From assembly GCA_937936325.1 (NCBI GenBank), contig CALGWV010000068.1, positions 1 to 42,749 on the forward strand: a stretch of DNA of 42,749 nt, written 5' to 3'. The DNA is from an uncultured Bdellovibrionales bacterium. GTDB lineage: Bacteria > Bdellovibrionota > Bdellovibrionia > Bdellovibrionales > UBA1609. Positions 1 to 42,749 of the stretch are shown here, in pieces. The notes below the pieces were generated by a model, which saw only the letters and a program-made list of their open reading frames with translations, was not told where the DNA came from and did no database searches. Numbering within the stretch: the first letter of the stretch is position 1; every line of letters begins with the position of its first letter. Position numbers and translations under genes: made by a program.

Positions 1-197
1 TTTTCTGTGGAAGTGATTTTTTAGTTAAATTTGATACGTGAGCCTGAAAGACTAGCCATAGCTATTTTGAAGGCGATCAAATTAAATTTAACAAAAAAGC
101 GCTCCACAGAAACAGGGAAAACCTAAGTATGTTCAGTATAATACGCTTTGGTTTCGAAATTATTTTCTAGTTAAATTTGATGGAAAATAATTCGACA
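1..197. repeat. Nested inverted/direct repeats in the leader of the kinase gene
   Basis: Bases 1-35 and 76-112 are imperfect inverted repeats: both ends carry TTTCTGTGG or its complement, and both contain AGTTAAATTTGAT-like sequence. A smaller hairpin follows at about 160-192, with stem AATTATTTTC paired to GGAAAATAATT. Its loop repeats TAGTTAAATTTGAT, which also occurs at 22-35. There is no open reading frame of note before 256. The function is unknown; the larger hairpin resembles the other intergenic hairpins of this window in architecture but not in core sequence. Confidence 0.5.
126..141 (+). promoter_or_regulatory. Copy 1 of a recurring 16-bp intergenic motif
   Basis: AGTATGTTCAGTATAA. 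It is one of five similar intergenic sites on the + strand (also 2154, 4723, 34023, 42367), with consensus AGTNTGTTCRGTA followed by an A/T-rich tail. It lies about 115 bp before the TTG start of the kinase gene. It contains a TATAAT-like hexamer but no convincing -35 box, so whether it is a promoter element or a protein-binding site is open. Confidence 0.35.
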
Positions 198-255
198 GTG
201 AAACGGAAATTTAGAACTTCTTCAATCTTGTGTTTAGCATTAAGGAATCCAAATT

Positions 256-1296
256 TTGCAATCAGATAAAATTGATATTGAAACATTTACTCATCTTGAT
301 TTTTTAAAAAATCATATTCATAGCAAAGACAGCATTGAAATACAGGCTTTAGCAGGAGATGCCAGCACTCGTAAATATTTACGAGTTTATACTGCACAAC
401 TCTCCTTCATCCTAATGATGTATGATTCAAAAGACGCCAAAATGGCAAAAAACTTTTTGAATGTGAGAAGTTTGTTTCAACAACAAAATATTTTTGTCCC
501 GGATGTGATCGCTCATTCTCCAAAGCGCTCAGTCATATTGCTGGAAGACCTTGGTGATTTGAGTTTGGAGAGGCGTTTTTGGGAAAACCAAAAAATTAAA
601 TGGACACGTCCCTACTATGAAAAAGCAATTGTAGAGATCTCAAAAGTCCATCAACTGAACCTTGAAGATTCTATCGTCAAATCAACAATCCAAGACGATT
701 TTGATTTTAAAAAGCTCTACTGGGAAGTAGATTATTTTATGAGAAATTTTTTACTTCAGTTTTCAAGGTTGTCCCTATCTACTACTGAAATGAATGAAAT
801 ACAAAATGATTTTAAGCTCATTTGTGAGCAACTCGCACAACAACCAAAAGTAGTTTGCCATAGAGATTATCACTCTCGAAATATTATGATTCATCGAAAT
901 CAAAGTTATCTGATTGATTTTCAAGATGCTCGTAAAGGACCTCGAGCTTATGATCTAGTAAGTCTTTTATTTGATCCTTATGTGCAACTTACTTCTCAAT
1001 TTCAAAGTCATCTTTTAAAAAAATACTTTGAGCTTAATAAAATGAATTCTGCAAAAGAGATGGATGAGTTCTATCACGTCTTCCATCTGCAACGTCTGCA
1101 GCGTACTTTTAAAGCCTGTGGTAGCTACGCTTCATTTTATAATGATCGATCAGACCGCAGGTACTTAAAGTATCTCCAGCCTGCATTTCAGAGTTTAGAA
1201 AAGTGTTTGGGCTTGTTAGATGGGCATCATGGTCTTAAAGCTTTGTTTGGAAAGCATCAAATTCATAAAACAAACTGGGCAGCTCAAACATCGTGA
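256..1296 (+). CDS. amgK: AmgK-like phosphotransferase (N-acetylmuramate/N-acetylglucosamine kinase)
   Basis: The product is a 346-residue aminoglycoside-phosphotransferase-fold kinase. The catalytic loop HRDYHSRN is at residues 202-209 and the metal-binding DFQDA at 221-225, followed by GPRAYDLVSLL, all as in AmgK. AmgK phosphorylates the anomeric carbon of MurNAc or GlcNAc in the cytoplasm during cell-wall recycling. The start is TTG, chosen because AAGGA precedes it at good spacing. The stop overlaps the GTG of the next gene by four bases (GTGA), so the two are translationally coupled. That neighbour is a MurU-like nucleotidyltransferase, which is the reason for calling AmgK rather than an antibiotic kinase. 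Exact sugar specificity is inferred. Confidence 0.8.
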   Translation: MQSDKIDIETFTHLDFLKNHIHSKDSIEIQALAGDASTRKYLRVYTAQLSFILMMYDSKDAKMAKNFLNVRSLFQQQNIFVPDVIAHSPKRSVILLEDLGDLSLERRFWENQKIKWTRPYYEKAIVEISKVHQLNLEDSIVKSTIQDDFDFKKLYWEVDYFMRNFLLQFSRLSLSTTEMNEIQNDFKLICEQLAQQPKVVCHRDYHSRNIMIHRNQSYLIDFQDARKGPRAYDLVSLLFDPYVQLTSQFQSHLLKKYFELNKMNSAKEMDEFYHVFHLQRLQRTFKACGSYASFYNDRSDRRYLKYLQPAFQSLEKCLGLLDGHHGLKALFGKHQIHKTNWAAQTS

Positions 1297-2153
1297 AAGC
1301 TTTTATTCTTGCAGCAGGTTTAGGCACAAGGTTAAAGCCATTTACAAATTTTCAGGCCAAGCCGACTTTAGATTTTTTAGGACTTCCTCAGATTCTTTAT
1401 GCCTATGCATTTTTAAAACATTTAGGGGTTCAAGAAGTTGCAGCCAACACCCACCATGCTCCTCAAAGTGTTTTAGATATTTTAACAGTGCACAAGTTAG
1501 ACGTGCAGATATTTCACGAACCAAAATTACTTTCCAGCGGAGGGGGCTTGGTGCAAGCCCGGGATTTTTGGCAAGATGATGAACTCTTGGTTGTTTTAAA
1601 TGGGGATAGTTATTTTTATGAACCATTGGATTTGAATTTAGATTTTCAAAAGAAGCTTATAGATTTTAAAAAGTCAAATTCAGAGGTTTGTTTTTTTGTT
1701 CAAAAAGTAAAAGAGAGCTGGGAAGACAAGCCACCTTCGCTGATGAGATATGATGAAGAGTCAAAAAATTTTCTAAGCAAAGGTCCATTTACTTCTGGCA
1801 AAGAAGCCTGTGGTCATTATCTAGGTTTAGCTGTTTTTAAAACTTCATATTTGAAAAGAAAAAAAGAATCTGTAGCCCATATTTTAAATGACTATGTTTT
1901 GCCTGATTTAGAAAGAAACCCCAGCTTAGTGCAAATTGAAGAGTTGAACGTTAATTTCACTCTAGAGCTAGGGACATTTGAAGGTTATCGCAAAGCCCAC
2001 AAAAAAATGAAAGCTGAGTTTGAGTCTGGAAAAAGCTACAAGGGTTCATTTTTAAAAACAGTTCTCAATGAATATCAAAACACTAAAGATATGAACTCAT
2101 TTGCTCCTGAGGTGTCAGACCAAGAGAAGTTAATCCTAGAGTATAAAAATTAA
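1293..2153 (+). CDS. murU: MurU-like sugar-1-phosphate nucleotidyltransferase
   Basis: This is a 286-residue nucleotidyltransferase of the GT-A fold. The N-terminal signature LAAGLGTRLKPFT (residues 6-18) binds the nucleotide, and NGD at 103-105 is the metal-binding motif. MurU transfers UMP to MurNAc-1-phosphate to make UDP-MurNAc, bypassing MurA/MurB. The GTG start lies inside the stop of the kinase gene. The protein is longer than typical MurU proteins (about 225 residues), with roughly 50 extra C-terminal residues of unknown role. Other sugar-1-phosphate nucleotidyltransferases share the motifs; the assignment rests on coupling to the AmgK-like gene. Confidence 0.75.
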   Translation: MKAFILAAGLGTRLKPFTNFQAKPTLDFLGLPQILYAYAFLKHLGVQEVAANTHHAPQSVLDILTVHKLDVQIFHEPKLLSSGGGLVQARDFWQDDELLVVLNGDSYFYEPLDLNLDFQKKLIDFKKSNSEVCFFVQKVKESWEDKPPSLMRYDEESKNFLSKGPFTSGKEACGHYLGLAVFKTSYLKRKKESVAHILNDYVLPDLERNPSLVQIEELNVNFTLELGTFEGYRKAHKKMKAEFESGKSYKGSFLKTVLNEYQNTKDMNSFAPEVSDQEKLILEYKN

Positions 2154-2169
2154 AGTGTGTTCGGTAGAC
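2154..2169 (+). promoter_or_regulatory. Copy 2 of the recurring 16-bp motif, before lemA
   Basis: AGTGTGTTCGGTAGAC begins directly after the stop codon of the nucleotidyltransferase gene and 91 bp before the lemA ATG. It matches the copy at 42367 in 15 of 16 positions. A weak sigma-70-like pair (TTGTCT, 17 bp, TAGAGT) lies downstream, so the motif would sit just upstream of a -35 box. That position would suit an activator site, but this is inference. Confidence 0.4.
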
Positions 2170-2244
2170 TTTTTCCTGTGATGTTGTCTTATTAAAGTAA
2201 CAATTTTAGAGTAAAGAAAAGAAATCAAAAAATTGGAGAACCGA

Positions 2245-2826
2245 ATGAAAATTAAGTCAGTATTATTTGCTTTTATGTTTTTGAGCTTGAGTCAGTGCGG
2301 CTATAACTCACTTCAGGGAGCAGATGAAAATGTGAAAGCAGCTTGGTCAGAGGTTGAAAACCAGTATCAAAGACGTATGGATTTAGTTCCTCAATTAGTG
2401 TCTACCGTAAAAGGCTCTGCCGCTTTTGAGAAAGGAACTTTGCTAGAAGTGATAGAAGCAAGATCTAACGTAGGAAAAATTAAACTTGAAGCCAAAGATC
2501 TCAACAACCCCGAACTCTTTAAACAATTTCAAAAAGCTCAAGCTGGCTTAGGTTCAGCTCTATCTAGGCTTCTGGTTACAGTTGAGCGTTATCCAGATAT
2601 TAAGACGACTCAGGCCTTCCTGACATTACAGTCTCAGCTTGAAGGGACTGAAAATAGGATTGCAGTAGCAAGAAAAAGATATATCACATCAGTTGCAGCT
2701 TATAATAAAAAAGTGAGATTTTTCCCAACAAACTTAACGGCTAAGTACTTACTGGGTATGACCACTAAAGAAACTTTTGCTGCACCTGAAGGCGCAGAAA
2801 CTGCTCCAAAAATAGACTTCAAATAA
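2245..2826 (+). CDS. lemA: LemA-family lipoprotein
   Basis: The product has 193 residues. An N-terminal lipoprotein signal peptide ends in LSQC (Cys at about residue 18). The LemA core follows (WSEVENQYQRRMDLVPQLVSTVKG, then YPDIKTTQAFLTLQSQLEGTENRI), a helical family of unknown biochemical role. I use the ATG at 2245 rather than the in-frame TTG 12 bases upstream because GGAG sits at the right distance from the ATG and overlaps the TTG. It leads an operon with two TPM-domain proteins, the common LemA context. Classical LemA proteins have a single N-terminal membrane anchor; here a lipid anchor seems to replace it. Confidence 0.88.
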   Translation: MKIKSVLFAFMFLSLSQCGYNSLQGADENVKAAWSEVENQYQRRMDLVPQLVSTVKGSAAFEKGTLLEVIEARSNVGKIKLEAKDLNNPELFKQFQKAQAGLGSALSRLLVTVERYPDIKTTQAFLTLQSQLEGTENRIAVARKRYITSVAAYNKKVRFFPTNLTAKYLLGMTTKETFAAPEGAETAPKIDFK

Positions 2827-2838
2827 TTTATATTTACG

Positions 2839-3627
2839 TTGATCAATTTAAATTTTTTAAAAAAAACAGTGTTTAAATTCAAGACTAAGGCCTTATGGCT
2901 CAGTCTTGGGTTCGTTTGCAGTATTTATAGCCTACCGAGTTTTGCTCTAGATTTTATTCCTCTCAGTCCCCAGGCTGTCATTGATGAACCTGGGTTACTC
3001 AGTGCTGAAACCAAGCTAGCGCTGACCGAAAGAATTCAGTCCATCAATGCCACAGGCAAACTGTATTTAGCTGTTTATATCCCGAAGTCTTTAGAGTCCA
3101 ACTCTATCGAAAACGTAAGCCTAGCGTCTGTTGAAAAATGGAAGTTGGGCGAGAAAGATAAAGACAATGGCGTACTTCTTATAGTAGCTCCAGCTGAAAG
3201 ACGAATGAGGATTGAAGCCGGCTATGGAGTTGAGGGGGAGCTCACAGACGCAAAGAGTTCAGAAATCATAAGAGCCATGGGGACCTTCTTTAAAAAAGGG
3301 GATCCAAACAATGGAGTCCGTTTAGGAGTTGAAGCTATAGCTGCAACCATGGGCATTGAGGCTCAGCTGCCACAACCTCCTCAAGGCGGTGGTGGTATTC
3401 CGATTAAGTTTATTATATTTTTAATTATTTTAGTGATTATCATCAACGCAAACTCCAATGGGCCTCGGTCAGGACGTTGGGCAGGTGGTAGAAATTCCAG
3501 AGGCGGTTTTGGTCACGGTGGTTCTTCTGGCGGCGGGTTCGGCGGCGGTGGATTTGGAGGACGTAGTGGAGGTGGCTTCGGCGGTGGCGGCGGTTTTGGA
3601 GGCGGTGGCGCCTCAGGAGGATGGTGA
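2839..3627 (+). CDS. TPM-domain (YgcG-type) exported protein with Gly-rich tail
   Basis: The product has 262 residues. A signal peptide (LWLSLGFVCSIYSLPSFA) precedes a TPM domain at about 40-165, recognisable by VIDEPGLLS near the start, DNGVLLIVAPAERRMRIEAGYGVEGELTD in the middle, and the IRAMG and FFKKGDPNNGV segments. A membrane helix follows at about 189-207. The tail is a low-complexity Gly/Ser/Phe repeat ending GGW, as in YgcG proteins. The start is a TTG with no clear ribosome-binding site; an in-frame GTG at 2869 is the alternative. It sits between lemA and a second TPM-like gene and overlaps the latter by one base. Confidence 0.85.
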   Translation: MINLNFLKKTVFKFKTKALWLSLGFVCSIYSLPSFALDFIPLSPQAVIDEPGLLSAETKLALTERIQSINATGKLYLAVYIPKSLESNSIENVSLASVEKWKLGEKDKDNGVLLIVAPAERRMRIEAGYGVEGELTDAKSSEIIRAMGTFFKKGDPNNGVRLGVEAIAATMGIEAQLPQPPQGGGGIPIKFIIFLIILVIIINANSNGPRSGRWAGGRNSRGGFGHGGSSGGGFGGGGFGGRSGGGFGGGGGFGGGGASGGW

Positions 3628-4247
3628 TGATTTTGGAGCAAGCTGCGCTAGATAAACTAGGGCAAAAAATCACTGACATTGAGGCTAACTCAGATGTGGA
3701 AATTTTATTAGGTGTTCGCTCTGCTTCAAGCACTTATCTGAGCTTGAAGCTAAAGTCTGCTTTTGCGTTTCTACTTATATTTTCTATCGTGTATTATTTC
3801 TTTCCATACATTCAAGGCTGGCACTTTGAATCACTTTTCTTTATGCAAGGCTTAGGTGCTTTTTTAGGCTTTGTCTTGGGTTATTCTAAGTTATTTAAAA
3901 AAATATTTTTGAATAAGACATACGTTCAATACAAGGTTCGCCAGAAAGCTCAGGTGGATATTTTAGAAAAAGGCATTTTGAACACAAAAAATAAAACAGG
4001 TTTTTTTATATATCTTTCCGAGCTTGAAAAACAATTTTATATTTTTGCAGATCAAGGGCTTGTAGAGAGTTTTGGATCGAAGTTTGTAGAAGAGCAAAGA
4101 TCTTTTTTAACAGAGGAGTTAAAACAAAAAGATCCGTATCAGGCTTTGAGTCTTTTGTTGGACAATATCAAGCCTTTGTTTGAAAACTCTTTTCCTCAAA
4201 GTTCTGAGCTAGAAAATCAAGTGGAAAAACAAGTCTATAAAAATTAA
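3627..4247 (+). CDS. Second TPM-domain membrane protein of the lemA operon
   Basis: The product has 206 residues. Two hydrophobic segments lie at about 45-65 and 75-90. They are followed by a TPM-like C-terminal half (TKNKTGFFIYLSELEKQFYI, then ADQGL), the pattern of the small TPM proteins that accompany LemA. I use the ATG at 3627 (TGATG overlap with the upstream stop) because AGGAGG at 3615-3620 is six bases away. The ATG at 3621 abuts the Shine-Dalgarno and is unlikely to be used. Function is unknown; it is proposed to act with LemA and the first TPM protein at the envelope. Confidence 0.75.
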   Translation: MILEQAALDKLGQKITDIEANSDVEILLGVRSASSTYLSLKLKSAFAFLLIFSIVYYFFPYIQGWHFESLFFMQGLGAFLGFVLGYSKLFKKIFLNKTYVQYKVRQKAQVDILEKGILNTKNKTGFFIYLSELEKQFYIFADQGLVESFGSKFVEEQRSFLTEELKQKDPYQALSLLLDNIKPLFENSFPQSSELENQVEKQVYKN

Positions 4248-4462
4248 GGCTTTCCTTGAAACTTGGTTCTCTTCTAAAATTGGGGGTCAGCCCCCAGCCT
4301 GAGCTTTTAAGGTCTTAAACAGGTTTTGGAGCCAGGCGCTATAAACTTTCAGTCTATCAGCCTTTGAAGCCCGGGGCCTTGGGGCCGGAGTGAATTCTTG
4401 AGTCGCCAATTGTAAACATTAAAGAGTCGTTCAATAAGCTTAAAACGATTCAATGAAAAAAA
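4248..4462. other. Structured intergenic region between convergent genes
   Basis: This gene-free region separates the end of the TPM gene (+) and the end of dodecin (-). It holds a perfect hairpin at 4281-4296 (TGGGGG-TCAG-CCCCCA) and a G/C-rich patch at about 4370-4390 (CCCGGGGCCTTGGGGCC), both unusual for this AT-rich window. Neither is followed by a T-run on either strand, so I cannot call an intrinsic terminator. No supportable open reading frame was seen. Confidence 0.4.
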
Positions 4463-4663
4463 TTACTTGATTAGGAAAGTAAGCTTTAAAGTGACTCTAA
4501 AGCTGTTTACTTTGTCGTCTTTGCAGCTTGCAGACATATCTTTAACCCAAACAGATTTGATATTCTTAATTGTTTTAGAAGCCTTTTCTACGCCTAATTT
4601 TGTGGCATCTTCCCAAGATTTTGATGACTCAGCTATGATCTCGATAACTTTAACAACACTCAT
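4463..4663 (-). CDS. Dodecin
   Basis: This 66-residue protein matches the dodecin family along its length: MSVVKVIEIIAESSKSWEDA at the start, then SKTIKNIKSVWVKDMSA, ending in RVTLKLTF. Dodecins form hollow dodecamers that bind flavin, and often CoA, and buffer free flavin in the cytoplasm; the Trp of KSWEDA is the usual flavin-stacking residue. The ribosome-binding site AAGGAGA is eight bases before the ATG. It is probably monocistronic, since its downstream neighbour runs the other way. A copy of the 16-bp motif lies about 60 bp upstream of its start, on the opposite strand. Confidence 0.93.
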   Translation of the reverse strand: MSVVKVIEIIAESSKSWEDATKLGVEKASKTIKNIKSVWVKDMSASCKDDKVNSFRVTLKLTFLIK

Positions 4664-4722
4664 TTTATTTCTCCTTTATGTAAGTTTCGTGAACACACCT
4701 CTCATTAAAAACTGAATACTTA

Positions 4723-4738
4723 AGTGTGTCCGATATAA
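4723..4738 (+). promoter_or_regulatory. Copy 3 of the recurring 16-bp motif
   Basis: AGTGTGTCCGATATAA, between the dodecin start (4663, minus strand) and the end of anmK. It is oriented towards + although no + strand gene follows. If it is a regulatory site it would act on dodecin from behind; if it is a promoter it would transcribe antisense to anmK. Confidence 0.3.
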
Positions 4739-4791
4739 TAAAGATAATGACACTGAAGATGAAAGTAAATAATTTTTTATTTTTGGTCCTG

Positions 4792-5880
4792 TTATAAAAC
4801 TGAACCTAATGTGGCCTTAGTGCCGCCTGTGACGGTTCTCAGATTTAAGTTTTGATGTAATAATTTGAGACGTCCAAGGTAGGCAAAGGCCCCAGCCTCT
4901 AATGCGGTAACTGGCCAGTCAAAAGCCTCTTCGGTATTAGTGACTCTACTTTCTGGTCTATAGTACTGAAGCCTTTGCGCTATATATTTATTCTTTGCTC
5001 CCCCTCCACACAAAATAATTTGTGAGGGCTGAACTTTGATATGCTCTTCGTACTGCTTAACAATACAATAAACCGTAAGCTCGGTCAGTGTAGCCGCTTG
5101 GTGAGGCTGTGAGAGTTTTTTCTTTTTCATTTTTTTGATGAGTTCTTTATAAACGGATTGGGAAAACTGCTCTCTGCCACAGGACTTTGGTGCTTTTAAA
5201 CTGAAGTACTTTTGTTTTTTATAAAAGCTTTCAATAATTTCATAATCAGGGATACCCTGACTCGCTAAGGCACCGTGTTTATCGAAAGCTTTAGATTTAA
5301 ACTCTTGCATAAACAGATCAATGAAAACATTACCTGGTCCTGTATCAAAAGCATTAAGTGTGCCTTTGTGAAGGTAAGATACATTAGACATCCCACCTAT
5401 ATTTTGAATAAAGCTAGATTTATCGTTTTGCTTTAAAAGTTGTTCATGGAAGAACGGGGATAAAGGAGCCCCTTGCCCACCTTGGGCTACATCTAAACTT
5501 CTAAAATCATAAACGATAGGGCAATTGAAATCAGATTTTAGAAAATGAGGAACTCCAATTTGTAGACTTCCATGAGGCGGAGCGTGATAAACGGTTTGAC
5601 CGTGGAGAGCGATAAAATCTAATTTTTTATTTTTTATAAAAGCTTTTAGTCCATCAGAATAAAATCTTCCAAGCTCAAAATGAAGTTGTGCTAGCTCTAT
5701 TGAGGTGGCTTTTCCGGAAGCCACATTTTGAATTTTATTAATTAATTTTTTTGGATATTTAGTATAGTAATGATTTTTAAAAAGAATTTGCGTATTTGAT
5801 TTAAACTCACAAACCACATAATCCACTCCATCAAAACTCGTTCCACTCATAATACCAAGGCCTAATATATTTTTTGACAT
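4792..5880 (-). CDS. anmK: Anhydro-N-acetylmuramic acid kinase
   Basis: The product has 362 residues, the usual AnmK length. AnmK cleaves the 1,6-anhydro ring of anhMurNAc and phosphorylates it to MurNAc-6-phosphate using ATP. Diagnostic motifs are GIMSGTSFDGVD (9-20), HGQT (93-96), DFRSLDVAQGGQGAPLSPFFH (125-145) and FDTGPGN (178-184). It lies 91 bp downstream of the secreted-protein gene on the same strand and may be co-transcribed with that set or have its own promoter. It is the second cell-wall-salvage enzyme in the window. A dedicated MurNAc-6-P etherase (MurQ) was not seen here, so the fate of its product cannot be read from this window. Confidence 0.95.
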   Translation of the reverse strand: MSKNILGLGIMSGTSFDGVDYVVCEFKSNTQILFKNHYYTKYPKKLINKIQNVASGKATSIELAQLHFELGRFYSDGLKAFIKNKKLDFIALHGQTVYHAPPHGSLQIGVPHFLKSDFNCPIVYDFRSLDVAQGGQGAPLSPFFHEQLLKQNDKSSFIQNIGGMSNVSYLHKGTLNAFDTGPGNVFIDLFMQEFKSKAFDKHGALASQGIPDYEIIESFYKKQKYFSLKAPKSCGREQFSQSVYKELIKKMKKKKLSQPHQAATLTELTVYCIVKQYEEHIKVQPSQIILCGGGAKNKYIAQRLQYYRPESRVTNTEEAFDWPVTALEAGAFAYLGRLKLLHQNLNLRTVTGGTKATLGSVL

Positions 5881-5971
5881 AACCTATGTTACTTCAAAGT
5901 AGATCTTCAAACAAAATAATATTTAGAGTTAACTTTTTTAGATTTGATAGTTATTTAAGATACAGAAAAAA

Positions 5972-7060
5972 CTATTTTGGAATGAAGTTAGAATCTTTTT
6001 CTTTAACGCTGTACCTATCTTTAACAATGGAGAAAATATTATCTCGAGCTACTCCTATTGAGGAGCCATCAGTAATTTTACGTGACATTCCAGAGAGCTT
6101 TGATTTAAGAGCAGGGTCTTGGTTAAAGCCATTGTAGGTCTTGTTGTCATCTTTTGGATTTGAAAAATTATAGCTTTTGACTTTAAGGAGCGAGGCTTTG
6201 CCAGCTCCACTGCTGCTTGAGGAAGCCAGACTCGTTGAGCTCGAATCTTTTTCAGCTGTGATCAGATTCTTTGCTTTAAGTAAAGCGGCTTTCTTGGGGT
6301 CTACTTTATATTTTTTGCCATCAAGTCCAGCCTGTAAGGATTGGTTTAATTTCTCAAAAGCTTGAAGTGAGGAGGAGGATTTGGAACCTCCATCAGAATC
6401 TGCAGTATTAATATCTGAGAACTTTGTGCCCTTAGGGTCTAAGCCAGGGCCATAAACTTTTTGATTATCTAAATCGACTTTGTAACCTTTTGCTTCTAAT
6501 TTTGTTAGTGAGTTATTGGATTTGCTGGTTAATTTTGAAAGAGCCTTATTAATATCCTCTGCATCGCCAGACTTATAAGCATCACCTAGAGTTTGCAAGT
6601 CTGCGAGTTCACTTTGAGAGAATGAATTTTGGTTGTCATTTAGAAATTGATTAAATTCTGGCGTGCTCCAGTTTGTTCCCTCTGGTGAAAGCCGATCTCT
6701 ATCTGATAAAGATCGTAGCATTGCCTGTCCAGTTTGTGCAGTTTGTGCCAGTGCTAAACCAAATTGCGCACAATGCACAGGGTTTGGTTTTGCTGTAAAA
6801 CATCGTGGCATATGAACCCCAAAGGCCCTATTTAAATTTGCAGCTACTCCCACTCCTTGAAAAATCATATCTGAATTTCTACCAACAGCGGCATCAGAAA
6901 CATCACCACCAAAGCTTGTCGCCTGATTAATAAAGGCATAGGGGTTTGTTGATATGGACGAAGACGAATTCGTTTCAGAGGCTTGAACTGAAGAGCTGAG
7001 GCTCACAACAAAGTTTAAGGCTAAAAGAGCGCATAAGTTCAATGATTTACAAATTTTCAT
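5972..7060 (-). CDS. Secreted Ser-rich protein of unknown function
   Basis: The product has 362 residues. A clear signal peptide (LCALLALNFVVSLSSSVQA, cleaved near residue 27) is followed by a Ser-rich linker. A segment with two Cys flanks a short helix (RCFTAKPNPVHCAQFGLALA), and the long remainder is hydrophilic and Ser/Lys-rich with poly-Ser patches. I recognise no domain. AAGGA is well placed before the ATG. It follows the Cys/Gly-rich secreted protein gene by 9 bp, so the two are almost certainly one operon, probably with the TadG-like gene. Its role is unknown; a cell-surface or periplasmic partner of the upstream proteins is a guess from context. Confidence 0.65.
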   Translation of the reverse strand: MKICKSLNLCALLALNFVVSLSSSVQASETNSSSSISTNPYAFINQATSFGGDVSDAAVGRNSDMIFQGVGVAANLNRAFGVHMPRCFTAKPNPVHCAQFGLALAQTAQTGQAMLRSLSDRDRLSPEGTNWSTPEFNQFLNDNQNSFSQSELADLQTLGDAYKSGDAEDINKALSKLTSKSNNSLTKLEAKGYKVDLDNQKVYGPGLDPKGTKFSDINTADSDGGSKSSSSLQAFEKLNQSLQAGLDGKKYKVDPKKAALLKAKNLITAEKDSSSTSLASSSSSGAGKASLLKVKSYNFSNPKDDNKTYNGFNQDPALKSKLSGMSRKITDGSSIGVARDNIFSIVKDRYSVKEKDSNFIPK

Positions 7061-7069
7061 TACACATCC

Positions 7070-8578
7070 TTATAGTTTTAGAGGAGAGGTTTTAGGTTTA
7101 TTGCAATCGAGCATCACTCTAGGGTGACATTTGAAGTTCATTTGTTTATTTACTCGGTGAAATAGGTTTACAGATCTGGAGCCCATCTCTTTATCATTTC
7201 CGATATTCAAGCCGGCGAGTCTACGTAGGCCTGTTTTTTTAAATCCATTACTCTTCTTTGTGTTACCTCTTTTAAATGACTTTTTTCCAATGGGACGATA
7301 AGAATAACTCCCTCCTCCTGCCGAACCTGTGCTACCACCTTCTCCTGGGTCTTTGCCTAGAGAAGTGAGGACGCGGCCAGTAACTGGGCCACTATATCCA
7401 GGTCCTCCAGTTTTAAAAGCTCCAGCAGGGCCACCACTTCCTGATGAACCGCCGGCTCCGCCTAAGCCGGAAAATCCTCCGCCACCACTAGAGCCTCCAC
7501 CACTACCATCTGGGGAATCACCACCTCCAGCAGCCAAGTTTATATTGGCGTCTGGATCTGCTAGATTGGGATCATTTAAGTCCTCATCTGGCCCTACGTT
7601 CGTAGCATCTCCACCTAGAGTATTAGCGTAGGGTGAACTTAAGTCGGTAAACCCAGAGCCGGTTTTAAAGGCGCCAGTTTTAATGCATGAAATATCTGCA
7701 TAGTTTGATGGCTGTGAGCAATCGACTTCTGTCTCTAAGGGGTTTTGCCCCAAGACACTATCACCATAAGCAGGCTCATCTTCAGTAGACAAAGCAGCTT
7801 GGCACTGAGCAAAAGCGTTCAATGTTTTTTGGGTTTCAGTTTGAGCCGTTAAAAATTTATTTATACCACCGGTTGTAAAAGCTTCACAGGTAGTGGAAGT
7901 CTGCATGAGTTTTGTGTTTATAGAATTTATTTGCCTGATCTCAGATTTGAGTAAATTAATTTGATTTTGGTCTTTTTTAGAGTCTAAAGATGCTATCTTA
8001 CTTTTTAAATTCTCAAGTGATATTTTTAAATTATCATAATGAAATTTGTATTTAGATTCACAGCGCTCACGATTTTTTTTGCACATATATGCTTGAGCTG
8101 TTAATGCACTTATTCCAGCAGCAGTGGCCGCACCACCCATGATGCAGGTCTGGAGTGGGTCAATGCCCTTGCCCAACATTGCTTGGATGGGTTGTACAAA
8201 CTGAGGAACTACTGAAATGATGCCTAAAGTTTTGCCTATTGTTCCACTACAAGACTCAGGGTTTCCACAACATTTTTCGGCGGTATCTTTGTAGCAGGTT
8301 AAGTGATCTGATGACAAATTCACCATGGCTACATCATTATCTTTGATCCCAGGATTAGAGTTGATGAAATCCGTGTAAACAGTGTCACAGTGTTTAAAAT
8401 TCTCATTCTGTTCACGATCGACCTGTTCTGGATCTGTTACAGCGACAGCTTCCAATTTTTTTTGCTGTTCTATATCTCTTGCTTCAATTTGTGGAGCTGC
8501 AGGATCATTGCGTGGATCAGACCAACTCAAGTTGAAACTATAAAAACAAAGAAGGACAAGGCTAAGAAAAACTTTCAT
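7070..8578 (-). CDS. Secreted Cys-containing, Gly-rich protein of unknown function
   Basis: The product has 502 residues. A signal peptide (FLSLVLLCFYSFNLSWS) is followed by a Cys-rich region at about 64-175 (motifs such as KCCGNPESC, and CKKNRERC just after a short hydrophobic stretch). A predicted coiled coil lies at about 180-225, then a Gly/Ser-rich linker at about 350-400 and a basic C-terminus. No known domain was recognised. The Cys pairs suggest disulphides, hence periplasmic or surface exposure. It lies between a TadG-like gene (110 bp upstream) and another secreted orphan (9 bp downstream). The Pro-rich frame opposite the Gly-rich linker is a compositional shadow. Confidence 0.65.
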   Translation of the reverse strand: MKVFLSLVLLCFYSFNLSWSDPRNDPAAPQIEARDIEQQKKLEAVAVTDPEQVDREQNENFKHCDTVYTDFINSNPGIKDNDVAMVNLSSDHLTCYKDTAEKCCGNPESCSGTIGKTLGIISVVPQFVQPIQAMLGKGIDPLQTCIMGGAATAAGISALTAQAYMCKKNRERCESKYKFHYDNLKISLENLKSKIASLDSKKDQNQINLLKSEIRQINSINTKLMQTSTTCEAFTTGGINKFLTAQTETQKTLNAFAQCQAALSTEDEPAYGDSVLGQNPLETEVDCSQPSNYADISCIKTGAFKTGSGFTDLSSPYANTLGGDATNVGPDEDLNDPNLADPDANINLAAGGGDSPDGSGGGSSGGGGFSGLGGAGGSSGSGGPAGAFKTGGPGYSGPVTGRVLTSLGKDPGEGGSTGSAGGGSYSYRPIGKKSFKRGNTKKSNGFKKTGLRRLAGLNIGNDKEMGSRSVNLFHRVNKQMNFKCHPRVMLDCNKPKTSPLKL

Positions 8579-8688
8579 ATCTTCTTATCGAAAGAAAACT
8601 TGAGACTAGTGAATTTATTCTCAGCTTGGCTTGAGTCGTGTTTCAAAATGAGACGAAGGCGTAACATATAGCTAAGCTTTAATCACAT

Positions 8689-10857
8689 TTAATTTGGAGG
8701 ATTTAAAATAGGCCCTTTAGAGCCTGGTGCAAATTCGTGATCTTCAAAAAGATAAGCCTCTGAAATCATTTTCACTGAGTAGCCTGACCTCCCTCCAGCT
8801 AAGCAAGCGTTTTGAGGATAAGGGGCGTGGCCCTTGTTAGGATCCCAGCGTTCTGAACACTTTCCGAACCTTGTTGAGAGCCCTGTGGGCGGCAAATAAG
8901 TATTCACATCTGAACCCTCAGTCCATGAAGTGAGGAGATGCATGAGTTGGCTATCTTCTCCACCTTGATCATTAAGTAAATAAAAATACTTGTTTGTATG
9001 TGGTGAGTTTCTGCTTTTAAGCTGTTCTTCAATTCCAGGTGTTAGCCCTGGTGTTGAGCTTAAATTGTTGAAATTCATATTGAGATCTCCCCTAAGCAAG
9101 CTTTCATTACTAAATGCAAACTTAGCAGCCATGGCCGAGGTCGATGATGTGGTGAATGCATTTGGCACTCTGACCCACCTCTGGAGATGCTTTAAAGAAG
9201 AGTCATAAAAATAGGCTTGAATATTGTAATGTGTGATGTCGAACATATCAGGGGATATAGCATGAAGTTCGGCCCTTCTCATAAGTGAATTTGTGATTGA
9301 AAGGGAGGTGCCAATAGGGCTCCCTGCAAAAAGGTTTGAAAGCATTCCTCTCATATCTTGGGTTGAAAACCTTCCGCTTCCACTGGCTTGCACCAATGGT
9401 TCAAACATACTTTGGGCCATTTCAGAAGCCATGCCTAATTGATCGCCCGGGTAACGGCTGTAATTAGGAAGCATGCTGGCATCTAAGCTCCCAGAGGGAG
9501 GGGGGGATGCTCCATTGCGTCTGGGTGCTGCAAGAAGATCAGTTTTTTGTCCTCCAAGGCTACGGTTAGATCCACTGGGCCACTGCGAGTAGTACCACGG
9601 ACCAATGCTTCCCCCAAAGGGTTTGGAATAGGCTTTGGCTTTAAGTTTATTGCTTCCAAGGCTAAAAATTCCTGAGAAGTTTGTTTCTCCATGGACCTGA
9701 TTGTAAATCATATACCAAGGGTTTTTTTCAATACCTGAGGCAAAGGCCACATCATCTTTTTCATTAAAAAATTTGGCAAAATCACGAAGCCCTATGCCAT
9801 TATTATACCTTGCTAAAGAGTTAGCGGCGTCGGCATACAAATTTGGAAAGTTGGGATATTCATATACTGTTAAAGATCTTTGGGTAGTGTTCACATTGTT
9901 AGTTTCCAACATACTGTAATAGGCCATTAAAAAAATTTGTATTTCAGGAAAGAGTATATTTTTGACTTGATCAGGTGAAAAATTTTGAAGTGAATTGGTG
10001 ACATTAAAATTCACTAATGAATTTGTAGTAGATAAATTATGTTTAAAAGTTTTTTCTGCTCCAAGGTAAACACTTTCTCCTCGGAGGTCCTTCATTCCTC
10101 CTGACTCAACAATAGGTAAGGCCAAGTTTTTAGCAATTTCCCAAAAAAGCAGTTTATAATAGGCTTGCTGAACTCTAAAAGCAGATAGAGCAGCTGTGCT
10201 AAACCACCAGTTCACCAATGCAAAAGCCTGGCGTTCTTTGTCAAGTTTTGTATTTGCCGCAGACACTCCGGCTGACAGGACAGAGTTGATAGAGAGTCCA
10301 TAAATATTGGCCAGACTGGGAATCGTTCTAAGGCCGCCAATTTTGGCTTGGTTACACCAGTCTGTAGTAGAGAGGCTGGGGTCGTTAGATAAAACCTCTT
10401 TAGAAAAAATACAGGGAGAAATTTGATCACTCAACGAGTTTTGCCCAGCCAACGGGCGTGCATAGGAGTAAAGTCTATCTTGAGGTGTTCCACCACTTAG
10501 TATGTTTGAAACCTGGACTGGGTGGGGGATTGAGGCCGTACCGCGGCTAAGAGTTCCTAAAACACGATACCTAAAAGCCATTAATTTATAAGACTGACGT
10601 ATTAAATAGTTAATATGCCCCATAGCATCTAAAAGTTCAGCTTGGCGCTGGGCCACGTATATGCTGGCAAAGTCAGCAGAGTTTTGAATATTTATTTTAT
10701 TACTGACGACCATACCTACATGAATGGTCATACCAAAAAGAGTAAACATAATAACAAAGGCAAAGGCTAAGAATATCGAAACCTGACCTTTTTCTTGAGC
10801 CCTTGGCTGTGCTTTGGATGGATTCGTTAAAAGTTGGGGATGAAGACTTGATTTCAT
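8689..10857 (-). CDS. TadG-like Flp pilus/secretion-associated membrane protein
   Basis: The product has about 722 residues. An N-terminal membrane helix (about 24-48) sits in the context GQVSIFLAFAFVIMFTLFGM, then KINIQNSADFASIYVA. This matches the TadE/TadG N-terminus (prepilin-like helix, then an 'aaDaAAla' segment). The remaining 650 residues are probably periplasmic and have no motif I recognise, and I do not see the vWA domain common in TadG. The ATG at 10857 is chosen; an in-frame TTG at 10893 adds 12 residues, and neither has a good Shine-Dalgarno. It heads a minus-strand set with two secreted orphans. No Tad ATPase or secretin is present in this window. Confidence 0.65.
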   Translation of the reverse strand: MKSSLHPQLLTNPSKAQPRAQEKGQVSIFLAFAFVIMFTLFGMTIHVGMVVSNKINIQNSADFASIYVAQRQAELLDAMGHINYLIRQSYKLMAFRYRVLGTLSRGTASIPHPVQVSNILSGGTPQDRLYSYARPLAGQNSLSDQISPCIFSKEVLSNDPSLSTTDWCNQAKIGGLRTIPSLANIYGLSINSVLSAGVSAANTKLDKERQAFALVNWWFSTAALSAFRVQQAYYKLLFWEIAKNLALPIVESGGMKDLRGESVYLGAEKTFKHNLSTTNSLVNFNVTNSLQNFSPDQVKNILFPEIQIFLMAYYSMLETNNVNTTQRSLTVYEYPNFPNLYADAANSLARYNNGIGLRDFAKFFNEKDDVAFASGIEKNPWYMIYNQVHGETNFSGIFSLGSNKLKAKAYSKPFGGSIGPWYYSQWPSGSNRSLGGQKTDLLAAPRRNGASPPPSGSLDASMLPNYSRYPGDQLGMASEMAQSMFEPLVQASGSGRFSTQDMRGMLSNLFAGSPIGTSLSITNSLMRRAELHAISPDMFDITHYNIQAYFYDSSLKHLQRWVRVPNAFTTSSTSAMAAKFAFSNESLLRGDLNMNFNNLSSTPGLTPGIEEQLKSRNSPHTNKYFYLLNDQGGEDSQLMHLLTSWTEGSDVNTYLPPTGLSTRFGKCSERWDPNKGHAPYPQNACLAGGRSGYSVKMISEAYLFEDHEFAPGSKGPILNPPN

Positions 10858-10990
10858 TTTAAATATTATTTCATTAGAGTTCAGCAAAAACAAAACAAGG
10901 TCGTGGACAAACCACTGTTAGCAGCTTGGGACTGTCCTTGTTCTTTAAAAAAAGATAGAATTGGGGCTAGGTATTTGTGTATAGGATTAG

Positions 10991-11012
10991 ACCCAAATCC
11001 GCGGATCTGGGT
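10991..11012. repeat. 22-bp palindrome, copy 1
   Basis: ACCCAAATC-CGCG-GATCTGGGT, a nine-base stem with one mismatch and a four-base loop. It lies 22 bp before the preferred start of the exported-protein gene that leads the permease-nagZ operon. A second copy with identical geometry lies at 16578. The position is compatible with an operator or a 5' UTR hairpin. Confidence 0.5.
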
Positions 11013-11034
11013 TAGAATGGGGTGGGAAACATTA

Positions 11035-11763
11035 ATGGTAAGAATAGGCTTTGTGCCCTTAAATTTGATCTTCTTTCCAATGATATGTTGGGCTCAATGT
11101 TTTGAGGTGTTAAACCAAGATCAAAGCCTAGGCTCCATTTTGAGTTTTGAAGAAAAATCTCAAGAAAAAATTCGTTTTAAAAGTATTTCAGTTTTTAAAA
11201 ATAAGAGTGAGCATTACAAAAAAAAAATAAGTGTACAAAGTGACTTAAGGTATACACCTATCAGTTCTGAATATCAGTTCTGGAGTTCCGGTAAAATTAT
11301 TCAACATCAAAAAATTGAGATTAAGGATTCTTTTGTTCAAGTCAAAGACTTATTGAGAAGCTCAAGTTTTTGGCCGAAGCCTCGAGCTTTTTCTCCAGGG
11401 AGTATTTTTGAGAATCAGTTGTTTTCTTTTATTAAATTTAAGAGAAAAAGTTGGTTAGATTTTCCTAATTTTTTTCATGTCAAAGTTTTAGATGAAACTT
11501 CAGGACGGCCAGGGACTTGGGATGTTTCTAGGGATAAAAAAACTGGAGATAGTATTTTTAAAAAGACTGTGGAGTCTTTTACAGTGAGTTGGGATAAAAG
11601 TTTTGAATTAAAAAGAATAAAAAATCAAAGTTTCGGTTTATCCCTAAGAAAATGTTCAAAAAAATTATGTCTTCAGACTGTAGGTAAACTCTCTGAAGAT
11701 GAAATGAAGTTTTTTGAATTTACAGAGAAGCAAAAAGGGGCCAGCCTGTGTTTAAATTCATAA
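11035..11763 (+). CDS. Exported protein of unknown function, first gene of the permease-nagZ operon
   Basis: The open frame extends upstream to 10903, but I choose the ATG at 11035. Translation from there begins directly with a signal peptide (MVRIGFVPLNLIFFPMICWA, then QC), and the longer version would run through the 22-bp palindrome. The product has 242 residues, rich in Lys, Ser and Phe. Two Cys lie close together in CSKKLC, and another is near the C-terminus. It is predicted to be periplasmic or a lipoprotein (WAQC could be a poor lipobox). It overlaps the permease gene by 16 bp. It does not look like an oligopeptide-binding protein, being much too short. I do not recognise the family. 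Confidence 0.6.
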   Translation: MVRIGFVPLNLIFFPMICWAQCFEVLNQDQSLGSILSFEEKSQEKIRFKSISVFKNKSEHYKKKISVQSDLRYTPISSEYQFWSSGKIIQHQKIEIKDSFVQVKDLLRSSSFWPKPRAFSPGSIFENQLFSFIKFKRKSWLDFPNFFHVKVLDETSGRPGTWDVSRDKKTGDSIFKKTVESFTVSWDKSFELKRIKNQSFGLSLRKCSKKLCLQTVGKLSEDEMKFFEFTEKQKGASLCLNS

Positions 11764-12674
11764 TTCAAAGAAGTGTAGTAACCCTTTTTACAGCCATAGG
11801 CGTAAGTTTTCTAAGCTTTTTTGTAATTTATGCCATACCTGGAGACCCTGTCGATGTGATACTTGGGGATATGGCCTCTGCTTTGGATAAAGCGCAACTC
11901 AGAAAAGAGCTAGGCCTAGATTTGTCCATATTCCTACAGTTTAAAGAATTCATACTTAAAACATTTACAGGTGATTTGGGGACTTCTTATTTCTCAGGGC
12001 GCTCAGTAAGTCATTTAATTCTGGAGCGCTTACCCGCCACATTAAGCTTAGGTTTTTTTGCCATGCTTATGGCTATGGCTTTTGCTATTCCATTAGGAGT
12101 TTACTCTGCAGTTATGAAGGGAAAAGCCCAAGACCGCATTATGTCTTTGAGTTCAATGATTTTAATGTCTCTACCTGTTTTTTACTCGGGTCCTATTTTG
12201 ATTTGGTTCTTAGCTTTAAAGTTAGGAGCTTTTCCAGCTGGGGGGCGTGATGGGGCACTGAGCATTTTTCTACCAGCTTTGAGTTTAGCCTTACCTCTGG
12301 GCGCTATATTATTTCGAATGACTCGAGCTTCAATGTTGGAGGTTTTGTCTAAGGATTATATGACATCAGCATGGGCTAAGGGGTGCTCCTGGCCTCAAAT
12401 TTATATGGTTCATGGTTTGAAAAATGCTTTGATTCCTGTCATCACAATTTTGGGTTTACAATTTGGAACGGTTCTCACAGGAACTGTGATTACAGAAACT
12501 ATCTTTAATTGGCCAGGCTTAGGCACTCTATTATTTGAAGCAATTGGTGAGAGAGATTATCCTATAGTTCAAGCCTGCGTTCTTGTGACGGCTTTGGTTT
12601 ATGTGGGAATTAATTTTATAACGGATATCCTTTATAGTTTGGCACAACCTAAAATGCGCGAGATGTCTTCATGA
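11748..12674 (+). CDS. Oligopeptide/dipeptide ABC transporter permease (DppB/OppB family)
   Basis: The product is a 308-residue inner-membrane permease with six predicted helices. The N-terminus (FIIQRSVVTLFTAIGVSFLS, then IPGDPVD) is diagnostic of the DppB/OppB family, and the coupling loop near 215-235 (KGCSWPQIYMVHGLKNALIP) contacts the ATPase. The GTG start has AGGGG in front and lies inside the upstream gene. The stop overlaps the partner permease by four bases. Substrate is not readable from sequence. The coupling to nagZ suggests peptides or muropeptides. The ATPases and the binding protein must be encoded elsewhere. Confidence 0.9.
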   Translation: MFKFIIQRSVVTLFTAIGVSFLSFFVIYAIPGDPVDVILGDMASALDKAQLRKELGLDLSIFLQFKEFILKTFTGDLGTSYFSGRSVSHLILERLPATLSLGFFAMLMAMAFAIPLGVYSAVMKGKAQDRIMSLSSMILMSLPVFYSGPILIWFLALKLGAFPAGGRDGALSIFLPALSLALPLGAILFRMTRASMLEVLSKDYMTSAWAKGCSWPQIYMVHGLKNALIPVITILGLQFGTVLTGTVITETIFNWPGLGTLLFEAIGERDYPIVQACVLVTALVYVGINFITDILYSLAQPKMREMSS

Positions 12675-13465
12675 AAAATTTCGGATACTGGGGCGTTAGC
12701 CTTCTGCTTTTCATTGCTATCTTTGCTCCCTTTTTAAGTCCGTTTGATCCAAATGCCATTGATCTTAAAAATCAGTACTTGTGGCCGAGTTTAAATCACC
12801 TTATGGGCACTGACGCCAACGGCTCAGATGTTTTTTCACAAATTCTCTATGGTGCAAGGATCAGTCTTATTGTCGCTCTGAGTGTAGTGAGTATGACGAC
12901 GCTCATTGGTTTGCTCGTTGGAAGTTTGGCGGGCTTAGGTGGAAAATCAATAGACTTTTTAGTGATGAGAGTTGTGGATGTTGTTTATGCTTTTCCTGGA
13001 TTTTTGTTAGCTCTTGCACTCGTGGCAGCACTTGGGCCGTCACTTAAAAACTTAATTTTAGCAATGACACTCACGGGCTGGGCTGGAGTCTGTCGTCTTG
13101 TGAGAGGGGAAGTCCAAAATATTAAAGACAATGAATATGTTCATGCAGCCCAAGCGCTGGGGGCGGGTGTTTGGAGAAAGCTCGTAGTTCATATTTGGCC
13201 CAATCTTATTGGTATTTTAGTAGTGCAAGCTAGTTTTGCGATGGCGGGTGCTATCATGGTTGAGTCGGGTTTAAGCTTTTTAGGTCTTGGAGCGGGAGGC
13301 GAGATGCCTTCCTGGGGCAAGTTATTAAGTGATGGCAAAAACGATTTGCTTGAAGCTCCTTATATTAGTTTTTTCCCAGGTTTATTGATTGTATTTTGTG
13401 TTGTCAGTTTTAATAGTTTGGGCGAGGCTTTAAGGCTAAAGATAGTTAAAGGAAAAGTGACATGA
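12671..13465 (+). CDS. Oligopeptide/dipeptide ABC transporter permease (DppC/OppC family)
   Basis: The product has 264 residues, the partner of the preceding permease. Family features are LSPFDPNAIDLKNQYLWPSL, then HLMGTDANGSDVFSQILYGARISL near the N-terminus. The EAA coupling loop (HAAQALGAGVWRKLVVHIWP) is at about 158-177 and is followed by MVESGLSFLGLG. It starts at an ATG overlapping the previous stop (ATGA) and is itself overlapped by nagZ in the same way, so the three are translationally coupled. It is slightly shorter than typical DppC (about 290-300), with a trimmed N-terminal cytoplasmic tail. Confidence 0.9.
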   Translation: MKNFGYWGVSLLLFIAIFAPFLSPFDPNAIDLKNQYLWPSLNHLMGTDANGSDVFSQILYGARISLIVALSVVSMTTLIGLLVGSLAGLGGKSIDFLVMRVVDVVYAFPGFLLALALVAALGPSLKNLILAMTLTGWAGVCRLVRGEVQNIKDNEYVHAAQALGAGVWRKLVVHIWPNLIGILVVQASFAMAGAIMVESGLSFLGLGAGGEMPSWGKLLSDGKNDLLEAPYISFFPGLLIVFCVVSFNSLGEALRLKIVKGKVT

Positions 13466-14448
13466 ATTTAAAACATAAACTCGGACAAATGTTTAATGTT
13501 GGATTAGAAGGGCCGACCCTATTGGAGAAAGAGGCCAAGCTCATAGTTGAAAATAACATAGGTGGAGTCACTTTGTTCTCCAGAAATATTTCAAATTTAG
13601 AACAGGTAAAACAGCTTTGTGAAAGCCTTCAAGCCTTAACCAGAAACATGCCTAGTCAACAAAATTTATTGATAGCTATTGATCAAGAAGGGGGACGAGT
13701 GGCTCGTATCAAAGAGCCCTTGACTCTATTTCCACCTATGTTTGAGGTTGGCAAAGAAAACTCAGCAGCTCTTTGTTTTGATGTGGCTACACAGTTGGCT
13801 CAGGACCTTTTGGGTTTAGGGATCAATTGGGATTTTGCTCCTGTTTTAGATGTGAGGCTCAACCCAGAAAATGAAGTCATCGGAGATCGAGCTTTTTCTG
13901 AAGATCCAGATCAGGTGGCCAAGCTTACAAGTGGTTTTTTGAGAGGTTTTAGAAAAGCAGGAATGATATCTTGTGGAAAGCATTTTCCAGGTCATGGTTA
14001 TACGTCCTTGGATTCTCACTTTGATCTTCCTGTAGATGACAGAACTTTAGAAGAGCTAAAACAAACAGAATTGATTCCCTTTAGAAAAGCGATTGCTCAA
14101 AATGTTGACACTATGATGATGGCCCATATTATTTATCCAAAGGTGGATCCAAAATGGCCCGCCAGTTTGTCCAAAATTTGGATTCAAGAAATCCTAAGAG
14201 ATGAGCTTGGGTACAAAGGCCTTATCGTGAGCGACGATATAAACATGAAAGCCTTAGACTCTTACAGAGACCAGAGCTTATCCTGTAAGGCCATTGAGGC
14301 TGGAGCAGATGTGATGCTTTATTGTGAGGGGTTTGAGGCGCAAACAGCTGCCATTAAAGAAGCTCAAACTCAAGCTGAAGAGGTGAGCTTAAATATTGAA
14401 AATGCTTTTGATAGAATAATTAAACTCAAAGACAAGTTTTTATCCTAA
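13462..14448 (+). CDS. nagZ: Beta-N-acetylhexosaminidase, family GH3 (NagZ)
   Basis: The product has 328 residues with no signal peptide, so it is cytoplasmic like other NagZ enzymes. It removes GlcNAc from GlcNAc-anhMurNAc (peptides) in peptidoglycan recycling. Family motifs visible are IDQEGGRVARI (73-83), the KHFPGHG...DSH catalytic loop (173-186) with the general acid/base His, and the nucleophile Asp in SDDINMKA (about 258). It begins inside the dppC-like stop codon (ATGA). The coupling to a peptide permease pair suggests that muropeptide import and processing are co-expressed. Confidence 0.93.
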   Translation: MNLKHKLGQMFNVGLEGPTLLEKEAKLIVENNIGGVTLFSRNISNLEQVKQLCESLQALTRNMPSQQNLLIAIDQEGGRVARIKEPLTLFPPMFEVGKENSAALCFDVATQLAQDLLGLGINWDFAPVLDVRLNPENEVIGDRAFSEDPDQVAKLTSGFLRGFRKAGMISCGKHFPGHGYTSLDSHFDLPVDDRTLEELKQTELIPFRKAIAQNVDTMMMAHIIYPKVDPKWPASLSKIWIQEILRDELGYKGLIVSDDINMKALDSYRDQSLSCKAIEAGADVMLYCEGFEAQTAAIKEAQTQAEEVSLNIENAFDRIIKLKDKFLS

Positions 14449-14588
14449 TTTACTTATTTTTAGAAACTTTTTAGCCGATATTAGCTTTGATTATATGAAG
14501 GCTATGTTTCTTTTAGAAAAGACACTTATGACTCTGCCTTCATTGTTTATTAACTGAGTAGCTAGACTACTTTTGGAGAAACTGCTTC

Positions 14589-15389
14589 ATGAAATTTCGT
14601 ATTTTAAGTATAGTTTTTTTGTCAGTCTTTACTTTAAGCCTATCCAGCTTTGGCGTGAATCGTTTTTCGCTTTTTACTCAAAAACAATCAGATGCTATTT
14701 TTAAAGATTTAACAGGTGCTTTAAATTATTCAAATGCTTCGGGTGCCGAATCTTTAGGAAAGTTTTTTGGTGTACAGGTTGGGGTAGTGGGGGCCTTAGG
14801 CACAGCTAAAGAGATAGAAAAACAAGCTCAGACCTATGATCCTAGTTTTGAAATTCCATTTCTTCCTAATTTATACGCTTTTGCCATGGTGACAGGGCCA
14901 TTTGGAATTGGAGTTGAAGTCGGCTATTTTCCTGAAGTGACCTTATCTGATTTCACTTTTGGGAGCTTCACCATTGGAGGTCGTTGGACAGTGACTGATG
15001 TTGTGGAGCTCAGTCGCTTGCGTGTCGCTCTTAAAGCCAACTATTCAAAGACGGATCTTTCCTACTCTAGCGAAGACTCTACAACTAAAGAATCTATGGA
15101 TATAGGTCTTAAAATTCAAGAGTATGGTGGGATTTTAGGAATAGACCTAGTTTTTGTTGAGCCCTATGTCGGAATCTCCTATATCTTAGCAGAAGGGGAT
15201 TTTAGTGCTGAAGGAACAAGCTTGAGCCCTCCAGTAGTAAGCGTAACTGCAGATCATAACTCAAAGCTTAAAGGCTTTAAACCTTCTCTAGGCTTGGAGT
15301 TTAAGATCCCTGGCCTAAGAATTGGAGCAGAGTGCTCGCATTTTTCTGGAGCTAATCGAATCACTGCCAAATTGGCCATTAAAATTTAG
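14589..15389 (+). CDS. Predicted outer-membrane beta-barrel protein
   Basis: The product has 266 residues with a signal peptide (LSIVFLSVFTLSLSSFG). The mature part alternates hydrophobic and polar residues in many short strands, with repeated Gly and aromatic residues (for example FGIGVEVGYFPEV, FTIGGRWTV, FVEPYVGISYI), and ends in strand-like AKLAIKI. This is typical of a beta-barrel of unknown function. GGAG lies 10 bases before the ATG. It is separated by 140 bp from nagZ and so probably has its own promoter; a TTATAT-like -10 with extended TG is present near 14493. It converges with the small basic-protein gene, four bases away. Confidence 0.7.
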   Translation: MKFRILSIVFLSVFTLSLSSFGVNRFSLFTQKQSDAIFKDLTGALNYSNASGAESLGKFFGVQVGVVGALGTAKEIEKQAQTYDPSFEIPFLPNLYAFAMVTGPFGIGVEVGYFPEVTLSDFTFGSFTIGGRWTVTDVVELSRLRVALKANYSKTDLSYSSEDSTTKESMDIGLKIQEYGGILGIDLVFVEPYVGISYILAEGDFSAEGTSLSPPVVSVTADHNSKLKGFKPSLGLEFKIPGLRIGAECSHFSGANRITAKLAIKI

Positions 15390-15393
15390 ATCT

Positions 15394-15528
15394 CTACTCA
15401 GCGTCACCAAAAAGTTGAGCTTTAGGTAGAGTTGTTCCTTGATTTCTGAGTTTTGCTTTTCTCTTTTTGCCACTTTTTACGTCTTTCATTTTACGACGCA
15501 CTTTTGTGATTTTTGATGCAGAAGCCAT
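15394..15528 (-). CDS. Small Lys/Arg-rich protein (44 residues)
   Basis: This is a 44-residue open frame with AAGGAG seven bases before its ATG. The product is very basic: MASASKITKVRRKMKDVKSG, then KKRKAKLRNQGTT and an acidic end LFGDAE. The composition resembles small ribosome- or nucleic-acid-binding proteins, and I believe short proteins with a 'GKKRK...GTT' pattern and an LFGD-like end occur in other deltaproteobacteria-like genomes, though this is from memory. It lies 30 bp downstream of the FadL/PorV-like gene on the same strand and converges with the beta-barrel gene. The good Shine-Dalgarno and clear composition make it likely to be real. Confidence 0.7.
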   Translation of the reverse strand: MASASKITKVRRKMKDVKSGKKRKAKLRNQGTTLPKAQLFGDAE

Positions 15529-15558
15529 AATAGCTCTCCTTTATATTGATTAGCGAAA

Positions 15559-16434
15559 TTACCAAAGCCCGAGATTAACGTCAATCCCGTGGAGCCATTG
15601 TTTTTGAGACATATTCAAGCTTGAGCCTAGATGGACTTTAAGTTTTGGCCCTGTGAAAGAGAGACCCGCATAGATTTTGTGGTGTACCACCTCTAAGTCG
15701 TAGCTATAACCTAACCTAAGTGAAAAGAAGGGGTTAATTTGGTTTTCAAAGCCTAATTTAAGCTGAGGCTGTTTATACCCATCGCGCTGTTCTTTGATGT
15801 TGATCTCAGTTTTTAACTCAAATGAGGGATTAAAGTTATAACTGAGCCCCAACCGATAAAGCCGAGCTCTCTCTTTGGAGGGCTCATTGATGATTCTAGG
15901 TGTTAAGAGTCGATCGGCTGAGACTCCTAAAATCAGAGTTTTATGGATTAAAAACAAAGCTCCGACCTGGGCGTCCCAAGTTTGATCTGAAACTTGATTC
16001 CACTTCCCATATTGGGTTTTCACCGAGACACCCAAGCTCATCCATTTTGTAAGGCTTTTTGAAATATTGAGTTGAACATCATGAAGACTTAAATCTTGTT
16101 GGCTAGAGTTGAAGTAATGATAGCCTAATCCCCCCTGGATTTTAAATGACTTTGCAATGGAGATATCTTTAAAGTCTTCATCGTCCCGCCCCATACTCCC
16201 ATCATAAATAGAGGCTCCAAAACGAGTTCCATCTTCGCTTAAAAAATAAGTTCCACCAATCTCAAATTTTGTATTTAAACTCAAGTTGGCCGGGTTAAAG
16301 TGCTGAGCCTCAAGAGTATTCATAGAAGCCGCATGGATCTTAGCAGACCCTAAAGAGCGGGCATGAATTAATTCAGAACTCCCGTAGGATTGAACGCAGT
16401 TTAGAAAGAAAAAAATTAAAAGAAATAATTTCAA
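15559..16434 (-). CDS. Predicted outer-membrane protein (OmpP1/FadL- or PorV-like)
   Basis: The product has 291 residues. A short signal peptide (LFLLIFFFLNCVQSYG) precedes ARSLGSAKIHAASMNTLEAQ, then HFNPANLSL. This resembles the start of FadL/PorV/TraF-like barrels, where a small-residue N-terminal segment is followed by an 'NPA' motif. Repeated beta-hairpins fill the remainder. The start is TTG, supported by AAGGA about eight bases upstream; the nearby ATG is out of frame. Long-chain substrate uptake or a structural role are possibilities, and the sequence does not decide between them. The 44-residue basic gene follows 30 bp downstream. Confidence 0.65.
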   Translation of the reverse strand: MKLFLLIFFFLNCVQSYGSSELIHARSLGSAKIHAASMNTLEAQHFNPANLSLNTKFEIGGTYFLSEDGTRFGASIYDGSMGRDDEDFKDISIAKSFKIQGGLGYHYFNSSQQDLSLHDVQLNISKSLTKWMSLGVSVKTQYGKWNQVSDQTWDAQVGALFLIHKTLILGVSADRLLTPRIINEPSKERARLYRLGLSYNFNPSFELKTEINIKEQRDGYKQPQLKLGFENQINPFFSLRLGYSYDLEVVHHKIYAGLSFTGPKLKVHLGSSLNMSQKQWLHGIDVNLGLW

Positions 16435-16577
16435 ATTGCATCCTTAGGATAAAGAGGTAGGGCCGGCATAAAATAAAAGGAGCTTACTTTAGTTGGAAAA
16501 CTGTACTAATTTTAAGGGGGATAGGCAGAAAAAACAAATTGAAGTTTAAAATCAATTTTATGACGGATGCTAATGTG

Positions 16578-16599
16578 ACCCAGATCAGAGGATCTGGGT
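16578..16599. repeat. 22-bp palindrome, copy 2
   Basis: ACCCAGATC-AGAG-GATCTGGGT, a perfect nine-base stem with a four-base loop. It shares 17 of its 18 stem bases with the copy at 10991. It lies about 145 bp upstream of the minus-strand FadL/PorV-like gene, between that gene and the terminator of the preceding one, which would suit an operator. Confidence 0.5.
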
Positions 16600-16612
16600 A
16601 TGAGAAAAGAAT

Positions 16613-16642
16613 AAAAAAACCCCCTAATTTAGAATTAGAGGG
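16613..16642 (-). terminator. Rho-independent terminator of the 200-residue barrel gene
   Basis: On the minus strand a ten-base stem (CCCTCTAATT with AATTAGGGGG, one mismatch, three-base loop) is followed directly by seven T. It lies 27 bp after the stop codon of the minus-strand gene ending at 16669. Confidence 0.85.
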
Positions 16643-16668
16643 TCATTAGTAATGATCAAGATTAAAAA

Positions 16669-17271
16669 CTAGTATAAAAAGGCAAATCCAAAGTTAATGG
16701 CAAATGCACTTGTATCAGCAGCAACGACGTCAGTAAAAGCATACTTAATTTCTGAACCAATTCCAACTCTAAAATCTCCACCAACTGGAAAAGTCATAAG
16801 GCTAGAAACAAAGAGTCCAACTGGAGTTTTGGATTTCAAAGCTAATGTCGCAATCTCGAGGTCTCCTAAGCCAAATCCAACATAACCACCTACATTTAAG
16901 AAATTTTTTGCGCCTTGAATAAATCCATTTTCGTATTTAAAGCTCAGGCCAAAAGGAACATCAATAAAAGCAACAGAAGGGTCATCAGTACCAATAGTAT
17001 CAAGGATATAGTTTTGGTAACTTAAGCCTGTAAAAACACCAACATTAGGAGCTAAGTAGTAACCAGCATTTAAGCTGCCTTGAAAACCAAAAGAAATATC
17101 AGACAATCCACCAACACTTAACCCAGAAATCCCTAAACCCAATTGAGCCCATACATTATAAGGACGTTCAACACTCATTGTGTTTTCAGTCTGAGCATTC
17201 TGCGACTCAGCAGCAAAAGAAAAGCTAGAAAACAACATCCCACAAACCACTAAATTTAAAACTAACTTCAT
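16669..17271 (-). CDS. Small outer-membrane beta-barrel protein
   Basis: The product has 200 residues with a signal peptide (NLVVCGMLFSSFSFA). The rest alternates in beta-strand fashion with many Gly and aromatic residues and ends in Phe-rich FGFAFLY, the kind of C-terminal strand recognised by the Bam complex. This is the OmpA/OmpX-like 'outer membrane beta-barrel' class, without a peptidoglycan-binding domain. The AAGGAG ribosome-binding site is well spaced. It has its own predicted sigma-70 promoter and an intrinsic terminator, so it is a single-gene unit. Function is unknown. Confidence 0.72.
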   Translation of the reverse strand: MKLVLNLVVCGMLFSSFSFAAESQNAQTENTMSVERPYNVWAQLGLGISGLSVGGLSDISFGFQGSLNAGYYLAPNVGVFTGLSYQNYILDTIGTDDPSVAFIDVPFGLSFKYENGFIQGAKNFLNVGGYVGFGLGDLEIATLALKSKTPVGLFVSSLMTFPVGGDFRVGIGSEIKYAFTDVVAADTSAFAINFGFAFLY

Positions 17272-17306
17272 CTAAAACTCCTTTGTATTAAAAAATTAAT
17301 GAAACC

Positions 17307-17335
17307 ATAGTGTTAGAAGTAGATCTATAAGTCAA
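17307..17335 (-). promoter_or_regulatory. Predicted sigma-70 promoter of the 200-residue barrel gene
   Basis: On the minus strand TTGACT, a 17-base spacer and CACTAT, ending 35 bases upstream of the ATG. The -35 box is good; the -10 box matches TATAAT in only three positions. Confidence 0.45.
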
Positions 17336-17355
17336 CAGAGGTGATTTGACTGGGC

Positions 17356-17371
17356 TGGTACGTGTATTGCA
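17356..17371 (+). promoter_or_regulatory. Predicted sigma-54 (RpoN) promoter of the vWA lipoprotein gene
   Basis: TGGTACGTGTATTGCA has the -24 GG and -12 GC dinucleotides separated by exactly ten bases, and matches TGGCACG-N4-TTGCA in all but one consensus position. The expected transcript start is near 17382, about 23 bases before the ATG. No enhancer site was identified. Confidence 0.6.
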
Positions 17372-17404
17372 GTTGTATTTTAGAAAAAACACACAGGAGT
17401 AATC

Positions 17405-18736
17405 ATGGTTCAATTTCTATCAAATTTTATAATTAAAGTCCTTTTAGTAGGTTTATTCGTAGTAGCGGGCTGTCAGACTGAAAAGCAGTCAGATCTGGGT
17501 ATGGTCGATAAATATAACGATTTAGTGGAAGATTATAACTCTCTGTTGAAGAGAAAAAAGAATATATTAGATGCCACGTATAAATCCAGTAAAGAATTCA
17601 TTGGCTTTATGAAAGCAACAAAGAGCATGAATAATGTTCTGAGTGTATTTTCTGGAAATGTCGTTAAATATATAGAATTCTCTGATAAAGCTAAAAAACA
17701 AAAATATTCTGCTTTAAAAGCTCAGTTTGAACTTGGAGTAGAAAGAATTTCAGATGTTGAGTTGATGCTCATCAATCAGTTTGACGAAATTTATCTTATT
17801 GCACCAGAAATCTTTAAAAATGGTCAAGCTCCACTAGATAAATTAAATTTTAAAAGTGGAAATTCTCAGCTCTACGGCGTTGAGGCTCAGCACAGAGTGC
17901 TTATGGACATAGTGATCAAGCATTATAATGAAGCCAGTCATAAATCAGTACCCTATGTAACTCCAACAGAAAAAACCAATAAAGCAGTTGCTCAAAAGAG
18001 AATCGTACTTGAAGATTCTGAGAAAGTTGCAGCTGGAGCTCGAGATGGCGAGGGTATGTACTTTTCTAAAGGACCTCACTCTAGATTAGTCGTTGCCTCT
18101 GAAAAAGACTTCGCAACTCAAGCTGCAAAATTTGGCTTCAGACCTGATATGATTCGAGACAGTCAAAAAATGGCGACCTCAATGAGGGGCGTAGTGGGGA
18201 TGGCATGCACGGGTAAGCTTGTTCCTGTCCTTAATAATTTAGTTTCTCATATGAAATCTAAAGCCAATCAAAACACAGACGATTTAGAACTTGCTCTTGT
18301 TATCGATTATTCAGGATCTATGGATAATAATATTAAAAGCGTGTTAGACCAGTTAGGGGATTTTGTGAAGTCATTAAATAATGTAAAGATAGCAAATCGT
18401 GATATAAAAGTGGGAATCGTTACTTTTGGACAAAGACATCAAGAACTCATAGAATTAGCTTTAACCTCAGACAAAACTAAAGTTCAAGCGACTTTAACAA
18501 AGCTATTGAGCGAGTTTTATAGCAAAAAACATTCAGAACCCGTTGGAGAAGCCTCATACTATGGTTTAGCTAAAACTGCAGGAATGAATTGGCAATCAAA
18601 AAACAGACAAGCCATCGTAATTACTGACGAGCCCTCCTACTCTCTGCAAGTGAGAGACACGGATTATGTCAACTATGTGACCAAAAAAATGTCAGATATA
18701 GATGTCTACCCCTTAATGGTAAGGCTCTGTAATTAA
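17405..18736 (+). CDS. Lipoprotein with C-terminal von Willebrand factor A domain
   Basis: The product has 443 residues. A lipoprotein signal ends in VVAGC (Cys 23). A helical region with coiled-coil character covers about 30-135, then a linker, then a vWA domain at about 295-443. The metal-ion-dependent adhesion site begins DYSGSM at residues 301-306; a TFG motif and ITDEPS supply further canonical positions. Such domains bind protein ligands through a metal. CAGGAG precedes the ATG. A sigma-54-type promoter lies directly upstream, so expression is probably conditional. The gene stands alone and converges on a hairpin element. Its ligand is unknown; adhesion or envelope sensing are guesses. 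Confidence 0.8.
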   Translation: MVQFLSNFIIKVLLVGLFVVAGCQTEKQSDLGMVDKYNDLVEDYNSLLKRKKNILDATYKSSKEFIGFMKATKSMNNVLSVFSGNVVKYIEFSDKAKKQKYSALKAQFELGVERISDVELMLINQFDEIYLIAPEIFKNGQAPLDKLNFKSGNSQLYGVEAQHRVLMDIVIKHYNEASHKSVPYVTPTEKTNKAVAQKRIVLEDSEKVAAGARDGEGMYFSKGPHSRLVVASEKDFATQAAKFGFRPDMIRDSQKMATSMRGVVGMACTGKLVPVLNNLVSHMKSKANQNTDDLELALVIDYSGSMDNNIKSVLDQLGDFVKSLNNVKIANRDIKVGIVTFGQRHQELIELALTSDKTKVQATLTKLLSEFYSKKHSEPVGEASYYGLAKTAGMNWQSKNRQAIVITDEPSYSLQVRDTDYVNYVTKKMSDIDVYPLMVRLCN

Positions 18737-18761
18737 AAAAAATAGAGTGCAAATTTTTTAG

Positions 18762-18942
18762 GGAGATTTTCTAGGACTTTCTTAAGTCCTCGTCTCTCCA
18801 AAGACAGAAGCGTTAAACGCCGCGACAGCGCCTATCTTGGGATGTAATATATACACAGGGCACATCCCGAGAAACGTGCTGAGGACGTAAGTGGGCTTTT
18901 GTCTTTAGAGATAGGGGTTTAAGAAATTACTAGAAAATCTCC
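18762..18942. repeat. Hairpin element B (core-sharing family), between convergent genes
   Basis: Imperfect inverted arms lie at 18762-18811 and 18895-18942, with outer ends GGAGATTTTCTAG and CTAGAAAATCTCC. They enclose a core that folds on itself (TCTTGGGATGT paired with ACATCCCGAGA, 18835-18872). The reverse complement of the core contains AAAAGCCCACTTACG at one end and CTGTCGCG at the other, both also found in element A; across the first 34 core bases about 26 agree. The arms are unrelated to those of the other elements. It lies between the 3' ends of two convergent genes, so it could act as a two-way terminator, but no clean T-run follows it. Confidence 0.7.
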
Positions 18943-18963
18943 GTAAATAAATCAGACTCCAAT

Positions 18964-20295
18964 TTACTGTTTATAACAAATGCTGACGTAGTGAGGACAA
19001 TAATTAGGTGTTGTCCCAGCGTCACATTCTGGGTTTGTATCTTGTGCAGGGTCGTAAATCACTTTGAGCAGAGGGTTAGAAAAGTCATAACTCGCATAAC
19101 ACTCATCAAACCCACTTTTAGGAACAATACATTTTTGAGGCAAGTTCACCCACCAGTCACTAGCAGGAAGGGTATTTCTAATTTTTTTAAAGAGATCACT
19201 TGAAAAGCTTATTTCTTGTTGAGAAGGAACATAATTAGGGGCAGCTGGGATCACTAAAGTTTGATTCCCAACAGCCATATCAGGGAGCCGCTCACAAGTG
19301 AGGCGACCTAGGGGCGTGCCAAGTGTAGGATGAATATTATTAGCTATAAAGGGGCGACTTGCGTCCTGTGGGCGGACTATGGTGAAAATAAGATCGTCAC
19401 AGTTCCAGCTTTCACTGAGTGCAGTTTGATTTTCTAAATTAATCCCAAGATCAACACTCATCTTTCTTGGCTGGGAAAAAGCTTGGAGAGAGGGGTGACG
19501 TTGTTGAAATCTTAAGGTGTAGCCTTTACCAAAAGCACGAGTGGCAGTTAGCGGGTGGGCGTATGAACCCGTGCTATCGATGTATGGAGATTCAACTGTG
19601 CGAGTGATTCCAATTCCAGCACTATTAATGCCACTGTCTGGATCCATAAAAGTAAAACTAAGAAAGAGGCTGTTTGCCAATGCCGCTCGAACTGTAAGAG
19701 CTTGATTTTCATCTTCGGCAAAGCTTAGGTCGGCATCAAAGCTTTTTCCAGATAAACCGCCAATTCCAGAGATATAGTTAACGGGTTGACCATTATTTTG
19801 GAATAGAAACTGAGCCACGTCCGGAGAGCTCAACCTCATAAAGGAGGGGTCAAACATCATAAATCCAATGCTTCGTCCCGCACTGTCATCACTCAAATAA
19901 TAATCCTGTAGGTTGTTTTGGAATCTTAGGGCCATATTGACTCCAGTTCCCGCGTTTCTTCTATTAGCTTCAAGGTCAAATAACCTTTGGTCTAAGGTAT
20001 CTGAAGAGACTGAAGCTAGATAGTTTGATTTAAGGCTCACTCCAGAACCTGGGGCATATCCTCCAGCTCTAAAAGTAAAAAGTTTTGAACTGATCTGAGC
20101 GACTGTACCTGTGCAAGACATATAAGCGATTTGGTCTACATCAAGATCAAAAGCAAATGGAAGGCTTTGGGCTGAAATATCTTCGTTAATTTGATTCAGG
20201 TCTTCAAAATTTGAATTCTGGATTCCACAATTTTGAAATAAAATGAGGAAAGAACTTAAAAGAACAATAAGACCAAAACGAAGAGATTTACCCAT
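18964..20295 (-). CDS. Lipoprotein of unknown function
   Basis: The product has 443 residues. The lipoprotein signal ends LFQNC (Cys 23), a lipobox style I associate with Bdellovibrio-type genomes. The mature part is beta-rich with no recognised domain. Several Cys (MSCTGTVAQI region, WNCDDL, LTCERL, and a cluster near the C-terminus) suggest disulphides. It is probably anchored in the periplasmic or outer-surface leaflet. There is no clear Shine-Dalgarno. CCGATAGAC, similar to the second half of the recurring 16-bp motif, lies on the same strand just before the start. It stands alone, divergent from priA. Confidence 0.65.
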   Translation of the reverse strand: MGKSLRFGLIVLLSSFLILFQNCGIQNSNFEDLNQINEDISAQSLPFAFDLDVDQIAYMSCTGTVAQISSKLFTFRAGGYAPGSGVSLKSNYLASVSSDTLDQRLFDLEANRRNAGTGVNMALRFQNNLQDYYLSDDSAGRSIGFMMFDPSFMRLSSPDVAQFLFQNNGQPVNYISGIGGLSGKSFDADLSFAEDENQALTVRAALANSLFLSFTFMDPDSGINSAGIGITRTVESPYIDSTGSYAHPLTATRAFGKGYTLRFQQRHPSLQAFSQPRKMSVDLGINLENQTALSESWNCDDLIFTIVRPQDASRPFIANNIHPTLGTPLGRLTCERLPDMAVGNQTLVIPAAPNYVPSQQEISFSSDLFKKIRNTLPASDWWVNLPQKCIVPKSGFDECYASYDFSNPLLKVIYDPAQDTNPECDAGTTPNYCPHYVSICYKQ

Positions 20296-20407
20296 ATATA
20301 GTCTATCGGATTTTTAAGGCCTTAAACTAACCCGTAGCATTTAACTGTTTTAAAATGGGACGTTTAAGACTTGGGCTGGCAAGAGTTTCATCACAATCCA
20401 AGGCACA

Positions 20408-22402
20408 ATGGGGGGCGTGGACACTCTTTTTGACTTGGTTGTAAACCGCCCTTTTGAATCCCCTTTGTCCTACTCCTCTGGGGGGCAAGACTTAAAGCTA
20501 GGCCAATTTGTAAAGGTGCCTTTAGGTCGTGGGAACAAAGCGACTAAAGCTTTTGTGGTCGCAAAAAGTTTAAAGTCTAATTCCGATTATAAGATTAAAA
20601 ATATTCTCCCAGTTGATGAAAATAATTTTTGTTTATCTAAGGATTATCTTTTGTGGGCTTCTTGGTTGAGTGAGTATTACCTTCATCCTTTAGGACAAGT
20701 AATGGCTCACTTTATTCCTCCTGCAAAAAAAAGTAAAAAAGTGAGTGTAAAAGTTGAACCTCTTAAAAAAGAGTTGAAGATTGAGTACACGCTAGAGCAA
20801 AAAAAAGTTCTTTCAGATATATCAATAGATGAAGGGTTTGGGGTGCATTTACTACATGGTGTGACGGGATCTGGAAAGACAGAGATTTATCTAGATTTAT
20901 TTGAGCAATGCATTGATCAAGGCAAACAAGTTTTGTGCTTGGTGCCGGAGATTTCATTAACTCCTCAGCTTTTTGATCGCTTTGAAACAAGGTTTGGCAA
21001 AGGGGCTGTAGCTTGCATTCATTCACAGATGACGCCACGACAAAAAACAAATTTTTGGTGGGAGATGCAAAACGGAAGTAAACAAATTTTATTAGGGGCT
21101 CGTTCAGCACTGTTTTGTCCACTAGATCGTTTGGGGCTCATTGTTGTGGACGAAGAGCATGAATCTAGTTTCAAGCAAGATGAAAAATTAAAATATAGCG
21201 GTAAAGATTCGGCAATTAAATTAGCTCATATTAAAAATATTCCTATAGTGCTTGGGTCTGCCACTCCTTCTATAGAGTCTTGGAATCGAGCCCAAGAAGG
21301 CAAGTATAAGTATCATGAGCTTAAGCAAAAAGCTTATGGGCAAGAGTTCCCAGAAATTAAAATTATAGATTTAAAAAAAGAAAACAAAAACCCAGCCCTA
21401 CCTTTTTGGATGTCTGAAGCCCTATACGTGGCTCTGAGCAAGCACTTGTCACAAGGGCAGCAAGTGGCTTTATTTTTAAACCGTAGGGGCGTGTCTTCAA
21501 GTGTTATCTGTCGCTTATGTGCAGATCAAAAAATGTGTCCCGATTGTGATATCTCGCTGACACTACATGGACATAAATATTTACTTTGTCATTATTGCTC
21601 TTACCAAGAGCCTTATAAAACTCATTGTACCTCTTGCGGAGAGGGGAAGTATGAACCCATTGGGCTTGGAACTGAAAAAGTAGAAGAAGACCTTAAGTTA
21701 TTGTTTCCGGACTATCCTGTGGCTCGAGCCGATCGCGATGAGATTTCCTCACGTAAAGAGATGGAGCAGCTGGTACGAGATTTAGAACATGAAAAATTTA
21801 AAATTTTAGTGGGCACACAGATGATCGCTAAGGGCTTGGATTTTTCAAAGCTTTCATTAGTGGCTTTGGTGTTGTCTGATGTGGGTTTGAATGTTCCCGA
21901 TTTTAGGAGTATGGAAAAAAACTACCAATTGATGGTTCAAATGGCCGGTCGATGTGGGAGAAGAAAAGAGCAAAAAGCAGAAGTTCTCATCCAAACCTTG
22001 AATCCAAAGCATCCTTGCCACTCTTTCGTTTTAGCAAGAGATTATATTGGAATGGCTCAAGCTGAGCTTCCTTTGAGAAAGAGTTTTCACTATCCACCTT
22101 TTTATAGAGTGGCTTTTGTGCGTATCCAATCTCCAGATCAAAATAAAATTGCAGAACTTTCCGAAAACCTACTTCAAAAATGTTTACAGCTTCAAAGCCA
22201 GTTTAAAGCTTATTCAAGTATTGAAATTTTAGGGCCAGCTCCTGCACCAGTTCAAAAAATTAAGAATCAGTATAGATATCTACTTTTACTTAAGTCCCCA
22301 AAATCTCAGTTAATTCAAAAATTTTATAAACATCTAAAATCAAATTTAAAGACGTGGTGGCCAGAAAGAGCTAAAATTTCAATTGACATTGATCCAGTAT
22401 AA
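20408..22402 (+). CDS. priA: Primosomal replication-restart helicase PriA
   Basis: The product has 664 residues. An N-terminal 3' DNA-binding domain covers about 1-110. Walker A GVTGSGKT is at 151-158 and the DEEH Walker B at 248-251. Eight zinc-binding Cys lie between 368 and 410 in four CxxC pairs, followed by the second helicase lobe (GTQMIAKGLDF). PriA reloads the replisome at stalled forks. It is slightly short compared with E. coli PriA (732). AAGG is placed before the ATG; a GTG nine bases downstream is an alternative start. The next gene begins 24 bp after the stop and is probably co-transcribed. Confidence 0.95.
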   Translation: MGGVDTLFDLVVNRPFESPLSYSSGGQDLKLGQFVKVPLGRGNKATKAFVVAKSLKSNSDYKIKNILPVDENNFCLSKDYLLWASWLSEYYLHPLGQVMAHFIPPAKKSKKVSVKVEPLKKELKIEYTLEQKKVLSDISIDEGFGVHLLHGVTGSGKTEIYLDLFEQCIDQGKQVLCLVPEISLTPQLFDRFETRFGKGAVACIHSQMTPRQKTNFWWEMQNGSKQILLGARSALFCPLDRLGLIVVDEEHESSFKQDEKLKYSGKDSAIKLAHIKNIPIVLGSATPSIESWNRAQEGKYKYHELKQKAYGQEFPEIKIIDLKKENKNPALPFWMSEALYVALSKHLSQGQQVALFLNRRGVSSSVICRLCADQKMCPDCDISLTLHGHKYLLCHYCSYQEPYKTHCTSCGEGKYEPIGLGTEKVEEDLKLLFPDYPVARADRDEISSRKEMEQLVRDLEHEKFKILVGTQMIAKGLDFSKLSLVALVLSDVGLNVPDFRSMEKNYQLMVQMAGRCGRRKEQKAEVLIQTLNPKHPCHSFVLARDYIGMAQAELPLRKSFHYPPFYRVAFVRIQSPDQNKIAELSENLLQKCLQLQSQFKAYSSIEILGPAPAPVQKIKNQYRYLLLLKSPKSQLIQKFYKHLKSNLKTWWPERAKISIDIDPV

Positions 22403-22426
22403 GATGAATAAAAAAAAGGGTGTCAC

Positions 22427-23365
22427 ATGGACCAGAATCTGAAAAAATACATATTTGTAGGTAGTCATTTAAAAAACTTAATTCAAGCTAAAAAATTAAA
22501 AGAGCAAGGGCATTTTATAAGTATTTTAGAACCTCTTCCCGAGGCTGGGGGGCTTTATAAACCCTGGCGTGAAGGTGTAGATTCGTTTTGGGAGAGAAGT
22601 CCTAGTACTGAGGAGCTTGGAGCTTTGGATATTTTTGATCGCATTGATTCTCAAGAAATCCAGGGAACTCAGTTTCTCGATGGGAAATTTAAAAACTTCA
22701 TGAGTTTAGAAAAAGCAGATAATCCATTTGCCCATGATGTGGTTCAATTGATGCTGAGTGAAAAGTTTCTTCAACCCAAACCTTCCTTATCTCAAATGAC
22801 AGACCAACTATTGGAAGAGCTTGAATCAGACATTCAAAATTTATCCCGAGTGGAACAGCTTGTTTTAGAAGATGACAAAGTCGTTGCCATACAAACTGCT
22901 GATGGAGAAAAATTAGATTGCGACGAGCTCATTTGGGGAGGGGCTTTAGAAGAGGCGCTAAGTTTACTGCCTCATGACAGGCTCAATCTAAAAAGTTTAA
23001 AAAAAGTAAAACGCCAGCCTTTTACAAGCATTTTAGTCTTAAGCTTCCAGGGGGATTTTAGTTCTTTAAATTACCCAGATAATTATTATCTTCAAAATAA
23101 ACAAAAGACCCATTGTTTAGGTTATATAGAGCCCCTGCATTCTTTGTGGATGTGTTATCTCTCTGGAGAACTCTCAGCAGATCATGACACCCAGGCTAAG
23201 CATGTGAGAGAAATGAAAAAACTCATTTATCGTGCTTTCCCAGAACTTAGAGATAAAACAGAAAAAGAAAAAATCTTCTTCCATCCCGAAGTCCTCCCCA
23301 CTCAGGACATCAAGGGTTTAAGTACTCTAAAAAATCTAAGCTGGAGCTTCCCCGCTTTTTTATAG
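22427..23365 (+). CDS. Degenerate FAD/NAD(P)-oxidoreductase-like protein
   Basis: The product has 312 residues. The N-terminus follows the Rossmann pattern of flavin amine oxidases or protoporphyrinogen-oxidase-like proteins (KYIFVGS, then AKKLKEQGHFISILEPLPEAGGLY). The GxGxxG loop, however, is replaced by GSHLKN, so canonical dinucleotide binding is doubtful. About residues 145-180 (DDKVVAIQTADGEKLDCDELIWGG) resemble the second FAD-domain segment of the same family. It is much shorter than active members (about 450). It lies 24 bp after priA. It may be a non-catalytic family member or a decaying gene. The stop codon falls at the first bases of hairpin element D. Confidence 0.55.
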   Translation: MDQNLKKYIFVGSHLKNLIQAKKLKEQGHFISILEPLPEAGGLYKPWREGVDSFWERSPSTEELGALDIFDRIDSQEIQGTQFLDGKFKNFMSLEKADNPFAHDVVQLMLSEKFLQPKPSLSQMTDQLLEELESDIQNLSRVEQLVLEDDKVVAIQTADGEKLDCDELIWGGALEEALSLLPHDRLNLKSLKKVKRQPFTSILVLSFQGDFSSLNYPDNYYLQNKQKTHCLGYIEPLHSLWMCYLSGELSADHDTQAKHVREMKKLIYRAFPELRDKTEKEKIFFHPEVLPTQDIKGLSTLKNLSWSFPAFL

Positions 23366-23548
23366 GGACTGTGTAAGATTCACATTGGTTTTTGAAGCAT
23401 GAGATTCAACTGAAGTTGAGCTGTGCGCAGACTCAGCTTTCCCGAGGAGTGACCTTGAGCGGCTTCGATAAGAGTTTAGGCGAGCACAGTTCAAGTCCTT
23501 TGAAGCTGAGGCATACAAAATCAATATGAATCTTCCACACAGCCCCTA
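23363..23548. repeat. Hairpin element D, starting at the stop codon of the preceding gene
   Basis: Left arm 23363-23427 and right arm 23481-23548 are imperfect inverted repeats. Paired blocks include AGGGACTGTGT with ACACAGCCCCT, and AAGATTCACATTGGTTTT with a near-complement of ATCAATATGAATCTT. The loop (about 50 bases, containing TTTCCCGAGGAG) is not clearly related to the cores of elements A-C. The left arm begins with the TAG of the FAD-like gene. It could serve as a terminator, but no T-run follows. Confidence 0.6.
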
Positions 23549-23773
23549 GACATTGTTTGAGAAGCTTAAATTTAAAGACCTGGATTTTCATCAGAAATGA
23601 GCTGTTATCTCACTGACTAGAGATTTAAAGATCACACTCCACACTGAGATTAGAGAGGCCCCATAGATCAAGTGGAGTGAGACTATAGTATAAGATCCTG
23701 AATCTAATCTGATGTGAGTGCTCTAAAACCCAAGAAGGCTCGAAAACACCTGATTTTTAAAATGAGAGTTAGC
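23549..23773. other. Gene-free structured spacer between hairpin elements D and C
   Basis: No open reading frame is supportable. CACTCCAC (23635-23642) can pair with GTGGAGTG (23672-23679). The same left block, extended to 23654, can alternatively pair with 23701-23720 (CACTCACATCAGATTAGATT after complementing). These are mutually exclusive hairpins. Function unknown. Confidence 0.4.
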
Positions 23774-23938
23774 GTGGATTTTGAGTCCTAAGGAGAGACC
23801 CAAGCCCTGAAGCCTCGAGCTGAGTGTGCATGGCGAATCGCGAGCGGCGCCATCTCATGATGGTGAGGCTCGGGAGACGACTTGCGGCCACGAAGCGTGC
23901 TTCAGGGTTTGGATCTCTCTTCAGGCCTTAAAATCCAC
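23774..23938. repeat. Hairpin element C (core-sharing family), upstream of rpsB
   Basis: Arms 23774-23813 and 23899-23938 are complementary at 34 of 40 positions (outer ends GTGGATTTT / AAAATCCAC). The core holds a nested hairpin (CCATC-TCAT-GATGG inside CGAGC...GCTCG). The reverse complement of the core contains GGCCGCAAGTCGTCTCCCG, matching element A at 16 of 19 positions. It ends 20 bp before the predicted rpsB promoter, so it is not in the rpsB transcript. Confidence 0.65.
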
Positions 23939-23957
23939 ACCACTAATGATCCAAGGA

Positions 23958-23986
23958 TTGCTTCAACCCCCAGCCTGTGCTAATTT
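23958..23986 (+). promoter_or_regulatory. Predicted sigma-70 promoter of the rpsB operon
   Basis: TTGCTT, a 17-base spacer, then TAATTT with an extended -10 (TGC directly before). The predicted start of transcription is near 23993, giving a leader of about 135 bases before the rpsB ATG. Confidence 0.5.
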
Positions 23987-23995
23987 TCTGAGCAA

Positions 23996-24071
23996 GGTTT
24001 AATTCTATTAAACCATTAACACACCTCAAATATCACTTCTGGTGTGACATTATTATTAAAGTAATAATGTC
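23996..24071 (+). promoter_or_regulatory. rpsB 5' leader with three consecutive hairpins
   Basis: Three stems follow one another: GGTTTAA-N5-TTAAACC (23996-24014), CACACC...GGTGTG (24020-24046), and GACATTATTA-TTAAAG-TAATAATGTC (24046-24071, perfect ten-base stem). There is no T-run, so none is an obvious terminator. Ribosomal protein S2 represses its own operon through leader RNA in other bacteria; a similar role here is inference. Confidence 0.45.
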
Positions 24072-24126
24072 ATTAAAGGCTTTGAAAGAGCCAGTGATTT
24101 GGGGGAGGCTAAACTAAGGAGTAACT

Positions 24127-25077
24127 ATGTCTCAAATCTCGATAAAGCAAATGCTAGATGCCGGTTTCCATTACGGTCACCAAATCCAAAGATGGAACCC
24201 AAAAATGAAGCCCTATGTTTATGGGCAACGCAGCGGTATCCATATTATAGATCTACAAAAATCACTAGAGTTGGCTAAAGAAGCTGCAGCCTTTGTTCAC
24301 GAAGTGGGTGCCTCTGGTAAGAAAATGATTTTCGTTGGAACCAAAAAACAAGCTGTAGACACTGTGACGAAGGCCGCCCAAGATGCCGGTCAGTTTTATG
24401 TCACAAAAAGATGGTTGGGGGGAATGCTTACTAATTTCTCAACAATCAAAAACAGTATTGACCGTATGAGAAAAATTGAAAAACTCAAAGAAACTGGAGA
24501 TATTGAATTTTTCTCAAAAAAAGAACGTTCAAAAATTGATAAAGAATATATTCGTCTTCTGGATTTTTTAGATGGAATTCGAGACATGAAAGAAGATCCA
24601 GGCTGTGTGTTTGTGATTGATATCAACAAAGAGCACATTGCCGTAGCTGAAGCCAAAAAATTAGGAATCCCTGTTGTGGCTGTCACAGACACAAACACAA
24701 ACCCTGAGTTAGTAGACTATCCAATCCCTGGAAACGATGATGCCATTAGATCTATTCAAATGATGTGCACAATGGTTTCAGAAGCCTATCAAGCAGGTGC
24801 CAAAGAGTGGGAAGAAACTCGCAAGCTTCAAAATAAAGATGAAGAGCAAGAGACTACAACTGTTGAGCTTGAGAAAAAGCCAGCCCCTAAAAAGAAGGCG
24901 GCTTCCTCAACCGGTCCGGCCGTAGTCAAAGTCACTAAGAGAAAAATGGTGGCTGCGGGAATGGCTGATGATGTGGAAATTGCAGAAGAACTTGATAAGC
25001 AAGAGTCTGCTCCTAAAATAGAAGAAACTGCCGAAGCTGACTCAACAGAAGAAGTGGCTGAAGTTCCTAAAAAATAA
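24127..25077 (+). CDS. rpsB: Small-subunit ribosomal protein S2
   Basis: The product has 316 residues. The N-terminus ([20 protein letters not shown], then [13 protein letters not shown]) and the block [20 protein letters not shown] are classical S2. The fold ends near residue 235. The remaining roughly 80 residues are an Ala/Lys/Glu-rich low-complexity extension absent from E. coli S2 (241 residues). AAGGAG lies six bases before the ATG. It is the first gene of the translation/envelope operon, 23 bp ahead of tsf. Leader hairpins suggest autoregulation. Confidence 0.97.
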
Positions 25078-25100
25078 TTTTTAATTTACGAGGTAAAAAA

Positions 25101-25754
25101 ATGACAATTACTGCAACTGCTGTAAAAGAATTGAGGGAGCTCACAGGAGCTGGAATGTTAGACTGCAAGAAAGCCTTGCAAGAAAACGAAGGCAATTCAG
25201 AAAAAGCTGTAGATTGGCTCAGGCAAAAAGGTCTTTCTAAAGCGGCTAAAAAGTCAGCTCGGGCGGCTACAGAAGGCTTAATTTCTTCTTATATTCACGG
25301 AGAAGGACGCATCGGGGTATTACTAGAGGTTAACTCTGAGACTGACTTTGTGGCTAGAAACCAAGATTTTAAAGATTTCGTCAACGATATTTCAATGCAT
25401 ATTGCGGCCATGAATCCACAGTTTGTAAACTCTGATGAAGTCACTCCAGAAGTCCTTGAAAAAGAAAAAGCAGTTCTAAAAGCAAAGGCTTTGGAAGAAG
25501 GAAAAAAAGAAGAATTCTTAGATAAAATTTTAGTAGGCCAACTTAATAAATGGAAGGCTGAAATTTGTTTAATGGATCAAAAGTATGTGAAAAATCCTGA
25601 CGTTACGATCACAGAATATCTTACAAATACAATTGCTAAGATTGGTGAGAACCTAGTGATTCGACGTTTTGTAAGATTTGAACTCGGAGATGGTTTAGAG
25701 AAAAAACAAGATAACTTTGCTGATGAAGTGGCTCAAGTTGCTGGTTTAAACTAA
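25101..25754 (+). CDS. tsf: Translation elongation factor Ts
   Basis: The product has 217 residues, the short form of EF-Ts (E. coli has 283), which lacks part of the C-terminal region. It catalyses GDP/GTP exchange on EF-Tu. The UBA-like N-terminal domain ([20 protein letters not shown]) and the core motif [15 protein letters not shown] are intact. ACGAGG precedes the ATG. It sits in the conserved order rpsB-tsf-pyrH-frr, and the next gene starts eight bases after its stop. Confidence 0.97.
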
Positions 25755-25761
25755 GAAGTTG

Positions 25762-26466
25762 ATGAAGTACAAAAGGATTTTACTCAAACTTTCTGGTGAA
25801 GCCCTAGCGGGGGAAAAAAAATATGGCATTAGCACAGATGTACTCGATGCCATTGCTACTGAAATAAAATTAGTTCATGAGCAAGGCGTGGAGATTGGAA
25901 TAGTCATTGGAGCTGGAAACATTTTTAGAGGTGTAGCGGCTTCAGCAGAAGGAATGGACCGCGCCAGCTCTGATTATATGGGAATGCTTGCGACATGTAT
26001 GAATGCTTTGGCTCTTCAAGACGCTTTAGAAAAAAAATCTGTTGAGACACGAGTGCAGTCAGCTATTAAAATGGATCAAGTTTCTGAACTTTATATTCGT
26101 CGTAAAGCTATCCGACACTTAGAGAAAAAGCGTATTGTTATTTTTGCTGCGGGTATTGGAAGTCCTTATTTTACTACAGATACAACGGCAGCTCTTAGAG
26201 CAATGGAGATCGGAGCAGATGTCCTGCTTAAAGCTACCCGAGTGAAAGGGGTCTACGATAAAGATCCTGAAAAATTCGATGATGCCAAATTTTATGATAA
26301 TTTAGATTATATCCAGATTTTAAACCAAGGTTTAAAAGTTATGGACTCTACCGCTGTCAGTCTATCTATGGACCATAAGCTTCCCATGATTGTTTTTAAC
26401 CTTCATGAGACAGGCAACATTGCTAGAATTGTTAATGGCGAAAAGATTGGGACTCATATATCTTAA
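25762..26466 (+). CDS. pyrH: Uridylate kinase
   Basis: The product has 234 residues. It phosphorylates UMP to UDP and is hexameric in bacteria. Motifs: [11 protein letters not shown] (phosphate binding) near the N-terminus, GAGNIFRG at about 50-57, and the [23 protein letters not shown] block with the substrate- and ATP-contacting residues. I choose the ATG at 25762; a TTG immediately before it also reads in frame. AAGAAG is the ribosome-binding site. It lies eight bases after tsf and 12 bases before frr. Confidence 0.97.
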
Positions 26467-26478
26467 AAGAGGTCAAAA

Positions 26479-27039
26479 ATGAATATTGATGAACTTTATT
26501 TAAAAACAGAAGAAGCCATGGGAAAAGCACTCAGCTCAATGGGAGATGCTTTTAATAAAATCAGAACAGGTCGAGCCCAAATCAATATGCTTGATGGGGT
26601 TAAGGTGAATTACTACGGGACACCGACCGCATTGAACCAAGTGGCTTCTGTCACAACACCTGACGCTAGGTCTTTTTTAATCTCTCCTTGGGAAGCTGCA
26701 ATTTTAAAAGACATTCAAACGGCCCTAGTTAAAGCAGATTTAGGGATGACTCCTCAAAATGATGGAAAAATCATACGTCTTAAAGTGCCAGAACTCACTC
26801 AAGAGCGAAGAAAAGATTTAGTTAAAAGCATGAAAAAAACCTCAGAAGATGCTCGTATTAAAGTGCGTCAGGCTCGTAAAGATGCCAACGAAGCTATCAA
26901 ACAGTTAGAGAAAAAGAAGGAGATTGGTGAGGATGATATGCACAAATGGATGGACAAAATCCAAGAGCTGACTGATGCCAATGTCAAAAAAGTAGATGAA
27001 GCCACTCAAGAAAAAGAAAAAGATCTTTTAAAGGTTTAA
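26479..27039 (+). CDS. frr: Ribosome recycling factor
   Basis: The product has 186 residues, the standard length. It splits post-termination ribosomes together with EF-G. The family signature is visible: FNKIRTGRAQINMLDGVKVN, then YYGTPTALNQVASV, and the C-terminal helix bundle segment RKDANEAIKQLEKKKEIGED. AGAGG precedes the ATG at 26479. The following gene begins one base after the stop, consistent with tight co-transcription. Confidence 0.97.
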   Translation: MNIDELYLKTEEAMGKALSSMGDAFNKIRTGRAQINMLDGVKVNYYGTPTALNQVASVTTPDARSFLISPWEAAILKDIQTALVKADLGMTPQNDGKIIRLKVPELTQERRKDLVKSMKKTSEDARIKVRQARKDANEAIKQLEKKKEIGEDDMHKWMDKIQELTDANVKKVDEATQEKEKDLLKV

Positions 27040-27040
27040 T

Positions 27041-27775
27041 GTGAAATTTCCATCTCATATTGGACTTATTATGGATGGAAATGGGCGTTGGGCCCAGGAA
27101 AGAAATCTGCGTCGGCATAAAGGGCATATTGAAGGCTGTGAAACAGTAAAGAAAATTGTAAACTCAGCACACAACAAGGAAATTGCCTATTTAACCTTGT
27201 TTGCATTCTCTTCAGAAAATTGGAAACGTCCTGGTTTTGAAGTTCGATTCTTAATGCAGCTTTTAGAACGTTATCTCGTCGATTATGGAGAAGAGCTGCA
27301 TCAAAAAAATATTTGTTTGAAGACCATAGGACAAATCGAGGCCTTTCCTCGAGCTGTGCAAAAAAACCTTAAAATTCTTAAAGAAAAAACCCAGAATAAT
27401 ACGGGATTGATTCTCACATTTGCATTAAATTTTGGCGGCCGCCAAGAAATTTTTAATGCAGTGAAGAAACTGATCAAAGGAATAGGTTTATCTCAAAAAT
27501 TTGAGGATGAACTGAATTCAAAAGACTTTGAAAGTTTTCTAGAGTCTTCTTATCTACCAGATATGGACCTGATGATTCGTACGAGTGGGGAGCAGCGGCT
27601 ATCAAATTTTCTTCTCTGGAAAATGGCTTATACGGAGCTTTATTTTAGCCCAAAATACTGGCCAGACTTCAGTGAAAATGATTTTATAGAAGCCATTCAT
27701 TGGTATCAGACTCGACAAAGAAAGTTTGGTGGGTTGGACCTTAAATCCACAAATCCATCCCCAACAAAGCTTTAG
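27041..27775 (+). CDS. uppS: Isoprenyl transferase (undecaprenyl diphosphate synthase)
   Basis: The product has 244 residues. It condenses isopentenyl units in cis to build the C55 lipid carrier used for peptidoglycan and O-antigen. MDGNGRWA (11-18) holds the catalytic Asp, and RTSGEQRLSNFLLWKMAYTE is the C-terminal substrate-binding signature, with a following LYFSPKYWPDF. The GTG start with AAGG upstream is one base past the frr stop. The gene is followed by cdsA after 51 bp, the usual order. Confidence 0.96.
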   Translation: MKFPSHIGLIMDGNGRWAQERNLRRHKGHIEGCETVKKIVNSAHNKEIAYLTLFAFSSENWKRPGFEVRFLMQLLERYLVDYGEELHQKNICLKTIGQIEAFPRAVQKNLKILKEKTQNNTGLILTFALNFGGRQEIFNAVKKLIKGIGLSQKFEDELNSKDFESFLESSYLPDMDLMIRTSGEQRLSNFLLWKMAYTELYFSPKYWPDFSENDFIEAIHWYQTRQRKFGGLDLKSTNPSPTKL

Positions 27776-27826
27776 TCTAATTCAATTCAGTAGACCCAGG
27801 CATGAGGGCAAGTCATAATAAGGATT

Positions 27827-28666
27827 ATGAATCTTGTTGTTCGACTTTTATCATCAGTAGGTTTACTTATAGGTCTTTGGTTGCTCACTGTGATTGCCCC
27901 AGAGCATGGACTGCCCTATGCCATTTTAGTTGTGGCAGGTCTTATGGGCTATGAGTACCTTAGGATTAATAAAATTCCTGAAAATTTGCAGGTCTTTTTT
28001 CTTGTAGTTTTACTTGTGTCCTTAAATTTAGTTACAGACGAAATTCCAATTCTGGGGATTTTATCTGTTCAGTGGATTTTGTTTTTAGTTTATAGCTTGT
28101 TTTATTTAAGGTTGAATTCATCGCAAATTGTGGAGCAAGCTCAGCAATCTATCATCTTTAGTTGTTTTTTCTTTCTAATGCCTGCCATTATGATCCATTC
28201 GGTCCATATCGCTCAAAGTATTTCTTTTGTGATTTGTGCTATTTTTATTGTTTTTGGTGTGGATGTGTTTTCGTACCTTGCAGGGCTTGTTCTTGGAGGT
28301 CGCTTTTTTGATGCCAAGCCCTTCCCCGGAGTGTCCCCGAATAAGACTTACGAAGGACTCCTTGGAGGAGTTGTGTGGATACTCTTATCCTCTTTGTTTT
28401 TACTTTTCTATACTGAGTCTTATCTCTTTTTTGGGCTGAATCTGCTATTTTATTTTACAGCCGTAAGTGGAGATTTGCTGGAGTCTGCTTTTAAGCGGCA
28501 CCATGTGGTCAAAGATAGCAGTAGCCTCATTCCTGGTCATGGTGGATTTATGGATAGATTTGATTCACTTATGTTGTCAACACCTGTAATTTATTTAATG
28601 AGCATGTTTTTATCTCCGCGAATTTTTGAACCGATTATAGACTTATTACCCAAAGGTTATATATGA
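27827..28666 (+). CDS. cdsA: Phosphatidate cytidylyltransferase
   Basis: The product is a 279-residue polytopic inner-membrane enzyme making CDP-diacylglycerol from phosphatidate and CTP. The C-terminal family signature is complete: SAFKRHHVVKDSSSLIPGHG, then GFMDRFDSL, at about 224-250. The middle motif GVSPNKTYEGLLGG is also present. About seven to eight helices. AAGGA precedes the ATG. The stop overlaps the rseP start by four bases (ATGA), indicating translational coupling. Confidence 0.95.
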   Translation: MNLVVRLLSSVGLLIGLWLLTVIAPEHGLPYAILVVAGLMGYEYLRINKIPENLQVFFLVVLLVSLNLVTDEIPILGILSVQWILFLVYSLFYLRLNSSQIVEQAQQSIIFSCFFFLMPAIMIHSVHIAQSISFVICAIFIVFGVDVFSYLAGLVLGGRFFDAKPFPGVSPNKTYEGLLGGVVWILLSSLFLLFYTESYLFFGLNLLFYFTAVSGDLLESAFKRHHVVKDSSSLIPGHGGFMDRFDSLMLSTPVIYLMSMFLSPRIFEPIIDLLPKGYI

Positions 28667-30285
28667 GTTTTCTAACTGAAGCTCCACAGTATGTGGGCGC
28701 GTTTTTTCTTTTATTAGGTGTTTTGATTTTTCTTCATGAGTGGGGTCATTATGCTATGGCTCGTTTTTTTGGAGTTAAAGTGGAAACCTTTAGTATAGGT
28801 TTTGGAAAGAAGCTTTTGTCTAAAAAAATAGGTGACACAGACTTCAGCCTTTCTCTCATCCCACTCGGTGGTTACGTGAAAATGTACGGTGATCAAATTA
28901 AAGATGAGATTCCAGAAGATCAAAAACATTTATCTTTTGCTCATAAGAAAGTTTGGCAAAGAATGGCCGTGGTTTTAGCAGGCCCTTTAATGAACTTATT
29001 TGTCGCTATTTGTCTTTTCTCTTTTATTGGTCTTTTTGGGCCTGAGCAACAAAAACCAGTAGTGGGTACAATTGATTCTACCTCAGTTGCTTATGAAAAT
29101 TGGGGTTTTAGAGAAGGGGATCTTGTTACTGGGTTAAATGATCAAAAAGTAAAAAGTTGGGAAGACTTTGTCGAGGCTTTTGAAAGTCTAAATCCGGGAG
29201 AGCACAGTGTTCAAGTCCTTCGGGCGGGAACCGAGATGAACCTTAAAGGGGCATTGGCTCAAACCGATCTTGATAAAGTCAGTCCTATAAATCCTTATCC
29301 ACCTATCGGGGGCTTATCGAACCTGATTATGGCTGCAAGTGTTGGGGTCCTTCCAGAAAGTGAGGCTGCACTTAGTGGAATAAAAAATTTAAGTTTTATT
29401 AAAAAAGTCAGTGGAACAGAAGTTAATAGTTTTTCTGAACTCAAAAAACAAGTAGACCAAAATTTAAAAAACGGTCAAGGTATTATTCTTGAAACTGAAA
29501 AACAAGAATATGTATTTAAGGGTTTAAAAGAATTCAAAGATTTAGGTTTAGAAACACTTGAGCTTTATGTTGGCCAAGTTCAAAGTTCCTCTCCAGCGAA
29601 AGTGGCTGGTCTTCTACGTGGTGATAGACTTGTTCAGATTTCTGGAAATTTTTTAAACTCTTGGAGTGATGTTTTAGAAAATGTAAAAGACTTCAATCCC
29701 GAAAATGACAAACCTTTAAGTTTTACTATATTAAGAGAAGGTAAACAAAAAGAATTTACAATCACACCTGAAATTAAAAATCTTGTAGGTAGGCAAGGAC
29801 AAGATGTTCAACGAGCGATCATAGGCGTTGTCCCAGGGCTTACTTACCAGGCACCTCAGCGCATAAGGGTTCCTCAAGGGGGGCTGTTCGGATCTATTAA
29901 ATATGGAGTCTATCAGTCGTATAAATGGTCTAAGATGACTTTTGAGTTTATTGGAAAACTTATTTTTCAAAAAGTGTCTCATAAAAACCTCAGCGGTATT
30001 TTGACCATCGGTCAGGTCGCCAAGGAGAGCTTAAACCTTGGATTTTTAATGTTCCTCAATGTGATGGCTGTAATTTCTATTAACTTATTTGTTTTAAACT
30101 TGTTGCCTATACCTGTACTAGATGGCGGTCATCTCGTATTTTACATCATTGAAGCTGTCAAAGGCTCGCCACTAAGTCCAAGAAAAATGGAATTCTTTTT
30201 GGTTATAGGTTTTGTGCTTCTTTTGTCATTGATGTTTTTAACTATTTATAACGATGTGATACGCATTTTTTTCTCAGGTTGGTAA
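28663..30285 (+). CDS. rseP: Site-2 protease RseP (RIP metalloprotease)
   Basis: The product has 540 residues. It is an intramembrane zinc protease that cleaves anti-sigma factors and signal-peptide remnants. The zinc ligands HEWGH are at 25-29 in the first helix, and the third ligand is in LDGGH at 486-490. Two PDZ domains lie in the periplasmic middle (about 125-220 and 285-380). It is longer than E. coli RseP (450), mainly around the PDZ region. It is coupled to cdsA by a four-base overlap and runs directly into tsaB. Confidence 0.96.
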   Translation: MSFLTEAPQYVGAFFLLLGVLIFLHEWGHYAMARFFGVKVETFSIGFGKKLLSKKIGDTDFSLSLIPLGGYVKMYGDQIKDEIPEDQKHLSFAHKKVWQRMAVVLAGPLMNLFVAICLFSFIGLFGPEQQKPVVGTIDSTSVAYENWGFREGDLVTGLNDQKVKSWEDFVEAFESLNPGEHSVQVLRAGTEMNLKGALAQTDLDKVSPINPYPPIGGLSNLIMAASVGVLPESEAALSGIKNLSFIKKVSGTEVNSFSELKKQVDQNLKNGQGIILETEKQEYVFKGLKEFKDLGLETLELYVGQVQSSSPAKVAGLLRGDRLVQISGNFLNSWSDVLENVKDFNPENDKPLSFTILREGKQKEFTITPEIKNLVGRQGQDVQRAIIGVVPGLTYQAPQRIRVPQGGLFGSIKYGVYQSYKWSKMTFEFIGKLIFQKVSHKNLSGILTIGQVAKESLNLGFLMFLNVMAVISINLFVLNLLPIPVLDGGHLVFYIIEAVKGSPLSPRKMEFFLVIGFVLLLSLMFLTIYNDVIRIFFSGW

Positions 30286-30993
30286 ATGGAGCAGCAACAG
30301 ACTGTATTATCTCTAGATACGTCTACAAGTAGGGCTTCGATCTCAATAGGTTTTGAAGGTTCAAAAAAAATACAGACCTTGATCTGGGAGAAACAACGCT
30401 CCCATTCAGAAGAACTCTTTCATCAGCTAAGGAAAGTGCTAAATGAAACAAATACAAAACTGAGTGATATAAAAAAAATTCTTGTCACTCGAGGGCCTGG
30501 GCGTTTTACCGGGGTACGAATTGGAACCTCTTTTGTGAAAGCTTTTGCTTATAAAGATAATCTGGAAATTTTAGCGACTCACTCTTTATTGGGACATTAT
30601 TTAAATTTTTCAGAAAAAAATAAATTCTCGCACTATTTAGTACTCAGACGTTCTATACAAGGCTTTTATTTCGTTTTAGAAATAAAGCAACAGGGAGTGA
30701 AAACTCAAACCAGAGCTTTTGAGAAGAGTGTTAAAGCAGCTGAATTATTAGATTTTTTATCAAATAGAACTTTACTTCTTGTCGAAGATGATCAGGACTT
30801 GGCTTCTTTGAAGGAAGCCCTCGGAGAAGTTCAATTCGGGATATCAAACTCATTTCCACACTCAGAAGTTTTACTCCAACACTACTTTGAAAAACTAAAT
30901 TCAGATTTATTTAATAAATATGACTTTCTAAGCCTAAGTCCCCTTTACTTAAGAGCCTCTCAAGCCGAAATAGTATATAGATCATCAAAATAG
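30286..30993 (+). CDS. tsaB: tRNA threonylcarbamoyladenosine biosynthesis protein TsaB
   Basis: The product has 235 residues of the ASKHA fold. The N-terminal SLDTSTSRASISIG and the block ILVTRGPGRFTGVRIGTSFVKAFAY are the TsaB signature. TsaB is the non-catalytic partner of TsaD/TsaE in making t6A37 on tRNA. The ATG follows the rseP stop without a gap (TAAATG). The C-terminal half is divergent, as usual for TsaB, which is the less conserved subunit. Confidence 0.9.
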   Translation: MEQQQTVLSLDTSTSRASISIGFEGSKKIQTLIWEKQRSHSEELFHQLRKVLNETNTKLSDIKKILVTRGPGRFTGVRIGTSFVKAFAYKDNLEILATHSLLGHYLNFSEKNKFSHYLVLRRSIQGFYFVLEIKQQGVKTQTRAFEKSVKAAELLDFLSNRTLLLVEDDQDLASLKEALGEVQFGISNSFPHSEVLLQHYFEKLNSDLFNKYDFLSLSPLYLRASQAEIVYRSSK

Positions 30994-31000
30994 AGAGAAA

Positions 31001-31936
31001 ATGAGAGAAAGACTTCAGAAAACTAAACATACTTTTGCTATCGGCAGTGGAAAAGGAGGCGTAGGAAAGTCATTATTGAGTTCTAACTTTGGAATTCATT
31101 GCTCTAAAAAGGCTTATAAAACCTTGATCATTGATATGGATCTCGGAGGGGCCAACCTTCATACCTATCTGGACTTTCGACCTACACCTACACGTATTGA
31201 TCTTTGGAATCCGAGAGAGCCGGAGTCCATTTTAAAAACAATTTCTTCAACAGCTTTTCCTGGTTTAGATATTATTGTGGGTTCAGATGAGCTCCTAGCG
31301 AGTCAGATTGAATCAGCAAGTATTGAGTTGTTAGTTTATGAGATAATGAAATTAGACTATGAAGTTATAATTTTTGATCTAGGAGCTGGGGTTGGACCAG
31401 AAACATTAATTCCTTTCTGTGCCGTAGACACACCTGTTTTGCTCAGCACACCGGAAGATACAAGTATTGAAAATGCGTACTTTCTGCTTAAAAAAGCCTT
31501 TCATTTTAAATTAAGACAGGTTTCAAAGGAGCTTGGTTATGAACAAGGTATACAAGAGATCATAAATAAGCCTTTAAAGAAGTTCTCTACCCCTTCTGAT
31601 TTGTTAAAATATATAGGTGGAAGTGAGCAGTTTCCAGGGTTTAACTCTAAGATGAAAGAGCTCAGTCCAGGGATTTTACTAAATCAGGTGCGGAGTTTTA
31701 ATGAGGAGTCTATTGGTCCATCTATGGCTCAAGTCTGTCGCCATTATTTTGGTCTGGATATAATTTCAGTAGGTTTAATACAATATGATTCATCCATGTG
31801 GGTGGCTTCTCGAAAAAATAAATCAAAAATGATGAATTACCTGGATTTAAAATTTTGTGGACAAATGTCTAGTGTTTTCCAAAATCTTTTGAAATCTGTG
31901 ACCTTTAACCCACAAAGAAATAAAATCAGAGCATGA
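31001..31936 (+). CDS. FlhG/MinD-like P-loop ATPase
   Basis: The product has 311 residues. It has a deviant Walker A, GSGKGGVGKS (about 15-24), then DMDLGGANLH and DLGAGVGPETL, as in the MinD/FlhG/ParA superfamily; such proteins dimerise on ATP and position cell structures. It has an unusual insert at about 170-205. I do not see the C-terminal amphipathic membrane helix of MinD, so FlhG-like or a separate family is more likely. It lies seven bases after tsaB and overlaps a J-domain/HTH gene by four bases, so the two are expressed together. The structure it positions is not apparent here. Confidence 0.82.
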   Translation: MRERLQKTKHTFAIGSGKGGVGKSLLSSNFGIHCSKKAYKTLIIDMDLGGANLHTYLDFRPTPTRIDLWNPREPESILKTISSTAFPGLDIIVGSDELLASQIESASIELLVYEIMKLDYEVIIFDLGAGVGPETLIPFCAVDTPVLLSTPEDTSIENAYFLLKKAFHFKLRQVSKELGYEQGIQEIINKPLKKFSTPSDLLKYIGGSEQFPGFNSKMKELSPGILLNQVRSFNEESIGPSMAQVCRHYFGLDIISVGLIQYDSSMWVASRKNKSKMMNYLDLKFCGQMSSVFQNLLKSVTFNPQRNKIRA

Positions 31937-32517
31937 GCCAAACATTTGACGAACTTGATTACTACGAAATTCTTGAACTGCATCCCAATTCTAGTTACCA
32001 AGAAGTAGAAGAGGCCTATCAGTTGGCTAAAAAGTCATTTCACCCTCAAAGCTCAGCACTTTATGGGATATTAGCGCAAGATCAAGCTCAAGACTTTTAT
32101 AAAACGATTGAAGAAGCTTATCATACATTGATACAGCCCCGAAGGCGCCAAGAGTACGATCAAATATTACGTCGCACTGACGCTAATGAAGCCCGCTTGC
32201 TGACAAACCAAAAATTGGGAGCAACTCAATTAAAGTCTGTTCCTCAAATAAAAAATGAAATTCCAAATTGGGCTCTCGAGGAAGAGAGCTTTTCTGGTGC
32301 CTTTTTTCAAAAACTAAGACATCATAAAGGGCTCACGCTTGAAGATATAAGCCATAAGCTTAAAATAAAAAAAAGTTATATTCTCGCCATTGAATCTGAA
32401 GATTTTGAATCCTTGCCCTCAGCAGTTTATGTCAGGGGATATGTGAAGAGCATTGCCTCAATTTTAGGCTTAGATTCTGAGAAAGCAGCGAATCAATTCA
32501 TGACCCACTATAAATAA
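31933..32517 (+). CDS. J-domain-like / RodZ-type HTH fusion protein
   Basis: The product has 194 residues with two parts. Residues 9-79 follow the DnaJ J-domain pattern (DYYEILELHPNSSYQEVEEAY, ending RRRQEYDQIL), but the Hsp70-activating HPD motif reads HPQ (37-39). Residues 122-190 match the RodZ-type cytoplasmic helix-turn-helix (LRHHKGLTLEDISHKLKIKK, then VYVRGYVKSIASILGLD). No transmembrane helix follows, unlike RodZ. It is translationally coupled to the FlhG/MinD-like ATPase. A cytoskeletal or polarity adaptor is plausible, whereas a co-chaperone is doubtful given the HPQ. Confidence 0.8.
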   Translation: MSQTFDELDYYEILELHPNSSYQEVEEAYQLAKKSFHPQSSALYGILAQDQAQDFYKTIEEAYHTLIQPRRRQEYDQILRRTDANEARLLTNQKLGATQLKSVPQIKNEIPNWALEEESFSGAFFQKLRHHKGLTLEDISHKLKIKKSYILAIESEDFESLPSAVYVRGYVKSIASILGLDSEKAANQFMTHYK

Positions 32518-32534
32518 AGTGATGAAGTCATTCC

Positions 32535-33521
32535 ATGTTAAAATTTGAATATCTTAATGAAAATAAAAAAAGACTAGATCATTTTTTGGACGAGCAAATC
32601 AAAGATGTGACAAGGTCTCAAATTCAAAAATTAATTAAGACCTCAAAAGTTTGGGTAAATGAAAAAAACGAGAAATCCTCTTATACATTAGAGCTTGGTG
32701 ATCAGGTCGAAGTTGATCTGGAAGATCATAAAACTCAGGCTGAGCTTTATCCGGTAGATTTAAAACTCAGAGTTCTATTTGAAGACGAATATTTAGCTGT
32801 AATATTTAAGCCACATAATCTAAGTGTTCATCCAGGCAACGGCCCCGAACAGGTGACACTGGCCCATGGGCTTTTGCATCAGTTTAGTTCCCTCAGTACA
32901 GGCTTCAAGCCGGACCGACCAGGTTTGGTACATAGGTTAGATAAGGACACAGAAGGTCTGCTTGTCGTTGCAAAAACAGATGAAGTCCAAGAGGGACTAA
33001 AATTGCAATTCCAAAGCCGACAAGCAGGGCGAACCTACTTAGCCTTAGCTTGGGGTGATCCTAAAAACTCAAAAGGAAGTTTTGAAACTCACCTTTCAAG
33101 GCATCCGAGGCAGAGGTTAAAGAGAGCTTCAGTAGATATCGAAAAGTATCCCAAGGCTAAAAAGGCAATCACTCATTATGACGTGTTGGCTCACGGACCA
33201 GTGAGTCTTTGGAATTTAAAGTTAGAAACTGGTCGCACTCACCAAATTCGTGTGCACTTATCGGAGAATTTATACCCCATTGTTAATGATACTTTGTATG
33301 GGCCCCAAAACACCTCCCATTTAAAAGGGGAAATGAAAGCTCTGACTAAAAAATTAGGTCGTATATGTTTGATTGCTTATAAGCTAGAATTTGTTCATCC
33401 TAAAACTCAAAAGCCAATAAAAATAGATTTAGAACTGCCTCCTTACTGGAAAGGAGTTCTGAAAAAATTAAAACCCCAATTTAGGTTTGTATATGATGAT
33501 GAATTTAATAAACTCTTTTAA
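32535..33521 (+). CDS. rluD: RluA-family 23S rRNA pseudouridine synthase
   Basis: The product has 328 residues. An N-terminal S4 RNA-binding domain (about 12-62) is followed by the synthase domain with the catalytic motif HRLDKDTEGL at 133-142 (Asp 136). The usual Ser of 'DTSGL' is Glu here. The later KLETGRTHQIRVHL motif is intact. The S4 plus synthase layout and length fit RluD (pseudouridines of helix 69), but RluC-like proteins share it, so the symbol is tentative. It is 17 bp after the J/HTH gene. Confidence 0.85.
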   Translation: MLKFEYLNENKKRLDHFLDEQIKDVTRSQIQKLIKTSKVWVNEKNEKSSYTLELGDQVEVDLEDHKTQAELYPVDLKLRVLFEDEYLAVIFKPHNLSVHPGNGPEQVTLAHGLLHQFSSLSTGFKPDRPGLVHRLDKDTEGLLVVAKTDEVQEGLKLQFQSRQAGRTYLALAWGDPKNSKGSFETHLSRHPRQRLKRASVDIEKYPKAKKAITHYDVLAHGPVSLWNLKLETGRTHQIRVHLSENLYPIVNDTLYGPQNTSHLKGEMKALTKKLGRICLIAYKLEFVHPKTQKPIKIDLELPPYWKGVLKKLKPQFRFVYDDEFNKLF

Positions 33522-33939
33522 AAGTCGAAAAATTTCATTTATTTTGATTGGAGTTTTTATACTCAGTGCTTTTGCCGTGAGAGCCTTTCATAATTATAAA
33601 AAACTTTCAGGCTATGAAAGCACTGCAGAGCTCTTATTATCTGACTTTGACGGCATGAATGTCAGCATCTCAAAGCTCAAATCCGCCTCAGACTTAATTT
33701 TAAAATTCAGATACCAGCATTTTGAGAAAAAAAATCAAATTAAAGAAAAAGAGTTTTTCTTCCCCGAAAGTGTGAGTATCCTTGTTCAAATTCAAGATCA
33801 AAAAACAAACCTCTTTGTGGTGCCAAATAGAGACGTTGCTGAAACCAGGATATACAGCAGCTTATATATAAAGGGCCAACCCAGAATGGCCGTCTTTAAG
33901 TACAGCCCAGCCCAAAAAGAATTTTTCCTCGAGAAGTAA
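33493..33939 (+). CDS. Small membrane-anchored protein of unknown function
   Basis: The product has about 148 residues. One N-terminal membrane helix (ISFILIGVFILSAFAVRAF) is followed by a soluble, probably periplasmic domain with mixed charge and no recognised fold. Three consecutive ATGs (33493, 33496, 33499) are possible starts; AGG lies seven bases before the first. The start lies inside the 3' end of the RluD-like gene (29-base overlap), so it belongs to the same operon and is its last gene. Confidence 0.6.
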   Translation: MMMNLINSFKSRKISFILIGVFILSAFAVRAFHNYKKLSGYESTAELLLSDFDGMNVSISKLKSASDLILKFRYQHFEKKNQIKEKEFFFPESVSILVQIQDQKTNLFVVPNRDVAETRIYSSLYIKGQPRMAVFKYSPAQKEFFLEK

Positions 33940-34257
33940 AATGAAAAGCATTGTCAAAATTCAGCCTGATCATTCTTATAGAAAGTAGAGCTTAGTTAGA
34001 TGAAATAAATTAGGACAGTCTAAGTCTGTTCAGTACAAGATACATTTTAACAGGTAAAGTGCGTCTTATCCTCCTATTGATTTGAATGCTTTAATAAGAG
34101 CCTTTAAATTAGGTTTGCCCTCAATTAGAGGTAAAGTCATATAATCCAACTCAAATCCGACTTAAGAGACGCTAGCTTGAGTTAAAAGAGTGTTTTTTAT
34201 CTGACAAAAATGTATACTAGGCGCAATTCAATTTCCTTATATTCTATAGAGGTATTT
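33940..34257. other. Gene-free region before the lipoprotein gene
   Basis: No supportable gene is present. The region holds copy 4 of the 16-bp motif (34023-34038), a short inverted repeat AACTCAA...TTGAGTT (34148-34183), and a TATACT -10-like box at 34213-34218 with no good -35 box. The last may be the promoter of the lipoprotein that begins at 34258. Otherwise it is AT-rich and unremarkable. Confidence 0.4.
34023..34038 (+). promoter_or_regulatory. Copy 4 of the recurring 16-bp motif
   Basis: AGTCTGTTCAGTACAA. It differs from copy 1 at only two positions and is preceded by the same CTA. It lies 235 bp upstream of the lipoprotein start. Confidence 0.35.
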
Positions 34258-35178
34258 ATGCTTAAGTTAAAACTAGCTCCCCTTTTTTTGCTATTTCTTT
34301 TGGCATCTTGTGACTCTGGTCGCAATCCAATTAGCTTTCAAGGTGCGGGTTCTTGTGTGGGAGACGATACAGATTATTCTTCCTCTCTTTTTGAGGATTA
34401 TGAAAATCGTGAGTTATTAACTCCAAAAAAGCTGAAGAAAGCTGCCTATCAGATCTTGGGACAGGATCTAGTTTTGTCTTCTGTGGAAGTGCATATTGAT
34501 AAGCCCAGTTTTGCTTTAGAACTGCAGTCTCAAAATATAAATGAAAAAGAAATCAAAGAAGTTTTTGTTGAGAATCCTGCCCCTGTGGGCGCTGCCTCTT
34601 CTAGAGTGTTTGAGACTCCAGTAGTGACAGAGAATACTTTAAGTACAGTTGCCAACGAAGTTCCAGATCATCTCAAAAAACTAGCCCTAAATAAAAAGTG
34701 TTTACATAATCTCACTCCAGAAACCAAGCTCAGCTCTAGCTTTCAAGTACCGATAGGAGCTGCGCTTAAAGACGATGGGAACATCCAATTCTCAGATGAG
34801 GGTTTGAGCTATAATATTAAAATAGGACCTGAACTAGAGAATATTTTCGAATCTCAAGTCAGTTTAGGCACTCAGTCTAAGCCATTCGATCTAGATAAGC
34901 TCAAATTTGAAATTTTAATAGAAGAAGCAAAAAGACATCAAACCATTCAAAGAACACTCACCCAAGAAGAATTGAAAATTGTAAATTTTGATCCAAATGT
35001 TATAGGTATTGAAGAAAAAGAAAGGTTTAAAGCTTTAAAAGCATCGGTTCCTACAGAGAAAGATATAGAAAGCATATTCAAAAATATTATAATTAATTTC
35101 TTATATCTTGATGAAGAACAAAACAGCCTCATTAAATTACGCTACAAAATTCAAAGTAGTATCTCCAACGATAAATAA
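34258..35178 (+). CDS. Lipoprotein of unknown function
   Basis: The product has 306 residues. The frame is open from 34210, but the ATG at 34258 has AGAGG ahead of it and begins directly with a lipoprotein signal (LKLKLAPLFLLFLLASC, Cys at residue 18). The longer version would place 16 odd residues before it. The mature part is acidic, with Glu/Lys-rich helices and two further Cys, and contains no domain I recognise. It stands alone. Envelope localisation is confident; the role is unknown. Confidence 0.68.
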   Translation: MLKLKLAPLFLLFLLASCDSGRNPISFQGAGSCVGDDTDYSSSLFEDYENRELLTPKKLKKAAYQILGQDLVLSSVEVHIDKPSFALELQSQNINEKEIKEVFVENPAPVGAASSRVFETPVVTENTLSTVANEVPDHLKKLALNKKCLHNLTPETKLSSSFQVPIGAALKDDGNIQFSDEGLSYNIKIGPELENIFESQVSLGTQSKPFDLDKLKFEILIEEAKRHQTIQRTLTQEELKIVNFDPNVIGIEEKERFKALKASVPTEKDIESIFKNIIINFLYLDEEQNSLIKLRYKIQSSISNDK

Positions 35179-35230
35179 AAAGGTGAACCCGTGAAATATG
35201 TTTATCAAGATAAAGGCAACATTTAGTAAA

Positions 35231-35563
35231 TTACATTTTGCTGAGCAAGTTTTCAGGCAAGCAGGTATAGCTCGGTAATTGGGGCGAGTTTAAATCTAAA
35301 CTTAAGTTAAGTGTAATGCTTACAAAATTCAGAGGCACTTCATCACCTTCATTTTGGTCATTGAGCAGTTGATCTATATAAGTTAACTCAGGATTAGAGC
35401 TGTTAGGAAATTCATCAATAATCTTAGGGAAGGCGATGAAACCAAAAACCGTATCAGGGCTTTTTTTAAAGAGCTTACGTCTAAGATTCCTTAATCCACA
35501 ATAATAATCAGTTTTAGAGAGGTGTTTGCAAGCATTTCTGACATCTAAAGGAGAGGAGAACAT
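35231..35563 (-). CDS. Small orphan protein, possibly a gene remnant
   Basis: This is a 110-residue open frame with no signal peptide and a weak ribosome-binding site. It contains a basic, Cys-bearing start (ACKHLSKTDYYCGLRNLRRK) and a beta-like hydrophilic end. Composition is protein-like and it follows mltG on the same strand, 34 bp away. It could be a real small protein of the mltG operon or the C-terminal remnant of a larger lipoprotein. A weak hairpin with T-run on the + strand (about 35578-35602) lies between it and mltG. Confidence 0.45.
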   Translation of the reverse strand: MFSSPLDVRNACKHLSKTDYYCGLRNLRRKLFKKSPDTVFGFIAFPKIIDEFPNSSNPELTYIDQLLNDQNEGDEVPLNFVSITLNLSLDLNSPQLPSYTCLPENLLSKM

Positions 35564-35597
35564 ATACGTTATTTTCCCAAAATCTTAGGGCTTTTTT

Positions 35598-36650
35598 TTA
35601 TTGCTTGAGGTCTCGCCAGGATTTGCCTTTACGGGCTTTGGCGTTGATTTGGTAGTTTTGCACTGCTTTTAGATGATCTTTGTAATTTGTGGTGAAGACA
35701 TGGGTGCCATTGTTTTTGCTGACAAAAAATAAGTTCTTTGACGAGTTGGGTTTCATCGCGGCAAGTAAAGCCTCTTTGCCTGGATTGGCTATAGGGCCTT
35801 TGGGCAGTCCAAAAATGGTGTAGGTGTTAAACTCATTTGGGGCTCTCAAGTCTTTTCTTGTAATATTTTTTTTCATTGTTCCAGTTAAGTCCAAAATACC
35901 ATAGAGCACTGTGGGATCTGTTTCCAATCGCATGCGTTTGTTGAGACGGTTGTGAAATACAGAAGATATTTCAGGACGTTCAAAAGCCGCACCAGTTTCT
36001 TTTTCGATAATACTGGCTAATATCACTAGATCTTCTCGGGGCCAAGATTTTGTATTCTGACTTTTAACTTCATTAAAGACAGTTAAAAATTGATTCACCA
36101 TAGTTTCTAAATAGACTTTTGGAGTTTTTGATTTTTGAAAGTGATAAGTGTCTGGGAATAAGTACCCCTCGATGGTGTAGGCCGGCTCCCCTAAGGTTTT
36201 TTTAATCCATTCGGAGTCTTTCATGATTTTTAAAAACTCATTTTTTTTCCCAAGTTCAGCTGACTCAAGAATCTCAGCCACTTCATACATATTTTTACCT
36301 TCAGGGACCGTGACCTTAATGAGTATGGTTTGGCCGGTTTGAATCATTTTGAAAAAAGCATTTAAACTTTGATTGGGTTTGATTTCGTAAAATCCGGGTT
36401 TAATGTTTTTATGAACTCCTTTAAGGCGTGTCCAAATTTTTATAAAACTAGAGCGAAAGTTAAGGCTTGGGCTTTGGCCCTTGAGTTGATTCAGTACGGA
36501 GTTGAGGGATTGGCCTTTTTTGATTTCAAATTCAATCTTGTTATTTGAAGTATGTATAACTTCATTTAAAAAATATTTTGAAAAAAAAATCCCGGTAAAA
36601 TAACCAAGACATCCCACAAAGATCAAAAGAAGAAGAATTTTTTTTAACAT
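35598..36650 (-). CDS. mltG: Endolytic murein transglycosylase MltG
   Basis: The product has 350 residues. An N-terminal membrane helix (ILLLLIFVGCLGYFTGIF) is followed by a LysM-like subdomain and the YceG domain. The motifs EGYLFPDTYHF, ASIIEKETG (catalytic Glu), RLETDPTVLYGI and FNTYTIFGLPKGPI are present. MltG cuts nascent glycan strands at the inner membrane and so sets chain length. I choose the ATG at 36650 with AAGAG upstream; an in-frame TTG ten codons earlier is less likely. It follows the astD-like gene by 51 bp, an odd metabolic partner. Confidence 0.94.
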   Translation of the reverse strand: MLKKILLLLIFVGCLGYFTGIFFSKYFLNEVIHTSNNKIEFEIKKGQSLNSVLNQLKGQSPSLNFRSSFIKIWTRLKGVHKNIKPGFYEIKPNQSLNAFFKMIQTGQTILIKVTVPEGKNMYEVAEILESAELGKKNEFLKIMKDSEWIKKTLGEPAYTIEGYLFPDTYHFQKSKTPKVYLETMVNQFLTVFNEVKSQNTKSWPREDLVILASIIEKETGAAFERPEISSVFHNRLNKRMRLETDPTVLYGILDLTGTMKKNITRKDLRAPNEFNTYTIFGLPKGPIANPGKEALLAAMKPNSSKNLFFVSKNNGTHVFTTNYKDHLKAVQNYQINAKARKGKSWRDLKQ

Positions 36651-36701
36651 AATGACTCTTGTTTTTATTTTAAATGGCAACTTTAAGTAGTTTTATATTC
36701 A

Positions 36702-38204
36702 TCAAGGAAACTCAATTCCTGGGTAAAGTTTGTCAGGGTTGAAGCTTGTTGGATCTTCGAGTGATGCCATAGGGTGAGAGCAATAATAAACTGCAAAGTG
36801 ACCCGAGGGGTGTCCATTGCCCGATTTTTTAACACCTCCGAAGGGCAGCTTTGAACTTGCGCCGTTGGTGGTTCTATTCCAATTAAGTAGTCCTACATCC
36901 AGCTGATCTACTGCTTCATGGTAAAGATTTTCTTGTGCTGTGAATATAGAAGCTGAGAGGCCGTAGTCCGTAGAGTTAATCTGGCTCAGAGCTTGATCAA
37001 AGTCAGAGACTTTGTGAATCACCACATTAGGGGCAAAAATTTCTGTCTTTTCAAATAAAGATTCTGGATTAAACTTTGAGGCCAGGTTTATGCTAGGAGT
37101 CACGTAGCACCCGTTAAAACCTGTGGACTCTAGCTTTTTACCTCTCATTAGGGATTCATAGCCTTCACGTTTGGCAATTTCTTGAAAGCGAATATAGCGA
37201 TCCACGGAGTCGCTGTCTATCAGACTTCCCATAAATGAGTCTGTTTTCCAATGTCCAATTTTTAATTTTTTTGCAGCAGCATAAAAGCCATCGACAAAAG
37301 CATCATAAATTTGAGCGTGGACAAATATACGGCTTGTGCAAGAGCACCTTTGTCCAGCAGAAAGGTAGCTTCCTATGAGAGTGTCGTAAATAGACTTTTT
37401 TAAATCTGCATCTTCCCAAATTAAAGTGGAGTTTTTTCCACCCATTTCTAAGGCGAGGGATTTCCAATAGTGGGTGATTGTGTCCTGTTTAATTTTAAGG
37501 CCCACATTGTATGAGCCAGTAAATAATACGCCGTGGATATTTTCGTGTTTTACAAGTTTTGATCCTACATCAGCCCCACCTTGGACCAAGTTAAAAACAC
37601 CGGCAGGCAGTTCTGCTTTTTGAAAAAGCTCAGCTAAAAGTTGACCTGTTGCAGGAGTTTTATCTGAAGGTTTAAAAACAATTGTATTGCCTAATAAAAG
37701 GGCCGGGATGATATGTCCATTGGGTAAATGCGCCGGAAAGTTAAAAGGCCCAACCACTGCTAGAACACCTTTAGGTTTGTGTCTGATAACCCCCTCAACT
37801 TCAGGCATGATGTTTTCAATTCGCTCTTCTTTGACCAGTTCATAAGAGTGATTGAGTGTGATATCGATCTTACCCACTAGGGCTTTAGCCTCAGTCTTTG
37901 TCTCCCAAAGAGGTTTGCCAGTTTCGCGACTGATAGTTTCAGCAATAAGCTCTTGGTGAGCCAGGTAGACTTCTTTGAGGCGATGAAGAGCTGACTTTCT
38001 ATCTTGCAAAGAGAGCTTCTTCCACTTTTTTTGGGCATCAAAGGCCGCCTGACAAGCTAGATCAACATGGTCTACTGAGCTGCTTAAGCTCATCACTTCA
38101 TCGCTGCTATCGGCAGGGCTAGTCTTAGTCCAGCTGTTTTCGAAATCCTTAGATGTTTGAAACTGATTGTTAATAAAAGAGCCTTTATACTTTTTAGGTT
38201 CCAT
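36702..38204 (-). CDS. astD: N-succinylglutamate 5-semialdehyde dehydrogenase-like (AstD)
   Basis: The product has 500 residues, an NAD-dependent aldehyde dehydrogenase. VVGPFNFPAHLPNGHIIPAL, the LEMGGKN Glu motif and the catalytic Cys in SAGQRCSCTSR are all AstD-like. AstD oxidises succinylglutamate semialdehyde in arginine degradation. The ATG at 38204 is chosen because TTGGAG is six to seven bases upstream; the longer frame starts 12 bases before, across that site. It follows a class III aminotransferase gene by 63 bp, the order expected of AstC-AstD. AstA, AstB and AstE are absent here. Confidence 0.87.
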   Translation of the reverse strand: MEPKKYKGSFINNQFQTSKDFENSWTKTSPADSSDEVMSLSSSVDHVDLACQAAFDAQKKWKKLSLQDRKSALHRLKEVYLAHQELIAETISRETGKPLWETKTEAKALVGKIDITLNHSYELVKEERIENIMPEVEGVIRHKPKGVLAVVGPFNFPAHLPNGHIIPALLLGNTIVFKPSDKTPATGQLLAELFQKAELPAGVFNLVQGGADVGSKLVKHENIHGVLFTGSYNVGLKIKQDTITHYWKSLALEMGGKNSTLIWEDADLKKSIYDTLIGSYLSAGQRCSCTSRIFVHAQIYDAFVDGFYAAAKKLKIGHWKTDSFMGSLIDSDSVDRYIRFQEIAKREGYESLMRGKKLESTGFNGCYVTPSINLASKFNPESLFEKTEIFAPNVVIHKVSDFDQALSQINSTDYGLSASIFTAQENLYHEAVDQLDVGLLNWNRTTNGASSKLPFGGVKKSGNGHPSGHFAVYYCSHPMASLEDPTSFNPDKLYPGIEFP

Positions 38205-38267
38205 GTTGATCTCCAAAGAAAATAATAAATTTTATTTATCTTAAAAAATGAAGAAAGACTTTAAAAA

Positions 38268-39611
38268 TTAAGCATTTTTCATTTCTAGAATAGTTTTTTC
38301 TAAAATAGTTCCAGCACGTTCAATATCTTCATCAGTCAAAACTGCTGGTAGAAGGAATCTGAGTTTGAAGGGGCCTCGTCCACACCCAAAGCACATTAAA
38401 CCATTTTCAAAAAGTTTTTTGGCTAAGGCTATCATCGTGGGCTTTGTGCCATCTAATGGAATAACAGCCACCATAAGTCCCAACCCGGCAGCATCTCTGA
38501 GTAAACCTTTGCAACTGGTCGTGTTTAAACGATTGAGCATAGCGATAAATTTTTTGTGGATTTGATTAATCTTTCCCTCAGCACCCATATAATCGTTTTG
38601 ATCTAGTTCATTAAGTACAGTCAATGCTGAAGCTAAAGCCACACTTGATCCGGCAAATGTTCCGCTGACTAAGCCGGGTTTAGGGTTGAGTTCTGGTGTA
38701 TAGATTGTGGCTGCTGTCTGTAAACTTTTAGCGACAGTGCAGATGTCCACATACTCAGAGAGACATAAAGTTTCAAAAGCAAAAAAGTGACCTGTTCTGC
38801 AAAAAGTTTGAACCTCATCAAACCAAACTGGAATGCCGCTAGATTTGCAAAGCTCTAACATTGGCACGAAGAATTCCCTTGGGGCCACATTGTATCCCCC
38901 TTCTCCTTGCATGGGCTCAAAAGTAAAACAGCTGATGTCCCCCTTGTGTTTTTCAAGATGAGACTTGAAAATTTCAAGAGACTTTTTAGAGCTTTCTGGG
39001 TCTGCTGAATCATAAAATGGAACTCTTAAGACTTCGTTGTAATCGGGCTGACCTTGTTTAAATGCGAGGTTGTCCGTAATCTCAGCCATCATGGTGGATC
39101 TGCCTGCAAAAGCATTGTCCATGGCAATAATGTGTCGAGCCCCATTTGTTTTCTGTCTTGCAATTTTTAAAGCAATTTCTCCAGACATAGAACCGGATGT
39201 TGTTAACCAAGCATGTTTTAATTTGGAGTTTCTAGATGCGATTTCAGTGATTTTTTCTAAAAGCAGAGTGTATTCTTTATTGGGTTGTAGGTTTCCTTGA
39301 ACAACCACATCAGACAAAGCTGCAGTGAGAGACGCTTTTTGAAGCTTAGGGTGGGAGTGTCCTAAGATATGCACACCAATTCCATTTATGAGATCCAGTT
39401 TTACACTGCCGTCGGTTAATTCTACATAGCAACCATAGCCATTGCCTGTGCCTACATAAGGGTAAAAGAGAGGTCTGCCACGTGATTCCCCTGCTCGTTG
39501 TACCCAATCGGCACCACTTTCTTTTTGGGTTGGTTGTTGAATTTGACCCAAGTGAGCACTTTTCTTTTGTGTCTCTGCTACCAGTTCATCGATATGTTGA
39601 TGGATGTCCAC
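38268..39611 (-). CDS. Class III PLP-dependent aminotransferase (AstC/ornithine-type)
   Basis: The product has 447 residues. Fold-type I class III features are present: GIGVHILGHSHP near the start, FDEVQTFCRTG with the cofactor-ring Asp, the probable PLP Lys in VAKSLQ, and GTFAGS. The segment after the PLP Lys is unusual (TAATIYTPEL instead of the common GGG-P-GA), so substrate is uncertain. Adjacency to an astD-like gene favours succinylornithine or ornithine. The start is a GTG with AAGGGG before it. Its promoter must lie close to or within hairpin element A. Confidence 0.78.
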   Translation of the reverse strand: MDIHQHIDELVAETQKKSAHLGQIQQPTQKESGADWVQRAGESRGRPLFYPYVGTGNGYGCYVELTDGSVKLDLINGIGVHILGHSHPKLQKASLTAALSDVVVQGNLQPNKEYTLLLEKITEIASRNSKLKHAWLTTSGSMSGEIALKIARQKTNGARHIIAMDNAFAGRSTMMAEITDNLAFKQGQPDYNEVLRVPFYDSADPESSKKSLEIFKSHLEKHKGDISCFTFEPMQGEGGYNVAPREFFVPMLELCKSSGIPVWFDEVQTFCRTGHFFAFETLCLSEYVDICTVAKSLQTAATIYTPELNPKPGLVSGTFAGSSVALASALTVLNELDQNDYMGAEGKINQIHKKFIAMLNRLNTTSCKGLLRDAAGLGLMVAVIPLDGTKPTMIALAKKLFENGLMCFGCGRGPFKLRFLLPAVLTDEDIERAGTILEKTILEMKNA

Positions 39612-39972
39612 ATAAGCCCCTTTTAAATTATAAAAAATTTATTTTTAACTTCCAAAAGTATAGCTTAAAATAAACAAAAACGTAAAACACGTGATAAACT
39701 GATCACACATCGTGGTTTGATATTACGGATTTTAATTTTATGCAAATGACTTCAACTTTTCTTAGAAGCTCTTTTATTTGAAAAAAAGCCCACTTACGGC
39801 CGCAGAGCGTCTCCCGGAATGCGCTATGATTACATAGCTCACCCGGGATACGCACTGTCGCGTCGCTCAATGCTTTTTGTTCAAATAAAAGAGCTTCTAA
39901 GAAAAGTTGAAATCATTTGCATAAAATTAGAATTCGTAAAATAAGTAAATGATGGATATTAAGGAGATGATT
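39612..39972. other. Divergent intergenic region dominated by hairpin element A
   Basis: This is the space between the minus-strand aminotransferase start and the plus-strand SH3-like gene start. The hairpin occupies about 39723-39939. The remaining 110 bp next to the aminotransferase is very AT-rich and includes a small palindrome TGATAAACTGATCA. Any promoters for the two divergent units must lie in this strip or inside the arms. Confidence 0.5.
39723..39939. repeat. Hairpin element A (core-sharing family), 60-bp arms
   Basis: Arms 39723-39782 and 39880-39939 are complementary at 57 of 60 positions, and two of the three differences are G:T-type. The 97-base core continues the pairing (AAAAAGC with GCTTTTT). 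It then holds GCGT-C-TCCCGG paired with CCGGGA-T-ACGC around a perfect GCTATG-ATTA-CATAGC. The core is GC-rich in an AT-rich region and shares AAAAGCCCACTTACG and CTGTCGCG with element B, and GGCCGCA...CGTCTCCCG with element C. No gene is present. It is the best preserved of the family. Confidence 0.85.
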
Positions 39973-40623
39973 TTGATTAAATATTTTTTATTTGGTTTCA
40001 TGAGCCTTTTTTGTTTGGAGTTAGCCGTTGGTGCTGAACAGAGTGGTAAGCTGGAAAATTGGAATAAAATGGTGCAGTCCATTCAAGAATCTAATTGGCC
40101 TCAGGCCTTATTTGAAATTCAAAACCTGGACCAAAAGCAAATCTTGAGTTTTGAGCTCGCACAATCTAAAAAGTACATTTATGACAAGCTTTCTACACAA
40201 CCTTACTCAAAATCACTGGGTATAAAGCTGCTTCAAAAAATACCTTGGGCTATTTTTGGTCTTTTAGCCCTCTTGGGTGTTTGTGTTTTTTATGTTTTTT
40301 CCCTAAAAAATCAAAAATTTTCTCCTAAGAAAGCCGCTTTGGTTTTAGGTGGGTATTTCACTCTATTAGGAGCTGTATTATTTTTTAAAGTCCAGATTCA
40401 AAGCTCCATATGGGGGATTGTAAAATCTGAGTCTTATGTGAGATCTGGTCCAGATGAGAATCTCAGTGTCTGGGCTAATTTGCCCCTTGGAAGCGAGGTT
40501 CAGCTGCTGAAATCAAATCCTGGGGCAAGTTGGCTCTATGTCCAGGCCTGGACACCTGAATCTGTGAGGGGCTGGGTAGAAAAAGACAAGCTCCTTTTTG
40601 ACGGATTCCATCTATCACCATAG
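39973..40623 (+). CDS. Membrane protein with C-terminal SH3-like domain
   Basis: The product has 216 residues. The frame opens at an ATG at 39949, but AAGGAG at 39961-39966 lies inside it and six bases before a TTG at 39973. From that TTG the protein starts with a signal peptide (IKYFLFGFMSLFCLELAVGA), so I choose it. Two membrane helices follow at about 88-106 and 118-138, then a bacterial SH3-type domain (SYVRSGPDENLSVWANLPLG, ending RGWVEKDKL). Such domains bind peptidoglycan or peptides. It begins an operon with a BamD-like gene seven bases on. Confidence 0.65.
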   Translation: MIKYFLFGFMSLFCLELAVGAEQSGKLENWNKMVQSIQESNWPQALFEIQNLDQKQILSFELAQSKKYIYDKLSTQPYSKSLGIKLLQKIPWAIFGLLALLGVCVFYVFSLKNQKFSPKKAALVLGGYFTLLGAVLFFKVQIQSSIWGIVKSESYVRSGPDENLSVWANLPLGSEVQLLKSNPGASWLYVQAWTPESVRGWVEKDKLLFDGFHLSP

Positions 40624-40659
40624 TATACATTGGATGGCTCTAATAAAGGCTGGTTTTTT

Positions 40660-41364
40660 ATGTTCCAATTCTTAGTTTCAATCACGTTATTTTTTAGTAT
40701 GACATCCAGTTATGCCGCTTTATCAGCACGAGATGCTTATGAATCTGCTGTCAGTGAGAGTTCAAGATCCCGTCCACAAGAGTCTGTGGCTTTGTTTCAG
40801 TCATTAAGGCAGAACTTTCCTTATTCAAGTTATGCAGAAAAAGCTTTATTAGACATCAGCAATATATATTTTGAAAATCGTGACTGGGTGCAAGCTCAAT
40901 ATAATTATCAATTGTTTACTGAGCTCTACCCGAAAAACCCCTTGGCGGTGGATGCTTTTTACAAGTGGGCCCAAAGTATCGAGAAACAAGTTCCCAGTTT
41001 AAATGCTCGTGACCTGGGAACAGCTCGTGAAGCTTTAACGGCCTACAAAACCAATTTAGTGAAGTTTCCTAAAACTAAGTATAAAAAAGAAATTTATAAA
41101 AGTATGAAAAAGCTGGCTATTTTAATTCAGTCTAAAGAGCTTTATGTTGCTGAATATTACTTGGGGCAAAAAAAATATGACAGTTCGATGAGGCGCATGT
41201 CGCGCTTTATTGATGACTATCCGAACTCACCTCTTTTGGAAAAAGCAGTATGGGTGGCATATCAGTCGAGTTTGGGGCGAAAAGATGATTTTTCAGCAAA
41301 GCAATACAAAGAGCAGCTTAAGAAAATGAAATCCAAGTATATAGATGAGACTGTGACTCTATGA
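40660..41364 (+). CDS. BamD/YbgF-like periplasmic TPR protein
   Basis: The product has 234 residues. The signal peptide (FQFLVSITLFFSMTSSYA) is followed by helical repeats with the BamD-type pattern (SVALFQSLRQNFPYSSYAEK, and MRRMSRFIDDYPNSPLLEKA near the C-terminus). BamD is a lipoprotein, but here no lipobox Cys is present, so it is periplasmic or a BamD-like paralogue. I use the ATG at 40660 with AAAGG upstream instead of the TTG at 40630. It overlaps the TPR gene by four bases. Confidence 0.68.
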   Translation: MFQFLVSITLFFSMTSSYAALSARDAYESAVSESSRSRPQESVALFQSLRQNFPYSSYAEKALLDISNIYFENRDWVQAQYNYQLFTELYPKNPLAVDAFYKWAQSIEKQVPSLNARDLGTAREALTAYKTNLVKFPKTKYKKEIYKSMKKLAILIQSKELYVAEYYLGQKKYDSSMRRMSRFIDDYPNSPLLEKAVWVAYQSSLGRKDDFSAKQYKEQLKKMKSKYIDETVTL

Positions 41365-41876
41365 ATCTAATGGATCAAATTAAAAGTTTATTTCAAGAAG
41401 GAGATTATAAAAAATCCCTAGTCTTGATACAAAAGGCTTTGGTTCAAGGGCGTGGAGATGCAGATTTATTTTATATGTTGGGCACAGTTCTGTTTGATAA
41501 AGGAGACTTTTTAAGAGCCATAAAAGCTTTTAAAAAAGCATTAACTTATGATTCAAATCATATCGACTCTTGTATTGGCCTTAGCATTTTATACAATGAT
41601 CTTGGAAAGTATGAATTGGGGCAAAAGATCTTTGAAAAAGCGGAAAAGCTCAGAGCCCAAAAGAAGAGTAGTTCATTTCAAGCGAAGGCTCCAAAGGCCA
41701 AAGTCACTCCTAAATCCTCATCAATACCAGATTTATTTGAAGAATTAGAAAATCAACTTGTTAAAGAGTCCCATTACAACTTAGCCTCTGAAATCAAGAG
41801 GCAAGCAGAGCATTACAAAAGGATAAACTATGAAGCAGATGTTAGGAGATATGGTTCCGTTTTTGAGCCAAGATGA
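41361..41876 (+). CDS. TPR-repeat protein
   Basis: The product has 171 residues with two tetratricopeptide repeats at about 34-67 and 68-101 (ADLFYMLGTVLFDKGDFLRA, then IKAFKKAL; ending GQKIFEKAEKL). A basic Ala/Lys/Ser linker and a helical C-terminus follow. It has no signal peptide, so it is cytoplasmic. It is coupled to the BamD-like gene by an ATGA overlap. Its 3' end overlaps the start of hpt by 47 bases, so all four genes are one operon. Partner unknown. Confidence 0.7.
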   Translation: MNLMDQIKSLFQEGDYKKSLVLIQKALVQGRGDADLFYMLGTVLFDKGDFLRAIKAFKKALTYDSNHIDSCIGLSILYNDLGKYELGQKIFEKAEKLRAQKKSSSFQAKAPKAKVTPKSSSIPDLFEELENQLVKESHYNLASEIKRQAEHYKRINYEADVRRYGSVFEPR

Positions 41877-42345
41877 AATTCAAAAAATCGTACACAAGCT
41901 TGCCATGGAAATCACTGAAGATTATTTCGGACAAGAGCTGATTTTGGTGTGTCCTTTAAGAGGCTCTTTCATGTTTCTTGCCGATCTTTGTCGCAAAATT
42001 GACAACCCTCTGCTCAAAGTCCAATTTTTACAGGCCAAATCCCTTGGGCAGTCTATGAGGGTTCTTAAAGATATCAATATGGATATTGCTGGGAAAGCCG
42101 TTCTCATAGTAGAAGAAATCGTTGACGAGGGGCGCACCCTGAATTACCTCAAAAACCACCTGGCTGCCTGTCATCCCCTCTCTATAAGGGTGGCCACGCT
42201 ATTAGATAAGCCTGCGCGAAGAGCTGTAGCACTCCGCCCAGACTATGTAGGTCAAACCATAGATGATCGATACGTGATTGGATACGGTATGGACAGTGAC
42301 GGTTTAGGGCGAAATTACCCAGATATCTACAACTTTATGCAATAA
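41830..42345 (+). CDS. hpt: Hypoxanthine phosphoribosyltransferase
   Basis: The product has 171 residues, the usual length. It salvages hypoxanthine and guanine with PRPP. The family region VCPLRGSFMFLADL and the PRPP loop VLIVEEIVDEGRTL (91-104) are present, then DDRYVIGYGMDSDGLGRNYP with the purine-stacking and metal residues. The PRPP loop usually reads (V/E)D-x-x-DTGxT, with a Thr or Ser where this has Glu (DEG), an unusual change. The ATG at 41830 lies inside the TPR gene, with AAGG before it. Confidence 0.9.
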   Translation: MKQMLGDMVPFLSQDEIQKIVHKLAMEITEDYFGQELILVCPLRGSFMFLADLCRKIDNPLLKVQFLQAKSLGQSMRVLKDINMDIAGKAVLIVEEIVDEGRTLNYLKNHLAACHPLSIRVATLLDKPARRAVALRPDYVGQTIDDRYVIGYGMDSDGLGRNYPDIYNFMQ

Positions 42346-42366
42346 TAACAGAGATTGGTGAAACAG

Positions 42367-42382
42367 AGTGTGCTCGGTAGAC
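42367..42382 (+). promoter_or_regulatory. Copy 5 of the recurring 16-bp motif
   Basis: AGTGTGCTCGGTAGAC, 15 of 16 identical to the copy before lemA. It lies 98 bp before the ATG of the last, incomplete gene. TAGACTAC-like sequence lies further downstream at about 42413. Confidence 0.4.
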
Positions 42383-42479
42383 CTATGCTCTAGTTATGAG
42401 CTTTATTACGCAACTAGACTACACATTATTTGTAAACCTAAATATCAACAGAGTCCTCAAGAATTTAAGGAGTTTGATC

Positions 42480-42749
42480 ATGAAAACATTGCTTTTTACC
42501 TTGTTTTTTATAAGCAGCACAGTTAACGCAGTAGATTGTCTAAAAGATAAAGAGATTCCTGATCATGGAGAGGCACTTTTATATTTTTTTCTACTTCATA
42601 AAGATAGATCCAAGTGTAATGATGCTGAGCTTAAGTCAATGTTTGTATGCATGAACACTGACTTGAGGGACAAAAATTCAATTTTAGTTCAAAAAGAGAA
42701 TTTGTATGACGCCAAAAAAGAAGGTTATTCTCTTTGTCATAATGTTAAA
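42480..42749 (+). CDS. Secreted protein, truncated by the window end
   Basis: An open frame with AAGGAG eight bases before the ATG; 90 codons are visible and there is no stop before the window ends. It starts with a signal peptide (KTLLFTLFFISSTVNA). The visible mature part contains four Cys (DCL, KCND, FVCM, LCHN) and is otherwise charged. No family was recognised. The four Cys in about 70 residues suggest disulphides, so a periplasmic or exported protein is likely. Confidence 0.75.
   Translation, partial: MKTLLFTLFFISSTVNAVDCLKDKEIPDHGEALLYFFLLHKDRSKCNDAELKSMFVCMNTDLRDKNSILVQKENLYDAKKEGYSLCHNVK

Follow-up and report, generated by a model that had tools for sequence, protein, structure and literature searches.

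A MinD-type ATPase and a soluble J-domain/RodZ-type HTH protein as a candidate positioning module in the Bdellovibrio phylum

What might be done by a protein that joins a J-like domain without HPD to a RodZ-type HTH domain, and whose gene follows directly on that of a MinD-type ATPase? The question is raised by a locus of an uncultured Bdellovibrionales bacterium (GCA_937936325.1, contig CALGWV010000068.1), of which a stretch of 42,749 nucleotides, hereafter the window, was analyzed. A first-pass annotation had placed two overlapping genes here and had read them as a polarity or cell-shape module rather than a chaperone unit; both genes and their four-base overlap (ATGA, 31933-31936) were confirmed, and the product of the second is called J-HTH below (Table 1). 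A literature search returned no paper joining a DnaJ domain with RodZ, and a study of ParA in Bdellovibrio covers other ParA genes, the ATPase/J-HTH pair being absent from the part of that text reached by term search (PMC7186360). As far as the literature searched shows, a MinD-type module with a repurposed J-like domain of this kind has not previously been described.

Table 1. Features of the ATPase/J-HTH locus, in positions of the window.
Feature	Position	Strand	Description
TsaB-like protein	30286..30993	+	Upstream operon neighbor in the window's order only, after pyrH-frr-uppS-cdsA-rseP
MinD/FlhG-fold deviant-Walker-A ATPase	31001..31936	+	311 aa, ORF intact
J-HTH adaptor (putative)	31933..32517	+	194 aa; J-like residues 9-76, helix and disordered linker 77-120, RodZ-type HTH_25 122-193
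Loop replacing HPD	32041..32073	+	H37-L47, HPQSSALYGIL; A42 and Y44 nearly invariant with the ATPase, mostly lost without it
VYVRGYV, HTH helix 4	32425..32445	+	Residues 165-171; Y166 and Y170 align with the RodZ MreB-binding aromatic pair
RluD-like pseudouridine synthase	32535..33521	+	S4 + PseudoU_synth_2; most constant J-HTH neighbor, 89/90 loci

The ATPase belongs to the MinD/ParA superfamily, and its MinD-type deviant Walker A fold was confirmed. It matched the CbiA domain (3e-11), and the closest PDB sequence was that of FlhG (4rz2, 1.6e-19), which was also the best match by fold. The signature residues Lys18 and Lys23 in GSGKGGVGKS, D45/D47, and the Walker B residue D126 are all intact, and the deviant Walker A and Walker B residues are invariant across 35 aligned relatives. 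FlhG and FleN (PDB 4rz2, 4rz3, 5j1j) thus resemble the ATPase in fold, deviant Walker A, and nearest PDB sequence, but the ATPase carries a helical insert of ~65 aa (residues ~165-222, between the SIENAYRF helix and the LNQ strand) that FlhG lacks, and it has no FlhG-like tail; a C-terminal helix is present. Shortened operon ATPases of ~260 aa were observed at L143:5223-5993, where the insert is absent, and at L245 (genus code g33), both with an intact J-loop; they represent either ongoing decay or a reduced form. One genome held an extra operon-type copy away from the operon (G197:C50:36147-37022, E 2.6e-61), the sole such case seen.

J-HTH combines matches to the Pfam families DnaJ (3.5e-11, residues 9-76) and HTH_25 (9e-22, residues 126-184), and in its AlphaFold model four helices make up the J-like domain and five the HTH domain, with a low-confidence linker between them. 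Foldseek returned single-domain matches to J-domains and to RodZ-type proteins (E 0.008-0.1, probability 1.0). The protein ends at the HTH, where RodZ continues into a transmembrane segment, and its highest 19-residue hydropathy is 0.89, compared with 2.1-3.1 in true RodZ proteins; the first-pass description of a J-like domain fused to a RodZ cytoplasmic domain without a membrane anchor was therefore upheld. That annotation had also reported HPQ in place of HPD, which is true of the window protein (residues 37-39) but atypical of the family: the His position is occupied by Ser in 150 of the 192 distinct sequences, and HPD occurs at the J-loop position in none of them, the literal HPD strings of two orthologues lying outside the loop. 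The family lost HPD early, and the window protein with its HPQ is an unusual outlier in it. Because the window genome also encodes genuine J proteins that carry HPD (YHPDKN, WHPDAN), the loss in J-HTH is not a genome-wide oddity. A further J-like domain of the same genome has HVD instead of HPD (G000:C44:10298-10495).

The nearest solved structures to the HTH of J-HTH were the RodZ-type proteins YmfM, CT009, and T. maritima RodZ. Binding to MreB requires an aromatic pair in E. coli RodZ (F60/Y64) and Chlamydia Ct009 (Y66/F70) (PMC4047632), and the corresponding positions of J-HTH are aromatic in 187/187 (Y166) and 185/187 (Y170) aligned orthologues, with or without the ATPase. This agrees with the earlier assignment of the domain to the type that binds MreB, although such a pair may be common to HTH_25 domains in general. 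J-HTH accordingly shares with the RodZ cytoplasmic domain and CT009 (PDB 2wus, 4gqm) the HTH_25 fold and the aromatic pair, and it differs from them in its fusion to a J-like domain, in having no membrane segment, and in coexisting with a separate RodZ in the window genome. MreB was found in 60/60 genomes tested, in G030 as a fragment only. Genomes that lack J-HTH still have both MreB and RodZ, and MreB is therefore independent of J-HTH.

Examination of the architecture and its neighborhood across genomes, as the first-pass annotation had proposed, showed that the order ATPase, J-HTH, RluD-like gene recurs phylum-wide. In the window's taxonomic order the arrangement is uppS-cdsA-rseP-tsaB-ATPase-J-HTH-rluD, and other families of the phylum keep just ATPase-J-HTH-rluD; because only these three are retained there, they form the conserved core. 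In 76 of 90 loci the gene immediately 5' of J-HTH, in the same orientation, is the ATPase; among the 79 genome-contig loci having both genes this holds for 77, and the two frequently overlap. The rluD-like gene lies directly 3', again often overlapping, and stays where the ATPase is gone. Orthologues with intact HPD and no conserved linkage to the ATPase, the pattern that the first-pass annotation had set against itself, are thus not what the survey returned. At most of the loci inspected in other families (L118-L137), a divergent gene encoding HLxRKxxHxxxG was seen just 5' of the ATPase on the opposite strand; its product may be a kinase acting on lipid or polyprenol, or a CTP transferase. 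Elsewhere in the window are a 722-aa protein whose N-terminal domain is of the Tad type (TadE/G-like pilus assembly; 8692-10857, minus strand) and a VWA-domain protein (17405-18733).

J-HTH is present throughout the Bdellovibrio phylum except in small-genome members and a few families. The ATPase was found in 41 of 60 genomes, Halobacteriovorax and Bacteriovorax among the named ones, and each of the 41 also carries J-HTH; no genome of the 60 had the ATPase without J-HTH. J-HTH without the ATPase was seen in 11/60, with the incomplete genome G023 as one more. A search with an ATPase alignment recovered 80 loci, of which all that were titled below class belonged to the Bdellovibrio/Bacteriovorax/Oligoflexia group; a genome-contig search with a single window protein as query gave no match. 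Nine related small genomes (1.2-2.0 Mb; G001, G012, G013, G016, G029, G030, G241, G242, and G245) have lost both genes, and MreB is kept in those tested.

The lineages that kept J-HTH and lost the ATPase indicate which part of J-HTH depends on the ATPase. Of 194 J-HTH columns, A42 and Y44 ranked first and second in separating ATPase-present from ATPase-absent sequences: A42 was found in 78/78 with the ATPase vs 3/13 without (Fisher 4e-11), and Y44 in 76/78 vs 3/13 (3e-9). Among genomes of the order fetched afterwards, both residues were present in 23/23 with the ATPase; in the eight without it, Y44 remained in two and A42 in six, so that the pattern held for Y44 and was weaker for A42. A further 79 ATPase-bearing loci, of which about 12 lie on contigs included in the earlier counts, had A42 in 78 and Y44 in all 79. 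Support in an RluD-only tree being too weak, a tree of six neighboring genes was used to count losses of the ATPase; there were about eight, of which seven are forced by supported branches. Across seven supported independent pairs, A42 and Y44 together followed the ATPase in 5.6, ran against it in 0.0, and showed no difference in 1.4, giving a median p of 0.031 that rests on about seven losses and on residues chosen post hoc from data overlapping the tree test. In the column control over seven loss clades, A42 changed in five and Y44 in four, 25 of 32 conserved J-HTH columns changed in none or one, and HTH columns changed in at most one, except position 131; the loss of A42 and Y44 is not general decay, because other conserved columns behave differently. 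There are exceptions: G222 lost the ATPase yet has an intact loop, and the genus g33 mostly keeps A42. The conserved linker motif GxxKTxxxxYxxD did not strongly track ATPase presence in the column comparison, and no ATPase remnants were found 5' of J-HTH in the loss lineages. We interpret these sequence patterns to mean that the J-loop is selected only where the ATPase exists and the HTH always, which would give J-HTH two independent surfaces.

The reading that we tentatively favor, at close to even chances, is that the two proteins form a positioning module in which a MinD-type ATPase works with a dedicated soluble RodZ-like adaptor that docks through its former Hsp70 loop, the HTH acting on MreB or another partner. 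The intact motifs and fold suggest that the ATPase would be a switch that dimerizes with ATP. J-HTH, in which the J-like domain no longer has the HPD required for driving Hsp70, would be its dedicated adaptor, and the co-loss pattern suggests that docking would occur at the loop centered on A42-L43-Y44. The RodZ-type HTH may bind a second, ATPase-independent partner, most likely MreB, a weaker step that draws on the retained aromatic pair. The ATPase cycle could thereby be coupled to the MreB cytoskeleton or to a site of cell-wall growth by an adaptor without a membrane anchor. The architecture, the phylum-wide absence of HPD, the gene linkage, the distinctness from FlhG, and the joint loss of loop and ATPase are observed; direct contact between ATPase and J-HTH, MreB as partner, and a role in positioning are inferred. 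In its broader form, in which a J-domain turned once, phylum-wide, from Hsp70 activator to docking or activating partner of a MinD-type ATPase, with a soluble link to MreB and a positioning design not described before, the proposal is possible but doubtful.

Other readings draw on the same observations. FlhG is the best PDB match of the ATPase by both sequence and fold, so the pair might be the flagellar FlhG system, which sets flagellum number and place. Flagellated relatives, however, own a separate FlhG-like gene adjoining FlhF (e.g., G048 C1 3446572 and 3447429), and the operon ATPases form a single clade apart from the FlhF-linked FlhG of the phylum (99*). The ATPase locus has no linkage to FlhF or flagellar genes in its gene order; at least seven FlhF-less genomes retain the ATPase, and it has been lost from at least 11 that bear FlhF. 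The window genome itself (2.06 Mb) has the ATPase, no FlhF above cut-off, and no FlhG; the organism probably lacks flagella, although its order is flagellated. At the level of orthology this distribution refutes the flagellar reading, which we consider highly improbable. Of the first-pass label FlhG/MinD-like, the fold stands; identity with FlhG was rejected on the separate clade, the insert, the coexisting FlhF-linked FlhG, and independence from flagellar genes. That J-HTH is an ordinary Hsp70 co-chaperone has in its favor the J-domain fold itself, and is made exceedingly improbable by the absence of HPD from every distinct sequence and by the HPD-bearing DnaJ proteins of the window genome; a chaperone role was rejected on that loss, in line with the first-pass view.

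The co-loss of loop and ATPase demonstrates dependence, not contact, and the loop might instead touch a third protein whose gene was lost alongside the ATPase, with ATPase and J-HTH sharing a pathway without meeting. We regard this as unlikely, given that their genes adjoin directly, and often overlap, across the phylum, and that no other neighbor was seen departing together with the ATPase, the genes up- and downstream remaining in place. FleN and FlhG being the closest solved structures to the ATPase, and the HTH fold being related to DNA-binding regulators, the pair could also act in transcription, the HTH binding DNA and the ATPase serving as its anti-activator in the manner of FleN for FleQ; this is quite unlikely, since both Pfam and structural matches place the HTH in the RodZ class, and the part of FleQ that FleN binds is an AAA+ domain, which has no counterpart in J-HTH. 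The constancy of the RluD-like neighbor, retained even without the ATPase, could mean that the locus contributes to ribosome maturation, the ATPase being an assembly factor. Adjacency can, however, simply be inherited with the operon, the architecture of the RluD-like protein is a plain S4 plus synthase, and a RodZ-type HTH is not a known RNA-binding module, leaving this reading very unlikely.

For the favored reading, a positioning ATPase with a J-type adaptor, partial precedents exist. ARC6/ZipN (Ftn2) of plastids and cyanobacteria is a J-type protein that binds FtsZ and is thought to be independent of Hsp70 (PMC6391411). Compared at the J-like domain only, it resembles J-HTH as a cytoskeletal-protein binder with an N-terminal J-type domain, and it is not known to have an HTH_25 domain or an ATPase partner gene. 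CbpA keeps HPD and still serves DnaK. Its J-domain in complex with the inhibitor CbpM (PDB 3ucs), a structural match to J-HTH, provides an example of a J-domain as a docking surface for a non-Hsp70 protein.

Beyond the first-pass annotation, this analysis adds the constant RluD neighbor, the phylum-wide range, and the co-loss of J-loop and ATPase. The loop result suggests a route by which a J-domain may part with Hsp70 and take up another ATPase; the two residues it singles out are A42 and Y44. Filamentous growth and an unusual manner of division mark the predatory bacteria of this phylum, and a conserved MinD-class ATPase with a dedicated RodZ-like partner would be a concrete candidate for placing their division and growth machinery.
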